This document shows, piece by piece, positions 1 through 49,493 of a stretch of DNA of 49,493 bases. The notes beneath the pieces were generated by a model. The model was not told the DNA's origin and did no database searches. It saw only the letters and a list, made by a program, of their open reading frames with translations. This DNA is from Gammaproteobacteria bacterium Milos-ODIII6 (GTDB lineage: Bacteria > Pseudomonadota > Gammaproteobacteria > Chromatiales > Chromatiaceae), in the NCBI GenBank assembly GCA_029228645.1, contig JAPTHR010000017.1, forward strand, positions 1 through 49,493, given 5' to 3'. The stretch's first letter is position 1. Each line of letters starts with the position of its first letter. Made by a program: the position numbers and the translations under genes.

Positions 1-428
1 ACATAGTGCTGCACAATCCGCCACAGGCGAGTGTCCGTGATCTGGATGATCCGGGCTGCAGCATTGACCGGCATCTCACGCACCAGCGTCATTGCGGCCT
101 GCTCGAACAGCAGCGTGAACGCGCTGCCCTTGCGCGCCCAAGGGACTTCCACCAACTTCACGCCATGCTCCGGGCACTTCACGCGAGGCACCGAGGCATG
201 CACATAGCAATGGTGCTGGAAGAAGTTCAGATGACGCCACGTCTTCTCCTGGAAATCATGGGCGGCGCAGGCCTTGCCACATTCAGGGCACGCGTACTTC
301 GAGCCTCGTTCCGCCTTCACTTCAAGATGCAGCTCATGCGGATTCTTGTCCGTTTCGAGCCGCTGATCAACCAACTGCCAGGGCGCCTGTATGCCCAAGC
401 CCAGTAGCAGAATCTCTTTGCTGTCCAT
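1..428 (-). CDS. ISL3-family transposase, N-terminal part (cut by window edge)
   Basis: The minus-strand frame is open from an ATG at 426-428 to the window edge, about 142 residues. It starts MDSKEILLLGLGIQ and carries a zinc-finger-like set: CPEC at about residues 47-50, then a C-x2-H pair near 85-88. This matches the N-terminal zinc-binding region typical of ISL3 transposases, which come before the helix-turn-helix and DDE catalytic domain. The catalytic part lies outside the window, so I cannot tell whether the gene is intact. An ISL3-type terminal sequence lies about 50 bp upstream of the start, which supports the call. The plus-strand reading frame over the same bases is a shadow. Confidence 0.85.
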   Translation of the reverse strand, partial: MDSKEILLLGLGIQAPWQLVDQRLETDKNPHELHLEVKAERGSKYACPECGKACAAHDFQEKTWRHLNFFQHHCYVHASVPRVKCPEHGVKLVEVPWARKGSAFTLLFEQAAMTLVREMPVNAAARIIQITDTRLWRIVQHY

Positions 429-476
429 CCCGGTTCCTCGCACTCAAATTCCCGGATACACTGGCATGGGTTTCAG

Positions 477-506
477 GGTGAATTCCACTCGAAATAGCGA
501 AGAGCC
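477..506 (-). mobile_element. Terminal inverted repeat of the ISL3-family element
   Basis: Read on the minus strand, the sequence starts GGCTCTTCGCTATTTC and lies just upstream of the transposase start. ISL3-family ends usually begin with GGCTCTT-like sequence. I therefore place the IS boundary at about position 506. The other end and the expected 8-bp target duplication are outside the window. Confidence 0.65.
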
Positions 507-751
507 ATATTACTATGAATAGAGACCCGCGTTCTTTATCCCCTAAAGTTCGAGGGCTTACCAAACCCGCTTTAGAGTATGAGTTGGCACCTTCCAAGCC
601 GAGAAAGCTTGCGATTTTGATAATTTTTTCTTGTCTCCTCTTTATGCTTTTCCGGTCGCTCAAACTGTCCCAGTTTACTAGCTTGACCCACCGAATCACC
701 CCCTTCCCAGCCCCCATACGTTTCGTACATACTTGAAGCCCGCGGAGGGCT
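507..751. other. AT-rich gap between IS end and polysaccharide gene block
   Basis: No convincing gene is present; the short open frames here have no recognisable features. A 6-bp-stem hairpin (AAGCCC/GGGCTT, 736-752) touches the stop codon of the next minus-strand gene. It could be a weak terminator, but no T-run follows it on the minus strand. Confidence 0.4.
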
Positions 752-2467
752 TTATACACTAGACTTCCGGATACTTTCCGGGCAATCTCCGCCTTTCCCA
801 ATATAATAATCTCTAAGCGCCACTAAGGTAGACTTGTTAAGAGGATCTGAAAGGTTCCTGGTAATCCCCCTAAACCAGGTGTGAAAACCCCAAATAATTC
901 TCCTCACCTTTTTATCTGCGTTTCTATCAATATACAACGGTGGAACCAAAACCTCTCTTAACGTCCGTAAAATCTTTTTTTGGAGAACCAATCTTTCCTT
1001 AAATGGCATGTGCTGTTTTGCCCACAATAGCCTATTTCTTACGTTAAAATAGTTTCTCAATGGCGACTCCGCCTCCCCGAGCGAAGCACCTACCTTATGC
1101 CAGATTTTTGCACTGGGCACCGAAATGGATTTATATCCACTTCCAGCAACACGCGCGGAGAAATCATATTCTTCATGACACAAAAAATATCTTTCATCAA
1201 ACACACCGACTTTACTAAACACTTCCTTCTTGACTAGAATAGCCGACCCAACTATCGAGTCCACTTCTTGTATATGATTCCACAATAACCCTAATTCCCC
1301 CTGCCCGATAATTTTATTGTCCACATCCCCTTTCCTAGATAACGACGCACCCATCGACCACAATATGTCTGGCTTATCATAATAATAATTCGCAGGCCCA
1401 ACAATACCAATCTCCCCATCCAGCTCACTAACATCTACCAATTTTGTAAGCAAGTTTGGATCCACTATTACATCGTTATTTAATATAAAAACATAATCCA
1501 CCTTATCTTCTAGCGCTCTATATATACCTGCGTTATTGCCAGCCGCATACCCTATATTTTTTCCATTCTCAATAATTTTTACATCTGGATAACACTCCCG
1601 AATGGCGTCGACAGACCCATCTGTAGACCCGTTATCTACGACAATTACATCATAGTTCTTGTAGTCCATCGACATCACAGAAGCCAAGCATTCCAACGTG
1701 TCTTTCTTGCCGTTCCAATTTAGTATTATAATTTTCACTTGCGGAAAGGAACATCTCGCAGGAAGCGGGCCCGCCACAACAATATATTGGAAAGTTTCTC
1801 CATCTTCTTTGAGTGCTTTATTAGAAATCCCCTCTCTCTTCATTGCACTAAGAAATCCCTCTGAAGGCGACATTCCCCTACGAGTTACACTAAGCTTCTC
1901 TATGCGCAAACCAGAGTTCCAAAACAACTCCCTTATGCTTTTCCGTGTAAAAAACCGCAAATGAGTCCGATCTAGTATTCCTTCTGTCATATAATCAAAT
2001 CTTCCTTCTAAGACCCCACGCAATACCGTCCAATTTTGGACATTCGGAATACTTGCTATAAAACAGCCACCTTGTGACAACTTCGACCGGAGTTTATCTA
2101 AGGTACTCCAAGGATCCTCAAGATGCTCCAGTACATCGGCTAGTACTATACAGTCGTATGCGTTATCGGGCATTTCTGCTATAGCTTCTTCAACTGGGCT
2201 ACTCCATACTCGATCTAAAACCTTAGCTGCTTCACTCGCGACCTCGTGAACCACCTGAACGCCATGCACCGAGACGTCTCTTCGCGACTTTAGAGTCACT
2301 CCCAACCTACCCGCCCCACACCCGATATCCAGGACCGAATTTGCTTCTTCAGGTATTAACTCAAGAATTTCACTTCTAGCATAACGGTAATATTTATTTA
2401 CGTGTGTATGATTTCTTTCGTCGATTTGGCTCATAATTTCATCTTGGCTCCAGATATCCTTTCTCAA
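752..2467 (-). CDS. Methyltransferase-glycosyltransferase (GT2) fusion
   Basis: A 571-residue protein with two enzyme domains. Residues about 1-230 form a class I SAM-dependent methyltransferase: VLDIGCGAGRLG is the SAM-binding motif I, and VLADVLEHL follows at the usual spacing. Residues about 240-540 form a GT2 glycosyltransferase: IIILNWNGKKDT at the start, VVDNGSTDGS for nucleotide binding, and ILNNDV as the metal-binding DxD equivalent. No membrane anchor is obvious, so it is probably cytoplasmic. It lies 7 bp after the Wzt-like ATPase, at the end of the minus-strand block. In some ABC-dependent O-polysaccharide loci a methyltransferase caps the glycan and signals Wzt, which would fit this arrangement (inference). 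Base composition is visibly AT-richer than the genes beyond about 3.7 kb, suggesting transfer. Confidence 0.85.
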   Translation of the reverse strand: MRKDIWSQDEIMSQIDERNHTHVNKYYRYARSEILELIPEEANSVLDIGCGAGRLGVTLKSRRDVSVHGVQVVHEVASEAAKVLDRVWSSPVEEAIAEMPDNAYDCIVLADVLEHLEDPWSTLDKLRSKLSQGGCFIASIPNVQNWTVLRGVLEGRFDYMTEGILDRTHLRFFTRKSIRELFWNSGLRIEKLSVTRRGMSPSEGFLSAMKREGISNKALKEDGETFQYIVVAGPLPARCSFPQVKIIILNWNGKKDTLECLASVMSMDYKNYDVIVVDNGSTDGSVDAIRECYPDVKIIENGKNIGYAAGNNAGIYRALEDKVDYVFILNNDVIVDPNLLTKLVDVSELDGEIGIVGPANYYYDKPDILWSMGASLSRKGDVDNKIIGQGELGLLWNHIQEVDSIVGSAILVKKEVFSKVGVFDERYFLCHEEYDFSARVAGSGYKSISVPSAKIWHKVGASLGEAESPLRNYFNVRNRLLWAKQHMPFKERLVLQKKILRTLREVLVPPLYIDRNADKKVRRIIWGFHTWFRGITRNLSDPLNKSTLVALRDYYIGKGGDCPESIRKSSV

Positions 2468-2474
2468 AGTCTGC

Positions 2475-3701
2475 TCATCCTACCAACGTCCATTCCGGGC
2501 TCAGCGAAACAAAACCCTCTTTCATTGTCGACCGTATGTGCCTACCTGGCATTTTTACGAGAAATGTAAACATAGACTCTTCATAGAAAAGAGGTTTGGA
2601 TATATCACCACCACCGATACCCACCCTAATCGAATACGCGCCCGGCAGAAAGGGGAAACTTGATACTTTCATTTCAATAACGTGAGTTCCAGGATAAAGC
2701 GTTTTTTCCTGGAATAGATCATCGGTATTTTCTGTTGCTAGATAGAGGAAATCAGTCGTGTGAACTCCTATGCCAAAGTATGGCTTATTCAAAACAATGC
2801 TCGTAACTATAGTTAACCTTATAATCAAACTATCAGCATAATCTACATCTTCGACGCCCCGCCCCGATTTATCCAATAGCTCAATTTGTTTCACTTCTAC
2901 ACCCCCTGTCATTTCCCTGCGCGCGCCACCCACTTTAGCTGTTTGCAATTTTATTTTTTCATCGTTTTCACTATAAAAACGCGTACATATTTCTTTAGGT
3001 CGCCCGTCCGCCGCCATCACCCCCTGATTCATCAGGATCACCCTCTCACACATCCTCTCCACTTGGCGTATGTTATGACTAACCAGTAGAATCGTTTTGC
3101 CTTGCCGCTTGATTAGCTCCTCCATACGATCAAAACATTTTCTTTGAAACGCCAAGTCGCCGACAGCAAGCACCTCATCAACAACAAGTATGTCTGCATC
3201 CATACTGGTGGCAATCGAAAATCCAAGCTTCACCGTCATCCCAGAACTGTAACGCTTAACCGGCGTATCGATAAACTGTTCCAATTCAGAGAAATCAATA
3301 ATCTCATCTAGCTTTTCTTTGATTTTTTTTCGCGGGATACCCAATATAGCGCCATTGAGATAAATGTTTTCTCGACCCGTTAATTCTGGATTGAGTCCAG
3401 CTCCCACTTCAATCAAAGGAGCAACGCTGCCGCGAACGTGGACCTCTCCTCGGGTCGGGTTAGTGATATTTGCCAAATGTTTTAATAAAGTACTTTTCCC
3501 AGCCCCGTTGTGACCGATGATTCCGACGACTTCGCCCTCTTCAATGGAAAAATTGACATCATCCAGGGCCTTGAATCGCTCCCGCTGCCAGGTTTCCCTG
3601 CCAGTGATTTTTGCCAGGCCCTGCCTAAAGGAATCCTTGATGCCGGTAAGCGCTCCGAGCTTGTATTCCTTGGTCAGATGTTTGACTTCGATTATCGCCA
3701 T
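2475..3701 (-). CDS. wzt: Polysaccharide ABC transporter ATP-binding protein (Wzt-like)
   Basis: The 408-residue ATPase of a polysaccharide ABC exporter. Walker A is GHNGAGKST (about residues 62-70), the signature is YSSGMTVKLGFS, and Walker B is ILVVDEVLAVGD. This is the TagH/KpsT/Wzt branch. A C-terminal extension of roughly 150 residues after the ATPase domain (from about 250) is rich in beta-type sequence and resembles the carbohydrate-binding Wzt C-terminal domain, which recognises a modified glycan end. It follows the permease by 15 bp and precedes the methyltransferase-GT2 fusion. Together these suggest export of a terminally modified polymer. Its 3' half shares the AT-rich composition of the neighbouring fusion gene. 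Confidence 0.92.
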   Translation of the reverse strand: MAIIEVKHLTKEYKLGALTGIKDSFRQGLAKITGRETWQRERFKALDDVNFSIEEGEVVGIIGHNGAGKSTLLKHLANITNPTRGEVHVRGSVAPLIEVGAGLNPELTGRENIYLNGAILGIPRKKIKEKLDEIIDFSELEQFIDTPVKRYSSGMTVKLGFSIATSMDADILVVDEVLAVGDLAFQRKCFDRMEELIKRQGKTILLVSHNIRQVERMCERVILMNQGVMAADGRPKEICTRFYSENDEKIKLQTAKVGGARREMTGGVEVKQIELLDKSGRGVEDVDYADSLIIRLTIVTSIVLNKPYFGIGVHTTDFLYLATENTDDLFQEKTLYPGTHVIEMKVSSFPFLPGAYSIRVGIGGGDISKPLFYEESMFTFLVKMPGRHIRSTMKEGFVSLSPEWTLVG

Positions 3702-3716
3702 GGGGTGTGACTTCTC

Positions 3717-4535
3717 TCAGATGATATCGGCGAACCAGGACTCGGCTCGCTTGAAGAACAGGTAACTCAGGGGCAGCAGGATTGCAATTGCGATCAAGCC
3801 GGGCATTAGAGAATTGAAATCGGGCGGCAGGCCTTTGAGCATCACGCGTTGAAAACTGTCGATGATCCCTGCCAGCGGATTGGCCGTGTAGATCATGTAA
3901 AAGGTTTCTGACCACTCTCCTGCTGCCTTTTCTACCATCAGTTTCTGGTGTACCAGGGACAGCGGATAGATCACCGGCGAAGCGTACATGAGCAGCGACA
4001 ATGCTACGGGCAGCATCTGACCCACATCGCGATAATAGACATTCATTGCCGCACCGAAGAAGCTGATCGTGAGCGCCACGACCATGGTGTAGAGAATGAT
4101 GACCGGCACCCAGAGGGCGTATACGCTCGGCACCATTTGGTAATACACCATCATCGCCGCCAGGATCAGGAAGCTGATCGCCAACTCCACCAGCTTGGTC
4201 ACCATCGCGGTCAGCGGAAACACCTCGCGCGGAAAATAGATTTTCTTGATCAGCGCCGCGTTACCGGTAACGCTGTTGATACCCTCGGAGGTCGATTCCT
4301 GGAAAAACACCCAGGGCAACAGGGCCGCAAAGGTCAGAATCGGATACGGGATTTCGCCGCTGTCGATGCCCACAAATGCTTTCACCAGGGTGAAGATCAG
4401 CATCAGCATCACGGGCTTGAGCACTGCCCATAGAATGCCGAGATAGGCCTGCTTGTAGCGTACGACGATGTTCTTCCAGGCCAGTGCCGCGATCAGTTCG
4501 CGGTAATCCACCAGGTTTTTTATCACTCCAATCAT
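3717..4535 (-). CDS. wzm: Polysaccharide ABC transporter permease (Wzm-like)
   Basis: A 272-residue ABC-2-type integral membrane protein. It has about six hydrophobic segments, for example around residues 35-55, 65-80, 110-130, 140-165, 175-200 and 240-260. The N-terminal pattern IAALAWKNIVVRYKQAYLGILW is typical of Wzm/KpsM/TagG permeases, and the length is normal for the family. It pairs with the downstream Wzt-like ATPase to move a lipid-linked polysaccharide across the inner membrane. A 114-bp gap with no visible gene separates it from the sulfotransferase upstream. Confidence 0.92.
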   Translation of the reverse strand: MIGVIKNLVDYRELIAALAWKNIVVRYKQAYLGILWAVLKPVMLMLIFTLVKAFVGIDSGEIPYPILTFAALLPWVFFQESTSEGINSVTGNAALIKKIYFPREVFPLTAMVTKLVELAISFLILAAMMVYYQMVPSVYALWVPVIILYTMVVALTISFFGAAMNVYYRDVGQMLPVALSLLMYASPVIYPLSLVHQKLMVEKAAGEWSETFYMIYTANPLAGIIDSFQRVMLKGLPPDFNSLMPGLIAIAILLPLSYLFFKRAESWFADII

Positions 4536-4649
4536 CTGTTTTTCACTTTCCGGTTAAGCCGGGGAACGTAAATTTCGACACCTTTGATACCGCCTCTCCG
4601 ATTCCCTCACGGTTGTAACGGCTTTGGCTGCGCGCCCTTGAGTCGCCGT

Positions 4650-5585
4650 TTACCATTTGTAATCCAGCGCTGGCGCAGTGGGTGAAACGGCCCGCCGCAG
4701 CAACCATTTCTCGATACGACTGACCCATATCCTTTCTCCCTTGGAAGTGGAACTGCCCACCTTGTTTTGGAGCACCCCGCGATCCAGCGAGACATCGAGG
4801 AAAGCTTCCATGCCGTTGACTACGGTTTGTTGACGCCCCGGATCTACCAGGTCTTCATAGCGAACCACCAGCGCGCTGACCTCATCTGCCTGTCGGACAA
4901 ACCCCTGCGCGATGTTGCGCCAGTGTCTGCCAAATGCTGTGGGGGTAAACACCGGGCGATTGGGCCAGCGATCGTACCAGCTACGGCCATAGCGGCAATA
5001 GGAGCGGTAGGCATCGAGGGGATTGCGATAAAGAAAAATGAAGCGGGCATTGGGGAACAACCAGCGGAGATAGGCCGCATGTTCCACTCCCAAACGCACC
5101 TCCTTGAGACCCCAGCGGGTCGCACCCGCTTCATGCGCGGGTTGCGCGAACAAGGTCAAAAAGAAATTCCTGTGGGCCTGCCTCAGGTGCTCAATGTCGG
5201 GGTAAAGATCTGCAATCCATCGCCCGGAAAGCCTCTCTTTGGCCGAACCGTCGTAGTAATACCGTTGCGGCGGCCAGTCCGGAGTAAATGCGATTGAGGT
5301 GTCTGCCAGCGACTGGACGAGCCCGCAGTGATCGTAGGACTCGCCCCAGATGAACAATTGCTGATCCGACATCAAAAGACGTTGGACCATGGTGGAACCG
5401 GAACGCCAACCCGCCGAGAACAGGAATATTGGCGATTCCGGGTCTTCAGTGGCCGGGGTCGTCAGTTCTGCCAGCCGGGCGACTCCGGACCGGATGTCCG
5501 GCTCCGAGGACAACACCGCGCGGTGGTCTGATCGGGTCCTCGGCATGCCCTGCAAGGCCGAAGTCATGTACTTCCAGATGTTCAT
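4650..5585 (-). CDS. Sulfotransferase family protein (first copy)
   Basis: A 311-residue predicted sulfotransferase, transferring sulfate from PAPS to an acceptor, here probably a sugar. The 5'-phosphosulfate-binding loop is FSAGWRSGSTMVQRLL at about residues 57-71. A 3'-phosphate-binding segment is FIFLYRNPLDAYRSY in the middle of the protein. The start ATG directly abuts the TGA stop of the glycosyltransferase upstream, indicating coupled translation. No signal peptide is seen, so a cytoplasmic or membrane-peripheral site is likely. The substrate is unknown. The second sulfotransferase in this block (7762-8697) is only distantly similar. Confidence 0.85.
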   Translation of the reverse strand: MNIWKYMTSALQGMPRTRSDHRAVLSSEPDIRSGVARLAELTTPATEDPESPIFLFSAGWRSGSTMVQRLLMSDQQLFIWGESYDHCGLVQSLADTSIAFTPDWPPQRYYYDGSAKERLSGRWIADLYPDIEHLRQAHRNFFLTLFAQPAHEAGATRWGLKEVRLGVEHAAYLRWLFPNARFIFLYRNPLDAYRSYCRYGRSWYDRWPNRPVFTPTAFGRHWRNIAQGFVRQADEVSALVVRYEDLVDPGRQQTVVNGMEAFLDVSLDRGVLQNKVGSSTSKGERIWVSRIEKWLLRRAVSPTAPALDYKW

Positions 5586-6779
5586 TCACTCAGATCCCAA
5601 GGTTTCAGCTGAAGAACCAAGGGCTGCTGTCTTACGGGCGACGGATTCCCAGCTGAAGTCCTCGGTAGCCCGCTCGTAAGCCCGGCATGCAAATCGCTCC
5701 CGCAACGCATCATCCGAGAGCAGTTGCCGAATGGCTTCGGCTACGGCGTCAACGTCTTCCCCATCCACGCGCAGGCCGGTGTCGCCATCCAGGACCGCGG
5801 AGCCGGTACCTCCCGCCCTGCCGGCAACTGACGCCTTTCCACAGGCGGCCGCTTCGATATACACCATGCCGAATCCCTCGTTATCGCCATCGATCTCGCG
5901 GTTGGGCATGACAAAAAGGTCGCAGGCATTCATCCAGCGCGGCAGGTCCTCTTCCGGGACGTGCCCGAGCATATGCACCCGGGACCCGACTTTGCGTTCC
6001 TTGACCACCTCCTCGAGGTAGTGGTCATCATCGCCAATCCCGATCAGTGCAAAGTGGACGTCCAGGCCGGCCTTCTCCAGCAGCGGGAGTGCCTGGATCA
6101 CCCGATCGAAACCCTTGCGCCGCGAGAGCCGGCCGACGGAAAGAATCAAAAACTGGCCATTCTGCAGACCAATACGATCTCTCAGGTCATCGCAGCGTAG
6201 ATCCGGACGGAACCGGTCGGTATCCACACCCGGGTAGATCAGGGTGATCTTTGCGGGGTCGATATCCATTTTGATCAGCTCATCCCGGGTGTACTCGCTG
6301 TTGGCCACCACGCAGTCCGCATGTTGAATGGTAAAGCGCATGGCCTTGTATTTTGCGCCGTCGCCCCAGGTAGTGAGCTCTTCACCGTGGTTGTAGACCA
6401 CCACTGGGTGTCGGGTCAGGCGGGCTACCACCCAGGCGACCAACCCCTCCGGGAGGGATCGAATGGCGTGTATGGCCTCGAAGCGCTGTCGCATCGCCAA
6501 AGCAAACGTCTTGAAAAACAGGCGCAGATACATACCCAGCGACTCGGGCCTGAGCCACCACACACGCTTTAGATTGATCCGGTGAATGCTGTTGGGGTGA
6601 CTGGCATCCACCGCCCCGTCACCATCCACCTTGGCGGTCACGATATGGATGCCTTTGCCGCCAAGGCGCTTGAACACTTCCGCGAACCACACCGCCGTTC
6701 CCCCCTTGGTAGGGAGGAAGAGCTCGGTGACGACCAGGTAGCGATGGTCAGGTTTGGCTTCTGGGTCAGCGCTTTTCAT
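5586..6779 (-). CDS. GT4-family glycosyltransferase
   Basis: A 397-residue GT-B-fold retaining glycosyltransferase. The N-terminal acceptor-side domain begins YLVVTELFLPTKGGTAVWFAEV, a typical GT4 opening with a GG loop. YNHGEELTTWG lies before the linker. The C-terminal donor-binding domain holds LSVGRLSRRKGFDRV and the E-x7-E motif in EGFGMVYIEAAACG. The sugar specificity cannot be read. It lies 32 bp after the GT2 gene and abuts the sulfotransferase downstream, so it is part of the same operon. Confidence 0.9.
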   Translation of the reverse strand: MKSADPEAKPDHRYLVVTELFLPTKGGTAVWFAEVFKRLGGKGIHIVTAKVDGDGAVDASHPNSIHRINLKRVWWLRPESLGMYLRLFFKTFALAMRQRFEAIHAIRSLPEGLVAWVVARLTRHPVVVYNHGEELTTWGDGAKYKAMRFTIQHADCVVANSEYTRDELIKMDIDPAKITLIYPGVDTDRFRPDLRCDDLRDRIGLQNGQFLILSVGRLSRRKGFDRVIQALPLLEKAGLDVHFALIGIGDDDHYLEEVVKERKVGSRVHMLGHVPEEDLPRWMNACDLFVMPNREIDGDNEGFGMVYIEAAACGKASVAGRAGGTGSAVLDGDTGLRVDGEDVDAVAEAIRQLLSDDALRERFACRAYERATEDFSWESVARKTAALGSSAETLGSE

Positions 6780-6811
6780 CGATACGAAATATCCAGCATG
6801 GATCTCAAGGC

Positions 6812-7765
6812 TCAGCCTTTGATAACACTCAGTAAGTTACGGATGGATCGCGTCCCAGGCGACTCAAGCAGGGAAGGCAGCACCGCCGCAACCGCTTGGG
6901 ACCGCCTTCCCGTTCTGTTCAGCGCATAGGCCAAGTTCAGACGCCCCGATGCCAGGCGACGGGTGACTCCTCTACGTATGGCTCCTGGCATGTCGCGGGT
7001 CCGGGACGCCAGGTCACGCAGTGTTTCCACGTTGTATCGCTGGGCCATGACCGGGTCTTTGCGGGTGGCGCTGGCGGCGTGAATGCGATAGACGGCCGTC
7101 GGCTGGCAGACCACGCCCACCCGCTGACTCGAGGCACACAGCCGGGTCAAAAAATGTACATCCTCGCAGACCTTGAACCCCAGTGGATAACCGCCCAATG
7201 CCAGGAAGCGTGCTCGCGGCACGCTCAGGGTATGGGTGTCCCCGAAATGATCGGCGACGAACTCCTCGAGTTCTTCTGCTTCCATCATCACCCGCTCGGC
7301 GCCAGCGGCCTTGTCGAGCATCTGTTGCCCGGAAACGTGCGCGGACATCGAGGTGCCGATCAATGCGCCCTGCACATCGCGGTACTCGTAGTCACCCGTG
7401 AGAAAATCGAGGTCCGGGTCTTCTTCTATCCACTCCGCATGCCAGCGCAGACGGTCCGGGTAAAACCAGTCGTCTGCATCCAGAAAGGCCAGCCAGTTGC
7501 CGCTTGCGATCTCCGCCCCCTTGTTGCGGGCGGCCGAAACCCCGGCATTGGCTTGCCGGACAAGGACAATCCGATCGCCATAGGCCTGCGCGGCCAACGC
7601 CGTGTCGTCGCTCGAGCCATCGTCGACCACGATAATTTCATGTGCCCGCCAGGTTTGATCCAGAACCGAGTCAATCGCCTTGTTCAGGGTTCGGGCGGCG
7701 TTGAATGCCGGGATGATGACGGAGAAGCGGACCGTCTCATTTGACAGGGATTCGCCGCCCTTCAT
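6812..7765 (-). CDS. GT2-family glycosyltransferase
   Basis: A 317-residue GT-A-fold transferase. FSVIIPAFNAARTL opens the domain, VVDDGSSDD binds the nucleotide, and LDADDW is the metal-binding DxD. A C-terminal helical region of roughly 90 residues follows the catalytic domain. I chose the ATG at 7763-7765 because it forms an ATGA overlap with the stop of the sulfotransferase upstream. The longer open frame, to 7861, adds low-complexity residues before the domain and is unlikely to be translated. The sugar specificity is unknown. Confidence 0.88.
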   Translation of the reverse strand: MKGGESLSNETVRFSVIIPAFNAARTLNKAIDSVLDQTWRAHEIIVVDDGSSDDTALAAQAYGDRIVLVRQANAGVSAARNKGAEIASGNWLAFLDADDWFYPDRLRWHAEWIEEDPDLDFLTGDYEYRDVQGALIGTSMSAHVSGQQMLDKAAGAERVMMEAEELEEFVADHFGDTHTLSVPRARFLALGGYPLGFKVCEDVHFLTRLCASSQRVGVVCQPTAVYRIHAASATRKDPVMAQRYNVETLRDLASRTRDMPGAIRRGVTRRLASGRLNLAYALNRTGRRSQAVAAVLPSLLESPGTRSIRNLLSVIKG

Positions 7766-8697
7766 TTCCACCCCCGACCCCGGTAACCCATGCGCTGGGT
7801 CAGGTCGTCGAGTTCGGGCAGTACCCGTTCGATCCGCTCCCTGTTCCTGCCTTGCTTCCACTTGTCCAGGCGGATCTCGGAGAAGGCGTTGTAGGGACGA
7901 TTGAGGACATCACGGCAATGGGCCTCGAGTCCGGAGTCGAACGCGAGATCGCAGGCCGCGAAAAGGTCTCGAAAACCGCTGACGGAATCGCGCACGAGAT
8001 CCTCGTAACAGATCTCGTGCCATTGACCCTCCGGCACCCGCTTTTTCGATTCGAGGATCGCCTCGTTGATAGCACGATACTGAAAAGCACATACGTCTTC
8101 GATCGCGCTTTCCAAATAACTGCGCCACCCCTCGGCAAGGAAAAAGCACCAACGGGTGTATTTCCCGTCCTCTATCCGCACGTCCGCCGGCAGTTCATCT
8201 GACCAGGTGGCGAACTCTTCCGGTTTACCCCACCCCTCGATCAGGGAATTGATATTGTCTCCCGGGCTGCGTTTTACATAGACAAAATGCGCGTCGGGGA
8301 ACAACGTGTGTAAATAGGACGCACAGAGTCCGTTCTGGTTGTTTTTGTCGACGAAGCGGACCTTTCCGGTCCTCGTATAAAAATAGCGGCTGACGATATC
8401 GCGATCCGCTGGACTGGCATCGCTTTCATCCAACCCATGGGTATCCCAGTTTTTTTCCTCCAGGGGATGCAGACCCACCCAGAAGTCATGCGTCTCACGC
8501 TGCAAGGTACCCAGATCGGGCGATTCCGAAAGCGTCTTGTAGACCAGCGTGGTCCCGGCCCGCGAACAACCCAGTACGAAAATCGGTCGGTCCGGATAAC
8601 GATGGGCGATATCCCAGCGAAGCCCGCGTAGCCCGGTTGCCGTGTGACGCGCATGATACTGCAGCGTCTTTTTTACCTTCTCCAGCAATTCCTGCAT
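7762..8697 (-). CDS. Sulfotransferase family protein (second copy)
   Basis: A 311-residue predicted PAPS-dependent sulfotransferase. The 5'-phosphosulfate loop is FVLGCSRAGTTLVYKTL at about residues 39-55, and FVYVKRSPGDNINSL is the likely 3'-phosphate-binding segment. The frame is open to 9189, but the extra N-terminal residues are a shadow of the ligase gene. The ATG at 8695-8697 lies just after the ligase stop and starts MQELLEKVKK, giving a normal family length. It overlaps the next gene by ATGA. The substrate is unknown; the setting suggests sulfation of the polysaccharide or a glycan intermediate. Confidence 0.85.
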   Translation of the reverse strand: MQELLEKVKKTLQYHARHTATGLRGLRWDIAHRYPDRPIFVLGCSRAGTTLVYKTLSESPDLGTLQRETHDFWVGLHPLEEKNWDTHGLDESDASPADRDIVSRYFYTRTGKVRFVDKNNQNGLCASYLHTLFPDAHFVYVKRSPGDNINSLIEGWGKPEEFATWSDELPADVRIEDGKYTRWCFFLAEGWRSYLESAIEDVCAFQYRAINEAILESKKRVPEGQWHEICYEDLVRDSVSGFRDLFAACDLAFDSGLEAHCRDVLNRPYNAFSEIRLDKWKQGRNRERIERVLPELDDLTQRMGYRGRGWK

Positions 8698-8699
8698 GC

Positions 8700-10052
8700 C
8701 TACATCCGTCCCTGGAGCGGCCTGTTTTGCCGGGGAGGCAATGCCACCGCCTTGCCTCCTGGCTTGCTTTGAACGGCGCTGTCGCCCCGTTTGGCCAGTT
8801 CCTGGTCGAGCAGCGTCCGGGTCACCACGAGAACGGCAATCAGGGCATAGTAGTAGTCGAAATAGGCCAAGCCAAGAAAAACACCGGTCGCTGCATAACC
8901 GATCAGAGACACCTGCATCATGGAACCCAGGTGCTTTATCCAGACCAGGTCCGGATACTTGCCGCCGTGACGGATCAGGTAGCGCGAGGTCCTGAGCGCA
9001 AAGATGCCGAGCAGGAGGAACATGCCGAGGCCGATGAAACCATGTTCCCCCAGGACCTCGAAATAGATACTGTGGGCATCGGCAACGTGGTTCGGGTTCG
9101 GTGCATACCTGATAAACAAGAAATGCCGAAAGCTCTCGAACCCACCACCCGTAATCGGGTTGCCCACTGCCATATTGAAGGCAAACCACCAGGCATTGAA
9201 GCGCCCCTGGACCGATTGGTCGGCTGTCTCCATGCTCGTACTGCTGCTGATGGTTCCCATCCGATCCTGCCAGTCTTGCGGCATGACCTGCACGGTGGCA
9301 TAGAAAACCAATCCGAATACGATCACGAAGCCGAGATTCTTGAGATTTTTCGAGAACAGGATCGTGAACATGACGACGCTACCGACAAGCGCCCCTCGGG
9401 ATCGGGTTCCCAAGACCGCTATGGTCGTAAGAAAGATCGATGCGATCATGAGATATTTCACCCACTTTCGCTCGTCGGTCAATTGAATGTAACGCATCCA
9501 TGGGATGGTCATGATCATCGCGAGACCGATCTCGTTGTTACCGCTGATAAATGTTCCCAACGGCCCAAGAACGGAATAGGCGCCACCCGTCGTGATCGTA
9601 AATATACCGCCCTTGACCCCGTACAAACCAATGGATGCCACCATCACCAGGATCAACAGGTTGATCTTGCGCTTGTCGTCGATCAGCATCATGGTGATGA
9701 AGGTAAACAGCTGAATTTTCCACACCTTGTCCCACTGGTGCCAGGCACCGTCCGGGTTGAAGGCAAACACGGTTGTAATGAACATCCAACCGGTGAACAT
9801 CAGGAGCAGAATGCTCTCCCGGGTCCAGGGTACGCTCCTGACTTCATTTTTCCTGATTACGAGGGCGACGAGCGTCGTAATTGCGACGATCTGGGCGAAA
9901 GGAAAGTCCGCTGCGAACCCCCAGCTCAGCTTGTGCGGGTTCATGTAGGACAGCCAGGACCACACCAGGATGCCGTAGTAGGGCCGTGCAAGAATCATCG
10001 GCAGCGACATGAACACTACCAATGTTACAAAAAGGTCTCTTAATGCCGGCAA
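8700..10052 (-). CDS. O-antigen ligase-like membrane protein, exosortase A-associated type
   Basis: A 450-residue polytopic membrane protein with ten or more hydrophobic segments. It has the large periplasmic loop of the WaaL/Wzy family, containing GRFNAWWFAFNMAVGNPITG and a following H (HSIYFEVLGEHGFIGL). The opening (LVVFMSLPMILARPYYGILVW, SYMNPHKLSWGFA) matches what I recall of the putative O-glycosylation ligase of exosortase A systems (TIGR03097 type). Such enzymes are thought to transfer a lipid-linked glycan to an acceptor in the periplasm, or to polymerise repeat units. The start is TTG with GGAGG eight bases upstream on the minus strand; no ATG fits as well. Confidence 0.88.
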   Translation of the reverse strand: MPALRDLFVTLVVFMSLPMILARPYYGILVWSWLSYMNPHKLSWGFAADFPFAQIVAITTLVALVIRKNEVRSVPWTRESILLLMFTGWMFITTVFAFNPDGAWHQWDKVWKIQLFTFITMMLIDDKRKINLLILVMVASIGLYGVKGGIFTITTGGAYSVLGPLGTFISGNNEIGLAMIMTIPWMRYIQLTDERKWVKYLMIASIFLTTIAVLGTRSRGALVGSVVMFTILFSKNLKNLGFVIVFGLVFYATVQVMPQDWQDRMGTISSSTSMETADQSVQGRFNAWWFAFNMAVGNPITGGGFESFRHFLFIRYAPNPNHVADAHSIYFEVLGEHGFIGLGMFLLLGIFALRTSRYLIRHGGKYPDLVWIKHLGSMMQVSLIGYAATGVFLGLAYFDYYYALIAVLVVTRTLLDQELAKRGDSAVQSKPGGKAVALPPRQNRPLQGRM

Positions 10053-10146
10053 GACAATGCCCTCCTGGTACGATTGCTACGGCTGCCGCGCAATAAACTT
10101 GAATGCCGGAGCTACCCGCTTGAAAAGATTCTAGCTGAGCGCAGGC

Positions 10147-11319
10147 TCAGACCGGGAAAAGCCACCGGATCAGCGGCATCTCGCTGCGAACGCGCCGCTG
10201 GAACCAGTAGATTCTTTTCCAAATCGAGCGCTCGACACACTCCAGCCGCTGCTCGCGGATGCACTCACCCAGCGCCTGGGTCGACATGAATCGGGCATCG
10301 GGTTGCGCCGCAAGGATTCGTTGCAGCGCCCGGTCCAGCTCTTTCAGGGCGTATTCCCGATCCGCTTCTTCAACCCCATTGAAATTGAACCGATGTGTTT
10401 CCAGCAACGCGGGACGCCTGAGATCCCACTGCTGCAGCACCGCCTCGGCAGCATCAGCCGCCGTATGCCCGAGCGATGGCTCGAAATAGCGGTCTCTGAC
10501 CAGGTAGCGGATACCAGCCGCGCGACCGCGCTGGCCATTCCTGATCGCACTGCGGCGCCCGACCGGACGCCCCTGCGCATCCCGGCTCTCGAACCTTCTA
10601 CCCGGTGTCACCACGAATCGGACCCCTGCGCTCGCCCATCCCCGCTCGACTGCAGCGGTCCAGACAAAGGTGGGAGGTACGGCCACCTGCGGAGGCCCTC
10701 CGAATACCTCCGTGAAAACCTCCACCTCTCCGTTCGCCCATTCTGCAACCTGGGGCGAGCCCAGCCGGGATGAAGGGAGCTGAGCGCCATCGGTCCAACG
10801 ACTTTGCAGGGCATCGGGCAGGTCTCTTGCGTCCGGTATCCCGTCTTGAGTCAGCCAAGCCTTGACGTCAGGATCGATCTCGGCGGCCTTCATCACCGTC
10901 CGGGGCAGATAATGGGCCATGCCGTGCAACTGCACCGCGAATACCCCTCGTTGCACGCCATCGGCGATCGCCTTGCGGATGGCGGAAAATCTCGAGGCGT
11001 CGAGCCGCAGCTCATAATATTCATCTCCACCGGATTCCCGGATCCTGATCGTATCCGGGACGGTCAACACCATACCCAGGGTCATGACCGGATGGCGTCC
11101 GTTGCTGTCTTCGTATTTTGCGAGAATATCGGCGAGCTGGTGCAGGCAGGTTGCCTCGCGATCCTCGGCCGGACCCCAGTCGTCGCTCTCGAAAATCACC
11201 ACCGGATACCGTAATACCGGCTCCTTCCAGATCGCCCAAAGCTCTCGACCATAGCGAAGCAGGTAGAGCGCGATGGGGATTATCACCAGCCCCGATATCA
11301 GCCATTTCATCTCGTTCAT
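10147..11319 (-). CDS. Membrane-anchored polysaccharide-deacetylase-like protein
   Basis: A 390-residue protein with one N-terminal membrane segment (about residues 7-22) and a soluble domain. VVIFESDDWGPAED near residue 41 and VQLHGMAHY further on resemble the metal-binding positions of the glycoside hydrolase/deacetylase beta-alpha barrel, where Asp-Asp and His ligands sit. The usual NodB H-x3-H motif is not clear, so activity is uncertain. It is the first gene of the minus-strand block and starts 49 bp from the divergent asparagine-synthetase-like gene. A role in glycan trimming or deacetylation is an inference. Confidence 0.6.
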   Translation of the reverse strand: MNEMKWLISGLVIIPIALYLLRYGRELWAIWKEPVLRYPVVIFESDDWGPAEDREATCLHQLADILAKYEDSNGRHPVMTLGMVLTVPDTIRIRESGGDEYYELRLDASRFSAIRKAIADGVQRGVFAVQLHGMAHYLPRTVMKAAEIDPDVKAWLTQDGIPDARDLPDALQSRWTDGAQLPSSRLGSPQVAEWANGEVEVFTEVFGGPPQVAVPPTFVWTAAVERGWASAGVRFVVTPGRRFESRDAQGRPVGRRSAIRNGQRGRAAGIRYLVRDRYFEPSLGHTAADAAEAVLQQWDLRRPALLETHRFNFNGVEEADREYALKELDRALQRILAAQPDARFMSTQALGECIREQRLECVERSIWKRIYWFQRRVRSEMPLIRWLFPV

Positions 11320-11368
11320 ACTCGGTTAGTATATTGGCTTCGTATAACCGATTCGATAACAGAACATC
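11320..11368. promoter_or_regulatory. Short divergent promoter region
   Basis: These 49 bp separate two divergent genes and must hold, or lie next to, both promoters. On the minus strand TATACT just before the start is a good -10 candidate. An imperfect inverted repeat (CGGTTA ... TAACCG) spans the middle and could be an operator. No convincing -35 boxes are seen. Confidence 0.35.
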
Positions 11369-13204
11369 ATGGCGGATGTCTTTGGTTTTTCTCTGAATGG
11401 CGATCTGGCAACCGGCTCAGATCAACTCTCGGCCATGTCCAGGGGTATCAAGGGGAGAAAACCCGCGCTGACGCCCGCAATGCTGGTCGACACCTCAGGC
11501 GCCGTCGCCAGTACCCAGTCTGAGACCGACGTCTACCGCGACGACCGGACCCTGGTCGCCGTCTGCGGCCACCCTTACTGGAAAAACTCTGAACTGGCAG
11601 CGTTGAGCAAATCCCGTGGCCTCGCTGACACGATTGCCAAGGCATTCCGCGAACACGATGTCTCGTTGCTGCAACGCCTGCAAGGGCCGTTTGCCCTGGC
11701 GATCCTGATTCCAGCGGAGAAGCGAACAATCCTGGCCACTGACCGTCTCGGCATAATGCCCCTGGCCTGGATGCAAAGTAAGGACGGCATTATCTTTTCG
11801 AGTGACGCGGGGGCGATCAGGTCTCACCCCTCGGTCGATGTAACCATCGATCCCCAAGGTCTGTACAACTACTTTTACTTTCACATGGTTCCCAGCCCGG
11901 GCAGCATCTACGCCGGAATCGAAAAGCTGGAGCCGGCGCAATATGTCGACATCATCGGCACGCGGGCGCAGCGCGCCTTCTACTGGCAGACTCCCTACAG
12001 CGAGTCGGCTACGCCGACCACGGAACTGGCGATTACGCTGCAGGAGAAGCTGCAACAGGCAGTTACCCGAGCCGCCACGCAGGACTCCACCGGCGCCTTC
12101 CTCAGTGGCGGGCTGGATAGCAGTACCGTGGCGGGCTATTTCGCGCGCATCGCCGAGGGGCAGGCAGATGCCTACGGCATCGGTTTCGATGCGGAAGGCT
12201 ACGATGAAATGGCGTACGCGCGGGCGGCTGCCAAACATTTCGGGATCAAGTTGCACGAATACTACGTGACGCCGGGCAATGTCGCCGATGCCGTCCCGCA
12301 GGTCGCCGCCGCCTACGATGAGCCCTTTGGGAACGCCTCCGCGATTCCCGCCTACTTCTGTGCCCGCCTGGCGAAACAGGATGGAAAGACCACCTTGCTG
12401 GCCGGCGACGGAGGAGATGAGATATTCGCCGGCAACGCCCGCTATGCGAAGCAGCGGGTGTTTGATCTCTACCGTCGGATTCCGGCCCCAGTGAGGAAAT
12501 CCCTGATCGAGCCCCTGGCCACCCACTTCCCGATGAAGGATCAGTTTACCCCTGTACGCAAGCTCAACAGCTACATCCAGCAGGCCAACATGCCGATGCC
12601 GGAGAGGCTCGAGAGCTACAACTTCCTGCATCGTACCGATCCGGATGAGATTTTCGACAAGGATTTTCTGAACGCTGTCGACACCCATGACCCGATCGAG
12701 AATCAGCGCGACGCCTACGACCGGGCGCACACGCCCGAGATGCTCAAGAGAATGCTGCATCTCGACCTGAAGATCACCCTCGCCGACAACGACCTGAGAA
12801 AGGTCTCGCGCATGTGCCAGATGGCAGGCATCGATGTACGCTATCCGATGCTGGACGAGGAACTGGTCGAATTCTCGGCCTCGGTGCCGAGCCGTTTACT
12901 CCTGAAAGGAAACCGGCTGAGGGATTTCTACAAGCAATCGCTCAAAGACTTCCTGCCTCCCGAGACCCTGAACAAGAGCAAACACGGCTTCGGCCTGCCC
13001 TTTGGCGTGTGGATGGGGCAGGACAAGCGGCTGAAGGAATTGGCCGATGCCAGCCTGGTGAGGCTGCGAAGCCGTGGTTTCATCCAACCCGCCTATATCG
13101 ACCGGCTTCTGGAAGCCCATCGGTCCGAGCATGCCGACTATTACGGCGTCATGATCTGGGTCATGATGATGCTGGAGCAGTGGATGTCCTCACACGGGCA
13201 CTGA
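11369..13204 (+). CDS. Asparagine synthetase-like protein lacking the glutaminase cysteine
   Basis: A 611-residue protein with the two-domain layout of asparagine synthetase B. The C-terminal ATP-pyrophosphatase domain looks intact: FLSGGLDSSTVAGYF is the PPi loop, followed by EPFGNASAIPAYF and LLAGDGGDEIFAGNARY. The N-terminal class II glutamine amidotransferase domain has the fold pattern (LATDRLGIMPL) but begins MADVFGF instead of MCGI-GF, so alanine replaces the N-terminal nucleophile cysteine. It cannot use glutamine in the normal way and may use free ammonia or another nucleophile. It probably activates a carboxylate, such as a uronic acid, for amide formation (inference). It is divergent from the minus-strand block and convergent with the next gene. 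Confidence 0.88.
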   Translation: MADVFGFSLNGDLATGSDQLSAMSRGIKGRKPALTPAMLVDTSGAVASTQSETDVYRDDRTLVAVCGHPYWKNSELAALSKSRGLADTIAKAFREHDVSLLQRLQGPFALAILIPAEKRTILATDRLGIMPLAWMQSKDGIIFSSDAGAIRSHPSVDVTIDPQGLYNYFYFHMVPSPGSIYAGIEKLEPAQYVDIIGTRAQRAFYWQTPYSESATPTTELAITLQEKLQQAVTRAATQDSTGAFLSGGLDSSTVAGYFARIAEGQADAYGIGFDAEGYDEMAYARAAAKHFGIKLHEYYVTPGNVADAVPQVAAAYDEPFGNASAIPAYFCARLAKQDGKTTLLAGDGGDEIFAGNARYAKQRVFDLYRRIPAPVRKSLIEPLATHFPMKDQFTPVRKLNSYIQQANMPMPERLESYNFLHRTDPDEIFDKDFLNAVDTHDPIENQRDAYDRAHTPEMLKRMLHLDLKITLADNDLRKVSRMCQMAGIDVRYPMLDEELVEFSASVPSRLLLKGNRLRDFYKQSLKDFLPPETLNKSKHGFGLPFGVWMGQDKRLKELADASLVRLRSRGFIQPAYIDRLLEAHRSEHADYYGVMIWVMMMLEQWMSSHGH

Positions 13205-13236
13205 ATCGTGAAGGAAACAGAAACAGCTTTAATCCA

Positions 13237-15564
13237 TCACCCTGCCCGCTGGCTCCGCCCGAAAACCTCCGTAAATCGGCGACTCAGGACATCCACACGC
13301 ACATCCCAACCATTGGATTCTGCATAGCTTCGGATCGCTGCCCTGTCCCACGGTTTTTCAAGTGCTTCCCTGGTCGCTTTCAGCAGCTCCTCATGGTTAC
13401 CAAAGGGCACGATCGTGCCCAGCTCTTGCCTGCAGACCACCTCGGCATTGCCTCCGACATCGGTGGTCACCACCGGCAGGCCGCAGGCCATCGCCTCCAG
13501 GAACACATTCGCCCATCCCTCGTTACTGGTCGACAGCACGAAGATATCCGCCGCCGACAGTGGCCAGCGGATCTTGTCCGAGGGCATGGAGCCCAAAAGA
13601 TGCACCCGGCCTTCGAGCTCGAGCGAGGCGATCTGTTGCTCCAACTCTTCGCGGATATCCCCTTCCGGGCTGCCACCCCCGACGACCACGTAATGCAAAT
13701 CAGGAAAGCTTTTGAGCAATTCCGGCATGATCTCGATGACCCGCTGCATGCCTTTGCGGGGCACCAATGCCCCTACTGAAATCATCACCCTGGCATCCGC
13801 TGGCAGCGAGAACAGGCGCCGCGCCTCTTTGCGATCCTCGGGATGGAACTTCTCGATATCGACGCCGTTGCCCACCACCTGGACCTTATCCGGGTCCGCT
13901 CCCAGGGAAATGGCATGCTGGCGCAGCGACTCCGAGACCGAGAAGACGTGATCCGCGCCTTTCAATGCCGTCACCAGGCGCGGCCTCAACTTCGGGTTGC
14001 GACTGTGCGGTACCTCGGTACCCCGCAGGGTGATGGTGACCGGCACCTTCAGCCAGCGCCCGAGCAGGACCGCCGCTTGCCCGTCCGGATAGGCGAAATG
14101 CGCATCCAGCACATCCAGCGCATGCCGGTCCCGGAGGCGCTTGAGCGTCGCATAGGCGCCCAGGGCCAGGAACAGGCCGTCGTACTGTTTGAGGATCACC
14201 GGAAACGAGAAGAAGCGCGGCAACACGACCTCGATCCCTGCCTGGACCTCTCGCTTGGCGGCCGTCGGCCGCAAGCCAGGGCGGAAACGCTTGATCAGGC
14301 GCTGCCCCGGGAACCACGGCTTGGGCGAGACGACGGTGATCGGCAGGTGCTTCCCCACGCGGAACATGCGCTCGCGTATGAACACCCCGGCATTCGGCGC
14401 ACCGGCGTGGGGAAACAGGGTTGAGAACACCACCAGGTTGGGCGGCCGCGCTTCGTCCGGGCGGTCGATGCCCGCGATCCGGCGGTAGCATCGCAGCCAG
14501 CGTTGCCTCACTTCCGGCCAGGCGTATTGGCGCACTTCTGCCAGTCCATTGGCCACCAGCCGCTCGGCCAGACCCTCCTCTGAAAAGAGCCTTCGCACCT
14601 GCGCCGCCATGGCTTGCGCATCGCCGGGCCCCACGAACAGGGCGGTTTCCCCGTCCCTCACCACGTGCGGGATCCCGCCCACGTTCGTGGTCACGATCGG
14701 CAGACCGCTGGCCATCGCCTCGAGGATCGAGTTGGGCATGTTATCCACGGTGGTGGGATTCAGCATCAGATCCGCGCTGCGGTACAACTCGGCGACCGCC
14801 TCCGGCGGCAGGCGACCGATGAAATCGATGACTTCACCCAGCCCGAGCTCGCGCGTGAGCGCCTTGAGTTCCTTTTCCTCGGGTCCGCTACCCGCAATGG
14901 AGACGCGCAGGCCCGGCATCTCCGGGGCGAGCTGCGCGACAGCCCTAATCGCGGTGCCGATGTCGTAGATGGGTTCCAGATTGCGCGTGATCACCAGGTG
15001 AGGCCCCTGCCCCTCGATGCTGGGCAGCCTGTCTCCCGGGTGGAAACGATCGAGATCGATGACGTTGGGGATGACCTCGGCCTTGAAGCCGAAGTCGCCG
15101 AACACCTCGCGCAGAAAGGGCGACGGTACGATCAGCGCGGCCCCACGCGCCATGGTGGGTCGGACCCGTGCGATTGCCCGCCTGAAGTAGCGTCGCGCCT
15201 CGCCGCCGCGATAATTGACCACCACCGGCGTCTTGCGCAGCCGGCCGATCCAGATCGCCGGCGTGGCGAACAATTGCCACGACCAGCCGGAATTGGCCAG
15301 CACGTGGATGACATCGACCTTGGGCGCCAGCCTCCACAGGCGGACGATGTAGGGAACCAGCCGGAAAAAGGCCCGCACGCGACGGAAACGCCCGACCGCC
15401 CTGGGCCAGTACTCGGCATTGGTCTGGACGATGCGGACCTCGACGCCCTCCGAGCGGAGCAGTCCCGCCAGTTGCTTCATCTGATTGGCCATACCACCAA
15501 ACGGCGGGGGCAAGGGGCCGACCAGACCGATGCGGAGACCGGTTTCCGTTTGCTGCGCTTGCAT
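13237..15564 (-). CDS. Fused double GT4 glycosyltransferase
   Basis: About 775 residues holding two complete GT-B glycosyltransferase modules in one chain. Module 1 (about 10-370) opens with IGLVGPLPPPFGGMANQ and closes with NSILEAMASGLPIVTTNVGG. Module 2 (about 380-775) opens with LVVFSTLFPHAGAPNAGVF and closes with NVFLEAMACGLPVVTTDVGG. Each has its own donor-site segment (VITRNLEPIYDIG; ISVGALVPRKGMQ). Single GT4 enzymes are 350-420 residues, so this is a fusion that could add two sugars in succession. I prefer the ATG at 15562-15564; the open frame extends 13 codons further, to a TTG with no ribosome binding site. Confidence 0.88.
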   Translation of the reverse strand: MQAQQTETGLRIGLVGPLPPPFGGMANQMKQLAGLLRSEGVEVRIVQTNAEYWPRAVGRFRRVRAFFRLVPYIVRLWRLAPKVDVIHVLANSGWSWQLFATPAIWIGRLRKTPVVVNYRGGEARRYFRRAIARVRPTMARGAALIVPSPFLREVFGDFGFKAEVIPNVIDLDRFHPGDRLPSIEGQGPHLVITRNLEPIYDIGTAIRAVAQLAPEMPGLRVSIAGSGPEEKELKALTRELGLGEVIDFIGRLPPEAVAELYRSADLMLNPTTVDNMPNSILEAMASGLPIVTTNVGGIPHVVRDGETALFVGPGDAQAMAAQVRRLFSEEGLAERLVANGLAEVRQYAWPEVRQRWLRCYRRIAGIDRPDEARPPNLVVFSTLFPHAGAPNAGVFIRERMFRVGKHLPITVVSPKPWFPGQRLIKRFRPGLRPTAAKREVQAGIEVVLPRFFSFPVILKQYDGLFLALGAYATLKRLRDRHALDVLDAHFAYPDGQAAVLLGRWLKVPVTITLRGTEVPHSRNPKLRPRLVTALKGADHVFSVSESLRQHAISLGADPDKVQVVGNGVDIEKFHPEDRKEARRLFSLPADARVMISVGALVPRKGMQRVIEIMPELLKSFPDLHYVVVGGGSPEGDIREELEQQIASLELEGRVHLLGSMPSDKIRWPLSAADIFVLSTSNEGWANVFLEAMACGLPVVTTDVGGNAEVVCRQELGTIVPFGNHEELLKATREALEKPWDRAAIRSYAESNGWDVRVDVLSRRFTEVFGRSQRAG

Positions 15565-15602
15565 ACCGCGATAGTACCCCGAATCGATGACTACAGAATC
15601 CA

Positions 15603-15753
15603 ACTGCCGATAGGTTTACGGCAGGTTTGGTCTCATCTCGAGCAGAGGTATCAGGAAGAACGGCGTGGCTCGAATGGACCGTTGTCTCCTGTCATTTCAT
15701 CGCCCGGTAAAGGATACTTTGGGTATCGCATCCGGTTGTTCCATCTCAGACGC
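15603..15753. other. Divergent intergenic region with small hairpin
   Basis: About 150 bp between the divergent double glycosyltransferase and the acyltransferase-like gene. A 6-bp perfect stem (CTGCCG/CGGCAG, 15604-15624) lies near the minus-strand gene. No clear promoter boxes are seen, although both genes must start here. Confidence 0.3.
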
Positions 15754-17379
15754 ATGAACCAAGGCCAGCTTCAAATTCTGCTCGGGGCACAGGCATTCGA
15801 ATGGCTCGACTCACCCGGCAATCAGGCCGCCTGGGAGTCGCTCTATCAATGCTGCGCCTGGCGTTTCCCAACCCTTGGCCCCAGGTACTTTCGGCTCTGG
15901 TTCCGGCATTACGCCGGGCAGTGGCAGCCCTTGCTGGTTGTATTGGAAACGACGGGGGGTGAACTGCAGCTGGTCATGCCGTTGGCCATTCGCAAGGATT
16001 TGATCACAGGGGCAGGTGCGAACCAGGCCGAGTACCAGGGGTGGCTATGCGCGGCTTCCGAATGTCCACAGCAGGTGCATGCAGCGCTGCAAGCATTGAA
16101 TGGGCGCTTCCCCGGGCATCCACTCAGGCTGCATTACCTCGCGCCGGGGATTCCGTCAGAGGTCATCGAGTCTCTCTGCGAGCGGAATGCGCGGGTGATT
16201 TCGTCGATCTTCTCGCGGCCGCTATTGCAATTGGACAAGGACGCGGTCGAGCAGGCGCTGCGCAAGAAGAATACCCGCAGCAAGCTCAACCGACTGAAAC
16301 GCCGCGGCGAGCTGAGCTGTCGTCGCCTGACCGATCCGAAAGAAATCGAACGCAAGCTGGATGAGATCATTGGCATGTACGACCTGCGCCAGGGCGCGGC
16401 CAACGACAGCTGCCCCTTTGTCGATGATCCGCACAAGCGGGGCTTTCTGATCGACTGGGCAACTCAGGGCGCTACCGAGGAACTGCATATCAGCTGCCTG
16501 ATGCTGGATGAAGAGCTCATCGGCGCGCATATCGGGGCGATCAGCGGCGATGCCTGCCAACTCGCGATACTGGCCTATTCACCGCGCTTTGCCACCTTCT
16601 CACCGGGCAAGCTCCAGGTCTACGAGACCGCCCGAATGCTGGCCGGTGAAGGGGTTCACTGGCTGGACCTGACCCCCGGTGGCGACCCCTGGAAGGAGCG
16701 GTTTGCCAGCGAGCATGACCAGGTCTTTTCGGTGACGGCATATCCCAGCCGCCTCGCCGCCACCAGGGTACGACTCGGATCGCGCATTGAAACCCTCGCC
16801 CGCCGGTCGCTCGACCGCATCGGAGTATCTCCGCGACAGATCAAAGGTGTATTGGGCCTTGCACGGGATAGTTCGCCCCGCAGCCGTGCGGTTGAGCCCG
16901 AACAGCAGGCCCGTCCCGAGGTCGAATATCGACTGGTCGAGTTTCCCGCTCTCGGCGGTGCAAATGTCGGCGAGGTGCACCTGGATCAGCTGAGCGATCT
17001 GACCCGCTATCGCCCCGATGGCAATGGGCCGAGCCGACAGGCGTTCCTGCGACAGGCGCTGGACCGGCTCGAATCCGGACACAGCGCCTTTACCCTCATG
17101 CGCGGCGAGCGATTGGCCAGCTGTGCCTGGGTTATGTTTGATCCAGCAGGCACGGGCATCATCCGGGGCATGTATTGCTCACCCGACTTCCCCGATGCAG
17201 CCGCGCGCCTGATGATAGGGGTATTAGGTCGGTTTAAAGATTCCGGCGTTGAAGCCGTCCTGCTACGTATACCCGGATCGCGTGTGGCGAATGCCGAGTG
17301 GTTGGCGGAACTGGGCTTCCGCGCGGCTGATCAACCCGCTAGAGAACACCCCGCTGGCATCCCGAACGAGAAACCCTAA
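15754..17379 (+). CDS. Double GNAT/FemAB-like acyltransferase (CelD/BcsL-type)
   Basis: About 541 residues. The first module (about 60-340) resembles the Acetyltransf_6/CelD family found in polysaccharide loci, with HISCLMLDEELIGAHIGAISGD and LDLTPGGDPWKERFASE near its end. A second, shorter GNAT-like module (about 395-535) includes SAFTLMRGERLASCAWVMFD and a terminal AEWLAELGFRAA. Such proteins probably transfer an acyl or aminoacyl group to a sugar; the substrate is unknown. The frame is open from 14614, but everything before the ATG at 15754 is antisense to the upstream gene. It ends 4 bp before the deacetylase start, so the two are cotranscribed. Confidence 0.75.
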   Translation: MNQGQLQILLGAQAFEWLDSPGNQAAWESLYQCCAWRFPTLGPRYFRLWFRHYAGQWQPLLVVLETTGGELQLVMPLAIRKDLITGAGANQAEYQGWLCAASECPQQVHAALQALNGRFPGHPLRLHYLAPGIPSEVIESLCERNARVISSIFSRPLLQLDKDAVEQALRKKNTRSKLNRLKRRGELSCRRLTDPKEIERKLDEIIGMYDLRQGAANDSCPFVDDPHKRGFLIDWATQGATEELHISCLMLDEELIGAHIGAISGDACQLAILAYSPRFATFSPGKLQVYETARMLAGEGVHWLDLTPGGDPWKERFASEHDQVFSVTAYPSRLAATRVRLGSRIETLARRSLDRIGVSPRQIKGVLGLARDSSPRSRAVEPEQQARPEVEYRLVEFPALGGANVGEVHLDQLSDLTRYRPDGNGPSRQAFLRQALDRLESGHSAFTLMRGERLASCAWVMFDPAGTGIIRGMYCSPDFPDAAARLMIGVLGRFKDSGVEAVLLRIPGSRVANAEWLAELGFRAADQPAREHPAGIPNEKP

Positions 17380-17383
17380 AGCA

Positions 17384-18421
17384 ATGGCCGGCCTGAAAGC
17401 CACAATCTTCAAGACCGCCAAGGCGTTCGGTCTGTTCCACCTGTCCCGCCTCCTGATGCGGCGACGGTTGATGATCCTGTGTTTTCATGGCGTCGCGCTG
17501 GAGGACGAGGCGACTTTTCGGCCCATGCTGTTCATGCGCGAAGCGCTGTTCAGACAACGGCTCGAGACCATCAAGGCGCATCGCTTTCCGGTTCTACCCC
17601 TGCCGCAGGCCCTGTCGGAGCTGCGCGCTGGCAGGCTTGCACCCAATACGGTCGCGATCACCATCGACGATGGCTTCTTCAATGCCCTGAGCAGGGCCGC
17701 GCCGCTGCTGAAGGCCCACGACCTGCCCGCCACGCTCTACCTCACCAGCTATTACGTACAAAAAGGCACCCCGATCTTTCGCCTGGTGGTGCAGTACATG
17801 TTCTGGAAGAGCCAGGTCGCCAGTCTGGAACCCTGGATCGAGCCCTGGAGCCCGGAGCAGACCGTATCCCTTGGCGACGAGGCCGCACGCGATGCGCTCA
17901 CCTGGAAGATCATCGAGTACGGTGAAACCCAGTGTGACGAGGACGGACGCCAGGCCATCTGCCAGCAGTTGGGCAAATTGCTGGAAGTGGATTACGAGCA
18001 GATCGTCGAGTCGCGCATCATGAGCCTGATGACGCCAGATGAATTGCCGCGCATCGAGCAGCTGGGTATCGATCTGCAACTGCATACCCATCGCCACCGG
18101 CTGCCCATAGGCGACGAGGAGACCTGTCGGCAGGAGATCCGCGAGAACCGGAGCTTCATTTTCAATGCCCTCGGCGAGCGAAAGAACCATCTCTGTTACC
18201 CGAGCGGTGAGTGGAGCGATGCGCTTTGGTCTTGCCTCGAGGCCGAGGGCGTGGAGAGTGCGACCACCTGCGAGCCCGGGCTGAATACCGCCCGCACCCC
18301 GCCCTTGCGCCTCTATCGGGTATTGGACCAGGACGACCTCTCCCAGATCGAGTTCGAGGCGGAGCTGTTCGGGTTCTGCGAGCTCATCCGCATCGTGACG
18401 GGGAAAAGACAGCGGGATTGA
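17384..18421 (+). CDS. Polysaccharide deacetylase family protein
   Basis: A 345-residue NodB-type carbohydrate esterase candidate. MILCFHGVALED opens the domain, VAITIDDGFFNAL carries the catalytic and metal-binding Asp pair, and LQLHTHRHRLP supplies the H-x3-H metal ligands. HLCYPSGEWSD is the later substrate-groove motif. An insert of about 90 residues lies between the Asp and His motifs. The ATG at 17384 follows the upstream stop by 4 bp. No clear signal peptide is seen, so it may be cytoplasmic or membrane-associated. Its TGA stop runs directly into a REP sequence. Confidence 0.85.
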   Translation: MAGLKATIFKTAKAFGLFHLSRLLMRRRLMILCFHGVALEDEATFRPMLFMREALFRQRLETIKAHRFPVLPLPQALSELRAGRLAPNTVAITIDDGFFNALSRAAPLLKAHDLPATLYLTSYYVQKGTPIFRLVVQYMFWKSQVASLEPWIEPWSPEQTVSLGDEAARDALTWKIIEYGETQCDEDGRQAICQQLGKLLEVDYEQIVESRIMSLMTPDELPRIEQLGIDLQLHTHRHRLPIGDEETCRQEIRENRSFIFNALGERKNHLCYPSGEWSDALWSCLEAEGVESATTCEPGLNTARTPPLRLYRVLDQDDLSQIEFEAELFGFCELIRIVTGKRQRD

Positions 18422-19148
18422 GTAGGAGCGGGCTTGCCCGCGAACAGCCCATAATGACCCCTTCGCGCCCCCTCCCAATCATTCGCGGCCAAGGCCGCTC
18501 CTACGGATCGAGGCTGCTCCAAACCCGCGCGCATTCGTAGGAGCGGGCTTGCCCGCGAACAGCCGCTTACCCTGGCTCAAAACACGATTCTTCGCGGCCA
18601 AGGCCGCTCCTACGGATCGAGGCTGCTGCAAACCCGAGCGCATTCGTAGGAGCGGGCTTGCCCGCGAACAGCGCTTACCCTGACTCCAAACATGATTCTT
18701 CGCGGCCAAGGCCGCTCCTACGGATCGAGGCTGCTGCAAACCCGAGCGCATTCGTAGGAGCGGGCTTGCCCGCGAACAGCGCTTACCCTGACTCCAAACA
18801 TGATTCTTCGCGGCCAAGGCCGCTCCTACGGATCGAGGCTGCTGCAAACCCGCACGCATTCGTAGGAGCAGGCTTGCCCGCGAACAGCGCTTACCCTGAC
18901 TCCAAACATGATTCTTCGCGGCCAAGGCCGCTCCTACGGATCGAGGCTGCTGCAAACCCGCGCGCATTCGTAGGAGCGGGCTTGCCCGCGAACAGCGCTT
19001 ACCCTGACTCCAAACATGATTCTTCGCGGCCAAGGCAGCTCCTACAGATCGAGGTTGCTCCAAACCCGCACGCATTCGTAGGAGCGGGCTTGCCCGCGAA
19101 CAGCCGCTCACCCTGGATCCAAACAGATTCTTCGCGGCCAAGGCCGCC
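18422..19148. repeat. REP array A, 108-bp period
   Basis: Two palindromic REP types alternate: GCGGGCTTGCCCGC preceded by GTAGGA, and the oppositely oriented GCGGCCAAGGCCGC followed by TCCTAC. The second type recurs at about 18482, 18591, 18699, 18807, 18915, 19023 and 19131, a period of 108-109 bp, giving seven pairs. Linkers are also conserved, so whole units have been duplicated. The period is a multiple of three, which creates long repetitive open frames on both strands that are not genes. The array begins directly after the deacetylase stop codon and ends at the stop codon of the first RAYT gene. Confidence 0.95.
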
Positions 19149-19601
19149 CTACAGCCACGTGGCATCCCAAAAAGGATAATCGCCTATCGCATCTACCAAC
19201 CCGGCCCGCAGGGGGTTCGCTACCAGGTACCGGGCCGCTTTGCGCAAATCCTCATCGGCGCGCAATGCGTGATCGTGGTAACCCTTCTGCCAAACCGGAC
19301 CGGAAACGTTGCGCAATCTGTTGATCCCAATCGCGCTACAGGATTTTAATCGACGCATCAGTGCGGCGAGGTCATCACCATTCAATACCACCAAAAGGTG
19401 AATGTGATCTGGCATAACCACCCAGGCGATTACTTCCACAATCTCTGAATCGGAGATCGATCGGATCTCGCGGGCCGCACAACATGCCAACTGAAACTCT
19501 CGAAAGATTGGTTTGCGCCCGTGCGTGGTGGTGGTCAATAGATAGGCGCCGCCATTGCTCGAATAGCGCCCTTTTCGCAGGTCCCGTCCGTGGTACCTCA
19601 A
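19149..19601 (-). CDS. REP-associated tyrosine transposase (RAYT), copy 1
   Basis: A 150-residue Y1-type HUH transposase of the IS200/IS605-like RAYT group. PDHIHLLVVL carries the HUH (H-x-H) metal site, and KGYHDHALRADED holds the likely catalytic tyrosine. VANPLRAGLV is a common C-terminal signature. These enzymes bind and cut REP hairpins, and REP arrays flank this gene on both sides. The start is TTG with GGAGGGG about seven bases upstream. The stop TAG lies in REP-like sequence. It differs from copy 2 at about twenty bases in the 3' part of the gene, while the 5' part is identical. Confidence 0.92.
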   Translation of the reverse strand: MRYHGRDLRKGRYSSNGGAYLLTTTTHGRKPIFREFQLACCAAREIRSISDSEIVEVIAWVVMPDHIHLLVVLNGDDLAALMRRLKSCSAIGINRLRNVSGPVWQKGYHDHALRADEDLRKAARYLVANPLRAGLVDAIGDYPFWDATWL

Positions 19602-19625
19602 TAGAATCCCCTCCCTTCATGAAAA

Positions 19626-20428
19626 ACTGTTCGCGGCCAAGGCCGCTCCTACAATGTATTCCGCCCAGCCGGTTTCCCCAGGCCGTAGGAGCCAGCTTGC
19701 TGGCGAATCCTTTTCTCGAAAACCGCGCCCCTGCCTGATTGTTCGCGGCCAAGGCCGCTCCTACAAATCGAGGATGCGCCAAACCCGCGCGAACTCGTAG
19801 GAGCGGGCTTGCCCGCGAAGAACAGCCCATCACGCCCCCCTCGCGATCATTCGCGGCCAAGGCCGCTCCTACGGATCGAGGTTGCTGCAAACCCGCGCGG
19901 ATTCGTAGGAGCGGGCTTGCCCGCGAAGAACAGCCCATAATGTCCACTTCGAACCCCTTCGCGCGCCCCCAATCATTCGCGGCCAAGGCCGCTCCTACGG
20001 ATCGAGGCTGCTGCAAACCCGCACGCATTCGTAGGAGCAGGCTTGCCCGCGAACAGCGCTTACCCTGACTCCAAACATGATTCTTCGCGGCCAAGGCCGC
20101 TCCTACGAATCGAGGCTGCTGCAAACCCGCGCGCATTCGTAGGAGCGGGCTTGCCCGCGAACAGCCGCTTACCCTGGCTCAAAACACGATTCTTCGCGGC
20201 CAAGGCCGCTCCTACGGATCGAGGTTGCGCCAAACCCGCACCCATTCGTAGGAGCGGGCTTGCCCGCGAACAGCCGCTTACCCTGGCTCAAAACACGATT
20301 CTTCGCGGCCAAGGCCGCTCCTACGGATCGAGGTTGCTCCAAACCCGCACGCGTTCGTAGGAGCGGGCTTGCCCGCGAACAGCCGCTTACCCTGGCTCAA
20401 AACACGGTTCTTCGCGGCCAAGGCAGCC
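19626..20428. repeat. REP array B between the two RAYT genes
   Basis: Eight copies of the GCGGCCAAGGCCGC type are seen, at about 19630, 19742, 19850, 19976, 20084, 20193, 20302 and 20411, alternating with the GCGGGCTTGCCCGC type. Spacing is mostly 108-109 bp, and a 126-bp unit carries an 18-bp insertion. One member at about 19685 has a variant core (GCCAGCTTGCTGGC), the type that dominates the array near 39500. Linkers fall into at least two classes: CTTACCCTG and CCCATAATG/CCCATCACG. Confidence 0.93.
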
Positions 20429-20881
20429 CTACAGCCACGTGGCATCCCAAAATGGATAATCGCCTATCGCGTCTACCAACCCGGACCGCAGGGGGTTCGC
20501 TACCAGATACCGGGCCGCTTTGCGCAAATCCTCATCGGCGCGCAATGCGTGATCGTGGTAGCCCTTCTGCCAAACCGAACCGGAAGCGTTGCGCAATCTG
20601 TTGATCCCAATCGCACTGCGGGATTTCAATCGACGCATCAGCGCGGCAAGGTCATCGCCATTCAAAACGACCAGGAGGTGGATGTGGTCTGGCATAACCA
20701 CCCAGGCGATTACTTCCACAATCTCTGAATCGGAGATCGATCGGATCTCGCGGGCCGCACAACATGCCAACTGAAACTCTCGAAAGATTGGTTTGCGCCC
20801 GTGCGTGGTGGTGGTCAATAGATAGGCGCCGCCATTGCTCGAATAGCGCCCTTTTCGCAGGTCCCGTCCGTGGTACCTCAA
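20429..20881 (-). CDS. REP-associated tyrosine transposase (RAYT), copy 2
   Basis: A second 150-residue RAYT with the same HUH motif (PDHIHLLVVL) and tyrosine region (KGYHDHALRADED) as copy 1. Differences include LKSRSAIG for LKSCSAIG, NASGSVW for NVSGPVW and NPLRSGLV for NPLRAGLV. The TTG start and GGAGGGG ribosome binding site are identical. Both copies have intact frames and motifs, so either could act on the REPs. They are 1,280 bp apart in direct orientation. Confidence 0.92.
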   Translation of the reverse strand: MRYHGRDLRKGRYSSNGGAYLLTTTTHGRKPIFREFQLACCAAREIRSISDSEIVEVIAWVVMPDHIHLLVVLNGDDLAALMRRLKSRSAIGINRLRNASGSVWQKGYHDHALRADEDLRKAARYLVANPLRSGLVDAIGDYPFWDATWL

Positions 20882-20905
20882 TAGAATCCCCTCCCTTCAT
20901 GAAAA

Positions 20906-21205
20906 ACTGTTCGCGGCCAAGGCCGCTCCTACAAATCGAGGATGCTCCAAACCCGCGCGAACTCGTAGGAGCGGGCTTGCCCGCGAAGAACAGCCCATCA
21001 TGACCCCCTCGCGATTGTTCGCGGCCAAGGCCGCTCCTACAGATCGAGGATGCTCCAAACCCGCACGCATTCGTAGGAGCGGGCTTGCCCGCGAAGAACA
21101 GCCCATCGCGCCCCCCTCGCGATCATTCGCGGCCAAGGCCGCTCCTACGGATCGAGGTTGCTCCAAACCCGCGCGGATTCGTAGGAGCGAGCTTGCCCGC
21201 GAAAA
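20906..21205. repeat. REP array C
   Basis: Three alternating REP pairs continue after RAYT copy 2, with GCGGCCAAGGCCGC cores at about 20910, 21018 and 21126. The spacing is 108 bp. The last GTAGGAGC-type member has a degenerate core (GCGAGCTTGCCCGC) and marks the end of the array, next to a transcription terminator. Confidence 0.93.
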
Positions 21206-21210
21206 AGAAA

Positions 21211-21234
21211 CCCCGACAGTCTGCACTGTCGGGG
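21211..21234 (-). terminator. Rho-independent terminator, minus strand
   Basis: A perfect 10-bp stem (CCCCGACAGT/ACTGTCGGGG) with a 4-base loop. On the minus strand it is followed by TTTCTTTTT, the expected U-tract; on the plus strand no T-run follows. It therefore ends minus-strand transcription arriving from 21235 upward, where no protein gene is visible on that strand. Confidence 0.75.
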
Positions 21235-21345
21235 TTGGATGTCGCTCGGCTCGGCTCTTTCCTGTGAGTGTCTTCCCTGGACTTGCCGTGTCTTCCTTGA
21301 CTGCCTTTCTTGGCGACGGGTTCATGATGCAAAAATATTCGGGGG
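21211..21345 (-). ncRNA. Candidate small RNA with repeated GGA motifs
   Basis: The minus-strand terminator at 21211-21234 has no protein gene feeding into it. The 100 bases before it carry evenly spread GGA motifs: AAGGAAGAC, AGGGAAGAC and CAGGAAAG, with CTGGAGGAAC further upstream near 21385. This resembles the CsrA/RsmA-binding layout of RsmY/CsrB-type RNAs, though with few motifs. A short open frame starting MNPSPRKAVKED also exists here, so a tiny peptide is possible. The 5' end is a guess. Confidence 0.27.
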
Positions 21346-21477
21346 CAAGGCAATACCCACAACCAAACTAGTGCTTTTTGTTCCTCCAGGATGACCCGGG
21401 ATAAAGAGAGGCTAGCCGGGTGGAAGATTTCCGAATTCGGCCGTTACAATGCCAACCCAGTCAATTTACAGGGATGA

Positions 21478-23013
21478 ATGGTGTCGTCTTCCACTATCGC
21501 GCATTACTCAGAGCGTTTGCGGCCTCTGCTTTCTTTGCAAGGTCTGCTTCTGCTGCTGATCGTCATCCTTTTCTCCCTCGGCTTTCGCGAGACCTTCGCG
21601 GAATTGCTGCACTATTGGGTGGAGGGCTACAACTGGCAATTCCTGATCCCTATCGCGCTGATCTACATGCTGTGGGAAAGACGCGATATCTTCTACCAGC
21701 TGCAATACAAACCAGCCATCCTGACCGGCCTCGTATTGCTGCTTGGCAGCAGCCTGTTATTGATAGCCGGCCAACTGAGCAGCACCCATGCGCTCAGGGA
21801 ACTGGCCATAATAGGTACCGTTTTCTCGCTCTCGGTAATGCTGCTCGGCATCGGCGCCACCCGAAGACTATTCTGGCCCCTCGCCTATCTCGTCCTGATG
21901 ACCTCGCTTCCGACGGACTTGCTGGATGCGTTGCGGGCGCCGCTCAAGCTCATCTCCGCAACCATCTCCACGGATGTGCTGCAATTCCTGGGTTACGCGA
22001 TCTACCGCGAGGGTACCTTTCTATATCTACCGCATATCACCCTCGAGGTAGCAGATGAGTGCAGTGGCGTAAACCAGCTGACCTCCTCGATCGCGTTGGG
22101 CATCCCGATCGCGTTCACCATCCTGAACAGCTGGTGGAAACGGATCTTTATCATCCTCGTCTCGGTCTTTTTCGGGATTGCCATGAACTGGCTAAGGGTG
22201 ATCCTGATCTCGCTCTGGCACTACGATTCCGCCAAGGAGACGATCCATGGTCCCCAGGATATCTACGGTCTGCCGTTCATCTTCATGGTTGGCGTGTTCC
22301 TGACACTGGTCATCGCTTTCGCGATGGCAGAAAAAGGGCCTTCCGAGGGAACGGCTGGCGGCTATAAGGAAAAACCCAGTCCTTTCTCAGCCATGTTCGG
22401 TGCGCGCCGTTTCACTGAGTCGGCACTGGCGGCCAATGTCATCCTCGGATTGTCTGCCGTCTATCTCTTGACCTGGACGGCACTGCCAGTTGAACCGTTG
22501 GAGCCTCTCGATGAATTCCCGATGTCGATCGCCGGTTACGAGGGACAGCGGGTGGAGAAGCTGGAAAGGCCGTTCTACAGTGGCCTGGCGGACGATGAAC
22601 TGATCGCGAGCTACCGTAGCCCTGGCAATGAAACGGCAACCGTCTACATCGGCCACTTCCGCATGCAAGACCAGGAACGCGAGTTGGTCGACTACCGTTA
22701 CAACTGGTTGCATGAGGACGCTGAAAGCCAGACCATCGAAACGGAACTGGGAGCTACCCTGGTCAAGCGCCGGACGATCGAGAACAGGTCATCCGTGAGG
22801 CAGGTGTTCTTCACCTACGACATCAACGGCCGCAACCTCATCGACCTCAAGCGCGCCAAGCTGGCCTCGCTGATCGATGCGTTTCTCAAGCAGCGTAACG
22901 ATGGCGCGATCATCATGGTGATCTTCGATTCGAAGGAAGAGGTGCTTTCGGCTGAGAGGCAACGCTTCCTGACCGCTGTTGTCGACAAGGCAAGAGAGAT
23001 GTTGCCTGATTGA
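21478..23013 (+). CDS. xrtA: Exosortase fused to an EpsI-type domain
   Basis: A 511-residue protein. Residues about 1-290 are a polytopic membrane domain with eight or so hydrophobic segments and the exosortase catalytic set: Cys195 in DECSGVNQL, Arg240 in MNWLRV and His257 in IHGPQDIYG. Exosortases cleave C-terminal PEP-CTERM-like sorting signals at the inner membrane. After a linker near 300 and one more membrane segment (about 320-340), residues about 345-511 match the EpsI/DUF3485 domain (FPMSIAGYEGQ near its start, AKLASLIDAFLKQRNDGAIIMV near its end). The neighbourhood is that of exosortase A systems, but the motif around the cysteine is not the one I know best for XrtA, so the subclass is tentative. 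Confidence 0.88.
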   Translation: MVSSSTIAHYSERLRPLLSLQGLLLLLIVILFSLGFRETFAELLHYWVEGYNWQFLIPIALIYMLWERRDIFYQLQYKPAILTGLVLLLGSSLLLIAGQLSSTHALRELAIIGTVFSLSVMLLGIGATRRLFWPLAYLVLMTSLPTDLLDALRAPLKLISATISTDVLQFLGYAIYREGTFLYLPHITLEVADECSGVNQLTSSIALGIPIAFTILNSWWKRIFIILVSVFFGIAMNWLRVILISLWHYDSAKETIHGPQDIYGLPFIFMVGVFLTLVIAFAMAEKGPSEGTAGGYKEKPSPFSAMFGARRFTESALAANVILGLSAVYLLTWTALPVEPLEPLDEFPMSIAGYEGQRVEKLERPFYSGLADDELIASYRSPGNETATVYIGHFRMQDQERELVDYRYNWLHEDAESQTIETELGATLVKRRTIENRSSVRQVFFTYDINGRNLIDLKRAKLASLIDAFLKQRNDGAIIMVIFDSKEEVLSAERQRFLTAVVDKAREMLPD

Positions 23014-23026
23014 TCTGCGGCGATAT

Positions 23027-23769
23027 CTTTTCGCGGGCAAGCCCGCTCCTACGAATTCGCTCGGGTTTGGCGCATCCTCGGTCCGTAGGAGCGGCCTTGG
23101 CCGCGAAGGAAATCGGTACCGATTAAGAAATGGCGACTGTTCGCGGGCAAGCCCGCTCCTACGAATTCGCTCGGGTTCGGAGCGTCCTCGGTCCGTAGGA
23201 TCGGCCTTGGCCGCGAAGGAAATCGGTACCGATTAAGAAATGGCGCCTGTTCGCGGGCAAGCCCGCTCCTACGAATTCGCTCGGGTTCGGAGCAGCCTCG
23301 GTCCGTAGGAGCGGCCTTGGCCGCGAAGGAAATCGGTACCGATTAAGAAATGGCGACTGTTCGCGGGCAAGCCCGCTCCTACGAATTTGCTCGGGTTTGG
23401 AACATCCCCGATCCGTAGGAGCGGCCTTGGCCGCGAAGGAAATCGGTACCGATTAAGAAATGGCGACTGTTCGCGGGCAAGCCCGCTCCTACGAATTCGC
23501 TCGGGTTCGGAGCGTCCTCGGTCCGTAGGATCGGCCTTGGCCGCGAAGGAAATCGGTACCGATTAAGAAATGGCGCCTGTTCGCGGGCAAGCCCGCTCCT
23601 ACGAATTCGCTCGGGTTCGGAGCAGCCTCGATCCGTAGGAGCGGCCTTGGCCGCGAAAGATTTGATCGCGAGATATAGCCCATTCGCGAGCAAGCTCGCT
23701 CCTACGAATTTGCTCGGGTTCGGAGCATCCTCGGTCCGGGCGCCTGTTCGCGGGCAAGCCCGCTCCTAC
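23027..23769. repeat. REP array D, 110-bp period
   Basis: Units start with GCGGGCAAGCCCGC at about 23030, 23140, 23250, 23360, 23470 and 23580, an exact 110-bp period. Two shortened units follow, near 23683 and 23747. Each full unit also holds the opposite-type core GCGGCCTTGGCCGC and a third palindrome, AATCGGTACCGATT. Orientation of the two core types is reversed relative to arrays A-C. Units at 23140 and 23470 share the same point change (GTAGGATCGG), as do several linker variants, pointing to duplication of two- or three-unit blocks. Confidence 0.95.
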
Positions 23770-24977
23770 GGCATGAGGGAGGTGTAAACCGCCTCGTAAT
23801 TGGCCACGCTGGTTGGCCAGTTGCGCTCTTCCTCGACGTAGCGACGCCCTTCGGTCCGGAAGGCCGACCATCGCTCGCGATGCGCCATCATCTCGAGCGC
23901 CGCTTTGGCCAGCGCCCCGCTCGAACCGGCGGTAAACAACACGCCGTTCCCGCCATCGCGAATGAGCTCCTTATGACCACCGACATCCGAGGCCAGTACC
24001 AGTTTGCCCTGGGCCATGGCCTCGAGCGGCTTCAGCGGGGTGACCAGATCGGTCAGGCGCATGGTGAGGCGTGGGTAGACGAAAATGTCGACCAGGTTGT
24101 AGTAACGGCTGACCTCGGCGTGCGGCACCCGACCGGTGAACACCACGTTGTCCTGCAGACCCAGTTGCTCCACCCGTTGCTTGACCTGGGCCTCCTGTGG
24201 CCCGCCGCCAACCAGCAGCAGACGCGTGTCCGGCGCCTCAGCGAGGATGGCGGGTAGCGATTCCACCAGCAGAGGCAGCCCCTCGTAGGCATAGAAGGAG
24301 CCGATGAAGCCGAGCACGGTCTTCCCCTGCAGGCCCAAAGATTCCGACAGGGATTCGTCTTTCTCCCCATCCATGCGGAAGTGCTCGATGTCCACTGCGT
24401 TGGGAATAACGGTGATCTTGCGCTCAGGCACCCCGCGCGTGATGAGGTCGCGGCGCAGGCCTTCGCAGATGGTGGTGACCGCATCCGCGCGGTTGACCAC
24501 GTGGGTTTCCATGGCGCGCGTCAGCCGGTAGCGCAGCCCGCCTTCGCGGCTGGTGCCATGATCCACGGCGGCGTCCTCCCAGAAAGCGCGGATCTCGTAG
24601 ACCACCGGGATATCGAATTCCCGGCCGGCCATCACCGCCGCCATGCCGTTCAGGGAGGGGGAGTGCGCATGCAGGATATCGGGGCGTATCGTTGGAATAA
24701 CCTCGCGCAAACGCGCGAGGGTCGCCTGCACCACCGCCCATTGCCCAAAAAACGGTAGCTTCACCAGCGGCCCCGTCGGGGTGCGACTGCGAAAAAAGTG
24801 GAGTCCGTCGACCGTTTCCTCGCCACCATCCACCTTGGCCGGCCCGTTGTGCTTGGGACTGGTCAGGTGAAAGGTCTCCCAACCGCGCTTACGCTGCTGC
24901 TCCAGTATGTTGCGGCTGCGAAAGGTGTAGCCACTGTGCAACGGAATCGAGTGATCGAGGACGTGCAGTATCTTCAT
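23766..24977 (-). CDS. GT4 glycosyltransferase, exosortase A-associated (Daro_2409-like)
   Basis: A 403-residue GT-B glycosyltransferase. MKILHVLDHSIPLHSGYTFRSRNIL is a distinctive opening that I associate with the PEP-CTERM/exosortase A glycosyltransferase TIGR04063. The C-terminal half has IGSFYAYEGLPLLVESLP and LTDLVTPLKPLEAMAQG, in the usual donor-binding positions. It is the last gene of the EPS operon and overlaps the amidotransferase gene by ATGA. Its stop codon TAG is part of a REP sequence (CCGTAGGAGCGGG on the minus strand). The sugar added is unknown. Confidence 0.9.
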   Translation of the reverse strand: MKILHVLDHSIPLHSGYTFRSRNILEQQRKRGWETFHLTSPKHNGPAKVDGGEETVDGLHFFRSRTPTGPLVKLPFFGQWAVVQATLARLREVIPTIRPDILHAHSPSLNGMAAVMAGREFDIPVVYEIRAFWEDAAVDHGTSREGGLRYRLTRAMETHVVNRADAVTTICEGLRRDLITRGVPERKITVIPNAVDIEHFRMDGEKDESLSESLGLQGKTVLGFIGSFYAYEGLPLLVESLPAILAEAPDTRLLLVGGGPQEAQVKQRVEQLGLQDNVVFTGRVPHAEVSRYYNLVDIFVYPRLTMRLTDLVTPLKPLEAMAQGKLVLASDVGGHKELIRDGGNGVLFTAGSSGALAKAALEMMAHRERWSAFRTEGRRYVEEERNWPTSVANYEAVYTSLMP

Positions 24978-26863
24978 TGTTCCAGGCCGAGGAAGGAGCC
25001 GAACATCATCAGGGTCCAGAGAGAGGCGCTGTAGTCACGGACCCCCGACTGGTGCTGATCCAGCATTCTTTCCAGGTAAGCCTGGTTGAACAGACCGGAG
25101 TCGAGCATCCGCTCGCTCAGGATATTGTCGCGCACTTTCTGCCGCAGCGGGCCTCGGAACCAACCCGCGAGTGGCACCGCAAAGCCCATCTTCTGGCGAT
25201 ACAGGATGTCATCGGGCAGCTTGGGTTCGAGCGCCTTCTTGAACAGGTACTTCCCTTCCCGGCCATGCAATTTCAGATCCGGCGACAGGCCGGACATCCA
25301 GTCGACCAGTTTGTGGTCCAGGATCGGCACACGCACCTCGAGCGCATGCGCCATGCTGGCGCGATCGACCTTGGTCAGGATGTCACCGGCAAGGTAGGTC
25401 TTCATGTCGAGATACTGCACCAGCGAGAGCGGATGATCGGTCGGCGCCCTGGCCGCATGCCGCCGGAACACCTCGACCGCTTCGTAGCCCTGCAGGTCCG
25501 ACTTGAGGCGATCGCTGAACAGTTCGCTGCGCATCTGGTTGGACAGGATGGAGACGCTGTGCAGGTAGCCCTGCAGGGTGTCCCGAGCCATCGCCTCGAA
25601 GGTGGACTTGGCGCGGAATATCTTGGGCGCCCAGTCCGCCTTGGGGTAGACCCGGCCCATGAGACCGAACAGCGGCTGGCGGATCCCGGCCGGCAGGAGC
25701 GAGCGCATGCGCTCTTCGTAGGTATGCCAGCGGTAGCGCCGGTAGCCGGCCAGGTTCTCGTCGCCGCCATCCCCCGAGAGGGCCACGGTCACCTGTTTCT
25801 TGGCCAGCTCGCATACGCGGTAGGTCGGCAGAGCCGAGCTGTCCGCATAGGGCTCGTCATAGAGTTCGGCGAGATGATCGACCAGGTCGAAATCATCCGG
25901 ATCGACCTGTTCCACCCGGTGCGCGGTGTGGTAGCGCTCGGCAACCATCGCGGCATAGTGCGACTCGTTGAACTTGGGATCACCGAACGAGATCGAGCAG
26001 GTGTTGACCTGGTCCTTCGACAGTCCGGCCATCAAGGCGACCACGGCGCTCGAGTCGACGCCCCCCGAAAGAAAGGCCCCCAGGGGCACCTCGGCCACCA
26101 TGCGGATCCGGACCGCTTCTTCCAGGCGCGCGATCAACTCCTCTCCGGCCAGGGAAACATCCTCGGGTCCGTGGGCCTGGAAGCCCACGTCCCAGTACTC
26201 GACCGGCTCGGGGAGGCCCTGCCCGCGGCGCAGGGTGAGTCGATGCCCCGGCGGCAGCTTCCATACATCGTGGTAGATGGTCTTCGGCTCCGGCACGTAA
26301 CCGAAGGCGAAGTACTCCTCCACCGTGGTCGGGTCGATCCGGCGCGGTAGTTGCGCGTGCACCTTGAGCGACTTCAGCTCGGATCCGAACACGAACCGGC
26401 CATCCGGCAACAGGGCGTAGAAGAGCGGCTTAATGCCGAGCCGATCACGCGCCAGGAACAGGGTCTCGCGATTGCGATCCCAGACCGCGAAGGCGAACAT
26501 GCCGCGGAAGCGGTCCACGCAGGCCTCGCCCCACTGCTCCCAGGCATGCACGATGACCTCGGTATCGCAATGCGTGCGGAACACGTGGCCGTGCGCCTTC
26601 AGTTCTTCGGACAGCTCCTGGAAGTTGTAGATCTCGCCGTTGTAGGTCACCACGACGCTGTGGTCTTCGTTGAACAGCGGCTGCTGTCCGCTGGAGAGGT
26701 CGATGATCGACAGGCGCCGATGCCCGAATCCCAAACCGGGTTCGACATGCGTGCCACCCTCATCCGGCCCGCGGTGGTACTGGGTCTCGTTCATGCGATG
26801 CAGCAGCGCCTCGTCGATCGAGCCCTTTCCCCGGGTGTCAAAGATTCCTACGATGCCGCACAT
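24974..26863 (-). CDS. Exosortase-system amidotransferase (asparagine synthase family)
   Basis: A 629-residue protein matching the XrtA/PEP-CTERM system amidotransferase (TIGR03108 type). It begins MCGIVGIFDTRG, so the glutaminase nucleophile Cys2 is present. LGFGHRRLSIIDLSSGQQPL, YNGEIYNF and ARDRLGIKPLFY complete the N-terminal domain. FLSGGVDSSAVVALM is the PPi loop of the C-terminal ligase domain, followed by ALSGDGGDENLAGYRRY. It probably amidates a carboxyl group on the polysaccharide, such as a uronic acid (inference). It lies between two glycosyltransferases with a 1-bp gap upstream and an ATGA overlap downstream. It contrasts with the cysteine-less relative at 11369-13204. Confidence 0.93.
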   Translation of the reverse strand: MCGIVGIFDTRGKGSIDEALLHRMNETQYHRGPDEGGTHVEPGLGFGHRRLSIIDLSSGQQPLFNEDHSVVVTYNGEIYNFQELSEELKAHGHVFRTHCDTEVIVHAWEQWGEACVDRFRGMFAFAVWDRNRETLFLARDRLGIKPLFYALLPDGRFVFGSELKSLKVHAQLPRRIDPTTVEEYFAFGYVPEPKTIYHDVWKLPPGHRLTLRRGQGLPEPVEYWDVGFQAHGPEDVSLAGEELIARLEEAVRIRMVAEVPLGAFLSGGVDSSAVVALMAGLSKDQVNTCSISFGDPKFNESHYAAMVAERYHTAHRVEQVDPDDFDLVDHLAELYDEPYADSSALPTYRVCELAKKQVTVALSGDGGDENLAGYRRYRWHTYEERMRSLLPAGIRQPLFGLMGRVYPKADWAPKIFRAKSTFEAMARDTLQGYLHSVSILSNQMRSELFSDRLKSDLQGYEAVEVFRRHAARAPTDHPLSLVQYLDMKTYLAGDILTKVDRASMAHALEVRVPILDHKLVDWMSGLSPDLKLHGREGKYLFKKALEPKLPDDILYRQKMGFAVPLAGWFRGPLRQKVRDNILSERMLDSGLFNQAYLERMLDQHQSGVRDYSASLWTLMMFGSFLGLEQ

Positions 26864-26864
26864 C

Positions 26865-28034
26865 TCAAGCTGTCCCCTGGCGAGCCTTCGCCTGTTGGTA
26901 AACCCTGTGATAGTTATCGACCATTACCGAAAGACTGAAGTCCTGCTCGGCACGGGTGCGCGAGGCCTCTCCGTGCGCTGCAATCCGCTCCGGGTGGAGC
27001 AGGTAGTTCGACAGCGCATCCGCCATCGCATCCGGGTCGTCACGCGGTACCAGGTAGCCGCTCGAATCCGCCATCACCAGTTCCGCATTCCCGCCGACGT
27101 CGGTGGCGACCACAGGCAGTCCCGAGGCCATCGCCTCCATGATGGTATTGGATATGCCTTCGGCCAGCGAGGGCAAGACGAACACGTCCATGGCGCCCAG
27201 GAGCGCCGGAACATCGTCGCGTGAGCCGGCGAACCACACCTGCCCCGCCAGTCCGCTCGCGCTCAGCATCGCTTCCAGTTCGTCCCGCTTCGAGCCGTCG
27301 CCTACGATCACCAGGCGCAGACGCCCGGCCTGTTCAGGGTAGCGCCCTGCCAGTGCGATGAACGCGCGCACCAGCGTTGCCTGGTCCTTGATCGGCTCGA
27401 GACGCCCAACCGTACCGATGACGAGATCGGATTCCCCGGCAAAATGGGCCGGGAGCGGTTGCCTTCGTTCCCCTGCCGGCGGTTTCTGGAAGCGTGCCGT
27501 ATCCACGCCGTTGATGATTCGGGTGACCCTGTTCCTGGATACACCTATCTTATCGATGAGGTAATTCTCCAGGTCGCGCGAGAGCGCGATATAGCGGTGC
27601 ACCAGGGGCCGTATCAGGCGCCGCTGCAGGATGTATTTCCAGTTGGTGCCATCCATGTCCGAGACGTCCCGGCCGTGCTCGCCATGGATGCGAAATTTCA
27701 CCCCCGCCAGCCAGGCGGGCACCTGCGCCTCCAGTGCTGCGAGGTTGCGGGAGTGCACGATATCCGGCCGGCGTTCGCGAAACAGGCGGTAGAGGTTGCG
27801 GAACATGCGCCAGTCATGCCCGGGGCGCTTGTGCAGGGCGATGATCTCGACGTCGTCGCGCTGAATGCGTTGCGCGAAGGACGTGTAGTCGGTGAGGCTG
27901 ATGATCAGGTGCCGGTAATCGCATTCCGGGAGTCGGTTTACGAGGTTGACCAGGCCGTTTTCCAACCCCCCGACGCCGAGGTGATAGACGACGTGGGCGA
28001 TCAGCAGTGGGCGGGAGTCAGGGTGCGTATTCAT
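26865..28034 (-). CDS. GT4 sugar transferase, PEP-CTERM/EpsH1-associated (Stp2-like)
   Basis: A 389-residue GT-B glycosyltransferase. LLIAHVVYHLGVGGLENGLVNLVN is typical of the TIGR03088 (stp2) family of exosortase clusters. HGEHGRDVSDMDGTNWKY in the first domain and GTVGRLEPIKDQATLVRAF with EGISNTIMEAMASG in the second complete the GT4 pattern. It is separated from stp1 by a 390-bp REP region, so it may be read by run-through or from a promoter inside that region; I could not identify one. Confidence 0.9.
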   Translation of the reverse strand: MNTHPDSRPLLIAHVVYHLGVGGLENGLVNLVNRLPECDYRHLIISLTDYTSFAQRIQRDDVEIIALHKRPGHDWRMFRNLYRLFRERRPDIVHSRNLAALEAQVPAWLAGVKFRIHGEHGRDVSDMDGTNWKYILQRRLIRPLVHRYIALSRDLENYLIDKIGVSRNRVTRIINGVDTARFQKPPAGERRQPLPAHFAGESDLVIGTVGRLEPIKDQATLVRAFIALAGRYPEQAGRLRLVIVGDGSKRDELEAMLSASGLAGQVWFAGSRDDVPALLGAMDVFVLPSLAEGISNTIMEAMASGLPVVATDVGGNAELVMADSSGYLVPRDDPDAMADALSNYLLHPERIAAHGEASRTRAEQDFSLSVMVDNYHRVYQQAKARQGTA

Positions 28035-28084
28035 TGAAACAGACGATTTTGATGGACTGCGACAGGCACAGTTTGTTGGTCATT

Positions 28085-28416
28085 TTCTTCGCGGGCAAGC
28101 CCGCTCCTACGGCATATCTTCGATCCGATGTTCGTAGGAGCGAGCTTGCTCGCGAAATCCGGGCGGTAATCCGGCACAGGTTTCTGTTCATTCGCGGGCA
28201 AGCCCGCTCCTACGGCTTCTCTCCGGCCCGGTGTTCACGGCATCTCTCCGGCCCGGTGTTCACGGCATCTCTCCGGCCCGGTGTTCACGGCATCTCTCCG
28301 GCCCGGTGTTCACGGCATCTCTCCGGGCCGGTGTTCGTAGGAGCGAGCTTGCTCGCGAATCCGGACGGTAATCCGGCACAGGTTCGTTTTTCTTCGCGGG
28401 CAAGCCCGCTCCTACG
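28085..28416. repeat. REP cluster E
   Basis: Three GCGGGCAAGCCCGC elements (about 28089, 28192 and 28394) alternate with two GCGAGCTTGCTCGC variants (about 28140 and 28345). A 25-bp tandem repeat is embedded between the middle pair. The cluster splits the EPS operon between stp1 and stp2, and its last element ends a few bases from the stp1 stop codon. There is no protein gene in 28035-28423. Confidence 0.93.
28212..28336. repeat. 25-bp tandem repeat, five copies
   Basis: The unit begins ACGGCATCTCTCCGGCCCGG and ends TGTTC. It occurs five times head to tail with exact 25-bp spacing: 28212, 28237, 28262, 28287 and 28312. The first copy has TTCT for ATCT and the last has GGGCCGG for GGCCCGG. 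The unit corresponds to the linker next to a REP, so it probably arose by slippage in the REP cluster. Confidence 0.95.
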
Positions 28417-28423
28417 GAGCTGT

Positions 28424-29626
28424 TCAATTTACGTCGAGAAGATCCTTGACCGGCGGCAGGGTGTGATCCCAGTTGAAATCCTGTTCCACCCGGACCCGGG
28501 CCGCTGTGCCCATTTCCGGGTGACCACCCGCCGCCAGCGCCTCGATATCGCGCACGTAATCGGCTTCCGTACTGGCGAGCAGCACCTCGCTGCCGCTGTC
28601 GGCCAGTATGCCCTCCAGGCCCTGCGGCGAGACCAGCACTGGCTTTCCCATGGCCATCGCCTCGAGCACCTTGTTCTGGATACCGCGCGCGATCCGCATC
28701 GGCGCGACCGCCGCCAGGGCATGCTGGATATAAGGGCGCACATCCTCCACCCGGCCGGTAACGACGACCCCGTCCAGGCTATTCAGCTGTTGCACCCGGT
28801 CGGAAGGGTTCGAGCCGACAACGTAAAAAACGAAATTTGGGTTGCGCTTTCTGATCAATGGCAACACCGTGTGCGCAAACCAGTCCACCGCATCCACGTT
28901 CGGCCAGTAGTCCATCGCACCGGTGAACACGAGTGGCGATATCCCCTTGGGATAGGGGTTGTCGTGCTGGTTGTCCGGCGAGAAATATTCGGTATCCACC
29001 CCGTTGTTGTAGTAGCCGATCCGTTCCGCGCTCTTCGGCGCCAACTGTCGGAACAGGTCCGCCTCGGTTGAGCAGACGAACAGACTGGCGTCGAACAAGC
29101 GCGCCATGCGCTGATCGTAAGCGAGCAGGCGCTGTCCCTCGCGACGGTAGATCCAGCTCATGGGCCAGCGCTTCTTGGCCGCGTATTGCTGCCACTTGTC
29201 GGAATCGACATCCACAAAATCGATTACCTTGCGCCGGAAGCGAGCCGGGTCCCGCTCGACATACTGCGCCATAGCCGAGGAATACACGATCACCCGGTCT
29301 ATGTCGTGCTCAGCGACCCGCGCATCCACCCAGGCCGCGAGTCGGCGATTCGCATAGTAGGGGACGGAAAGGGCCTGCCCATGGAGCAGGCCGCGCAGGC
29401 TTTGCAGGCGTGCTTTTTTCGGATCGAGCGGTTCGAACAGGGCGTCTTCGCAGAATTCCCTGACCTTGTCCGTATACTGCCAGTCGGCATCGTCGTCGAC
29501 GAAGGTCGCGAGGTGGATGCGGAAGTGCTGCGCGAGGTATTTCAGCAGGTGATAAGAGCGAATCTTGTCGCCCTTGTTGGGTGGATAGGGAATCCGGTGT
29601 ACAAGAAACAGCAGCGCCGGCTTCAT
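28424..29626 (-). CDS. Sugar transferase, PEP-CTERM/EpsH1-associated (Stp1-like)
   Basis: A 400-residue GT4-like transferase of the TIGR03087 (stp1) type. LLFLVHRIPYPPNKGDKIRSYHLLKYL is the characteristic opening, VIDFVDVDSDKWQQYA follows, and FTGAMDYWPNVDAVDWF and MAMGKPVLVSPQGLEGI mark the donor-side domain. It lies 13 bp after the FemAB-like gene in the EPS operon and is the last gene before the REP cluster. The sugar and acceptor are not known. Confidence 0.92.
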   Translation of the reverse strand: MKPALLFLVHRIPYPPNKGDKIRSYHLLKYLAQHFRIHLATFVDDDADWQYTDKVREFCEDALFEPLDPKKARLQSLRGLLHGQALSVPYYANRRLAAWVDARVAEHDIDRVIVYSSAMAQYVERDPARFRRKVIDFVDVDSDKWQQYAAKKRWPMSWIYRREGQRLLAYDQRMARLFDASLFVCSTEADLFRQLAPKSAERIGYYNNGVDTEYFSPDNQHDNPYPKGISPLVFTGAMDYWPNVDAVDWFAHTVLPLIRKRNPNFVFYVVGSNPSDRVQQLNSLDGVVVTGRVEDVRPYIQHALAAVAPMRIARGIQNKVLEAMAMGKPVLVSPQGLEGILADSGSEVLLASTEADYVRDIEALAAGGHPEMGTAARVRVEQDFNWDHTLPPVKDLLDVN

Positions 29627-29639
29627 CGCGAATTCGTCC

Positions 29640-30668
29640 TCAGCCGAGGCTGCGCGCCAGGTAGGGCCCGATGAAATTCGCCACCGGCAGGGGCAGCTTT
29701 TTCCATGCCTTGATGAAGAGCTGGTACTTGGGGTTCATGGGATTGACTTCCGGTACCGCGTCCGCCTTCACCAGGTAATACTCGTAGTGCAGCGGCTCGG
29801 GGGTGAATCCCCAGTTTTTCTTGAAGCTGTAGGAGCCGGTCCCTTCCTTGCTCCGACCGTAATCGAAAATGCGAACCCCCTCCTCCCCCGAGCGGCGCAT
29901 CAACTCCCAGTACATGAAGTCATTGCCCTTGAGGCCACGCGCCAGCGCAATACTCCCCCCATAGTAGGGAAGCACCTCGTCACGGAAGTAGAAGCTCATG
30001 ACCCCGGCAATGTCCTGTCCCTCATGGGTGATCATGAGCACGCGACAATCATCGCCGAAGACCTCGCGCAGGACCCGGAAGTACTTGGCGGGGAATACCG
30101 GGGTACCAAGGTTGCGCACGCTCTCGGAATAGACGCGGTAGAGACGCTCCCAGCCTGTGTCCTGCTCGCTCTGCAAGCCGGCCTTGATGCCCTTGCGCAC
30201 CATGGCCCGCTGCTTGCGCGGAATGGCCTGCAGGTTCTTGTCCGGGTCCGAATCGATCGCCTTGCGGAAGGTGACGTACAGGTCCTTGCCCGGCCAGCCC
30301 GAGTTGGAGGCCTCGATATTGCGCAGTTCGAGTGCGTCCACGCGCTGCCGCTCGGCCAGTTCGGTCGCGGCGTTTCGCAGTGCCGTGGCCGCTTCCTCGT
30401 CAGCGGCAACGATACCGCCATACACGCAGAAGGGCAGCGAGGCCAGGGTGTTGCCGAACAGCAGGCTTTTGACCTGCGCCAGGGGCAGGACGCCCACGAT
30501 CAGTCCATCGCGTTCCGCGAAGAGGTAGTGGGTCCGGTGTCCAAAGGCACGCTCCAGGACCGTCTTCCAGCCGGCACGATGGAAAAATGTGGCTGCCGGC
30601 ACCTCATCGACGAAGGCGTCCCAGCGCGGGAAATCGCGTTCTTCCAACTCACGAATCTGCAACGCCAT
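29640..30668 (-). CDS. FemAB-like protein, XrtA/PEP-CTERM system-associated
   Basis: A 342-residue protein of the TIGR03019 type, with two GNAT-like halves as in FemAB. The N-terminal half includes FFHRAGWKTVLERAFGH; the C-terminal half has SFYFRDEVLPYYGGS and FDYGRSKEGTGSYSFKKNWGF, the most conserved part of the family. FemAB relatives transfer aminoacyl groups, so this one may add an amino acid or acyl group to the polysaccharide (inference). It is cytoplasmic as far as can be seen. It sits between the deacetylase and stp1 with short gaps, in the usual order of exosortase EPS operons. Confidence 0.92.
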   Translation of the reverse strand: MALQIRELEERDFPRWDAFVDEVPAATFFHRAGWKTVLERAFGHRTHYLFAERDGLIVGVLPLAQVKSLLFGNTLASLPFCVYGGIVAADEEAATALRNAATELAERQRVDALELRNIEASNSGWPGKDLYVTFRKAIDSDPDKNLQAIPRKQRAMVRKGIKAGLQSEQDTGWERLYRVYSESVRNLGTPVFPAKYFRVLREVFGDDCRVLMITHEGQDIAGVMSFYFRDEVLPYYGGSIALARGLKGNDFMYWELMRRSGEEGVRIFDYGRSKEGTGSYSFKKNWGFTPEPLHYEYYLVKADAVPEVNPMNPKYQLFIKAWKKLPLPVANFIGPYLARSLG

Positions 30669-30683
30669 TCCTGCTCCGTGGGG

Positions 30684-31544
30684 TCAGCCCGCCTCGAGGA
30701 ACACATGGTCCATGCGGTCCCAGCGAAAGTCATGCATCAGTTTCTCCAGACGCGATTCCATGCGGTCCAGGTTGAGGTAGTGGCGGAAGCGCGCCTTGGC
30801 GCTCAGGTCCTGTACCCGCGGTTGATCGGGATCGACCTCCCAGGGATGGAAGTAGAACACGGCCGACTGCTGCTCGCCCTGATTGACCTGGCGCAGGGCC
30901 CAACGGCTGAAGGCGTAAGGAAAGAGTCGGAACCAACCGCCACCGCCACAATTGAGGTTGCGGCCGAATACCGGGACCGTAGTGATCGGTATCTCGATCA
31001 GCCGGTCTCCCGCTGCCCGAAACGGAAAACGCGGCGCCTCCGGCATGCCGTAGAGGTCATGTTTGACGGGCACGATACTCGAGCTGTAGCGATAGCCGGC
31101 ATCCGCCAGCACATCCAACGCCCAGAGGTTGCTGCTGCCAATGGAGTAGCTTGCGGCCCGATAACCCTGCACCGGCTCGCCCGAGATGTCCTCGAGCAGC
31201 GCCTTGGTGCGCGTCACATCCGCCAGGAAGTCGTGGCGATCCTGTTGCGTGGCCCGGATATGCTCCCAGCCATGGCTGGCGAGTTCGTGCCCTTGCGCCA
31301 CCATGCGGCGCACCATGTCGGGGTAGCGTTCGGCGATCCACCCCAGGGTGAAGAACGTGGCTTTGACCCCGTGCCGGTCGAAGAGCGCCAGGATGCGGTC
31401 CACATTGGCCTCGACCCGGCATTCCAGCGTATCCCAGTCGCGCTTGTTCACGTAAGGCTCGAATGCCGAGACCTGGAAGTAATCCTCCACATCGACCGAC
31501 ATGGCATTGGTGACAGCGGTGTGCATGCGCCCTTCTCTTTTCAC
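30684..31544 (-). CDS. XrtA-system polysaccharide deacetylase (DUF3473-containing)
   Basis: A 286-residue deacetylase of the TIGR03006 type. MSVDVEDYFQVSAFE carries the catalytic Asp and opens the NodB domain; HELASHGWEH supplies the metal-binding His residues; VQGYRAASYSI contains the conserved Arg. The C-terminal DUF3473 region includes YFHPWEVDPDQPR. It probably removes acetyl groups from aminosugars of the polymer, which fits with WecB next door. It overlaps wecB by ATGA at its start. The DVEDYF-starting segment may follow a short leader, and an internal ATG is possible. Confidence 0.93.
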   Translation of the reverse strand: MKREGRMHTAVTNAMSVDVEDYFQVSAFEPYVNKRDWDTLECRVEANVDRILALFDRHGVKATFFTLGWIAERYPDMVRRMVAQGHELASHGWEHIRATQQDRHDFLADVTRTKALLEDISGEPVQGYRAASYSIGSSNLWALDVLADAGYRYSSSIVPVKHDLYGMPEAPRFPFRAAGDRLIEIPITTVPVFGRNLNCGGGGWFRLFPYAFSRWALRQVNQGEQQSAVFYFHPWEVDPDQPRVQDLSAKARFRHYLNLDRMESRLEKLMHDFRWDRMDHVFLEAG

Positions 31545-32680
31545 CCGGCCGCGTGGCGCGCGGCTTCACCGGCACCGAGCCAGTCCACCAGCACCTTGGC
31601 AATACGCTCGGCTGCATGCCCGTCCCAGTATTCCGGCACGCGCCCCGCCTTGCCGCCGGTCGACATGACATCGCGGAAGCTCGCCAGGATCTTCTCCGGC
31701 GAGGTACCCACCACCGTGTTGGTACCCTCGTTCACCGTGATGGGGCGCTCGGTGTTCTCGCGCAGGGTGATGCAGGGCACGCCGAGCGCGGTGGTCTCTT
31801 CCTGGATGCCACCGGAGTCGGTCAGCACCACGCGCGCATCCTTCATCAGGCCGAGCATCTCCAAATAGCCCAGTGGCGGCAGGGTGAAGATGCGGGTCGT
31901 GGCAAGCAGGCCATCCAGGCCGGCATCGTGGATGCGTTGCCGCGTCCGCGGATGCACCGGGAATACCAGCGGCACGGTCTGGCTTATTTCTGCGAGCGTT
32001 TCCAGCAGTCGCCCCAGCACCGCGGGATCATCGACGTTGGATGGGCGATGCAGGGTCAGCAGACCGTAGGACTCACCCGCTTGGATACCCTCGGGCAGGG
32101 TCTGGGCAGCGGGCGTCGCCTTGTCCAGGTTATGCCGCAGGGTATCGATCATCACATTGCCCGCGAAGCGTATGCGTTCCTCGGCAATACCCTCCTTGTG
32201 CAGGTTCGCGTGCGCGCTGCGCTCGGTGGTGAACAACAGATCGGAGAGCTGGTCGGTGAGAATACGGTTGATCTCTTCCGGCATGCCACGGTCGCCACTG
32301 CGCAGACCGGCCTCCACGTGCACGATCGGTATGCCCTTCTTGACCGCCACCAGGGCACAGGCAATGGTTGAATTGACATCGCCGACCACCAGCACCATGT
32401 CCGGCCGGTGTTCGTCCAGCACGGGTTCGAAGCGCTGCATGATCTGGGCCGTCTGGACCGCGTGGCTACCCGAACCCACCTCAAGGTCGATATCGGGCTC
32501 CGGGATATCGAGCTGCTCGAAGAACGAGCGCTTCATGGCATCGTCATAATGCTGCCCGGTGTGCAGCAGCACCGCCTCCAGCGGGACATCGTCCGCGCGC
32601 AGGGCGCGCATGATCGGGGCGATCTTCATGAAGTTGGGGCGCGCGCCGACCACACACAGAATCCGTTTCGTTGCTGCCAC
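31541..32680 (-). CDS. wecB: UDP-N-acetylglucosamine 2-epimerase (non-hydrolysing)
   Basis: A 379-residue enzyme interconverting UDP-GlcNAc and UDP-ManNAc in the cytoplasm. CVVGARPNFMKIAPIMRAL, HVEAGLRSGD and LTDSGGIQEETTALG are family motifs that include active-site residues. The length is normal for WecB. It follows the outer-membrane barrel gene by 15 bp and overlaps the deacetylase. Together with the nucleotide-sugar dehydrogenase at 43325-44629 it could supply UDP-ManNAcA or a related precursor, depending on that enzyme's substrate. Confidence 0.95.
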   Translation of the reverse strand: MAATKRILCVVGARPNFMKIAPIMRALRADDVPLEAVLLHTGQHYDDAMKRSFFEQLDIPEPDIDLEVGSGSHAVQTAQIMQRFEPVLDEHRPDMVLVVGDVNSTIACALVAVKKGIPIVHVEAGLRSGDRGMPEEINRILTDQLSDLLFTTERSAHANLHKEGIAEERIRFAGNVMIDTLRHNLDKATPAAQTLPEGIQAGESYGLLTLHRPSNVDDPAVLGRLLETLAEISQTVPLVFPVHPRTRQRIHDAGLDGLLATTRIFTLPPLGYLEMLGLMKDARVVLTDSGGIQEETTALGVPCITLRENTERPITVNEGTNTVVGTSPEKILASFRDVMSTGGKAGRVPEYWDGHAAERIAKVLVDWLGAGEAARHAAG

Positions 32681-32695
32681 GGTGACTCGTCCGTC

Positions 32696-34117
32696 TTAAA
32701 AGGAAAAACTCAACGCGAGGCTGGCACGGTTTTCTTCGTAGCTTTCCGAAGGTTGGTCATCGTCGCGCTGATTGTATGTGTAGTTGAGATTCAGGGAGGT
32801 CCTCTGCCCCAACTTGACGCTCATCCCGAGGCTGGCCCGCCAGGTCTCCGCCCCATCATTGGCGGCGCGATCCTGCTGATCCCAGCTCAGGCCGGCGTTG
32901 GCGCTGACCCGTCCGCTGAGCGAGCGGCTTAGATTGAGGCCGAGCCGTGTCAGCTCAGACTCCTGAGACGTGTTTTCATAGTCCTGCTTGGAATGGGTAC
33001 CGCTCAGGGTAACGTTGGTTCGTTTGCCTTGGAGGGAATAGGACGCAGTCACACGCTCATCGATAAAGACATCATTGTTCAGCACGGCGACCGGGAAAAC
33101 CTGCCCCGTTATCGGATCGACCTCGAGCGAGGCGAGTTCGCTGTTGGCATCGGTGACGATGCGCGAGTAGTCGACCCTGATCGTGGAACGACGGCTCTTG
33201 TACGAAAGATCAAGCGTGGGTGTAGAGCCAAAATAGCGTCCGCCATAACCGATGCGCAAAGAGGTCCTGGGGTTCGGCGTCCAGGTGGTGTTCAGCGTCC
33301 ATCGGAAACCACCGATGGTGGAGTCATTCGAGGGGTAATCATTCCATTCCCGCCCAAGAGATGCGTTTGTTCTCCACCGGCGATTGAACCGGTAACCGAG
33401 ATTGAGATCGGTGGAGATGTAATCCCGCCCGTCTGTGCCCTCGTACTCGCTTTTGCGATAGTCGTTGCTGATGCCCCAGGTAAACCGACTGCTACTCGAA
33501 CCCACATCGGTGTCGAAATTTATTGAGAACGAATTGTCAGTACTGCCACTGGCGCCACCTTCGGAGTGGGAAGTCCCGGTGAAGTTGTAGCGCGCCAGTA
33601 AAGTGCCAATATCGGAAACGCGGGTCTTGAAATAAGGGCTGAAGCTATATTGGTAAACGATCGTGGTGTTACCGGTATCCCTGAGCCCATCCAGGGTGAT
33701 GTCTCCGAAGGGATCAATCACGCTCTCCCGGATCGTCGCAGACGCGTCGATAAAGACGTGATCCTGTAATAACTCAGCCTTCCCGTTGGCACTCAGCCGA
33801 GGATTCCAGGAGCGGGTTGAGCCATCACCCGCCAGGTAGGCCAAGGAACCAGTCAGGTCTATGCTTGCGCGTGCGCCCTCTCCCTTCAGGGCAATGTTGG
33901 GGGTTACCCGCAACTGAGTGAAGAATTGACCACCGCCTCCGGCACTGGTGTGGTCCGGGTTGTCGGAATAGATCTCTTGCAGGGTGACGGACACACCTTT
34001 GGAACTATCCCATTCTGCCGCTTGAACCGAAAACACACACGAGAGGCCAGTGACGATGAACGCACTGGCCGCTCGTCCAAATACGGAAAAGGAACCCGGC
34101 TTCGCATCGTCACCCAT
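32696..34117 (-). CDS. PEP-CTERM system-associated outer-membrane beta-barrel
   Basis: About 473 residues from the ATG at 34115-34117. It starts with a signal peptide (hydrophobic AASAFIVTGLSCVFS, likely cleaved after VQA at about residue 33). The rest alternates short polar and aromatic strands, and it ends SLALSFSF, a terminal phenylalanine typical of outer-membrane barrels. This matches the TIGR03016 family found in exosortase EPS operons, a likely secretion pore. The longer open frame (to 34204) places 29 extra residues before the signal peptide and is unlikely. The chosen start overlaps the kinase stop by 8 bp. Confidence 0.9.
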   Translation of the reverse strand: MGDDAKPGSFSVFGRAASAFIVTGLSCVFSVQAAEWDSSKGVSVTLQEIYSDNPDHTSAGGGGQFFTQLRVTPNIALKGEGARASIDLTGSLAYLAGDGSTRSWNPRLSANGKAELLQDHVFIDASATIRESVIDPFGDITLDGLRDTGNTTIVYQYSFSPYFKTRVSDIGTLLARYNFTGTSHSEGGASGSTDNSFSINFDTDVGSSSSRFTWGISNDYRKSEYEGTDGRDYISTDLNLGYRFNRRWRTNASLGREWNDYPSNDSTIGGFRWTLNTTWTPNPRTSLRIGYGGRYFGSTPTLDLSYKSRRSTIRVDYSRIVTDANSELASLEVDPITGQVFPVAVLNNDVFIDERVTASYSLQGKRTNVTLSGTHSKQDYENTSQESELTRLGLNLSRSLSGRVSANAGLSWDQQDRAANDGAETWRASLGMSVKLGQRTSLNLNYTYNQRDDDQPSESYEENRASLALSFSF

Positions 34118-35132
34118 CGGTTGAGGCGCTCTGCTCAGTGTTGTCGCCGGACCGCCTCTTCGATCCGTAACCATAACCGTAGCCATATCCGTAACCATAG
34201 CCATAGCTGTATTCGTAGCTGTAGCCGTAGCTTACGCCAAACTTGGCGGTAGACTTGTTGAGAACAAGCCCGATGACCTTGTCGCCTTCTATGAGGTTGA
34301 GGGCCTCGGTGACAGCACCTTGGCTGGTCTTGTTGGCACTCACCACGAAGACGATCTGTCCCATCAGGTTGGCAAGCACATGCGCCTCGGTGGTCGGCAG
34401 CAAGGGCGGGGAATCAAAAACGATCACACGATCCGAATAGCGCGTTGCGAGATCCTGCATCAACCTGCGCATGCTCTCACTGGCCAATAGCTCGGTCGAC
34501 CGCTGGTGAATCTTGCCCGCCGGGAGAATCCGAAGGTTAGGCACATCCGTCTGGTAGAGCACCTCCGCCAGATCAGTACCATTTTCCAGGACGTCGGTCA
34601 GGCCCTCACTGTCGTTGGGAACGCCCAGATTAAAACCTGCGGAGGCCTTGGCGACGTCCGCATCGACGAACAGGACGGTCTTGTCCTGTTCCATGGCGAT
34701 GCTCAGCGCAAGGTTGATCGAGGAAAAGGTCTTGCCCTCGCCGGGTAGAGCGCTGGTCACCATGATCAGGTTGGCATTTTTCACTGGGGCCGCACCCTCA
34801 CCCGCAACGTTAATAAGCAAGGGGCGCTTGATTCTACGGTATTCCTCGGCAATCTTGCTGCGCGGCGCGTCCGGGGTGACGGCCCCGAGCTCTTTCAGGC
34901 GCGTGAACGGCAGGTTCAGCTGTCTCTGGGTGACCTTTTCCAGCTTGCTCCCGGCAGATACGTTCGAAGGTTTCGAGTCACCGCTCGCGGGCGCAGAGGT
35001 CACCTCCGGTTCCGCCGACTCCTCATACTTCTCAAGCGGGGACTGTGGTTGCGGCTCACCGACAGCCTGAACTTCCTCCCGAGGCGTCTTCTTCGCTTCC
35101 AGCTTGCCAACCGCCTTTTCGATGATATTCAT
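34110..35132 (-). CDS. XrtA-associated tyrosine autokinase
   Basis: A 340-residue cytoplasmic BY-kinase (TIGR03018 type). Walker A is TSALPGEGKT (about 126-135), Walker A' is VLFVDADV (about 153-160) and Walker B is VIVFDSPP. It ends in a tyrosine-rich tail with eleven tyrosines, mostly as repeated Gly-Tyr, at about residues 300-323 (34165-34231). This is the autophosphorylation cluster that in BY-kinases controls polymer length together with the chain-length protein. It overlaps the chain-length gene by ATGA, as expected for partners that are separate proteins in proteobacteria of this type. An N-terminal acidic/proline-rich region of 70 residues precedes the kinase domain. Confidence 0.94.
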   Translation of the reverse strand: MNIIEKAVGKLEAKKTPREEVQAVGEPQPQSPLEKYEESAEPEVTSAPASGDSKPSNVSAGSKLEKVTQRQLNLPFTRLKELGAVTPDAPRSKIAEEYRRIKRPLLINVAGEGAAPVKNANLIMVTSALPGEGKTFSSINLALSIAMEQDKTVLFVDADVAKASAGFNLGVPNDSEGLTDVLENGTDLAEVLYQTDVPNLRILPAGKIHQRSTELLASESMRRLMQDLATRYSDRVIVFDSPPLLPTTEAHVLANLMGQIVFVVSANKTSQGAVTEALNLIEGDKVIGLVLNKSTAKFGVSYGYSYEYSYGYGYGYGYGYGYGSKRRSGDNTEQSASTDG

Positions 35133-36706
35133 AGCAAGCCTGCTTTGATGTTTTTCAGTTTGCCGACCACTTCAAGCCCCAACACCTGGTCCAGGCTGAT
35201 CACCGCGTACAGAAATAGCAATAGCAATGCGATCGACACAAACATGAGGCCGGATATAAGCACCTTACGCCTCTCTTCCGGGGCTCGGACCAGGGTTACG
35301 GTGCCAAAGACAGGAAGACCCGTCACCACCGCCAGCCGCCGGCGATCACTAATTACCGGTCGCAGCAGCGATATCAGAAGCGCCACCCCGGCACCGGCGC
35401 CGATGCCGGCGACAAACACCCCTGTATTCAGGAGCACCTTGTTCGGCTCAGTCGGTTTAGCGGGCACGAACGGAGGATCGATAACGCGAAACTTCACATC
35501 ATCCGCTGCCTGCCCCACCTTACCCCCGAGTCGGGCCGATTCACGACGTTTTATCAAGGCTTGGTGTTGACCGGAGATGACGTTGTAATCGCGATCCAAT
35601 TGTTGCATCTGGGCCTCGATCTGAGGAATGCTGTCGATCGCGTTCTGCAACGCGGCCATGCGCTGCTTGTACTCATCCACACGCACGGTGAGAGTGGCGA
35701 TCTCGGCCTCCGCGGCCGTGATCAGGTTCTTGATCTGCTGGTAAACGGGGTTGGCCCGCAAGACCCCATCGGCGCCCCCGGACGCTACATTCTCCTGTAG
35801 TTCCGCATCCCGTTCCTTCTCGAGTTCGGCAATCAAGCCCCGCAACTGGCGAACGCCCGGATGGCGATCCGTGTAATTGACCAGTAAACCATCGAGTTTC
35901 GCCTGCATCCCCTGGATACGGACATCGAGCGGAGAAGACTCCTGAACAATCAACGCACCCGCCTCGATCTCGGGCTCCTCGTGCTGCAGTTGCTGCTTCA
36001 GTTGTTTCAGCCGGTTTCGCGCCTCTTTGAGTTCGAGCTCGGCCCCCGCCAGCCGCCCCTTGGCGCTCTCCAGCTTGCCGTAATATCCGCCGCCCTGTCC
36101 GGGCAGGCTACCCGCATGCCGGCGTTTAAAATCCGCCCGGCGTTTTTCCGCCTCGGTGAGCCGTTGCTCGTAATCCTCGATCTGTGCCTCCAGAAATTCC
36201 TGCGCGCCCTCCGATTCGGTGCGCTTATCACCCAATGTACCCTCTATAAAGACAGTCAAAACCGACTGGACGACCCGCTTGGCCGTATCACGATCATCGT
36301 GCTTGAAGGAGACAGAATAGAGGGAGCTGTTTCTCCGGTCGCCACTCAAAGTGACACCGTCCTTCAACATGCCGAGGATTCTATCCTTGTCGGCCTCCGA
36401 CTTCGCCTGCAGGTCCAGGTCAGTCATGCGCATGAGCTTTTCGAGGCTCGGCCGACTCAGCAGAGTCCTCGAGAGCAAAGCGATGCGTTGGCCGACATCA
36501 GGTTGGATGGCAATTCCACGCAGTAGGGGGCGCAGCACAGAATTTGTGTCGATGTGGACCCGCGCCGACGCGACGTACTGTTCCGGCATCTGGGCAACGA
36601 CAGCCCATCCCACGACACACACCAGCCAAGCCGTCAAAAGTCCGATCCAACGAAAGCGCCAGATCCCACGAAGATACTCGAAGGCGAGCGCCAGAATCTC
36701 CTGCAT
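35129..36706 (-). CDS. XrtA-system polysaccharide chain-length determinant (PCP)
   Basis: A 525-residue inner-membrane protein (TIGR03007 type). A first membrane segment lies at about 19-39 (WIGLLTAWLVCVVGWAVVA), then a Wzz domain (ARVHIDTNSVLRPLLRG), a long coiled-coil periplasmic region from about 180 to 400 with many E/K/Q heptads, a PFVPAKPTEPNK motif, and one or two C-terminal membrane segments including VLISGLMFVSIALLLLFLY. It works with the tyrosine kinase and the OPX lipoprotein to set chain length and guide export. It lies 58 bp after the OPX gene. Confidence 0.94.
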   Translation of the reverse strand: MQEILALAFEYLRGIWRFRWIGLLTAWLVCVVGWAVVAQMPEQYVASARVHIDTNSVLRPLLRGIAIQPDVGQRIALLSRTLLSRPSLEKLMRMTDLDLQAKSEADKDRILGMLKDGVTLSGDRRNSSLYSVSFKHDDRDTAKRVVQSVLTVFIEGTLGDKRTESEGAQEFLEAQIEDYEQRLTEAEKRRADFKRRHAGSLPGQGGGYYGKLESAKGRLAGAELELKEARNRLKQLKQQLQHEEPEIEAGALIVQESSPLDVRIQGMQAKLDGLLVNYTDRHPGVRQLRGLIAELEKERDAELQENVASGGADGVLRANPVYQQIKNLITAAEAEIATLTVRVDEYKQRMAALQNAIDSIPQIEAQMQQLDRDYNVISGQHQALIKRRESARLGGKVGQAADDVKFRVIDPPFVPAKPTEPNKVLLNTGVFVAGIGAGAGVALLISLLRPVISDRRRLAVVTGLPVFGTVTLVRAPEERRKVLISGLMFVSIALLLLFLYAVISLDQVLGLEVVGKLKNIKAGLL

Positions 36707-36764
36707 GTTCCCTAATGCTCCTGCTTAACCGAACGAACACTCAAAATCGAAAACCGGCCGGCTA

Positions 36765-37403
36765 TCAAAACCATGCCTCAGGAATGATCAGGATATCGCC
36801 AGGCATGAGGGTGACGTTGGCAGAAATATCTCCATCGCTGATCAGATCTTCCAGTCGAAGCGTATACACTTTCTGCTCGCCCCCCGCGTATCGGATCAGG
36901 ACCGTCTTGTTACCGTCCGCGAAGTCGGTCAACCCCCCAACCCGTATCATCAGGTCGAGCACTGTCATGTGTTTGCGGTATGGCACGACCGTGGGCTCGG
37001 CTGCCTCCCCAACCACTCTGACTTGCTGCGTAGGTATACCGACAAACCCACCCACGATGACGCTCACGACCGGGCTCTTGACGTATTCCTCGTAGACCTT
37101 CTCGATCTCGCGCGCCAGGCTTGTCGGGGTCTTGCCACTGGCAGGGAGGTCCTCGACCAGTCGGGTCGTGATTTTTCCATCGGGCCGCACCGGGAAAGAG
37201 CCCGACAACTCAGGGGACCCCCACACGAAAATCTGCACACTGTCTCCCGGCCCGATGACGTAGTCATAGTCCGTTTCCAGAGTCGCCTGGTCAGCAGGGA
37301 CGAAGGGATGATCTGTGCTTGCACAGCCAGCCAAAAGCCATATCACCAAGGCTGCTGCGCCAAGTGCCGCCCGTTTGCTCGTATCAATGCCTGGAAATTT
37401 CAC
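36765..37403 (-). CDS. XrtA/PEP-CTERM system polysaccharide export lipoprotein (OPX)
   Basis: A 212-residue Wza-like lipoprotein (TIGR03027 type). I chose the GTG at 37401-37403, with GGAGG ten bases upstream on the minus strand. From there the signal sequence runs to a lipobox LLAGC with Cys27, the lipidation site. The polysaccharide export domain (YVIGPGDSVQIFVWGSPELS) and a SLBB domain (VRVVGEAAEPTVVPYRKHM) follow. The longer open frame (to 37478) has no signal-like start. It is the first gene of the core EPS operon. The product should form, or contribute to, the outer-membrane end of the export channel. Confidence 0.92.
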   Translation of the reverse strand: MKFPGIDTSKRAALGAAALVIWLLAGCASTDHPFVPADQATLETDYDYVIGPGDSVQIFVWGSPELSGSFPVRPDGKITTRLVEDLPASGKTPTSLAREIEKVYEEYVKSPVVSVIVGGFVGIPTQQVRVVGEAAEPTVVPYRKHMTVLDLMIRVGGLTDFADGNKTVLIRYAGGEQKVYTLRLEDLISDGDISANVTLMPGDILIIPEAWF

Positions 37404-37761
37404 CGCCGGGTATCCTCCGTTCGATTCACGTACCAAATCACGCCGCTCCGCCGCCGGGACTGGGCCGGGGTGAGGCATTATCGCTGCGAATCATCACTGA
37501 TTCACCCCGCCTTATCAACAACCGGTTTCGTCGACGCAATCTTCATATCAACGACCCTTGACGAACGCTCCGGTCTACCATTTCGGCGCTTTGGAAATAT
37601 ACTTTAATTTAATCCGTGGTCGGCCGAAGAATAGCGCACCAGGAATCGGGTCCGGGGTATGATCGATCGGACACCGACTGCTGCTCTTTACGGCGCGCGA
37701 AGTCATTCGCCTCTGCGACGGCCTCGCACCGTTCACCAACTTGAAACTGAGGATCGTGAAA
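37404..37761. promoter_or_regulatory. Divergent regulatory region upstream of EPS operon
   Basis: About 360 bp without a supported gene lies between the OPX gene (minus) and a small membrane protein (plus). On the minus strand an AT-rich tract near 37593-37612 contains TATATT, a possible -10 for the EPS operon, but I see no good -35. I found no sigma-54 (GG-N10-GC) site here, which is notable given PrsR in the same locus. A TATGAT at 37658-37663 could serve the plus strand. Confidence 0.3.
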
Positions 37762-37974
37762 ATGCAAAACATCATGGGACTTGGCGCGACATCAGCCGCC
37801 GCTCTTGGTATATTGATCTGCCTGTTATCCGGCGTAGCACGCATCGCGGGCAATTTCCATATCGCCGGATTCCAATCCTTCACCTTGTTCACCGGCGGCA
37901 TGGCCCTGATGCTGCTCGCTGCATTGCTGAAACTCGAAGCAATTCACTCCCTGCTTAAGAAGGCCAACGTTTGA
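37762..37974 (+). CDS. Small membrane protein of unknown function
   Basis: A 70-residue protein from the ATG at 37762, with GAGG about ten bases upstream. Two hydrophobic segments (about 6-26 and 34-52) suggest two membrane passes, with a short charged C-terminus ending LKKANV. I do not recognise the family. It lies between the EPS operon and the ATPase gene, on the strand of the ATPase and 126 bp before it. The composition looks genuinely coding, but the gene has no other support. Confidence 0.55.
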   Translation: MQNIMGLGATSAAALGILICLLSGVARIAGNFHIAGFQSFTLFTGGMALMLLAALLKLEAIHSLLKKANV

Positions 37975-38100
37975 CATGTGCCCAGCGCTGGGGAGGGATT
38001 AAAGGTTTAGCGCATCCGAACGAAATCACTTCAGACAACCCTGCCAAAGGGTCTGTAGTGGCGGTCTGATTAGCGCCCTGAGTTGGAGCAGCGAAAAACA

Positions 38101-39471
38101 ATGTATGAAGAGTTTTACAACCTCAAGGAAGAGCCCTTCCGGCTCAGCCCCAACTCGAAGTTTTGCTTCAAGCACCCGACCTATCGGAAGGCCTTTGCGT
38201 ATATGCAGTATGCCCTGCACCGTGGCGAAGGCTTCGTCATGGTCACGGGGCAGCCCGGAACCGGCAAAACCACATTGATCAACGACCTGACCGCCAGCGT
38301 CTCCGGCGGACTGGCCGTTTTCGCGAATATCTCCTCGACGCAGCTCGAGGCGGATGACCTTTTGCGCATGGTCGCCTACACGTACGGACTGGACGGCCGA
38401 ACGACGGTCAAGTCCGCATTGTTGCAGGACCTCGAGACCTTCCTGCGCCGGACTCAGGCTGCCGGCAAGCGGCCTTTGCTTATCATCGACGAGGCCCAGG
38501 GACTGCCACGCCAGGCGTTGGAGGAACTTCGCCTGATGACCAACCTGCAACAGAACAACCGCCCCCTGCTGCAGATTTTCCTGGTTGGGCAGGAGGAGCT
38601 GCGGGGCATGGTGATGACGCCGCAACTGGAACAACTACATCAGCGGATCGTGGCCGCCTGCCACCTTGAGCCACTGACGACGCAGGATACCGAGCAGTAC
38701 ATCAAGCACCGGCTGACCCAGGTCGGCTGGCGCGAAGACCCCGCCCTGGACCCGGAGATATTCCCGCTGATCCGTGAGTTCAGCGACGGCATCCCGCGCT
38801 GGATCAACCTGATCTGCAGCCGCCTGATGCTGCACGGAATGGTAGAGGAGCTGCACCGAATCGGGGTACACGAGACGCGCGAGGTATTGCGCGGACTGAT
38901 CGACGAACAACTTTTGCCTGCGCGCCTGGCGGGCAGTGGCTCAGCCCTCCTGGAAGAGGTCAGCGATGCCGGCGTCAGCTCCTATGCCAACATGGAAGAA
39001 GGGCAAACCAATGCAACTCCTGAGGAGGCGCCACACCTGGAAAACCAGATAGAGACTCCAGATGGATCGCTCCCTGAAAAAGAATTGCCAGATGCGCCAA
39101 TTGCGGACGTCCCAGAGGTGTCTCACGCGGAGAGCCTTTACGGCCAACTGGCCCCACTCCTAAGGGGGAAGTTCGGTCAGGACCGCGTGCGCGCCTTTCT
39201 GGACTTCATTGACGGCAGGGAGGTCGCGGGCGCCACTCTTTCACTCCCCTTGACCGAACGAGAAGAGCTTGGCGCGACCGGACTGGCGCAATGGTTCCAG
39301 TCAACCCATGGCTCTTTCGCCCATGCCGGACTGGATCAGAACGTGCTCGAGTTGATGGCCCTCGCAGCCTGGTTGAAAAAGGTGCAACCGGAGATTGGCG
39401 CGGAGCAACTCGATACGGTGGGACAGGCCTTCAAACTGATGCAGTCCGGGAAAGCCCGGCGAACTGCCTAA
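38101..39471 (+). CDS. XrtA/PEP-CTERM system-associated ATPase
   Basis: A 456-residue protein of the TIGR03015 type. It starts MYEEFYNLKEEPFRLSPN, the typical opening of ExeA-like AAA ATPases. Walker A is GQPGTGKTT (about 50-58) and Walker B is LLIIDEAQG (about 123-131). INLICSRLMLHG closes the AAA domain near residue 245. A C-terminal region of about 200 acidic residues has no recognised domain. It probably supports assembly or regulation of the secretion apparatus in the cytoplasm. The ATG at 38101 is preferred over an upstream in-frame TTG. A REP-like array follows. Confidence 0.92.
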   Translation: MYEEFYNLKEEPFRLSPNSKFCFKHPTYRKAFAYMQYALHRGEGFVMVTGQPGTGKTTLINDLTASVSGGLAVFANISSTQLEADDLLRMVAYTYGLDGRTTVKSALLQDLETFLRRTQAAGKRPLLIIDEAQGLPRQALEELRLMTNLQQNNRPLLQIFLVGQEELRGMVMTPQLEQLHQRIVAACHLEPLTTQDTEQYIKHRLTQVGWREDPALDPEIFPLIREFSDGIPRWINLICSRLMLHGMVEELHRIGVHETREVLRGLIDEQLLPARLAGSGSALLEEVSDAGVSSYANMEEGQTNATPEEAPHLENQIETPDGSLPEKELPDAPIADVPEVSHAESLYGQLAPLLRGKFGQDRVRAFLDFIDGREVAGATLSLPLTEREELGATGLAQWFQSTHGSFAHAGLDQNVLELMALAAWLKKVQPEIGAEQLDTVGQAFKLMQSGKARRTA

Positions 39472-39497
39472 GCCAGCACCTATACGACCTCCGCCGC

Positions 39498-39731
39498 TGT
39501 TGGAGCGGCCTTGGCCGCGAAGGGGATTCGCCAGCAAGCTGGCTCCTACAGCCGATGGTCTTGACCTGCAGAAGCGGCTCTGGCCGCGAAAGGGATTCGC
39601 CAGCAAGCTGGCTCCTACAGCCGATGGTCTTGACCTGCAGAAGCGGCTCTGGCCGCGAAAGGGATTCGCCAGCAAGCTGGCTCCTACGGCCGATGGTCTT
39701 GACCTGCAGAAGCGGCTCTGGCCGCGAAGGA
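39498..39731. repeat. REP-like array F, 69-bp period
   Basis: The unit pairs a GGCCGCGAA half-element with the core GCCAGCAAGCTGGC, followed by TCCTACAGCCGATGGTC and TTGACCTGCAG. TTGACCTGCAG recurs at 39561, 39630 and 39699, an exact 69-bp period. The first GCGGCCTTGGCCGC element (39504) is complete; later ones are eroded to GCGGCTCTGGCCGC. The core differs from arrays A-E. The rest of 39472-39891 holds no supported gene. Confidence 0.93.
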
Positions 39732-39891
39732 CGCTTCGCAGCAAGCCCAAACAGGGATCGCAGTCATTTGTGCCGACTCCCACCCTGAATACCACCGGGA
39801 ATGGCTGTCGTGGGTGAGTTCAATTCCGAGCGACTCCGCACCTTCATCCGCAAAATCCTCGAAGTTGCAGCCTGATCTTTACGACTGTGGG

Positions 39892-41031
39892 CTATTTTGG
39901 CCGGTCAAGAAGATCTGCAAGTTTAGGCTGCGCTTCCGCTTTTTTCTCCGCCGCCTTTTGAGTGTAGGGCGTGATAACCGCCTTGTGAAAAAGATGTGGC
40001 AACAGCAGCCATACAGGCATACGAAGATAATGTGATCGAATGTACAACATCCACCTGGCAGTACCAGTGAAGGCGTCGCTGCAACTGGGATGGTCGGGTT
40101 TCAGGGCGCGCAGGAAAAGCTGATCCATTACCACGATCAGCAAGGCATTTGGCTTACTCGCCTCTGAAGCCAATAACGCCTCTTTTGGGACTGGCGTCCC
40201 CAGAATCCGGCTCGTGTAACGAAGCGCGTAGTAGAGAGGCCGGGTCAGATCGAGTTCCTTGGCGCGCGCCACCAGTTTCGCCCAAAATTCCTGGTTTTGT
40301 CCAAAATGCCGGATCAAGGCATCGAGATCGACCAGATCACGCAACCCATGCTCCAACTCCCCGTCAGAGAACAGGTGTGTGGCGCTGTGCAAAACCATAT
40401 CGGCAGGCGCAAAAACATAGATTTCTTCCAGTTCACCTGCTGGCACCGAGTCCATGATCAGCTTATGAGGATCCGGATGCAAACGGGCCGTTTCCGGGAG
40501 GATAGTATGGTGTACATCGAGCACCGTTTGGCGCTGCCTATGCATCATGGGCGGCAGTTCATGCATCCAGGTGCGATAGTAACGCTGGTCGTAGTCATCA
40601 TGATGTGAAGATATCCAACCCTTGCGATTCAATGCCCTCTCTGCATCCGACAGGGCGGACTTCGGGACCATGATGTCCACATCCACGAACGTGCGACCGG
40701 CCGCAGGCGGCAGGTCTGCGATGACATAGGCAGCCCCCTTCAGGAGCACCACTGGCACCCCGAGCCGAACCAAGGCCTTATGAATCTGTAACACCTCCCA
40801 TCGGATCGCTTGCGCGTGGCGCCTGGCCATAATGCTTGCCGACGCCAGGTGCTTTATCACTGGTTCTGGAACGCAATCCAGCAGCCCGTTGGCGGTTAAC
40901 TGATGATACAGGCGCGCCAAAAGCATGCTGTAACGGGCCTGGCGAATCAGCAAGTCCCAATCTCTCGAGCTAAGATCTTTTGCGCTCTGCGGGTTCCGAA
41001 AAACCCTGCTGACGAGATCGCCTGCCTTCAT
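39892..41031 (-). CDS. Nucleotidyltransferase family protein (HPr-rel-A cassette)
   Basis: A 379-residue protein of the DUF2204/NTP_transf_5 nucleotidyltransferase type. VVLLKGAAYVIADLPPAAGRTFVDVDIMV (about 95-123) contains the conserved KG and the D-x-D that would bind metal. DLVDLDALIRHFG is a second conserved stretch. Its substrate is unknown. It is the last gene of a cassette with an HprK-related kinase and a PqqD-like protein, and its start overlaps the kinase stop by ATGA, so it is cotranscribed. This three-gene arrangement recurs in genomes with exosortase systems, as far as I recall. Confidence 0.85.
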   Translation of the reverse strand: MKAGDLVSRVFRNPQSAKDLSSRDWDLLIRQARYSMLLARLYHQLTANGLLDCVPEPVIKHLASASIMARRHAQAIRWEVLQIHKALVRLGVPVVLLKGAAYVIADLPPAAGRTFVDVDIMVPKSALSDAERALNRKGWISSHHDDYDQRYYRTWMHELPPMMHRQRQTVLDVHHTILPETARLHPDPHKLIMDSVPAGELEEIYVFAPADMVLHSATHLFSDGELEHGLRDLVDLDALIRHFGQNQEFWAKLVARAKELDLTRPLYYALRYTSRILGTPVPKEALLASEASKPNALLIVVMDQLFLRALKPDHPSCSDAFTGTARWMLYIRSHYLRMPVWLLLPHLFHKAVITPYTQKAAEKKAEAQPKLADLLDRPK

Positions 41032-41957
41032 GCGCCTACCGCGCGGGCCTCAGGGACCTTCAGTGCATCAAAGATCTCAATGGCCTCGTCGAGCGAGCTA
41101 TAAGAAAAATCGTAACAATCACAGGAATCAACGAGACGTCTCAGAATATCGAATCCTTCCTCTCCCAAGACGTTGTAATTGAACGACTGGTCCGCGATTT
41201 CCATAAGAGATCTCCCCTTGGGGCGCGGCGCAAGAACAGCCGGTGCGCTTGCGACGTAGCGAGGAAAGATGATCCATGCAGGCCGTGTGAGAACCTTCCA
41301 GTCACGAACACTTTCTGTTGGGGCTCGCAGATGAGAAACCGTGCCCTTGCTCGTATCCCGGACGATGGGGCCGAAACAAGCGTCAGCCACATAGTCCCGA
41401 ATGATATCGATCGATTCGTTCTTGAGACTTACCGGCCTGGGTATCGGCGTCAGCTCCAGCGTTTTCGGTGAAATGAGGGCGAGTTCGTCCGAAAGCAGGC
41501 GCCAACCTCGATTGATCAGCGCGGCACATAGCGTGCTTTTCCCGGAACCCGGTGGTGCCGGCAAAATGGCCGCTTCCCCACCCTTTTCCACTACTGCGGC
41601 ATGCACGAGCAGGTACTGATGAGCGTAATTACCCACACACCAGTTCATCCCCCATTCAAATAAGGGGTAGGCTTGATCAAAGGGAAGAGGCTTGAAGGGC
41701 ACATACCCGTCAAAGGAGAAATTCACCTGCGGCCTCACCCAGTGGCGTATTCCGGCCGGGGCCTCTAAAGCAATATGGAAATCCGCGAAATCCTGGTCCA
41801 GGAGCAGCGAAGACTCCGCATACATCAGCCGGATATTGGATGCGACTGACCGGATTCGCGAGCGAAGGTGGACTACGAAAGGCCCGATGGAAAACCAGAT
41901 TCCTGGCGCTTTAAGACCGGATTGAAGCTGTTGCTCCGAAACCTCAGATATCTTCAC
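41028..41957 (-). CDS. HprK-related kinase A
   Basis: A 309-residue protein resembling the C-terminal domain of HPr kinase/phosphorylase (TIGR04352 type). The P-loop is LPAPPGSGKSTLCAAL at about 132-147, followed by LLSDELALISP, which corresponds to the second conserved segment of HprK. No HPr or PTS gene lies nearby, so a role in sugar-transport control is unlikely. In this cassette it may phosphorylate a peptide or protein partner (inference). It overlaps its neighbours on both sides by ATGA, with the PqqD-like gene before it and the nucleotidyltransferase after it. Confidence 0.88.
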   Translation of the reverse strand: MKISEVSEQQLQSGLKAPGIWFSIGPFVVHLRSRIRSVASNIRLMYAESSLLLDQDFADFHIALEAPAGIRHWVRPQVNFSFDGYVPFKPLPFDQAYPLFEWGMNWCVGNYAHQYLLVHAAVVEKGGEAAILPAPPGSGKSTLCAALINRGWRLLSDELALISPKTLELTPIPRPVSLKNESIDIIRDYVADACFGPIVRDTSKGTVSHLRAPTESVRDWKVLTRPAWIIFPRYVASAPAVLAPRPKGRSLMEIADQSFNYNVLGEEGFDILRRLVDSCDCYDFSYSSLDEAIEIFDALKVPEARAVGA

Positions 41958-42256
41958 GCGTCCGCCCGTTCGACCAATCCTTGTTGGTTAAGGCCTGTCA
42001 GCAATTGACGCATGGAGTCTCGATAAGCCTCCCGTTCCGTCCGACTCCCCAAGTACACTTTGAGGCTATCGAGTAATTCTGAAATACTCAGGGCCCTTTG
42101 CTGAAGCGCTTGAAGAACCAAAGCTGCTTCCCTGGTCACCAGCAGTGTATCGCCGGCATTGACATTCAAGACTACGGAATCGCCTTCATTTCCCCATGAA
42201 GCGAACATGAGCTGCACCCCGGCCGCCAACCGGTACCTGGCCGCTTCAGATTGCAA
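41954..42256 (-). CDS. PqqD-family peptide chaperone (HPr-rel-A type)
   Basis: A 100-residue protein of the PqqD winged-helix fold (TIGR04353 type). It has LNVNAGDTLLVTREAALVLQALQQRALSISELLDSL in the middle, the usual pattern of PqqD/RRE proteins. PqqD-like domains bind leader peptides of ribosomally made, modified peptides and present them to enzymes. Here the enzymes would be the HprK-related kinase and the nucleotidyltransferase. The cysteine-rich protein encoded just upstream (42366-43088) is a natural candidate substrate, but this is inference. Confidence 0.87.
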   Translation of the reverse strand: MQSEAARYRLAAGVQLMFASWGNEGDSVVLNVNAGDTLLVTREAALVLQALQQRALSISELLDSLKVYLGSRTEREAYRDSMRQLLTGLNQQGLVERADA

Positions 42257-42294
42257 CAGACAATACCGTCCTATTCTACCCAGACCGAAAATAC

Positions 42295-42308
42295 GGCGCT
42301 GGAGCGCC
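42295..42308 (-). terminator. Hairpin between candidate substrate gene and chaperone gene
   Basis: A perfect 6-bp stem with two-base loop (GGCGCT GG AGCGCC). On the minus strand it is followed by GTATTTTCGG, a weak U-tract. It might lower transcription from the upstream gene into the chaperone-kinase-nucleotidyltransferase genes, giving more substrate than enzyme. An adjacent direct repeat of TTTAGGACC lies near 42371-42388. Confidence 0.35.
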
Positions 42309-42365
42309 TTAAATCATCTCGATCATATCCTTCCATGGAGGACCGGAAAGAACATATCTTAAACA

Positions 42366-43088
42366 TTAAGGTCCTAAAGGTCCTAAAACCAGTTTGCACT
42401 CATTATTATCGTTTAGGAAACGCCATTGTCCGCAAGTAGTTGTCGCCCCACAGTTAAGGGTATTCATATTCGCCAAAATACCTAAAAGCCAATCGGCCGT
42501 CGCTTCTCCATTTCTGACCATGTAATAGGCTTCTATTATTCGAGCCACCGATTCGCCATAGTCGCCAGGTGCCGTAGCCGAATTCAACACCGCGGCACAC
42601 GCATGCGCATCAAGACTATTCGGATTCTCCTGCATCACTTCCATCAGGCTAGCGTCATAGCCGCTAGGGAACAGCTCCGAGTAATCGCCTAAAAAGACGT
42701 CCTTAAAACTCGTTGCAGGCGGGGCAGCCGGATCCCATTTTATACAGATACCGCCAACATCTTCCGCACACGCGCCAGCTGAGTAACCGGTGGGCCACCC
42801 GGTTGGGTTGTCTTTCCAATATTGCGGAGTACAGCCGGAATTGGTGGCGCACACGAAATTGTCTTGCTGCGAGACATTACCGGAGATTTGGCCTGACAAG
42901 CAGCCCCCGCCAACACCATTCGCAATGACCGGACGGCTGGCCAGGGTCATTAGGACCGGCGCGGCCATGCCGGCTCTGGCCAGCGCCCTGCGAGAATGAT
43001 CAACCTCGCCGAAGCGTGTCTCAGAGGGATCATTCGGCGCTAAATCCTCTCGGTTTTCACTCGCGTTAACCTTCGGTTCTTCCTTCAT
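42366..43088 (-). CDS. Cysteine-rich secreted-looking protein, candidate HPr-rel-A substrate
   Basis: I do not recognise a named family. The protein is 240 residues from the ATG at 43086-43088. The first 35 residues are acidic and polar (KEEPKVNASENREDL). A Tat-like segment follows (SRRALARAGMAAPVLMTLASRPVIA, about 33-57), then a region with ten or more cysteines in spaced pairs, including VCATNSGC, GACAEDVGGIC and NCGATTTC. WKDNPTGWPTGY is a striking aromatic motif. There is no PEP-CTERM tail. A sigma-54 promoter lies about 75 bp upstream of this start, at +7 of the longer open frame, so the shorter start is better. It precedes the PqqD-like, kinase and nucleotidyltransferase genes on the same strand, which suggests that they act on it. 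Confidence 0.7.
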   Translation of the reverse strand: MKEEPKVNASENREDLAPNDPSETRFGEVDHSRRALARAGMAAPVLMTLASRPVIANGVGGGCLSGQISGNVSQQDNFVCATNSGCTPQYWKDNPTGWPTGYSAGACAEDVGGICIKWDPAAPPATSFKDVFLGDYSELFPSGYDASLMEVMQENPNSLDAHACAAVLNSATAPGDYGESVARIIEAYYMVRNGEATADWLLGILANMNTLNCGATTTCGQWRFLNDNNECKLVLGPLGP

Positions 43089-43173
43089 CCTCGGATCTCC
43101 CACCTCAAGCGACTCGGACCGTCGCTCGGGCGATGTATGAAAAAATTGCGAAACCAAAAACTACAGGTCTATA

Positions 43174-43190
43174 TGCAATTTTCATGCCTT
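43174..43190 (-). promoter_or_regulatory. Sigma-54 promoter (PEP-CTERM-box-like)
   Basis: On the minus strand the sequence reads AAGGCATGAAAATTGCA. The GG and GC are separated by exactly ten bases, and GGCA and TTGCA fit the -24/-12 consensus well. Transcription should start near 43163, before the cysteine-rich protein gene. PrsR, a sigma-54 activator encoded 5 kb away, is the obvious candidate regulator. Upstream, TGTC occurs repeatedly (near 43214 and 43284-43293), possible activator half-sites but unproven. Confidence 0.72.
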
Positions 43191-43324
43191 GTGAAATATG
43201 CGCTTGAAAAATAAAGCGGTTTTCACTTGGCGACAATACTTTCCTTCCCTCGCCAGGCTAGTGTGTAAAAAAACCGGACACCCGACAATCACCACCTTAC
43301 TCCAAGCCGCTGGCAAGGTCACGT

Positions 43325-44629
43325 CTACAGGCGCCAGACATCGATCCCCGCCTCTTTGAAGCGCTCGCGATCGAACATGGACTTCACATCCAGGAGCACG
43401 CCCTTCTCGCCAATCAGCGGCGCAAAATCTGCAGGCGCCATGTTGCGATAGGCCTCATGGGCGACAGCCAGCACCACCGCATCGGCCGGCGGCAGCTCCT
43501 CCCAGGATTTCAAGGTCACGCCGTATTCTTCCATGGCCTCATGGGGGTCGGCTACCGGGTCATGCACGGAGACGTCGCAACAATAGGATTTCAGTTCGTT
43601 CAGGATGTCCTCCACCCGCGAATTGCGCAGGTCGGGGCAGTCTTCCTTAAAGGTCAACCCCAGCACCACAACCTTGGCGCCGGCGACGCCGTGCCCGGTC
43701 TGGATAAGACGTTTGACCGTCTGCTCGGCAATAAATTTCCCCATCCCATCATTTATCTGACGGCCGGCCAGGATCACCTGCGGGTGATGTCCCTCCGCCT
43801 CGGCCTTGTAGGTCAGGTAGTAGGGATCGACGCCGATGCAGTGACCGCCAACGAGTCCCGGACGGAAGGGAAGAAAATTCCACTTGGTCCCGGCCGCCTC
43901 GAGCACGTCGAGGGTATCTATGCCGAGCTTGTGGAAGATCAGCGCCAGTTCGTTCATCAGCGCGATGTTGAGGTCTCGCTGGGTGTTCTCGATGACCTTG
44001 GCCGCCTCGCCCACCTTGATGCTGGCGGCACGGTGCACACCGGCATCCACGACCATCTCGTAGAGTTCGGCGACCCGATCGAGGGTCTCCGGGGTATCGC
44101 CGGAGACCACCTTGACAATGGTCTCGAGGCGGTGAACCTTATCCCCCGGGTTTATCCGCTCGGGGGAGTAACCGATGTAGAAACCGGGCTGATCCCCCGC
44201 CCCTTCGGCGCCCGCCCAGGGCAGGCCGGAACGCTCTTCGAGGATCGGGACGCACACCTCTTCGGTGCAGCCGGGGTAGACGGTCGACTCGAACACCACC
44301 ACGGTGCCCGGCTTGAGGTTATCGCCCACGGTCCGGCACGCACCCTCGAGCGGTTTCAGATCGGGGCGATGGGCGTGATCGATCGGGGTCGGTACGGCCA
44401 CGACGATGATCTCTGCCTCGGCGAGGCGCGAGGGGTCACTGGTGTATTCCAGGTGCTTGGCAGCCACGAGGTTCTCATGGTCCACCTCGCCGCTTGGATC
44501 GGAGCCGTTGCGGTAGTTTTCCAGCTTCCGCTCGTCCAGGTCGAACCCGATGGTTCGCGACTTCTTGCCAAAGGCCACCGCCAGCGGCAGCCCCACGTAA
44601 CCCAAACCGACAACTGCAATCGTATTCAT
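43325..44629 (-). CDS. tviB: UDP-sugar 6-dehydrogenase (TviB/WbpA-like)
   Basis: A 434-residue NAD-dependent nucleotide-sugar dehydrogenase. VVGLGYVGLPLAVAFGK is the N-terminal Rossmann motif. The catalytic cysteine is in GLVGGHCIGVDPYYL, and KVIENTQRDLNIALMNELALIFHKLGID is typical of the UDP-GlcNAc/UDP-ManNAc-type enzymes (TviB, WbpA) rather than UDP-glucose dehydrogenase. It oxidises C6 twice to a uronic acid. The ATG at 44627-44629 starts the domain directly; the open frame continues another 71 codons without family sequence. It stands alone on the minus strand, divergent from prsK, but its product should feed the EPS pathway together with WecB. Confidence 0.92.
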   Translation of the reverse strand: MNTIAVVGLGYVGLPLAVAFGKKSRTIGFDLDERKLENYRNGSDPSGEVDHENLVAAKHLEYTSDPSRLAEAEIIVVAVPTPIDHAHRPDLKPLEGACRTVGDNLKPGTVVVFESTVYPGCTEEVCVPILEERSGLPWAGAEGAGDQPGFYIGYSPERINPGDKVHRLETIVKVVSGDTPETLDRVAELYEMVVDAGVHRAASIKVGEAAKVIENTQRDLNIALMNELALIFHKLGIDTLDVLEAAGTKWNFLPFRPGLVGGHCIGVDPYYLTYKAEAEGHHPQVILAGRQINDGMGKFIAEQTVKRLIQTGHGVAGAKVVVLGLTFKEDCPDLRNSRVEDILNELKSYCCDVSVHDPVADPHEAMEEYGVTLKSWEELPPADAVVLAVAHEAYRNMAPADFAPLIGEKGVLLDVKSMFDRERFKEAGIDVWRL

Positions 44630-44929
44630 CAATCCTTCCACCTGATTTCCCTGGGCGATCCTTAAAGGAGCGCGGGCACTTTCACCAAACCACTGACCCG
44701 GCTCGGCAACCTGTTTTCCTAGCGACCCGCTGCCCGCGATCTTTAGCTGCGCGAGTATAGGGACTCCAGTTCCAATCATCCATACGGACACCCCAGGCAC
44801 AGCGGTCGCAAAGAGGTCGGAGTCGGCAATCGGCTCCGACACCTTTTAACCTCGAAATGATGCAGGAGCATGACGCGGGGTTTACACAGGCCGGGCGATT
44901 GCCTAGCCTCATTGGCCTTCACTCGAGGG
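44630..44929. promoter_or_regulatory. Divergent region between dehydrogenase and prsK
   Basis: About 300 bp without a gene. On the minus strand TATACT (44754-44759) is a possible -10 for the dehydrogenase gene, with only a weak -35. On the plus strand a 7-bp stem (GTCGGAG/CTCCGAC, 44816-44840) followed by ACCTTTT looks like a terminator or attenuator in the prsK leader. Confidence 0.3.
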
Positions 44930-47065
44930 ATGTCCGTGAACGTCGGAACCATCAGCTATCTTCTGGCCTTTGCCGCCTTTTCGGCTCTGACTGTTTTGCT
45001 CGCCACCTCCTGGCGTGGCCGCCGCATCGGCATCTGGATACTGCTCGCGAGTTTTGCCTCGATGCTTTGGGCGGGCCTGGCCGCGGCAGCCGCTTCCTTC
45101 GGCGTGCCGCCGATTGCCTCACAGGTTGCAGAGATCCTACGGGATGCCACCTGGTGCCTGTTCCTGCTGCAACTGCTCAAACCGGAGGCGCTGGAAGAAC
45201 CGGATAGCGCCCGGTCGGGACTGTTCGAGCACTCATTGCAAACCCGAAAGCCAAGCGACCCCGCTGACGGAGTTCGCTGGAACCGCCTATTCACCCTGGT
45301 ACTCATGCTGGCTGTACTGGCGATCCTTATAGGCCCGGTGGTTTCGCCCCGCCTGGGACTACCCCTGGCGCTGCTTCGAGACGTCACGCTGGTCGCCTGG
45401 GTCGCATTCGCCGTGTTCGGCCTGCTCATGGTGGAGCAGCTGTACCGCAACGCCTCGGCCACCCAACGCTGGTCGATCAAGTACCTCTGCCTGGGGATAG
45501 GCGGCATCTTCGCGTATGACTTCTACATGTTCGCCGACGCGCTTCTGTTCAAGGCGCTCGACGAACAGCTCTGGACCGCACGCGGCGCGATCAACGCGCT
45601 CGCGGTCCCGCTGATCGCCGTCTCGGTCGCACGCAATCCGGACTGGTCGCTGCGCATCCATGTCTCGCGCCAGGTGGTGTTCCATTCGGTCACCCTGGTC
45701 GGCGCTGGAATTTATCTGCTGATCATGGCTGGCGCCGGCTACCTCCTGCGCCTCTATGGCGGAGCCTGGGGCGGTCTGCTGCAGGTCGCCTTCCTGGCCG
45801 GTACCGGGGCACTGCTGATCACCCTGCTCTTCTCTGACCGCATCCGGGCGAAGATCCGGGTGCTGCTGAGCAAGCACTTCTTCAGCTTCAAGTACGACTA
45901 CCGCAACGAGTGGCAGCAGTTCACTGAGACGCTGGCCGGCAGCGAGCTGCCGATCCCGGATCGGGTGGTGCAGGCCATTGCGGCACTGGTCAACAGCCCC
46001 GGCGGTATTCTTTGGGTACGCCAGCAGAACGACCACTTCGACTTGCTGGCACACTGGAATATGCCCGAGGTCCAGATGCAGCCGGATGCAGCCAGCGGCT
46101 CCCTGGTGGCCTTTCTGCAAGGCAGGCAGTGGATCGTCGATGTCAACGAATATGCCGCCGACCCGGGATTATACGAAGGACTGGACCTGCCGGGCTGGCT
46201 GGCGGCGATTCCGGACGCCTGGCTGGTGGTCCCGCTGTTCTCCCGTGAACACCTGCGCGCAATCCTGCTGCTGAAACGTTCCGAGATCGAGAAAAGCATC
46301 AACTGGGAGGACCGCGACCTGCTGCGCATGGCCGGCCGGCAGGCCGCAAGCCACCTCGCCCAGCACCTGAGTGACCAGGCCCTGATGCAGTCACGCCAGT
46401 TCGAGGCCTTCAACCGCCTGTCCGCCTACGTGGTGCATGACCTCAAGAACATCCTGGCGCAGCAGGCACTGATCGTCTCGAATGCCGAGAAGCACAAGCA
46501 CAATCCTGCCTTCGTCGACGACGTGATCGCCACCGTCAAGAATTCCGTCGACCGCATGACCCGCCTGATGGAGCAGATGCGCAGCGGCATGCGCGGCGCC
46601 GAGGCACGCCCGGTAAGTCTCAACCGGGTGGTTGCGGATGTCGTCGCCAAGCGAGGCGCACAGAAACCGGTCCCGACGTTGGCACAGAGCGATGCCGACC
46701 TGACCGTCGTGGCGGATCGGGAGCAGTTGGCAAACGTGTTCAATCACCTGGTGCAGAATGCCCAGGAAGCCACCCCGGAAGATGGCCGAATCGAGGTCCG
46801 CCTTTCGCAGCAGCCGCCACACGCGATCGTCGAGGTGCAGGACACGGGAGCCGGAATGGATCAGGAATTCATCCAGAATCGTTTATTCCGCCCGTTCGAT
46901 TCCACCAAGGGCCTCACCGGCATGGGGATTGGCGTGTTCGAGAGTCGCGAGGTGGTGCGTGCCCTGGGCGGCGAGATAGCTGTCGAGAGCACCCCCGGCG
47001 AGGGAACGACATTCCGCATTGCGATACCATTGACCGTTCAGGAACAGCAAGCAGAGCCGTTATAA
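44930..47065 (+). CDS. prsK: Sensor histidine kinase PrsK
   Basis: About 711 residues, matching the XrtA/PEP-CTERM system histidine kinase (TIGR02916 type). The first ~300 residues hold eight or more membrane segments (ISYLLAFAAFSALTVLL onward). A GAF-like domain follows at about 340-490 (PDRVVQAIAALVNSPGG). The HisKA segment has the phospho-acceptor His503 in VVHDLKNILAQQ, then the ATPase domain with NHLVQNAQEA, DTGAGM and GMGIGVFESREV. It senses an unknown signal and should phosphorylate PrsR. The ATG at 44930 is close to GAGG; a GTG six bases later has better ribosome-binding spacing and may be the true start. Confidence 0.93.
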   Translation: MSVNVGTISYLLAFAAFSALTVLLATSWRGRRIGIWILLASFASMLWAGLAAAAASFGVPPIASQVAEILRDATWCLFLLQLLKPEALEEPDSARSGLFEHSLQTRKPSDPADGVRWNRLFTLVLMLAVLAILIGPVVSPRLGLPLALLRDVTLVAWVAFAVFGLLMVEQLYRNASATQRWSIKYLCLGIGGIFAYDFYMFADALLFKALDEQLWTARGAINALAVPLIAVSVARNPDWSLRIHVSRQVVFHSVTLVGAGIYLLIMAGAGYLLRLYGGAWGGLLQVAFLAGTGALLITLLFSDRIRAKIRVLLSKHFFSFKYDYRNEWQQFTETLAGSELPIPDRVVQAIAALVNSPGGILWVRQQNDHFDLLAHWNMPEVQMQPDAASGSLVAFLQGRQWIVDVNEYAADPGLYEGLDLPGWLAAIPDAWLVVPLFSREHLRAILLLKRSEIEKSINWEDRDLLRMAGRQAASHLAQHLSDQALMQSRQFEAFNRLSAYVVHDLKNILAQQALIVSNAEKHKHNPAFVDDVIATVKNSVDRMTRLMEQMRSGMRGAEARPVSLNRVVADVVAKRGAQKPVPTLAQSDADLTVVADREQLANVFNHLVQNAQEATPEDGRIEVRLSQQPPHAIVEVQDTGAGMDQEFIQNRLFRPFDSTKGLTGMGIGVFESREVVRALGGEIAVESTPGEGTTFRIAIPLTVQEQQAEPL

Positions 47066-47284
47066 CGCTGGAATGTCAGGGAACTTCCAAGTACTCATGA
47101 GCAAACAGCTCGAGCGCCAAATGCCCCAGCTTTTCGTTCCGAACCTTCGCAACACCCCAGGGCGCCTTCTCTCGCGCAAGCGCAATTCACCTTGTAGCCT
47201 GCTATTACCTGCGGTTCGCGCCTCGATCTGGAACATTTGGCATCTCAATCTGAAATGCCCTGAGTATTTAAAGTCTACTATTTG

Positions 47285-47500
47285 GGATCCGTAAACCCCC
47301 CGGCTTTAGCCGGATTGTCGTTTTACCCCTTCCCCCTCTGGAGGGGGAAGGTTGGGATGGGGGTGAAGTTCGGACAATGGCAGAGGCGTATCCCCACCCT
47401 AACCCTCCCCACCCGTGGGGAGGGGATAGTCGGCCGGATGGCCGACCGATCCGGCTTTCAGCCGTAACTCGAAGCCACCGGCTTTAGCCGGTGGCGTATT
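47285..47500. repeat. Cluster of hairpins between prsK and prsR
   Basis: Five palindromes lie in a row: CCGGCTTTAGCCGG (47300-47313), CCTTCCCCCT/GGGGGAAGG (47328-47351), CCCTCCCC/GGGGAGGG (47403-47424), TCGGCC/GGCCGA (47430-47445) and GCCACCGGCTTTAGCCGGTGGC (47474-47495). The first and last share the GGCTTTAGCC core, so this may be a mobile intergenic repeat. It separates prsK from prsR by 470 bp, and no gene is seen in 47066-47534. Confidence 0.75.
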
Positions 47501-47534
47501 CACAAGTCCCCTTTAGCGATGTACGAGGCCAGGA

Positions 47535-48896
47535 TTGAAAGAAGCAAAGCGATATTTGCTGGTGGTGGAGGATGACCCCGGGCTGCAAAGCCAGCTGCGG
47601 TGGTGTTTCGATGGATACGAGGTATTGGTCGCTGGGGATCGCGAGGAAGCGATCGCCCACCTGCGCCGGCACGAGCCGGGCGTGGTCACCCTGGACCTGG
47701 GACTGCCACCCGATCCCGGCGGAGTGAGCGAAGGACTCACCACCCTGCAGGAGATCCTCTCGTTGGCGCCCGGCACCAAGGTCATCGTCGTGACCGGCGA
47801 CAACGATCGCGCCAACGCGGTCCGCGCGATCGGCATGGGCGCCTACGATTTCTATCAGAAACCGGTCGACCCCGAGCTGCTCGCGTTGATCGTGGACCGC
47901 GCCTACCAGGTACACGAACTCGAAAACGAAAACCGTCGCCTGCAGCAGCAGACGAGCCACAAGGCGCCGCTGGAAGGCATCATCGCCACCAGTCCGCAGA
48001 TGCTCAAGGTCTGCCGAATGGTCGAGAAGGTCGCGCCCTCCGACATCACCACCCTGCTGCTCGGCCCCAGTGGTACCGGCAAGGAAGTCATCGCACGCGC
48101 CCTGCACGAACTCAGCCCGCGCGCGAACAAAAAGATGGTGGCGATCAACTGCGCCGCCATCCCGGACACCCTGCTGGAGAGCGAACTGTTTGGCTACGAG
48201 AAGGGGGCCTTCACCGGTGCGGCAAAGCAGACCCGGGGCAAGATCGAATATGCCGACGGCGGCACCCTGTTCCTGGACGAGATCGGCGACCTGCCCTTCG
48301 ACCTGCAGGCCAAGCTGTTGCGCTTCGTCCAGGAACGGGTGGTCGAGCGCATCGGCGGACGCGCGGAAATACCGGTCGACGTGCGCATCATCTGCGCGAC
48401 CCATCAGAATCTGAAGCAGCTGATCGCCGAAGGACGTTTCCGTGAGGACCTGTACTACCGGGTCAGCGAGATCACCATCAACATCCCGCCGCTCAAGGAC
48501 CGCGAGGGCGACGTGATCGTGCTGGCCAAGGCCTTCCTGGATCGCTTCGCGGAGGAGCAGAAGCGTCCCATCCGCGGGTTCGACCCGGAGGCGATCGCCG
48601 GGATCGAGCAATACGACTGGCCGGGCAACGTGCGCGAGATCGAGAGCCGCATCAAGCGCGCGGTGATCATGTCGGATGGACCGAGCATTTCGCTCGACGA
48701 CCTGGAGCTGGATGTACCCAATGATGAAGCCGAGGCCATGCCGCTCAACCTGCAGCAGGTGCGTGACGAGGCCGAGCGCGTGGCGATCAACCGCGCACTC
48801 AACCATACCGAAAATGTATCTGATGCGGCCAAGCTGCTGGGCATCACCCGCCCCACCCTGTATCGGCTGATGGAGAAGTATGGGATGGCGTCTTAG
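47535..48896 (+). CDS. prsR: Sigma-54-dependent response regulator PrsR
   Basis: About 453 residues, the PEP-CTERM-box response regulator (TIGR02915 type). The receiver domain has LLVVEDDPG, the phospho-acceptor Asp54 in VTLDLGLPP and a conserved Lys in YQKPVDPEL. The central AAA+ domain has Walker A GPSGTGKEV and the sigma-54 contact loop GAFTGA. A Fis-type helix-turn-helix ends the protein (NVSDAAKLLGITRPTLYRLM). The start is TTG with GAGG seven bases upstream; a nearby ATG is out of frame. It should activate sigma-54 promoters such as that at 43174-43190. Confidence 0.95.
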   Translation: MKEAKRYLLVVEDDPGLQSQLRWCFDGYEVLVAGDREEAIAHLRRHEPGVVTLDLGLPPDPGGVSEGLTTLQEILSLAPGTKVIVVTGDNDRANAVRAIGMGAYDFYQKPVDPELLALIVDRAYQVHELENENRRLQQQTSHKAPLEGIIATSPQMLKVCRMVEKVAPSDITTLLLGPSGTGKEVIARALHELSPRANKKMVAINCAAIPDTLLESELFGYEKGAFTGAAKQTRGKIEYADGGTLFLDEIGDLPFDLQAKLLRFVQERVVERIGGRAEIPVDVRIICATHQNLKQLIAEGRFREDLYYRVSEITINIPPLKDREGDVIVLAKAFLDRFAEEQKRPIRGFDPEAIAGIEQYDWPGNVREIESRIKRAVIMSDGPSISLDDLELDVPNDEAEAMPLNLQQVRDEAERVAINRALNHTENVSDAAKLLGITRPTLYRLMEKYGMAS

Positions 48897-48937
48897 GCGC
48901 AGGCCTCAGCGAGCCTGTTCTGTATCGGTGCGGAGGG

Positions 48938-49003
48938 GTCGAAGTCAAACCGTACCACACAGATGGAAGAGGCCGTCGTATGTGGGCGGTTTGACTCCGA
49001 CCC
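48938..49003. repeat. Imperfect inverted repeat downstream of prsR
   Basis: The left arm GGTCGAAGTCAAACCG...CACAC (48938-48961) pairs, with mismatches, to the right arm GTGGGCGGTTTGACTCCGACC (48983-49003). It could form a long hairpin after prsR, though no T-run follows. The GGTCGGAGTCAAACC-like sequence resembles extragenic repeats that I have seen in gammaproteobacteria. Confidence 0.55.
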
Positions 49004-49036
49004 GAATGGCACTAAGTTAAGCCTCTCCAGCATGCA

Positions 49037-49097
49037 AATAGGAGCTGTTTTGTTTGGCCTAGAATGAGAAAATCGGGCATGGAAAACAGCTCCTATT
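49037..49097 (+). promoter_or_regulatory. 15-bp inverted repeat over the IS4 transposase start
   Basis: AATAGGAGCTGTTTT (49037-49051) is perfectly complementary to AAAACAGCTCCTATT (49083-49097), with 31 bases between. The right arm lies inside the transposase coding region, just after the ATG at 49079. In RNA made from outside the element the stem would hide the start region, a known way to limit IS expression; the arm may also be part of the IS end. Confidence 0.6.
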
Positions 49098-49493
49098 ACC
49101 TGCCCGGATTTCACCTCGCCAGCCTTCGTAAAAAGCCTCGCTCAGCACGCGAAAAGCTCGCTGAGGAACATGCGCGGATTCGGCACCATTCGCTCAGCCG
49201 ACTCGGTGACAGCTTTGGGTCATTCATTCCGGTGCAGGAGTTGGGCGGAGATACATCCGGCGCCTTCAGTCGTCGGCGCGTGTTCAGCAAAGAGAATACG
49301 TTCTGGGCATTCTTCTCCCAAGTACTGGATGCCGATGGTGGCTGCCAGGAAGCCGTACGCAAAGTGCAGGCGGTTTCGGCGTCACGCGCATTACCGAAGC
49401 CCTCGACGTCGACCTCAGCCTACTGCCAGGCGCGCAGCAAACTCAGTACGGCGACTTTGGAAACCCTGCTTTCGCACACGGCCAATAGCCTCC
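49064..49493 (+). CDS. IS4-family transposase, N-terminal part (cut by window edge)
   Basis: The frame is open from an ATG at 49064, or the in-frame ATG at 49079, to the window edge, about 140 residues. FSKENTFWAFFSQVLDADGG followed by CQEAVRKVQA and STSAYCQARSKL is the typical N-terminal region of IS4-type DDE transposases. The catalytic core lies beyond the window, so I cannot tell whether the gene is complete. Together with the ISL3 end at the left edge, it means that the locus is bordered on both sides by insertion sequences. Confidence 0.85.
   Translation, partial: MRKSGMENSSYYLPGFHLASLRKKPRSAREKLAEEHARIRHHSLSRLGDSFGSFIPVQELGGDTSGAFSRRRVFSKENTFWAFFSQVLDADGGCQEAVRKVQAVSASRALPKPSTSTSAYCQARSKLSTATLETLLSHTANSL

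Follow-up and report, generated by a model that had tools for sequence, protein, structure and literature searches.

The window, the whole 49,493-nucleotide stretch of DNA analysed here (contig JAPTHR010000017.1 of Gammaproteobacteria bacterium Milos-ODIII6), carries on its minus strand, at positions 39892–43190, four co-directional genes that encode a candidate substrate protein (SUB), a PqqD-like protein, an HprK-related kinase and a PF14907 nucleotidyltransferase (NT). The four-gene unit described in the initial annotation is thus confirmed (Table 1), with the correction that, of the ATGA overlaps reported between the last three genes, only that of the kinase and NT genes reads ATGA, the junction of the PqqD-like and kinase genes being GTGA. 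For SUB, the ATG at 43088 is preferred over the alternative TTG start at 43157 in view of the sigma-54 site, which ends at 43174. A second complete cassette with SUB is present elsewhere in the genome to which the window belongs.

Table 1. Features of the cassette locus and of the adjoining regulatory genes in the window
Feature	Positions	Strand	Basis
SUB, candidate substrate, 240 aa, 9 Cys, twin-arginine-like leader, type 1 body	42366..43088	-	ORF, comparison
Leader segment SRRALARAGMAAPVLMTLASRPVIAN of SUB, aa 32-57	42918..42995	-	conserved across family
CLSGQISGNVS of SUB, aa 63-73	42870..42902	-	version of conserved C-x-x-S-G-x-x-S-G-N-x-S
PqqD-like putative peptide chaperone, start codon uncertain	41954..42256	-	TIGR04353, 34.7 bits
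HprK-related kinase A	41028..41957	-	TIGR04352, 405.5 bits; His, P-loop Lys, Asp-Glu present
PF14907 nucleotidyltransferase-fold protein (NT)	39892..41031	-	214 bits; K-G, R..D-x-D, D-x-H-H present
Sigma-54 -24/-12 element AGGCATGAAAATTGCA	43174..43189	-	comparison with related loci
Upstream element TGTCCGGTTTTTTTACA, probable activator (PrsR) site	43264..43280	-	74 nt from sigma-54 element
PrsK, XrtA/PEP-CTERM system histidine kinase, neighbour, probable regulator	44870..47065	+	TIGR02916, 791.5 bits
PrsR, sigma-54-dependent response regulator, neighbour, probable SUB activator	47556..48887 (profile-match span)	+	TIGR02915, 727.1 bits

The comparison covers a first set of 49 loci, 42 from the window's class and 7 from named genomes, and 53 held-out loci of the phylum. 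The window kinase and NT pass the respective family cut-offs (200 bits for TIGR04352 and 31.2 bits for PF14907), and the PqqD-like protein, encoded at the expected place, falls just below that of TIGR04353 (35 bits) with an alignment spanning positions 4–74 of the 74 in the profile. Judging from the conserved residues, the cassette enzymes look intact: the H, K, D and E of the kinase are kept in 49/49 sequences and the D-x-D of the NT in 47/47. The four-gene order is fixed in 39 of 49 loci. The NT is encoded in 47 of the 49 first-set loci and in 43 of the 53 held-out loci; in the latter, the profiles missed the NT in 10 and the PqqD-like ORF in 9, with at least one locus (L175) cut by the contig end. 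In a sequence search against PDB, the best match of the kinase is HprK/P (E 0.42), and that of the NT has an E-value of 0.92. The fold search started with a structure model of the NT (pLDDT 87.7) identifies nucleotidyltransferase folds, with E-values no better than 3.4e-3, which supports a predicted nucleotidyltransferase fold class and specifies neither donor nor acceptor. Presumably, the NT and the kinase of the window belong to the same families as PsmN and the lasso peptide kinases.

SUB adjoins the kinase gene in 41 of the 42 loci of the window's class (the exception, L040, begins at a contig edge), in 6 of the 7 loci from named genomes and in 48 of the 53 held-out loci. In the held-out loci, 44 SUB proteins were identified with a profile built without them, all at most 450 nt from the kinase ORF and 7 of them with weak scores (E 1e-3 to 1e-2), and the remaining 4 by the leader and C-terminal patterns combined with inspection. 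Among 369 whole genomes, all 30 SUB matches above 140 bits adjoin a kinase that scores over its cut-off, and a single SUB with both leader and body (G296:C20) is encoded away from any kinase. The leader-segment protein is therefore the usual partner of the cassette, as the check proposed in the initial annotation asked, and the opposite distribution, with homologs mostly outside the cassette, is not observed. Read from gene neighbourhoods, the pairing shows dependence or joint inheritance and does not tell which protein acts on which. There is good support for the conclusion that the four genes constitute a system dedicated to modifying a substrate.

The kinase is a member of TIGR04352 and the PqqD-like protein a near-member of TIGR04353, both of the HPr-rel-A system of NCBIfam, of which we take the PF14907 nucleotidyltransferase to be a part as well. 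None of the NCBIfam models fits SUB, and no description of a substrate or chemistry for this system was found in the NCBIfam models or the literature searched. The pathway had been called undescribed; given that the kinase and the PqqD-like protein are already named by NCBIfam, the novelty resides in the protein partnered with them, the two types in which it occurs and its candidate modification site.

The window SUB matches no Pfam or NCBIfam family at E<=1, and comparison of 32 relatives with NCBIfam yields 5 weak and scattered matches, each from a single relative (best E 0.0042), so that no model fits; the best match in a sequence search against PDB has an E-value of 0.22. An AlphaFold2 model of SUB built from 6 sequences has a pLDDT of 43.2 and was kept out of the fold searches. 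The label "cysteine-rich" suits the window protein and fails as a family trait, with 2–15 Cys per ORF. By contrast with the variable remainder, the family shares the leader pattern S-R-R-x-[LF]-x-K-[AG]-...-A-P-V-x-x-T-L-x-S, which is common to SUB of type 1, SUB of type 2 and short peptides, the bodies of which are otherwise unlike; the short peptides adjoin divergent kinases only. A conserved leader followed by a variable remainder, next to genes for modifying enzymes, is the arrangement of RiPP-type precursors. The C-terminus of SUB, NECKLVLGPLGP, has none of the hallmarks of PEP-CTERM proteins (C-terminal PEP motif, transmembrane stretch and basic end). A lipoprotein lipobox ahead of the conserved Cys was also considered and rejected, the preceding residues varying on inspection by eye.

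The two types differ in the location of a C-x-x-S motif. In type 1, the motif follows the leader in 34 of 42 proteins; the pattern used does not find it at the expected place in the other 8, including the window protein, where it reads C-L-S, with a Cys-Ser gap one residue shorter than in the conserved form. On inspection by eye, the type 1 SUB of Noviherbaspirillum humi (L079) also has no plain C-x-x-S; the SUB of Thiohalocapsa halophila (L084) is of type 2. In type 2, the motif is C-terminal in 45 of 48 proteins (7/10 in the first set and 38/38 held-out, L194 uncounted), and it lies within the last 25 residues in all 38 held-out type 2 proteins compared with 19 of 578 other long ORFs. These counts follow a manual correction: the typing pattern had put the type 1-like proteins of L083, L156, L183 and L191 in type 2, from which they were moved before the tree was built, and L194 was added to type 2, the count before these moves being 45/52. 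In a kinase tree of 101 rows, the 46 type 1 loci and the 49 type 2 loci are completely split between opposite sides, and none of 200 shuffles gave a value as low; genomes of the window's class are present on both sides. Conservation points to the serine of C-x-x-S as a candidate modification site.

Of 46 loci, 37 have a sigma-54 element scoring >=0.85 upstream of SUB and none has one on the opposite strand; the background rate in 2176 random windows is 4.1%. In the held-out loci, the element is present in 10 of 47 and absent in 37, and the search found none ahead of the other SUB gene in the window's genome. Hence the sigma-54 promoter of its own that SUB had been assigned holds for the window's class but is ruled out as a general rule. 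The upstream element accompanies 31 of the 37 sigma-54 sites, with a spacer of 72.3 +/- 10.1 nt, an in-sample count inasmuch as the scoring model was drawn from the same sequences; in an outside check on the whole genome, the pattern gives 17 matches versus 0 for the reversed control. Shortened by one base, the pattern gives one match each in the genome and the control. The window promoter has the arrangement of motif 1, spacer and -24/-12 element, with the spacer of 74 nt and 85 nt to the start. In PMC1569441, the motif 1 spacer of PEP-CTERM genes has a mean of 62.8 (SD 10.6, minimum 32, maximum 92), and it is in this geometry that the SUB upstream element of the window's class resembles motif 1. 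PrsK and PrsR are encoded next to the cassette, and PrsR is present in 40 of 41 kinase-bearing genomes of the class, in agreement with the suggested link to an exosortase locus. Taken as a whole, the original interpretation stands with respect to the partner pairing and, in the window's class, to the sigma-54 and exosortase connections.

The closest precedents, to the extent covered by the sections of a review used here (PMC9266682), are found in lasso peptide tailoring, namely the kinases PadeK and ThcoK and the pair PsmK and PsmN of pseudomycoidin. The shared features are a PqqD-like recognition protein, an HprK-like kinase, a nucleotidyltransferase, a leader and a conserved serine, which in type 2 is near the C-terminus as in paeninodin. 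In contrast to lasso precursors, the substrates here are proteins of 74–276 aa (first set; 240 aa in the window) with a twin-arginine-like leader, and the kinase motif is H-K-D-E instead of the His-Lys-Asp-Asp given in the review (PMC9266682); a dedicated isopeptide cyclase was not found at the loci, and a short precursor occurs only beside divergent kinases. An asparagine-synthase-like neighbour cluster occurs in 19 of 105 loci; its single scanned member (L157:5682-7499) is the XrtA amidotransferase TIGR03108 (968 bits) and scores below the lasso cyclase cut-off (239 of 525 bits). With the XrtA PEP-CTERM/exosortase system and its PrsK/PrsR and sigma-54 control, as outlined in PMC1569441 and PMC9850573, the cassette shares the genomic setting and, for the window's class, both regulatory elements; it differs in that SUB lacks a PEP-CTERM tail, none of the cassette enzymes belongs to the exosortase machinery and the promoter is missing in most held-out loci. 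The similarity of the kinase to SynChlorMet ScmC (TIGR04249, 32 bits) and HprK_rel_B (TIGR04355, 17.8 bits) is weak and far under the cut-offs of 125 and 200 bits, respectively.

On balance, these observations are best compatible with a RiPP-like, leader-guided unit that probably phosphorylates a serine of export-type proteins and then attaches a nucleotide or sugar to them, by analogy with PsmK and PsmN acting on pseudomycoidin. In the window's class, as the promoter elements suggest, PrsK/PrsR and sigma-54 would turn SUB on alongside the PEP-CTERM proteins. The PqqD-like protein would bind the leader and thereby present SUB to the kinase, which would place a phosphate on the C-x-x-S serine, after the leader in type 1 and in the vicinity of the extreme C-terminus in type 2; the NT-fold enzyme would then attach a nucleotide or sugar via this phosphate, and in some type 2 loci a sulfotransferase may contribute, a TPR-sulfotransferase ORF overlapping or abutting the kinase ORF end in 12/12 loci of its cluster, all type 2. 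We infer the chemistry of both enzymes on SUB from their homology to paeninodin and pseudomycoidin tailoring enzymes. Because modification would precede export, SUB might leave the cell via Tat, and the leader would be cleaved, one candidate being the trypsin-like protease encoded near the cassette in a minority of loci. A more specific version, possible if rather unlikely, is that the tag on the C-x-x-S serine, near the mature start in type 1 or the C-terminus in type 2, is a nucleotide or sugar joined through a phosphodiester and, in some type 2 systems, sulfated, and that it couples the protein to the exopolysaccharide of the XrtA locus by a route parallel to exosortase. To the known enzymes, the comparison adds a near-constant partner, a leader, a candidate site only a few residues long and two types with kinases diverged in step; if the leader-guided modification is correct, lasso-type tailoring by a kinase and a nucleotidyltransferase extends to surface proteins of full size, and the window's class turns it on jointly with PEP-CTERM proteins.

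An unlikely alternative is that the enzymes have as their target a sugar, a lipid or some other small molecule from exopolysaccharide synthesis, SUB being a co-expressed secreted partner, e.g., a binding protein. The cassette indeed often lies amid XrtA exopolysaccharide genes, at least one XrtA-system neighbour being present in 43 of 105 loci within the stretches examined. Nucleotidyltransferase folds include the small-molecule adenylyltransferases ANT(2'') and LnuA, and the sulfotransferase encoded beside 12 type 2 kinases could equally target a sugar. However, no neighbour is as constant as SUB, the others being variable, the kinase phylogeny tracks the substrate type, related kinases are accompanied by short leader peptides, and the PqqD-like peptide chaperone would be left without a task.

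It is quite unlikely that the leader is an ordinary Tat signal, with APV..TL a by-product of shared ancestry and PqqD recognising something else. The SRRxFLK-like form and the AxA-like end of the segment fit such a signal, as do weak matches to the Tat model TIGR01409, below its cut-off in 4 of 5 leader-bearing proteins of another set and with a best E of 0.073 in 1 of 32 type 1 relatives. "Tat-like", as SUB was initially described, is apt for the twin-arginine segment, but the window protein itself matches no Tat model (none for TIGR01409 at E<=1). Recurrence of the pattern over the unlike bodies of type 1, type 2 and the short peptides, nearly all beside PqqD/HprK-type genes, argues against an ordinary signal, less strongly than it seems because the loci were picked by kinase or by leader.

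Lanthipeptides provide the precedent of a kinase-activated serine followed by cysteine addition, and the Cys-Ser spacing of three in most members of both types would suit an analogous scheme, in which the serine is activated as a leaving group and attacked by the C-x-x-S cysteine to form a small thioether ring that retains no phosphate or sugar. This appears very unlikely given that the Ser stays in the three type 2 proteins where the Cys is replaced by Ala or Ser (L041, L060 and L062), and that no lyase or dedicated cyclase is present among the 14 nameable clusters of the 16 neighbour clusters found in >=5 loci, the other 2 being without family. Finally, MenT1, the toxin-antitoxin nucleotidyltransferase that is the closest, weak fold match of the NT (best E 3.4e-3), could hint at a toxin-antitoxin-like pair of NT and partner, an extremely improbable reading that fits poorly with the fixed four-gene order, an active-looking kinase, an export-type partner and control shared with PEP-CTERM genes.

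The cassette of the window most likely acts as a unit that modifies exported proteins under the guidance of a leader. It encodes an export-type candidate substrate (here SUB), a PqqD-like protein, an HprK-related kinase and a nucleotidyltransferase (NT), and at the level of sequence comparison both the unit and its partner protein are established.

Genes of the cassette and their profile matches
Feature	Position	Strand	Profile match
SUB	42366-43088	minus	
PqqD-like gene	41954-42256	minus	TIGR04353, 34.7 bits (cut-off 35)
HprK-related kinase	41028-41957	minus	TIGR04352, 405.5 bits (cut-off 200)
Nucleotidyltransferase	39892-41031	minus	PF14907, 214 bits (cut-off 31.2)

The gene overlaps, all given as ATGA in the initial annotation, are indeed present, with one of the two to be corrected (GTGA for PqqD/kinase, ATGA for kinase/NT). 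The SUB of the window has no match at E<=1 in Pfam or NCBIfam. For 32 members of type 1, the kind of SUB to which it belongs, Pfam yields no matches at E<=0.01, and in NCBIfam at E<=1 five models unrelated to one another are each matched weakly by a single member (best E 0.0042). PrsK and PrsR, the histidine kinase and the sigma-54-dependent regulator of the XrtA/PEP-CTERM exosortase system, are encoded on the plus strand next to the cassette, and further XrtA exopolysaccharide genes lie on the opposite flank, in agreement with the exosortase locus annotated initially. Immediately beyond the end of the NT gene, at 39500-39730, a GC-rich unit (GCGGCTCTGGCCGCGAAAGGGATTCGCCAGCAAGCTGGCTCCTAC...) is by eye repeated head to tail in several almost identical copies, which resemble extragenic repeat elements. 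No description of the HPr-rel-A system/HprK-related kinase A (TIGR04352, TIGR04353) was found in the literature searched, which included RRE papers.

A profile search with TIGR04352 identifies over-cut-off kinases in 41 of the 369 genomes of the window's class (181 at E<=0.001, mostly weak matches). Given that the window's own genome contains two cassettes, these genomes provide 42 loci which, together with 7 loci from named genomes retrieved via the kinase sequence, form a first set of 49. The window's SUB as a single query detects a relative in 33 of these loci (window counted) and the iterated SUB profile in 47; the two loci without SUB by this profile are L040, at a contig start, and L085, a locus of a Brocadiaceae bin whose kinase is distant (28% identity). 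The order SUB-PqqD-kinase-NT is found in 39 loci, and NT is divergent beside SUB in 6; one of the four remaining loci, L083, includes a PqqD-like ORF though the profile missed PqqD there. Phylum-wide, 61 of 398 genomes encode a kinase over the TIGR04352 cut-off; 4 of these were already in the class set, and the other 57 were the source of 53 held-out loci (9 from the window's class and 44 from elsewhere in the phylum), with G434, G385, G540 and G524 excluded as contig ends or partial. The earlier profile, untrained on these loci, detects SUB in 44 of the 53, never more than 450 nt from the kinase ORF and with 7 weak matches (E 1e-3 to 1e-2), and the leader together with the C-terminal motif, recognized by pattern and inspection, adds L193, L194, L199 and L201. 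SUB was undetected by profile, pattern or inspection in L172, L173, L185, L189 and L203, and was also undetected in L209-L211, where the kinases are below the cut-off. A PqqD-like ORF is present in 44 and NT in 43 of the held-out loci. Thus, the expectation that a leader protein is encoded beside HprK-rel-A is borne out in both sets (47/49 and 48/53).

Across the 369 class genomes, the type 1 profile matches 44. All 30 matches above 140 bits adjoin an over-cut-off kinase; the profile was trained on most of these loci, so the informative part is the absence of strong matches elsewhere. Weaker matches at known cassettes are SUBs in G348 and G107 and the leader only in G057, G323 and G134. The prevalence of homologues without the cassette, named initially as a refuting outcome, was not seen: the only leader-bearing SUB remote from any kinase in these genomes is on contig 20 of genome G296 (G296:C20, 92.5 bits), where the cassette on contig C58 may provide the enzymes in trans. 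This second SUB (L123:5908-7110, minus strand) consists of leader and body, with no linked kinase found, and a TGTC...TTTACA and GG-N10-GC pair is located beside or within the ORF span. Body-only matches (model positions ~66-199) in G015:C37, G080, G215, G099, G084 and G249:C1:3747088 indicate that the body with the GYWK and LNA motifs is also part of other proteins, which lack both leader and cassette; in L124-L127, these proteins are mostly larger. Leader-only matches in short ORFs occur in five genomes (G184, G360, G285, G101, G318).

Two types of SUB share the leader. In type 1, a C-x-x-S motif is located 18-50 residues past the twin arginine (34/42 by pattern; C-L-S-G at this place in the window's SUB). 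In many cases S-G-N-x-S and a body containing the GYWK and LNA motifs come next. Type 2 proteins carry a C-terminal [ST]-C-[WFY]-x-S-[FLI] motif with 1-14 residues beyond the motif serine (2-6 in 37/45). This motif, first noticed in 10 loci from the class or from named genomes, of which 7 match strictly, and then checked on the held-out set, is present in 38 of 38 held-out type 2 SUBs from 11 family codes, counts that are not independent given that the sequences are related. By comparison, C-x-x-S occurs in the last 25 residues of 19 of the 578 other long ORFs of the held-out loci and in none of 56 kinases, 45 nucleotidyltransferases and 42 type 1 SUBs. Three proteins (L041, L060, L062) retain the serine and lose the cysteine, which makes serine the better candidate.

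In a maximum-likelihood tree of 101 kinases, the midpoint split places 46 type 1 loci (and one without SUB) on one side and 49 type 2 loci (and five without SUB) on the other, four SUB-type labels having been assigned by hand ahead of the tree. None of 200 shuffles gave a value as low as that observed. Support, from a bootstrap that had not yet settled, is 97/63 for the split and 97/92 for a group of 45 type 1 kinase rows. The split does not reflect taxonomy alone, since both sides include members of the window's class and Pelagibius, of the Rhodovibrionaceae, is type 1.

All 49 kinases examined carry the His, P-loop Lys, Asp and Glu residues, and all 47 NTs the K-G, Arg..D-x-D and D-x-H-H residues. 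The predicted NT model (pLDDT 87.7) has a nucleotidyltransferase fold; its leading PDB matches, MenT1, ANT(2''), LnuA and TM1012, are weak (E 3.4e-3 at best), and FKRP is found lower (E 0.44). The kinase PadeK is described as phosphorylating the C-terminal serine of a lasso peptide precursor, and PsmN as adding a hexose to the phosphoserine made by PsmK (PMC9266682; also PMC7533575); alternatively, PsmN might be a genuine nucleotidyltransferase, the sugar then being added by an enzyme of the host (PMC9266682). By the mechanism proposed here, the PqqD-like protein would bind the SUB leader, the kinase would phosphorylate the C-x-x-S serine, the nucleotidyltransferase-fold enzyme would elaborate the modified serine, and the product would leave by a putative export route. 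In 12 loci, all type 2 (L160, L167-L169, L177, L180-L182, L184, L204, L205, L207), an ORF with TPR and sulfotransferase domains (assigned from two members scanned) is located directly at the kinase ORF end on the same strand, with an overlap of 9-117 nt, stop to stop. NT follows this ORF in 7 of the 12 and was not found within the stretch examined in L181, L182, L204, L205 and L207. The sulfotransferase appears to provide an additional, optional tailoring reaction, possibly a sulfation step or a replacement.

At least one XrtA-system neighbour (PrsK, PrsR, or the TIGR03087, TIGR03088 and TIGR03108 clusters) is encoded within the stretches examined in 43 of 105 loci, including 4 that do not exceed the kinase cut-off. 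Sixteen neighbour clusters, a few members of which are overlapping-frame ORFs, are represented in at least 5 loci, and 14 could be named. Nineteen of the 105 loci, 17 being type 1, encode a member of a trypsin-like cluster (PF13365 in two members scanned), which in 15 loci lies no more than 400 nt from SUB or NT; the window's genome encodes a relative elsewhere (44% identity). This HtrA-type protease, which adjoins the cassette in, e.g., L050:5214-5990 and L081:10015-10800, mostly in type 1 loci, could possibly be involved in leader removal or quality control. The other named clusters include galE, PstS-like, GlmU, acyl-CoA ligase, hybrid histidine kinase, PrsT and XrtA sugar transferase.

The sigma-54 control proposed initially for SUB is supported in the first set, where the element is detected upstream in 37/46 loci (one short-upstream locus left out; opposite strand 0/46; 4.1% of 2176 random windows), and does not carry over to most held-out loci (10/47; random windows 2.9%); none was found upstream of the second SUB copy in the window's genome. 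A blind paired-word search upstream of the sigma-54 sites identifies TGTC...TTTACA. In-sample, this 17-mer scores at least 0.8 in 31/37 loci (opposite strand 0/37; 0.2% of 1375 random windows) with a spacer of 72.3 +/- 10.1 nt to the sigma-54 element. For PEP-CTERM genes, Haft and colleagues describe motif 1 and a -24/-12 motif separated by 62.8 +/- 10.6 nt (max 92, min 32), with PrsR as the probable activator (PMC1569441), and RpoN dependence of one such gene is reported from experiment (PMC9850573). The window's genome contains 17 exact 17-mer matches (reversed control 0), 10 with a sigma-54 element scoring at least 0.81 at 62-85 nt and 7 without such an element. Six of the 10 paired sites precede PEP-CTERM-flagged ORFs, one a PAP variant and one SUB; the other two (L245, L249), whose downstream genes the pattern applied does not identify as PEP-CTERM, possibly represent additional regulon members. 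PrsR is over its cut-off in 106 of 369 class genomes, including 40 of the 41 kinase-bearing ones (by eye from two listings; the exception is a 75% complete genome), a co-occurrence with Fisher p 1.3e-23, relatedness ignored.

Short leader-bearing ORFs beside divergent HprK-like kinases are likely a peptide branch of the same system. In seven loci (L116-L122) from the five genomes with leader-only matches, the profile detects 11 short ORFs, which measure 63-107 aa between stop codons and in some cases less if read from the first Met. They contain S-R-R-x-F-[ILV]-[KR], an AP...LTL segment and, in 11/11 by eye, Gly-Ser soon after. A kinase match, always below the family cut-off, is present in 5 of the 7 and was not found within the stretch examined in L118 and L122; L117 combines PqqD, kinase, PF14907 nucleotidyltransferase and peptide. 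Leader-like peptides are encoded in 4 of 20 further divergent-kinase loci (L224, L225, L229, L230). With L229 and L230 included, the short ORFs of L116-L122 span 58-107 aa, and PqqD and PF14907 genes are present in several loci. The L224 and L225 peptides contain C-x-P-S in the remainder. These RRRLLKxGAYVPPAI... peptides (L224:1702-2010, L225:1930-2313), with G-S-C-x-P-S-A-C-x-P-C, are another pairing of leader and C-x-x-S.
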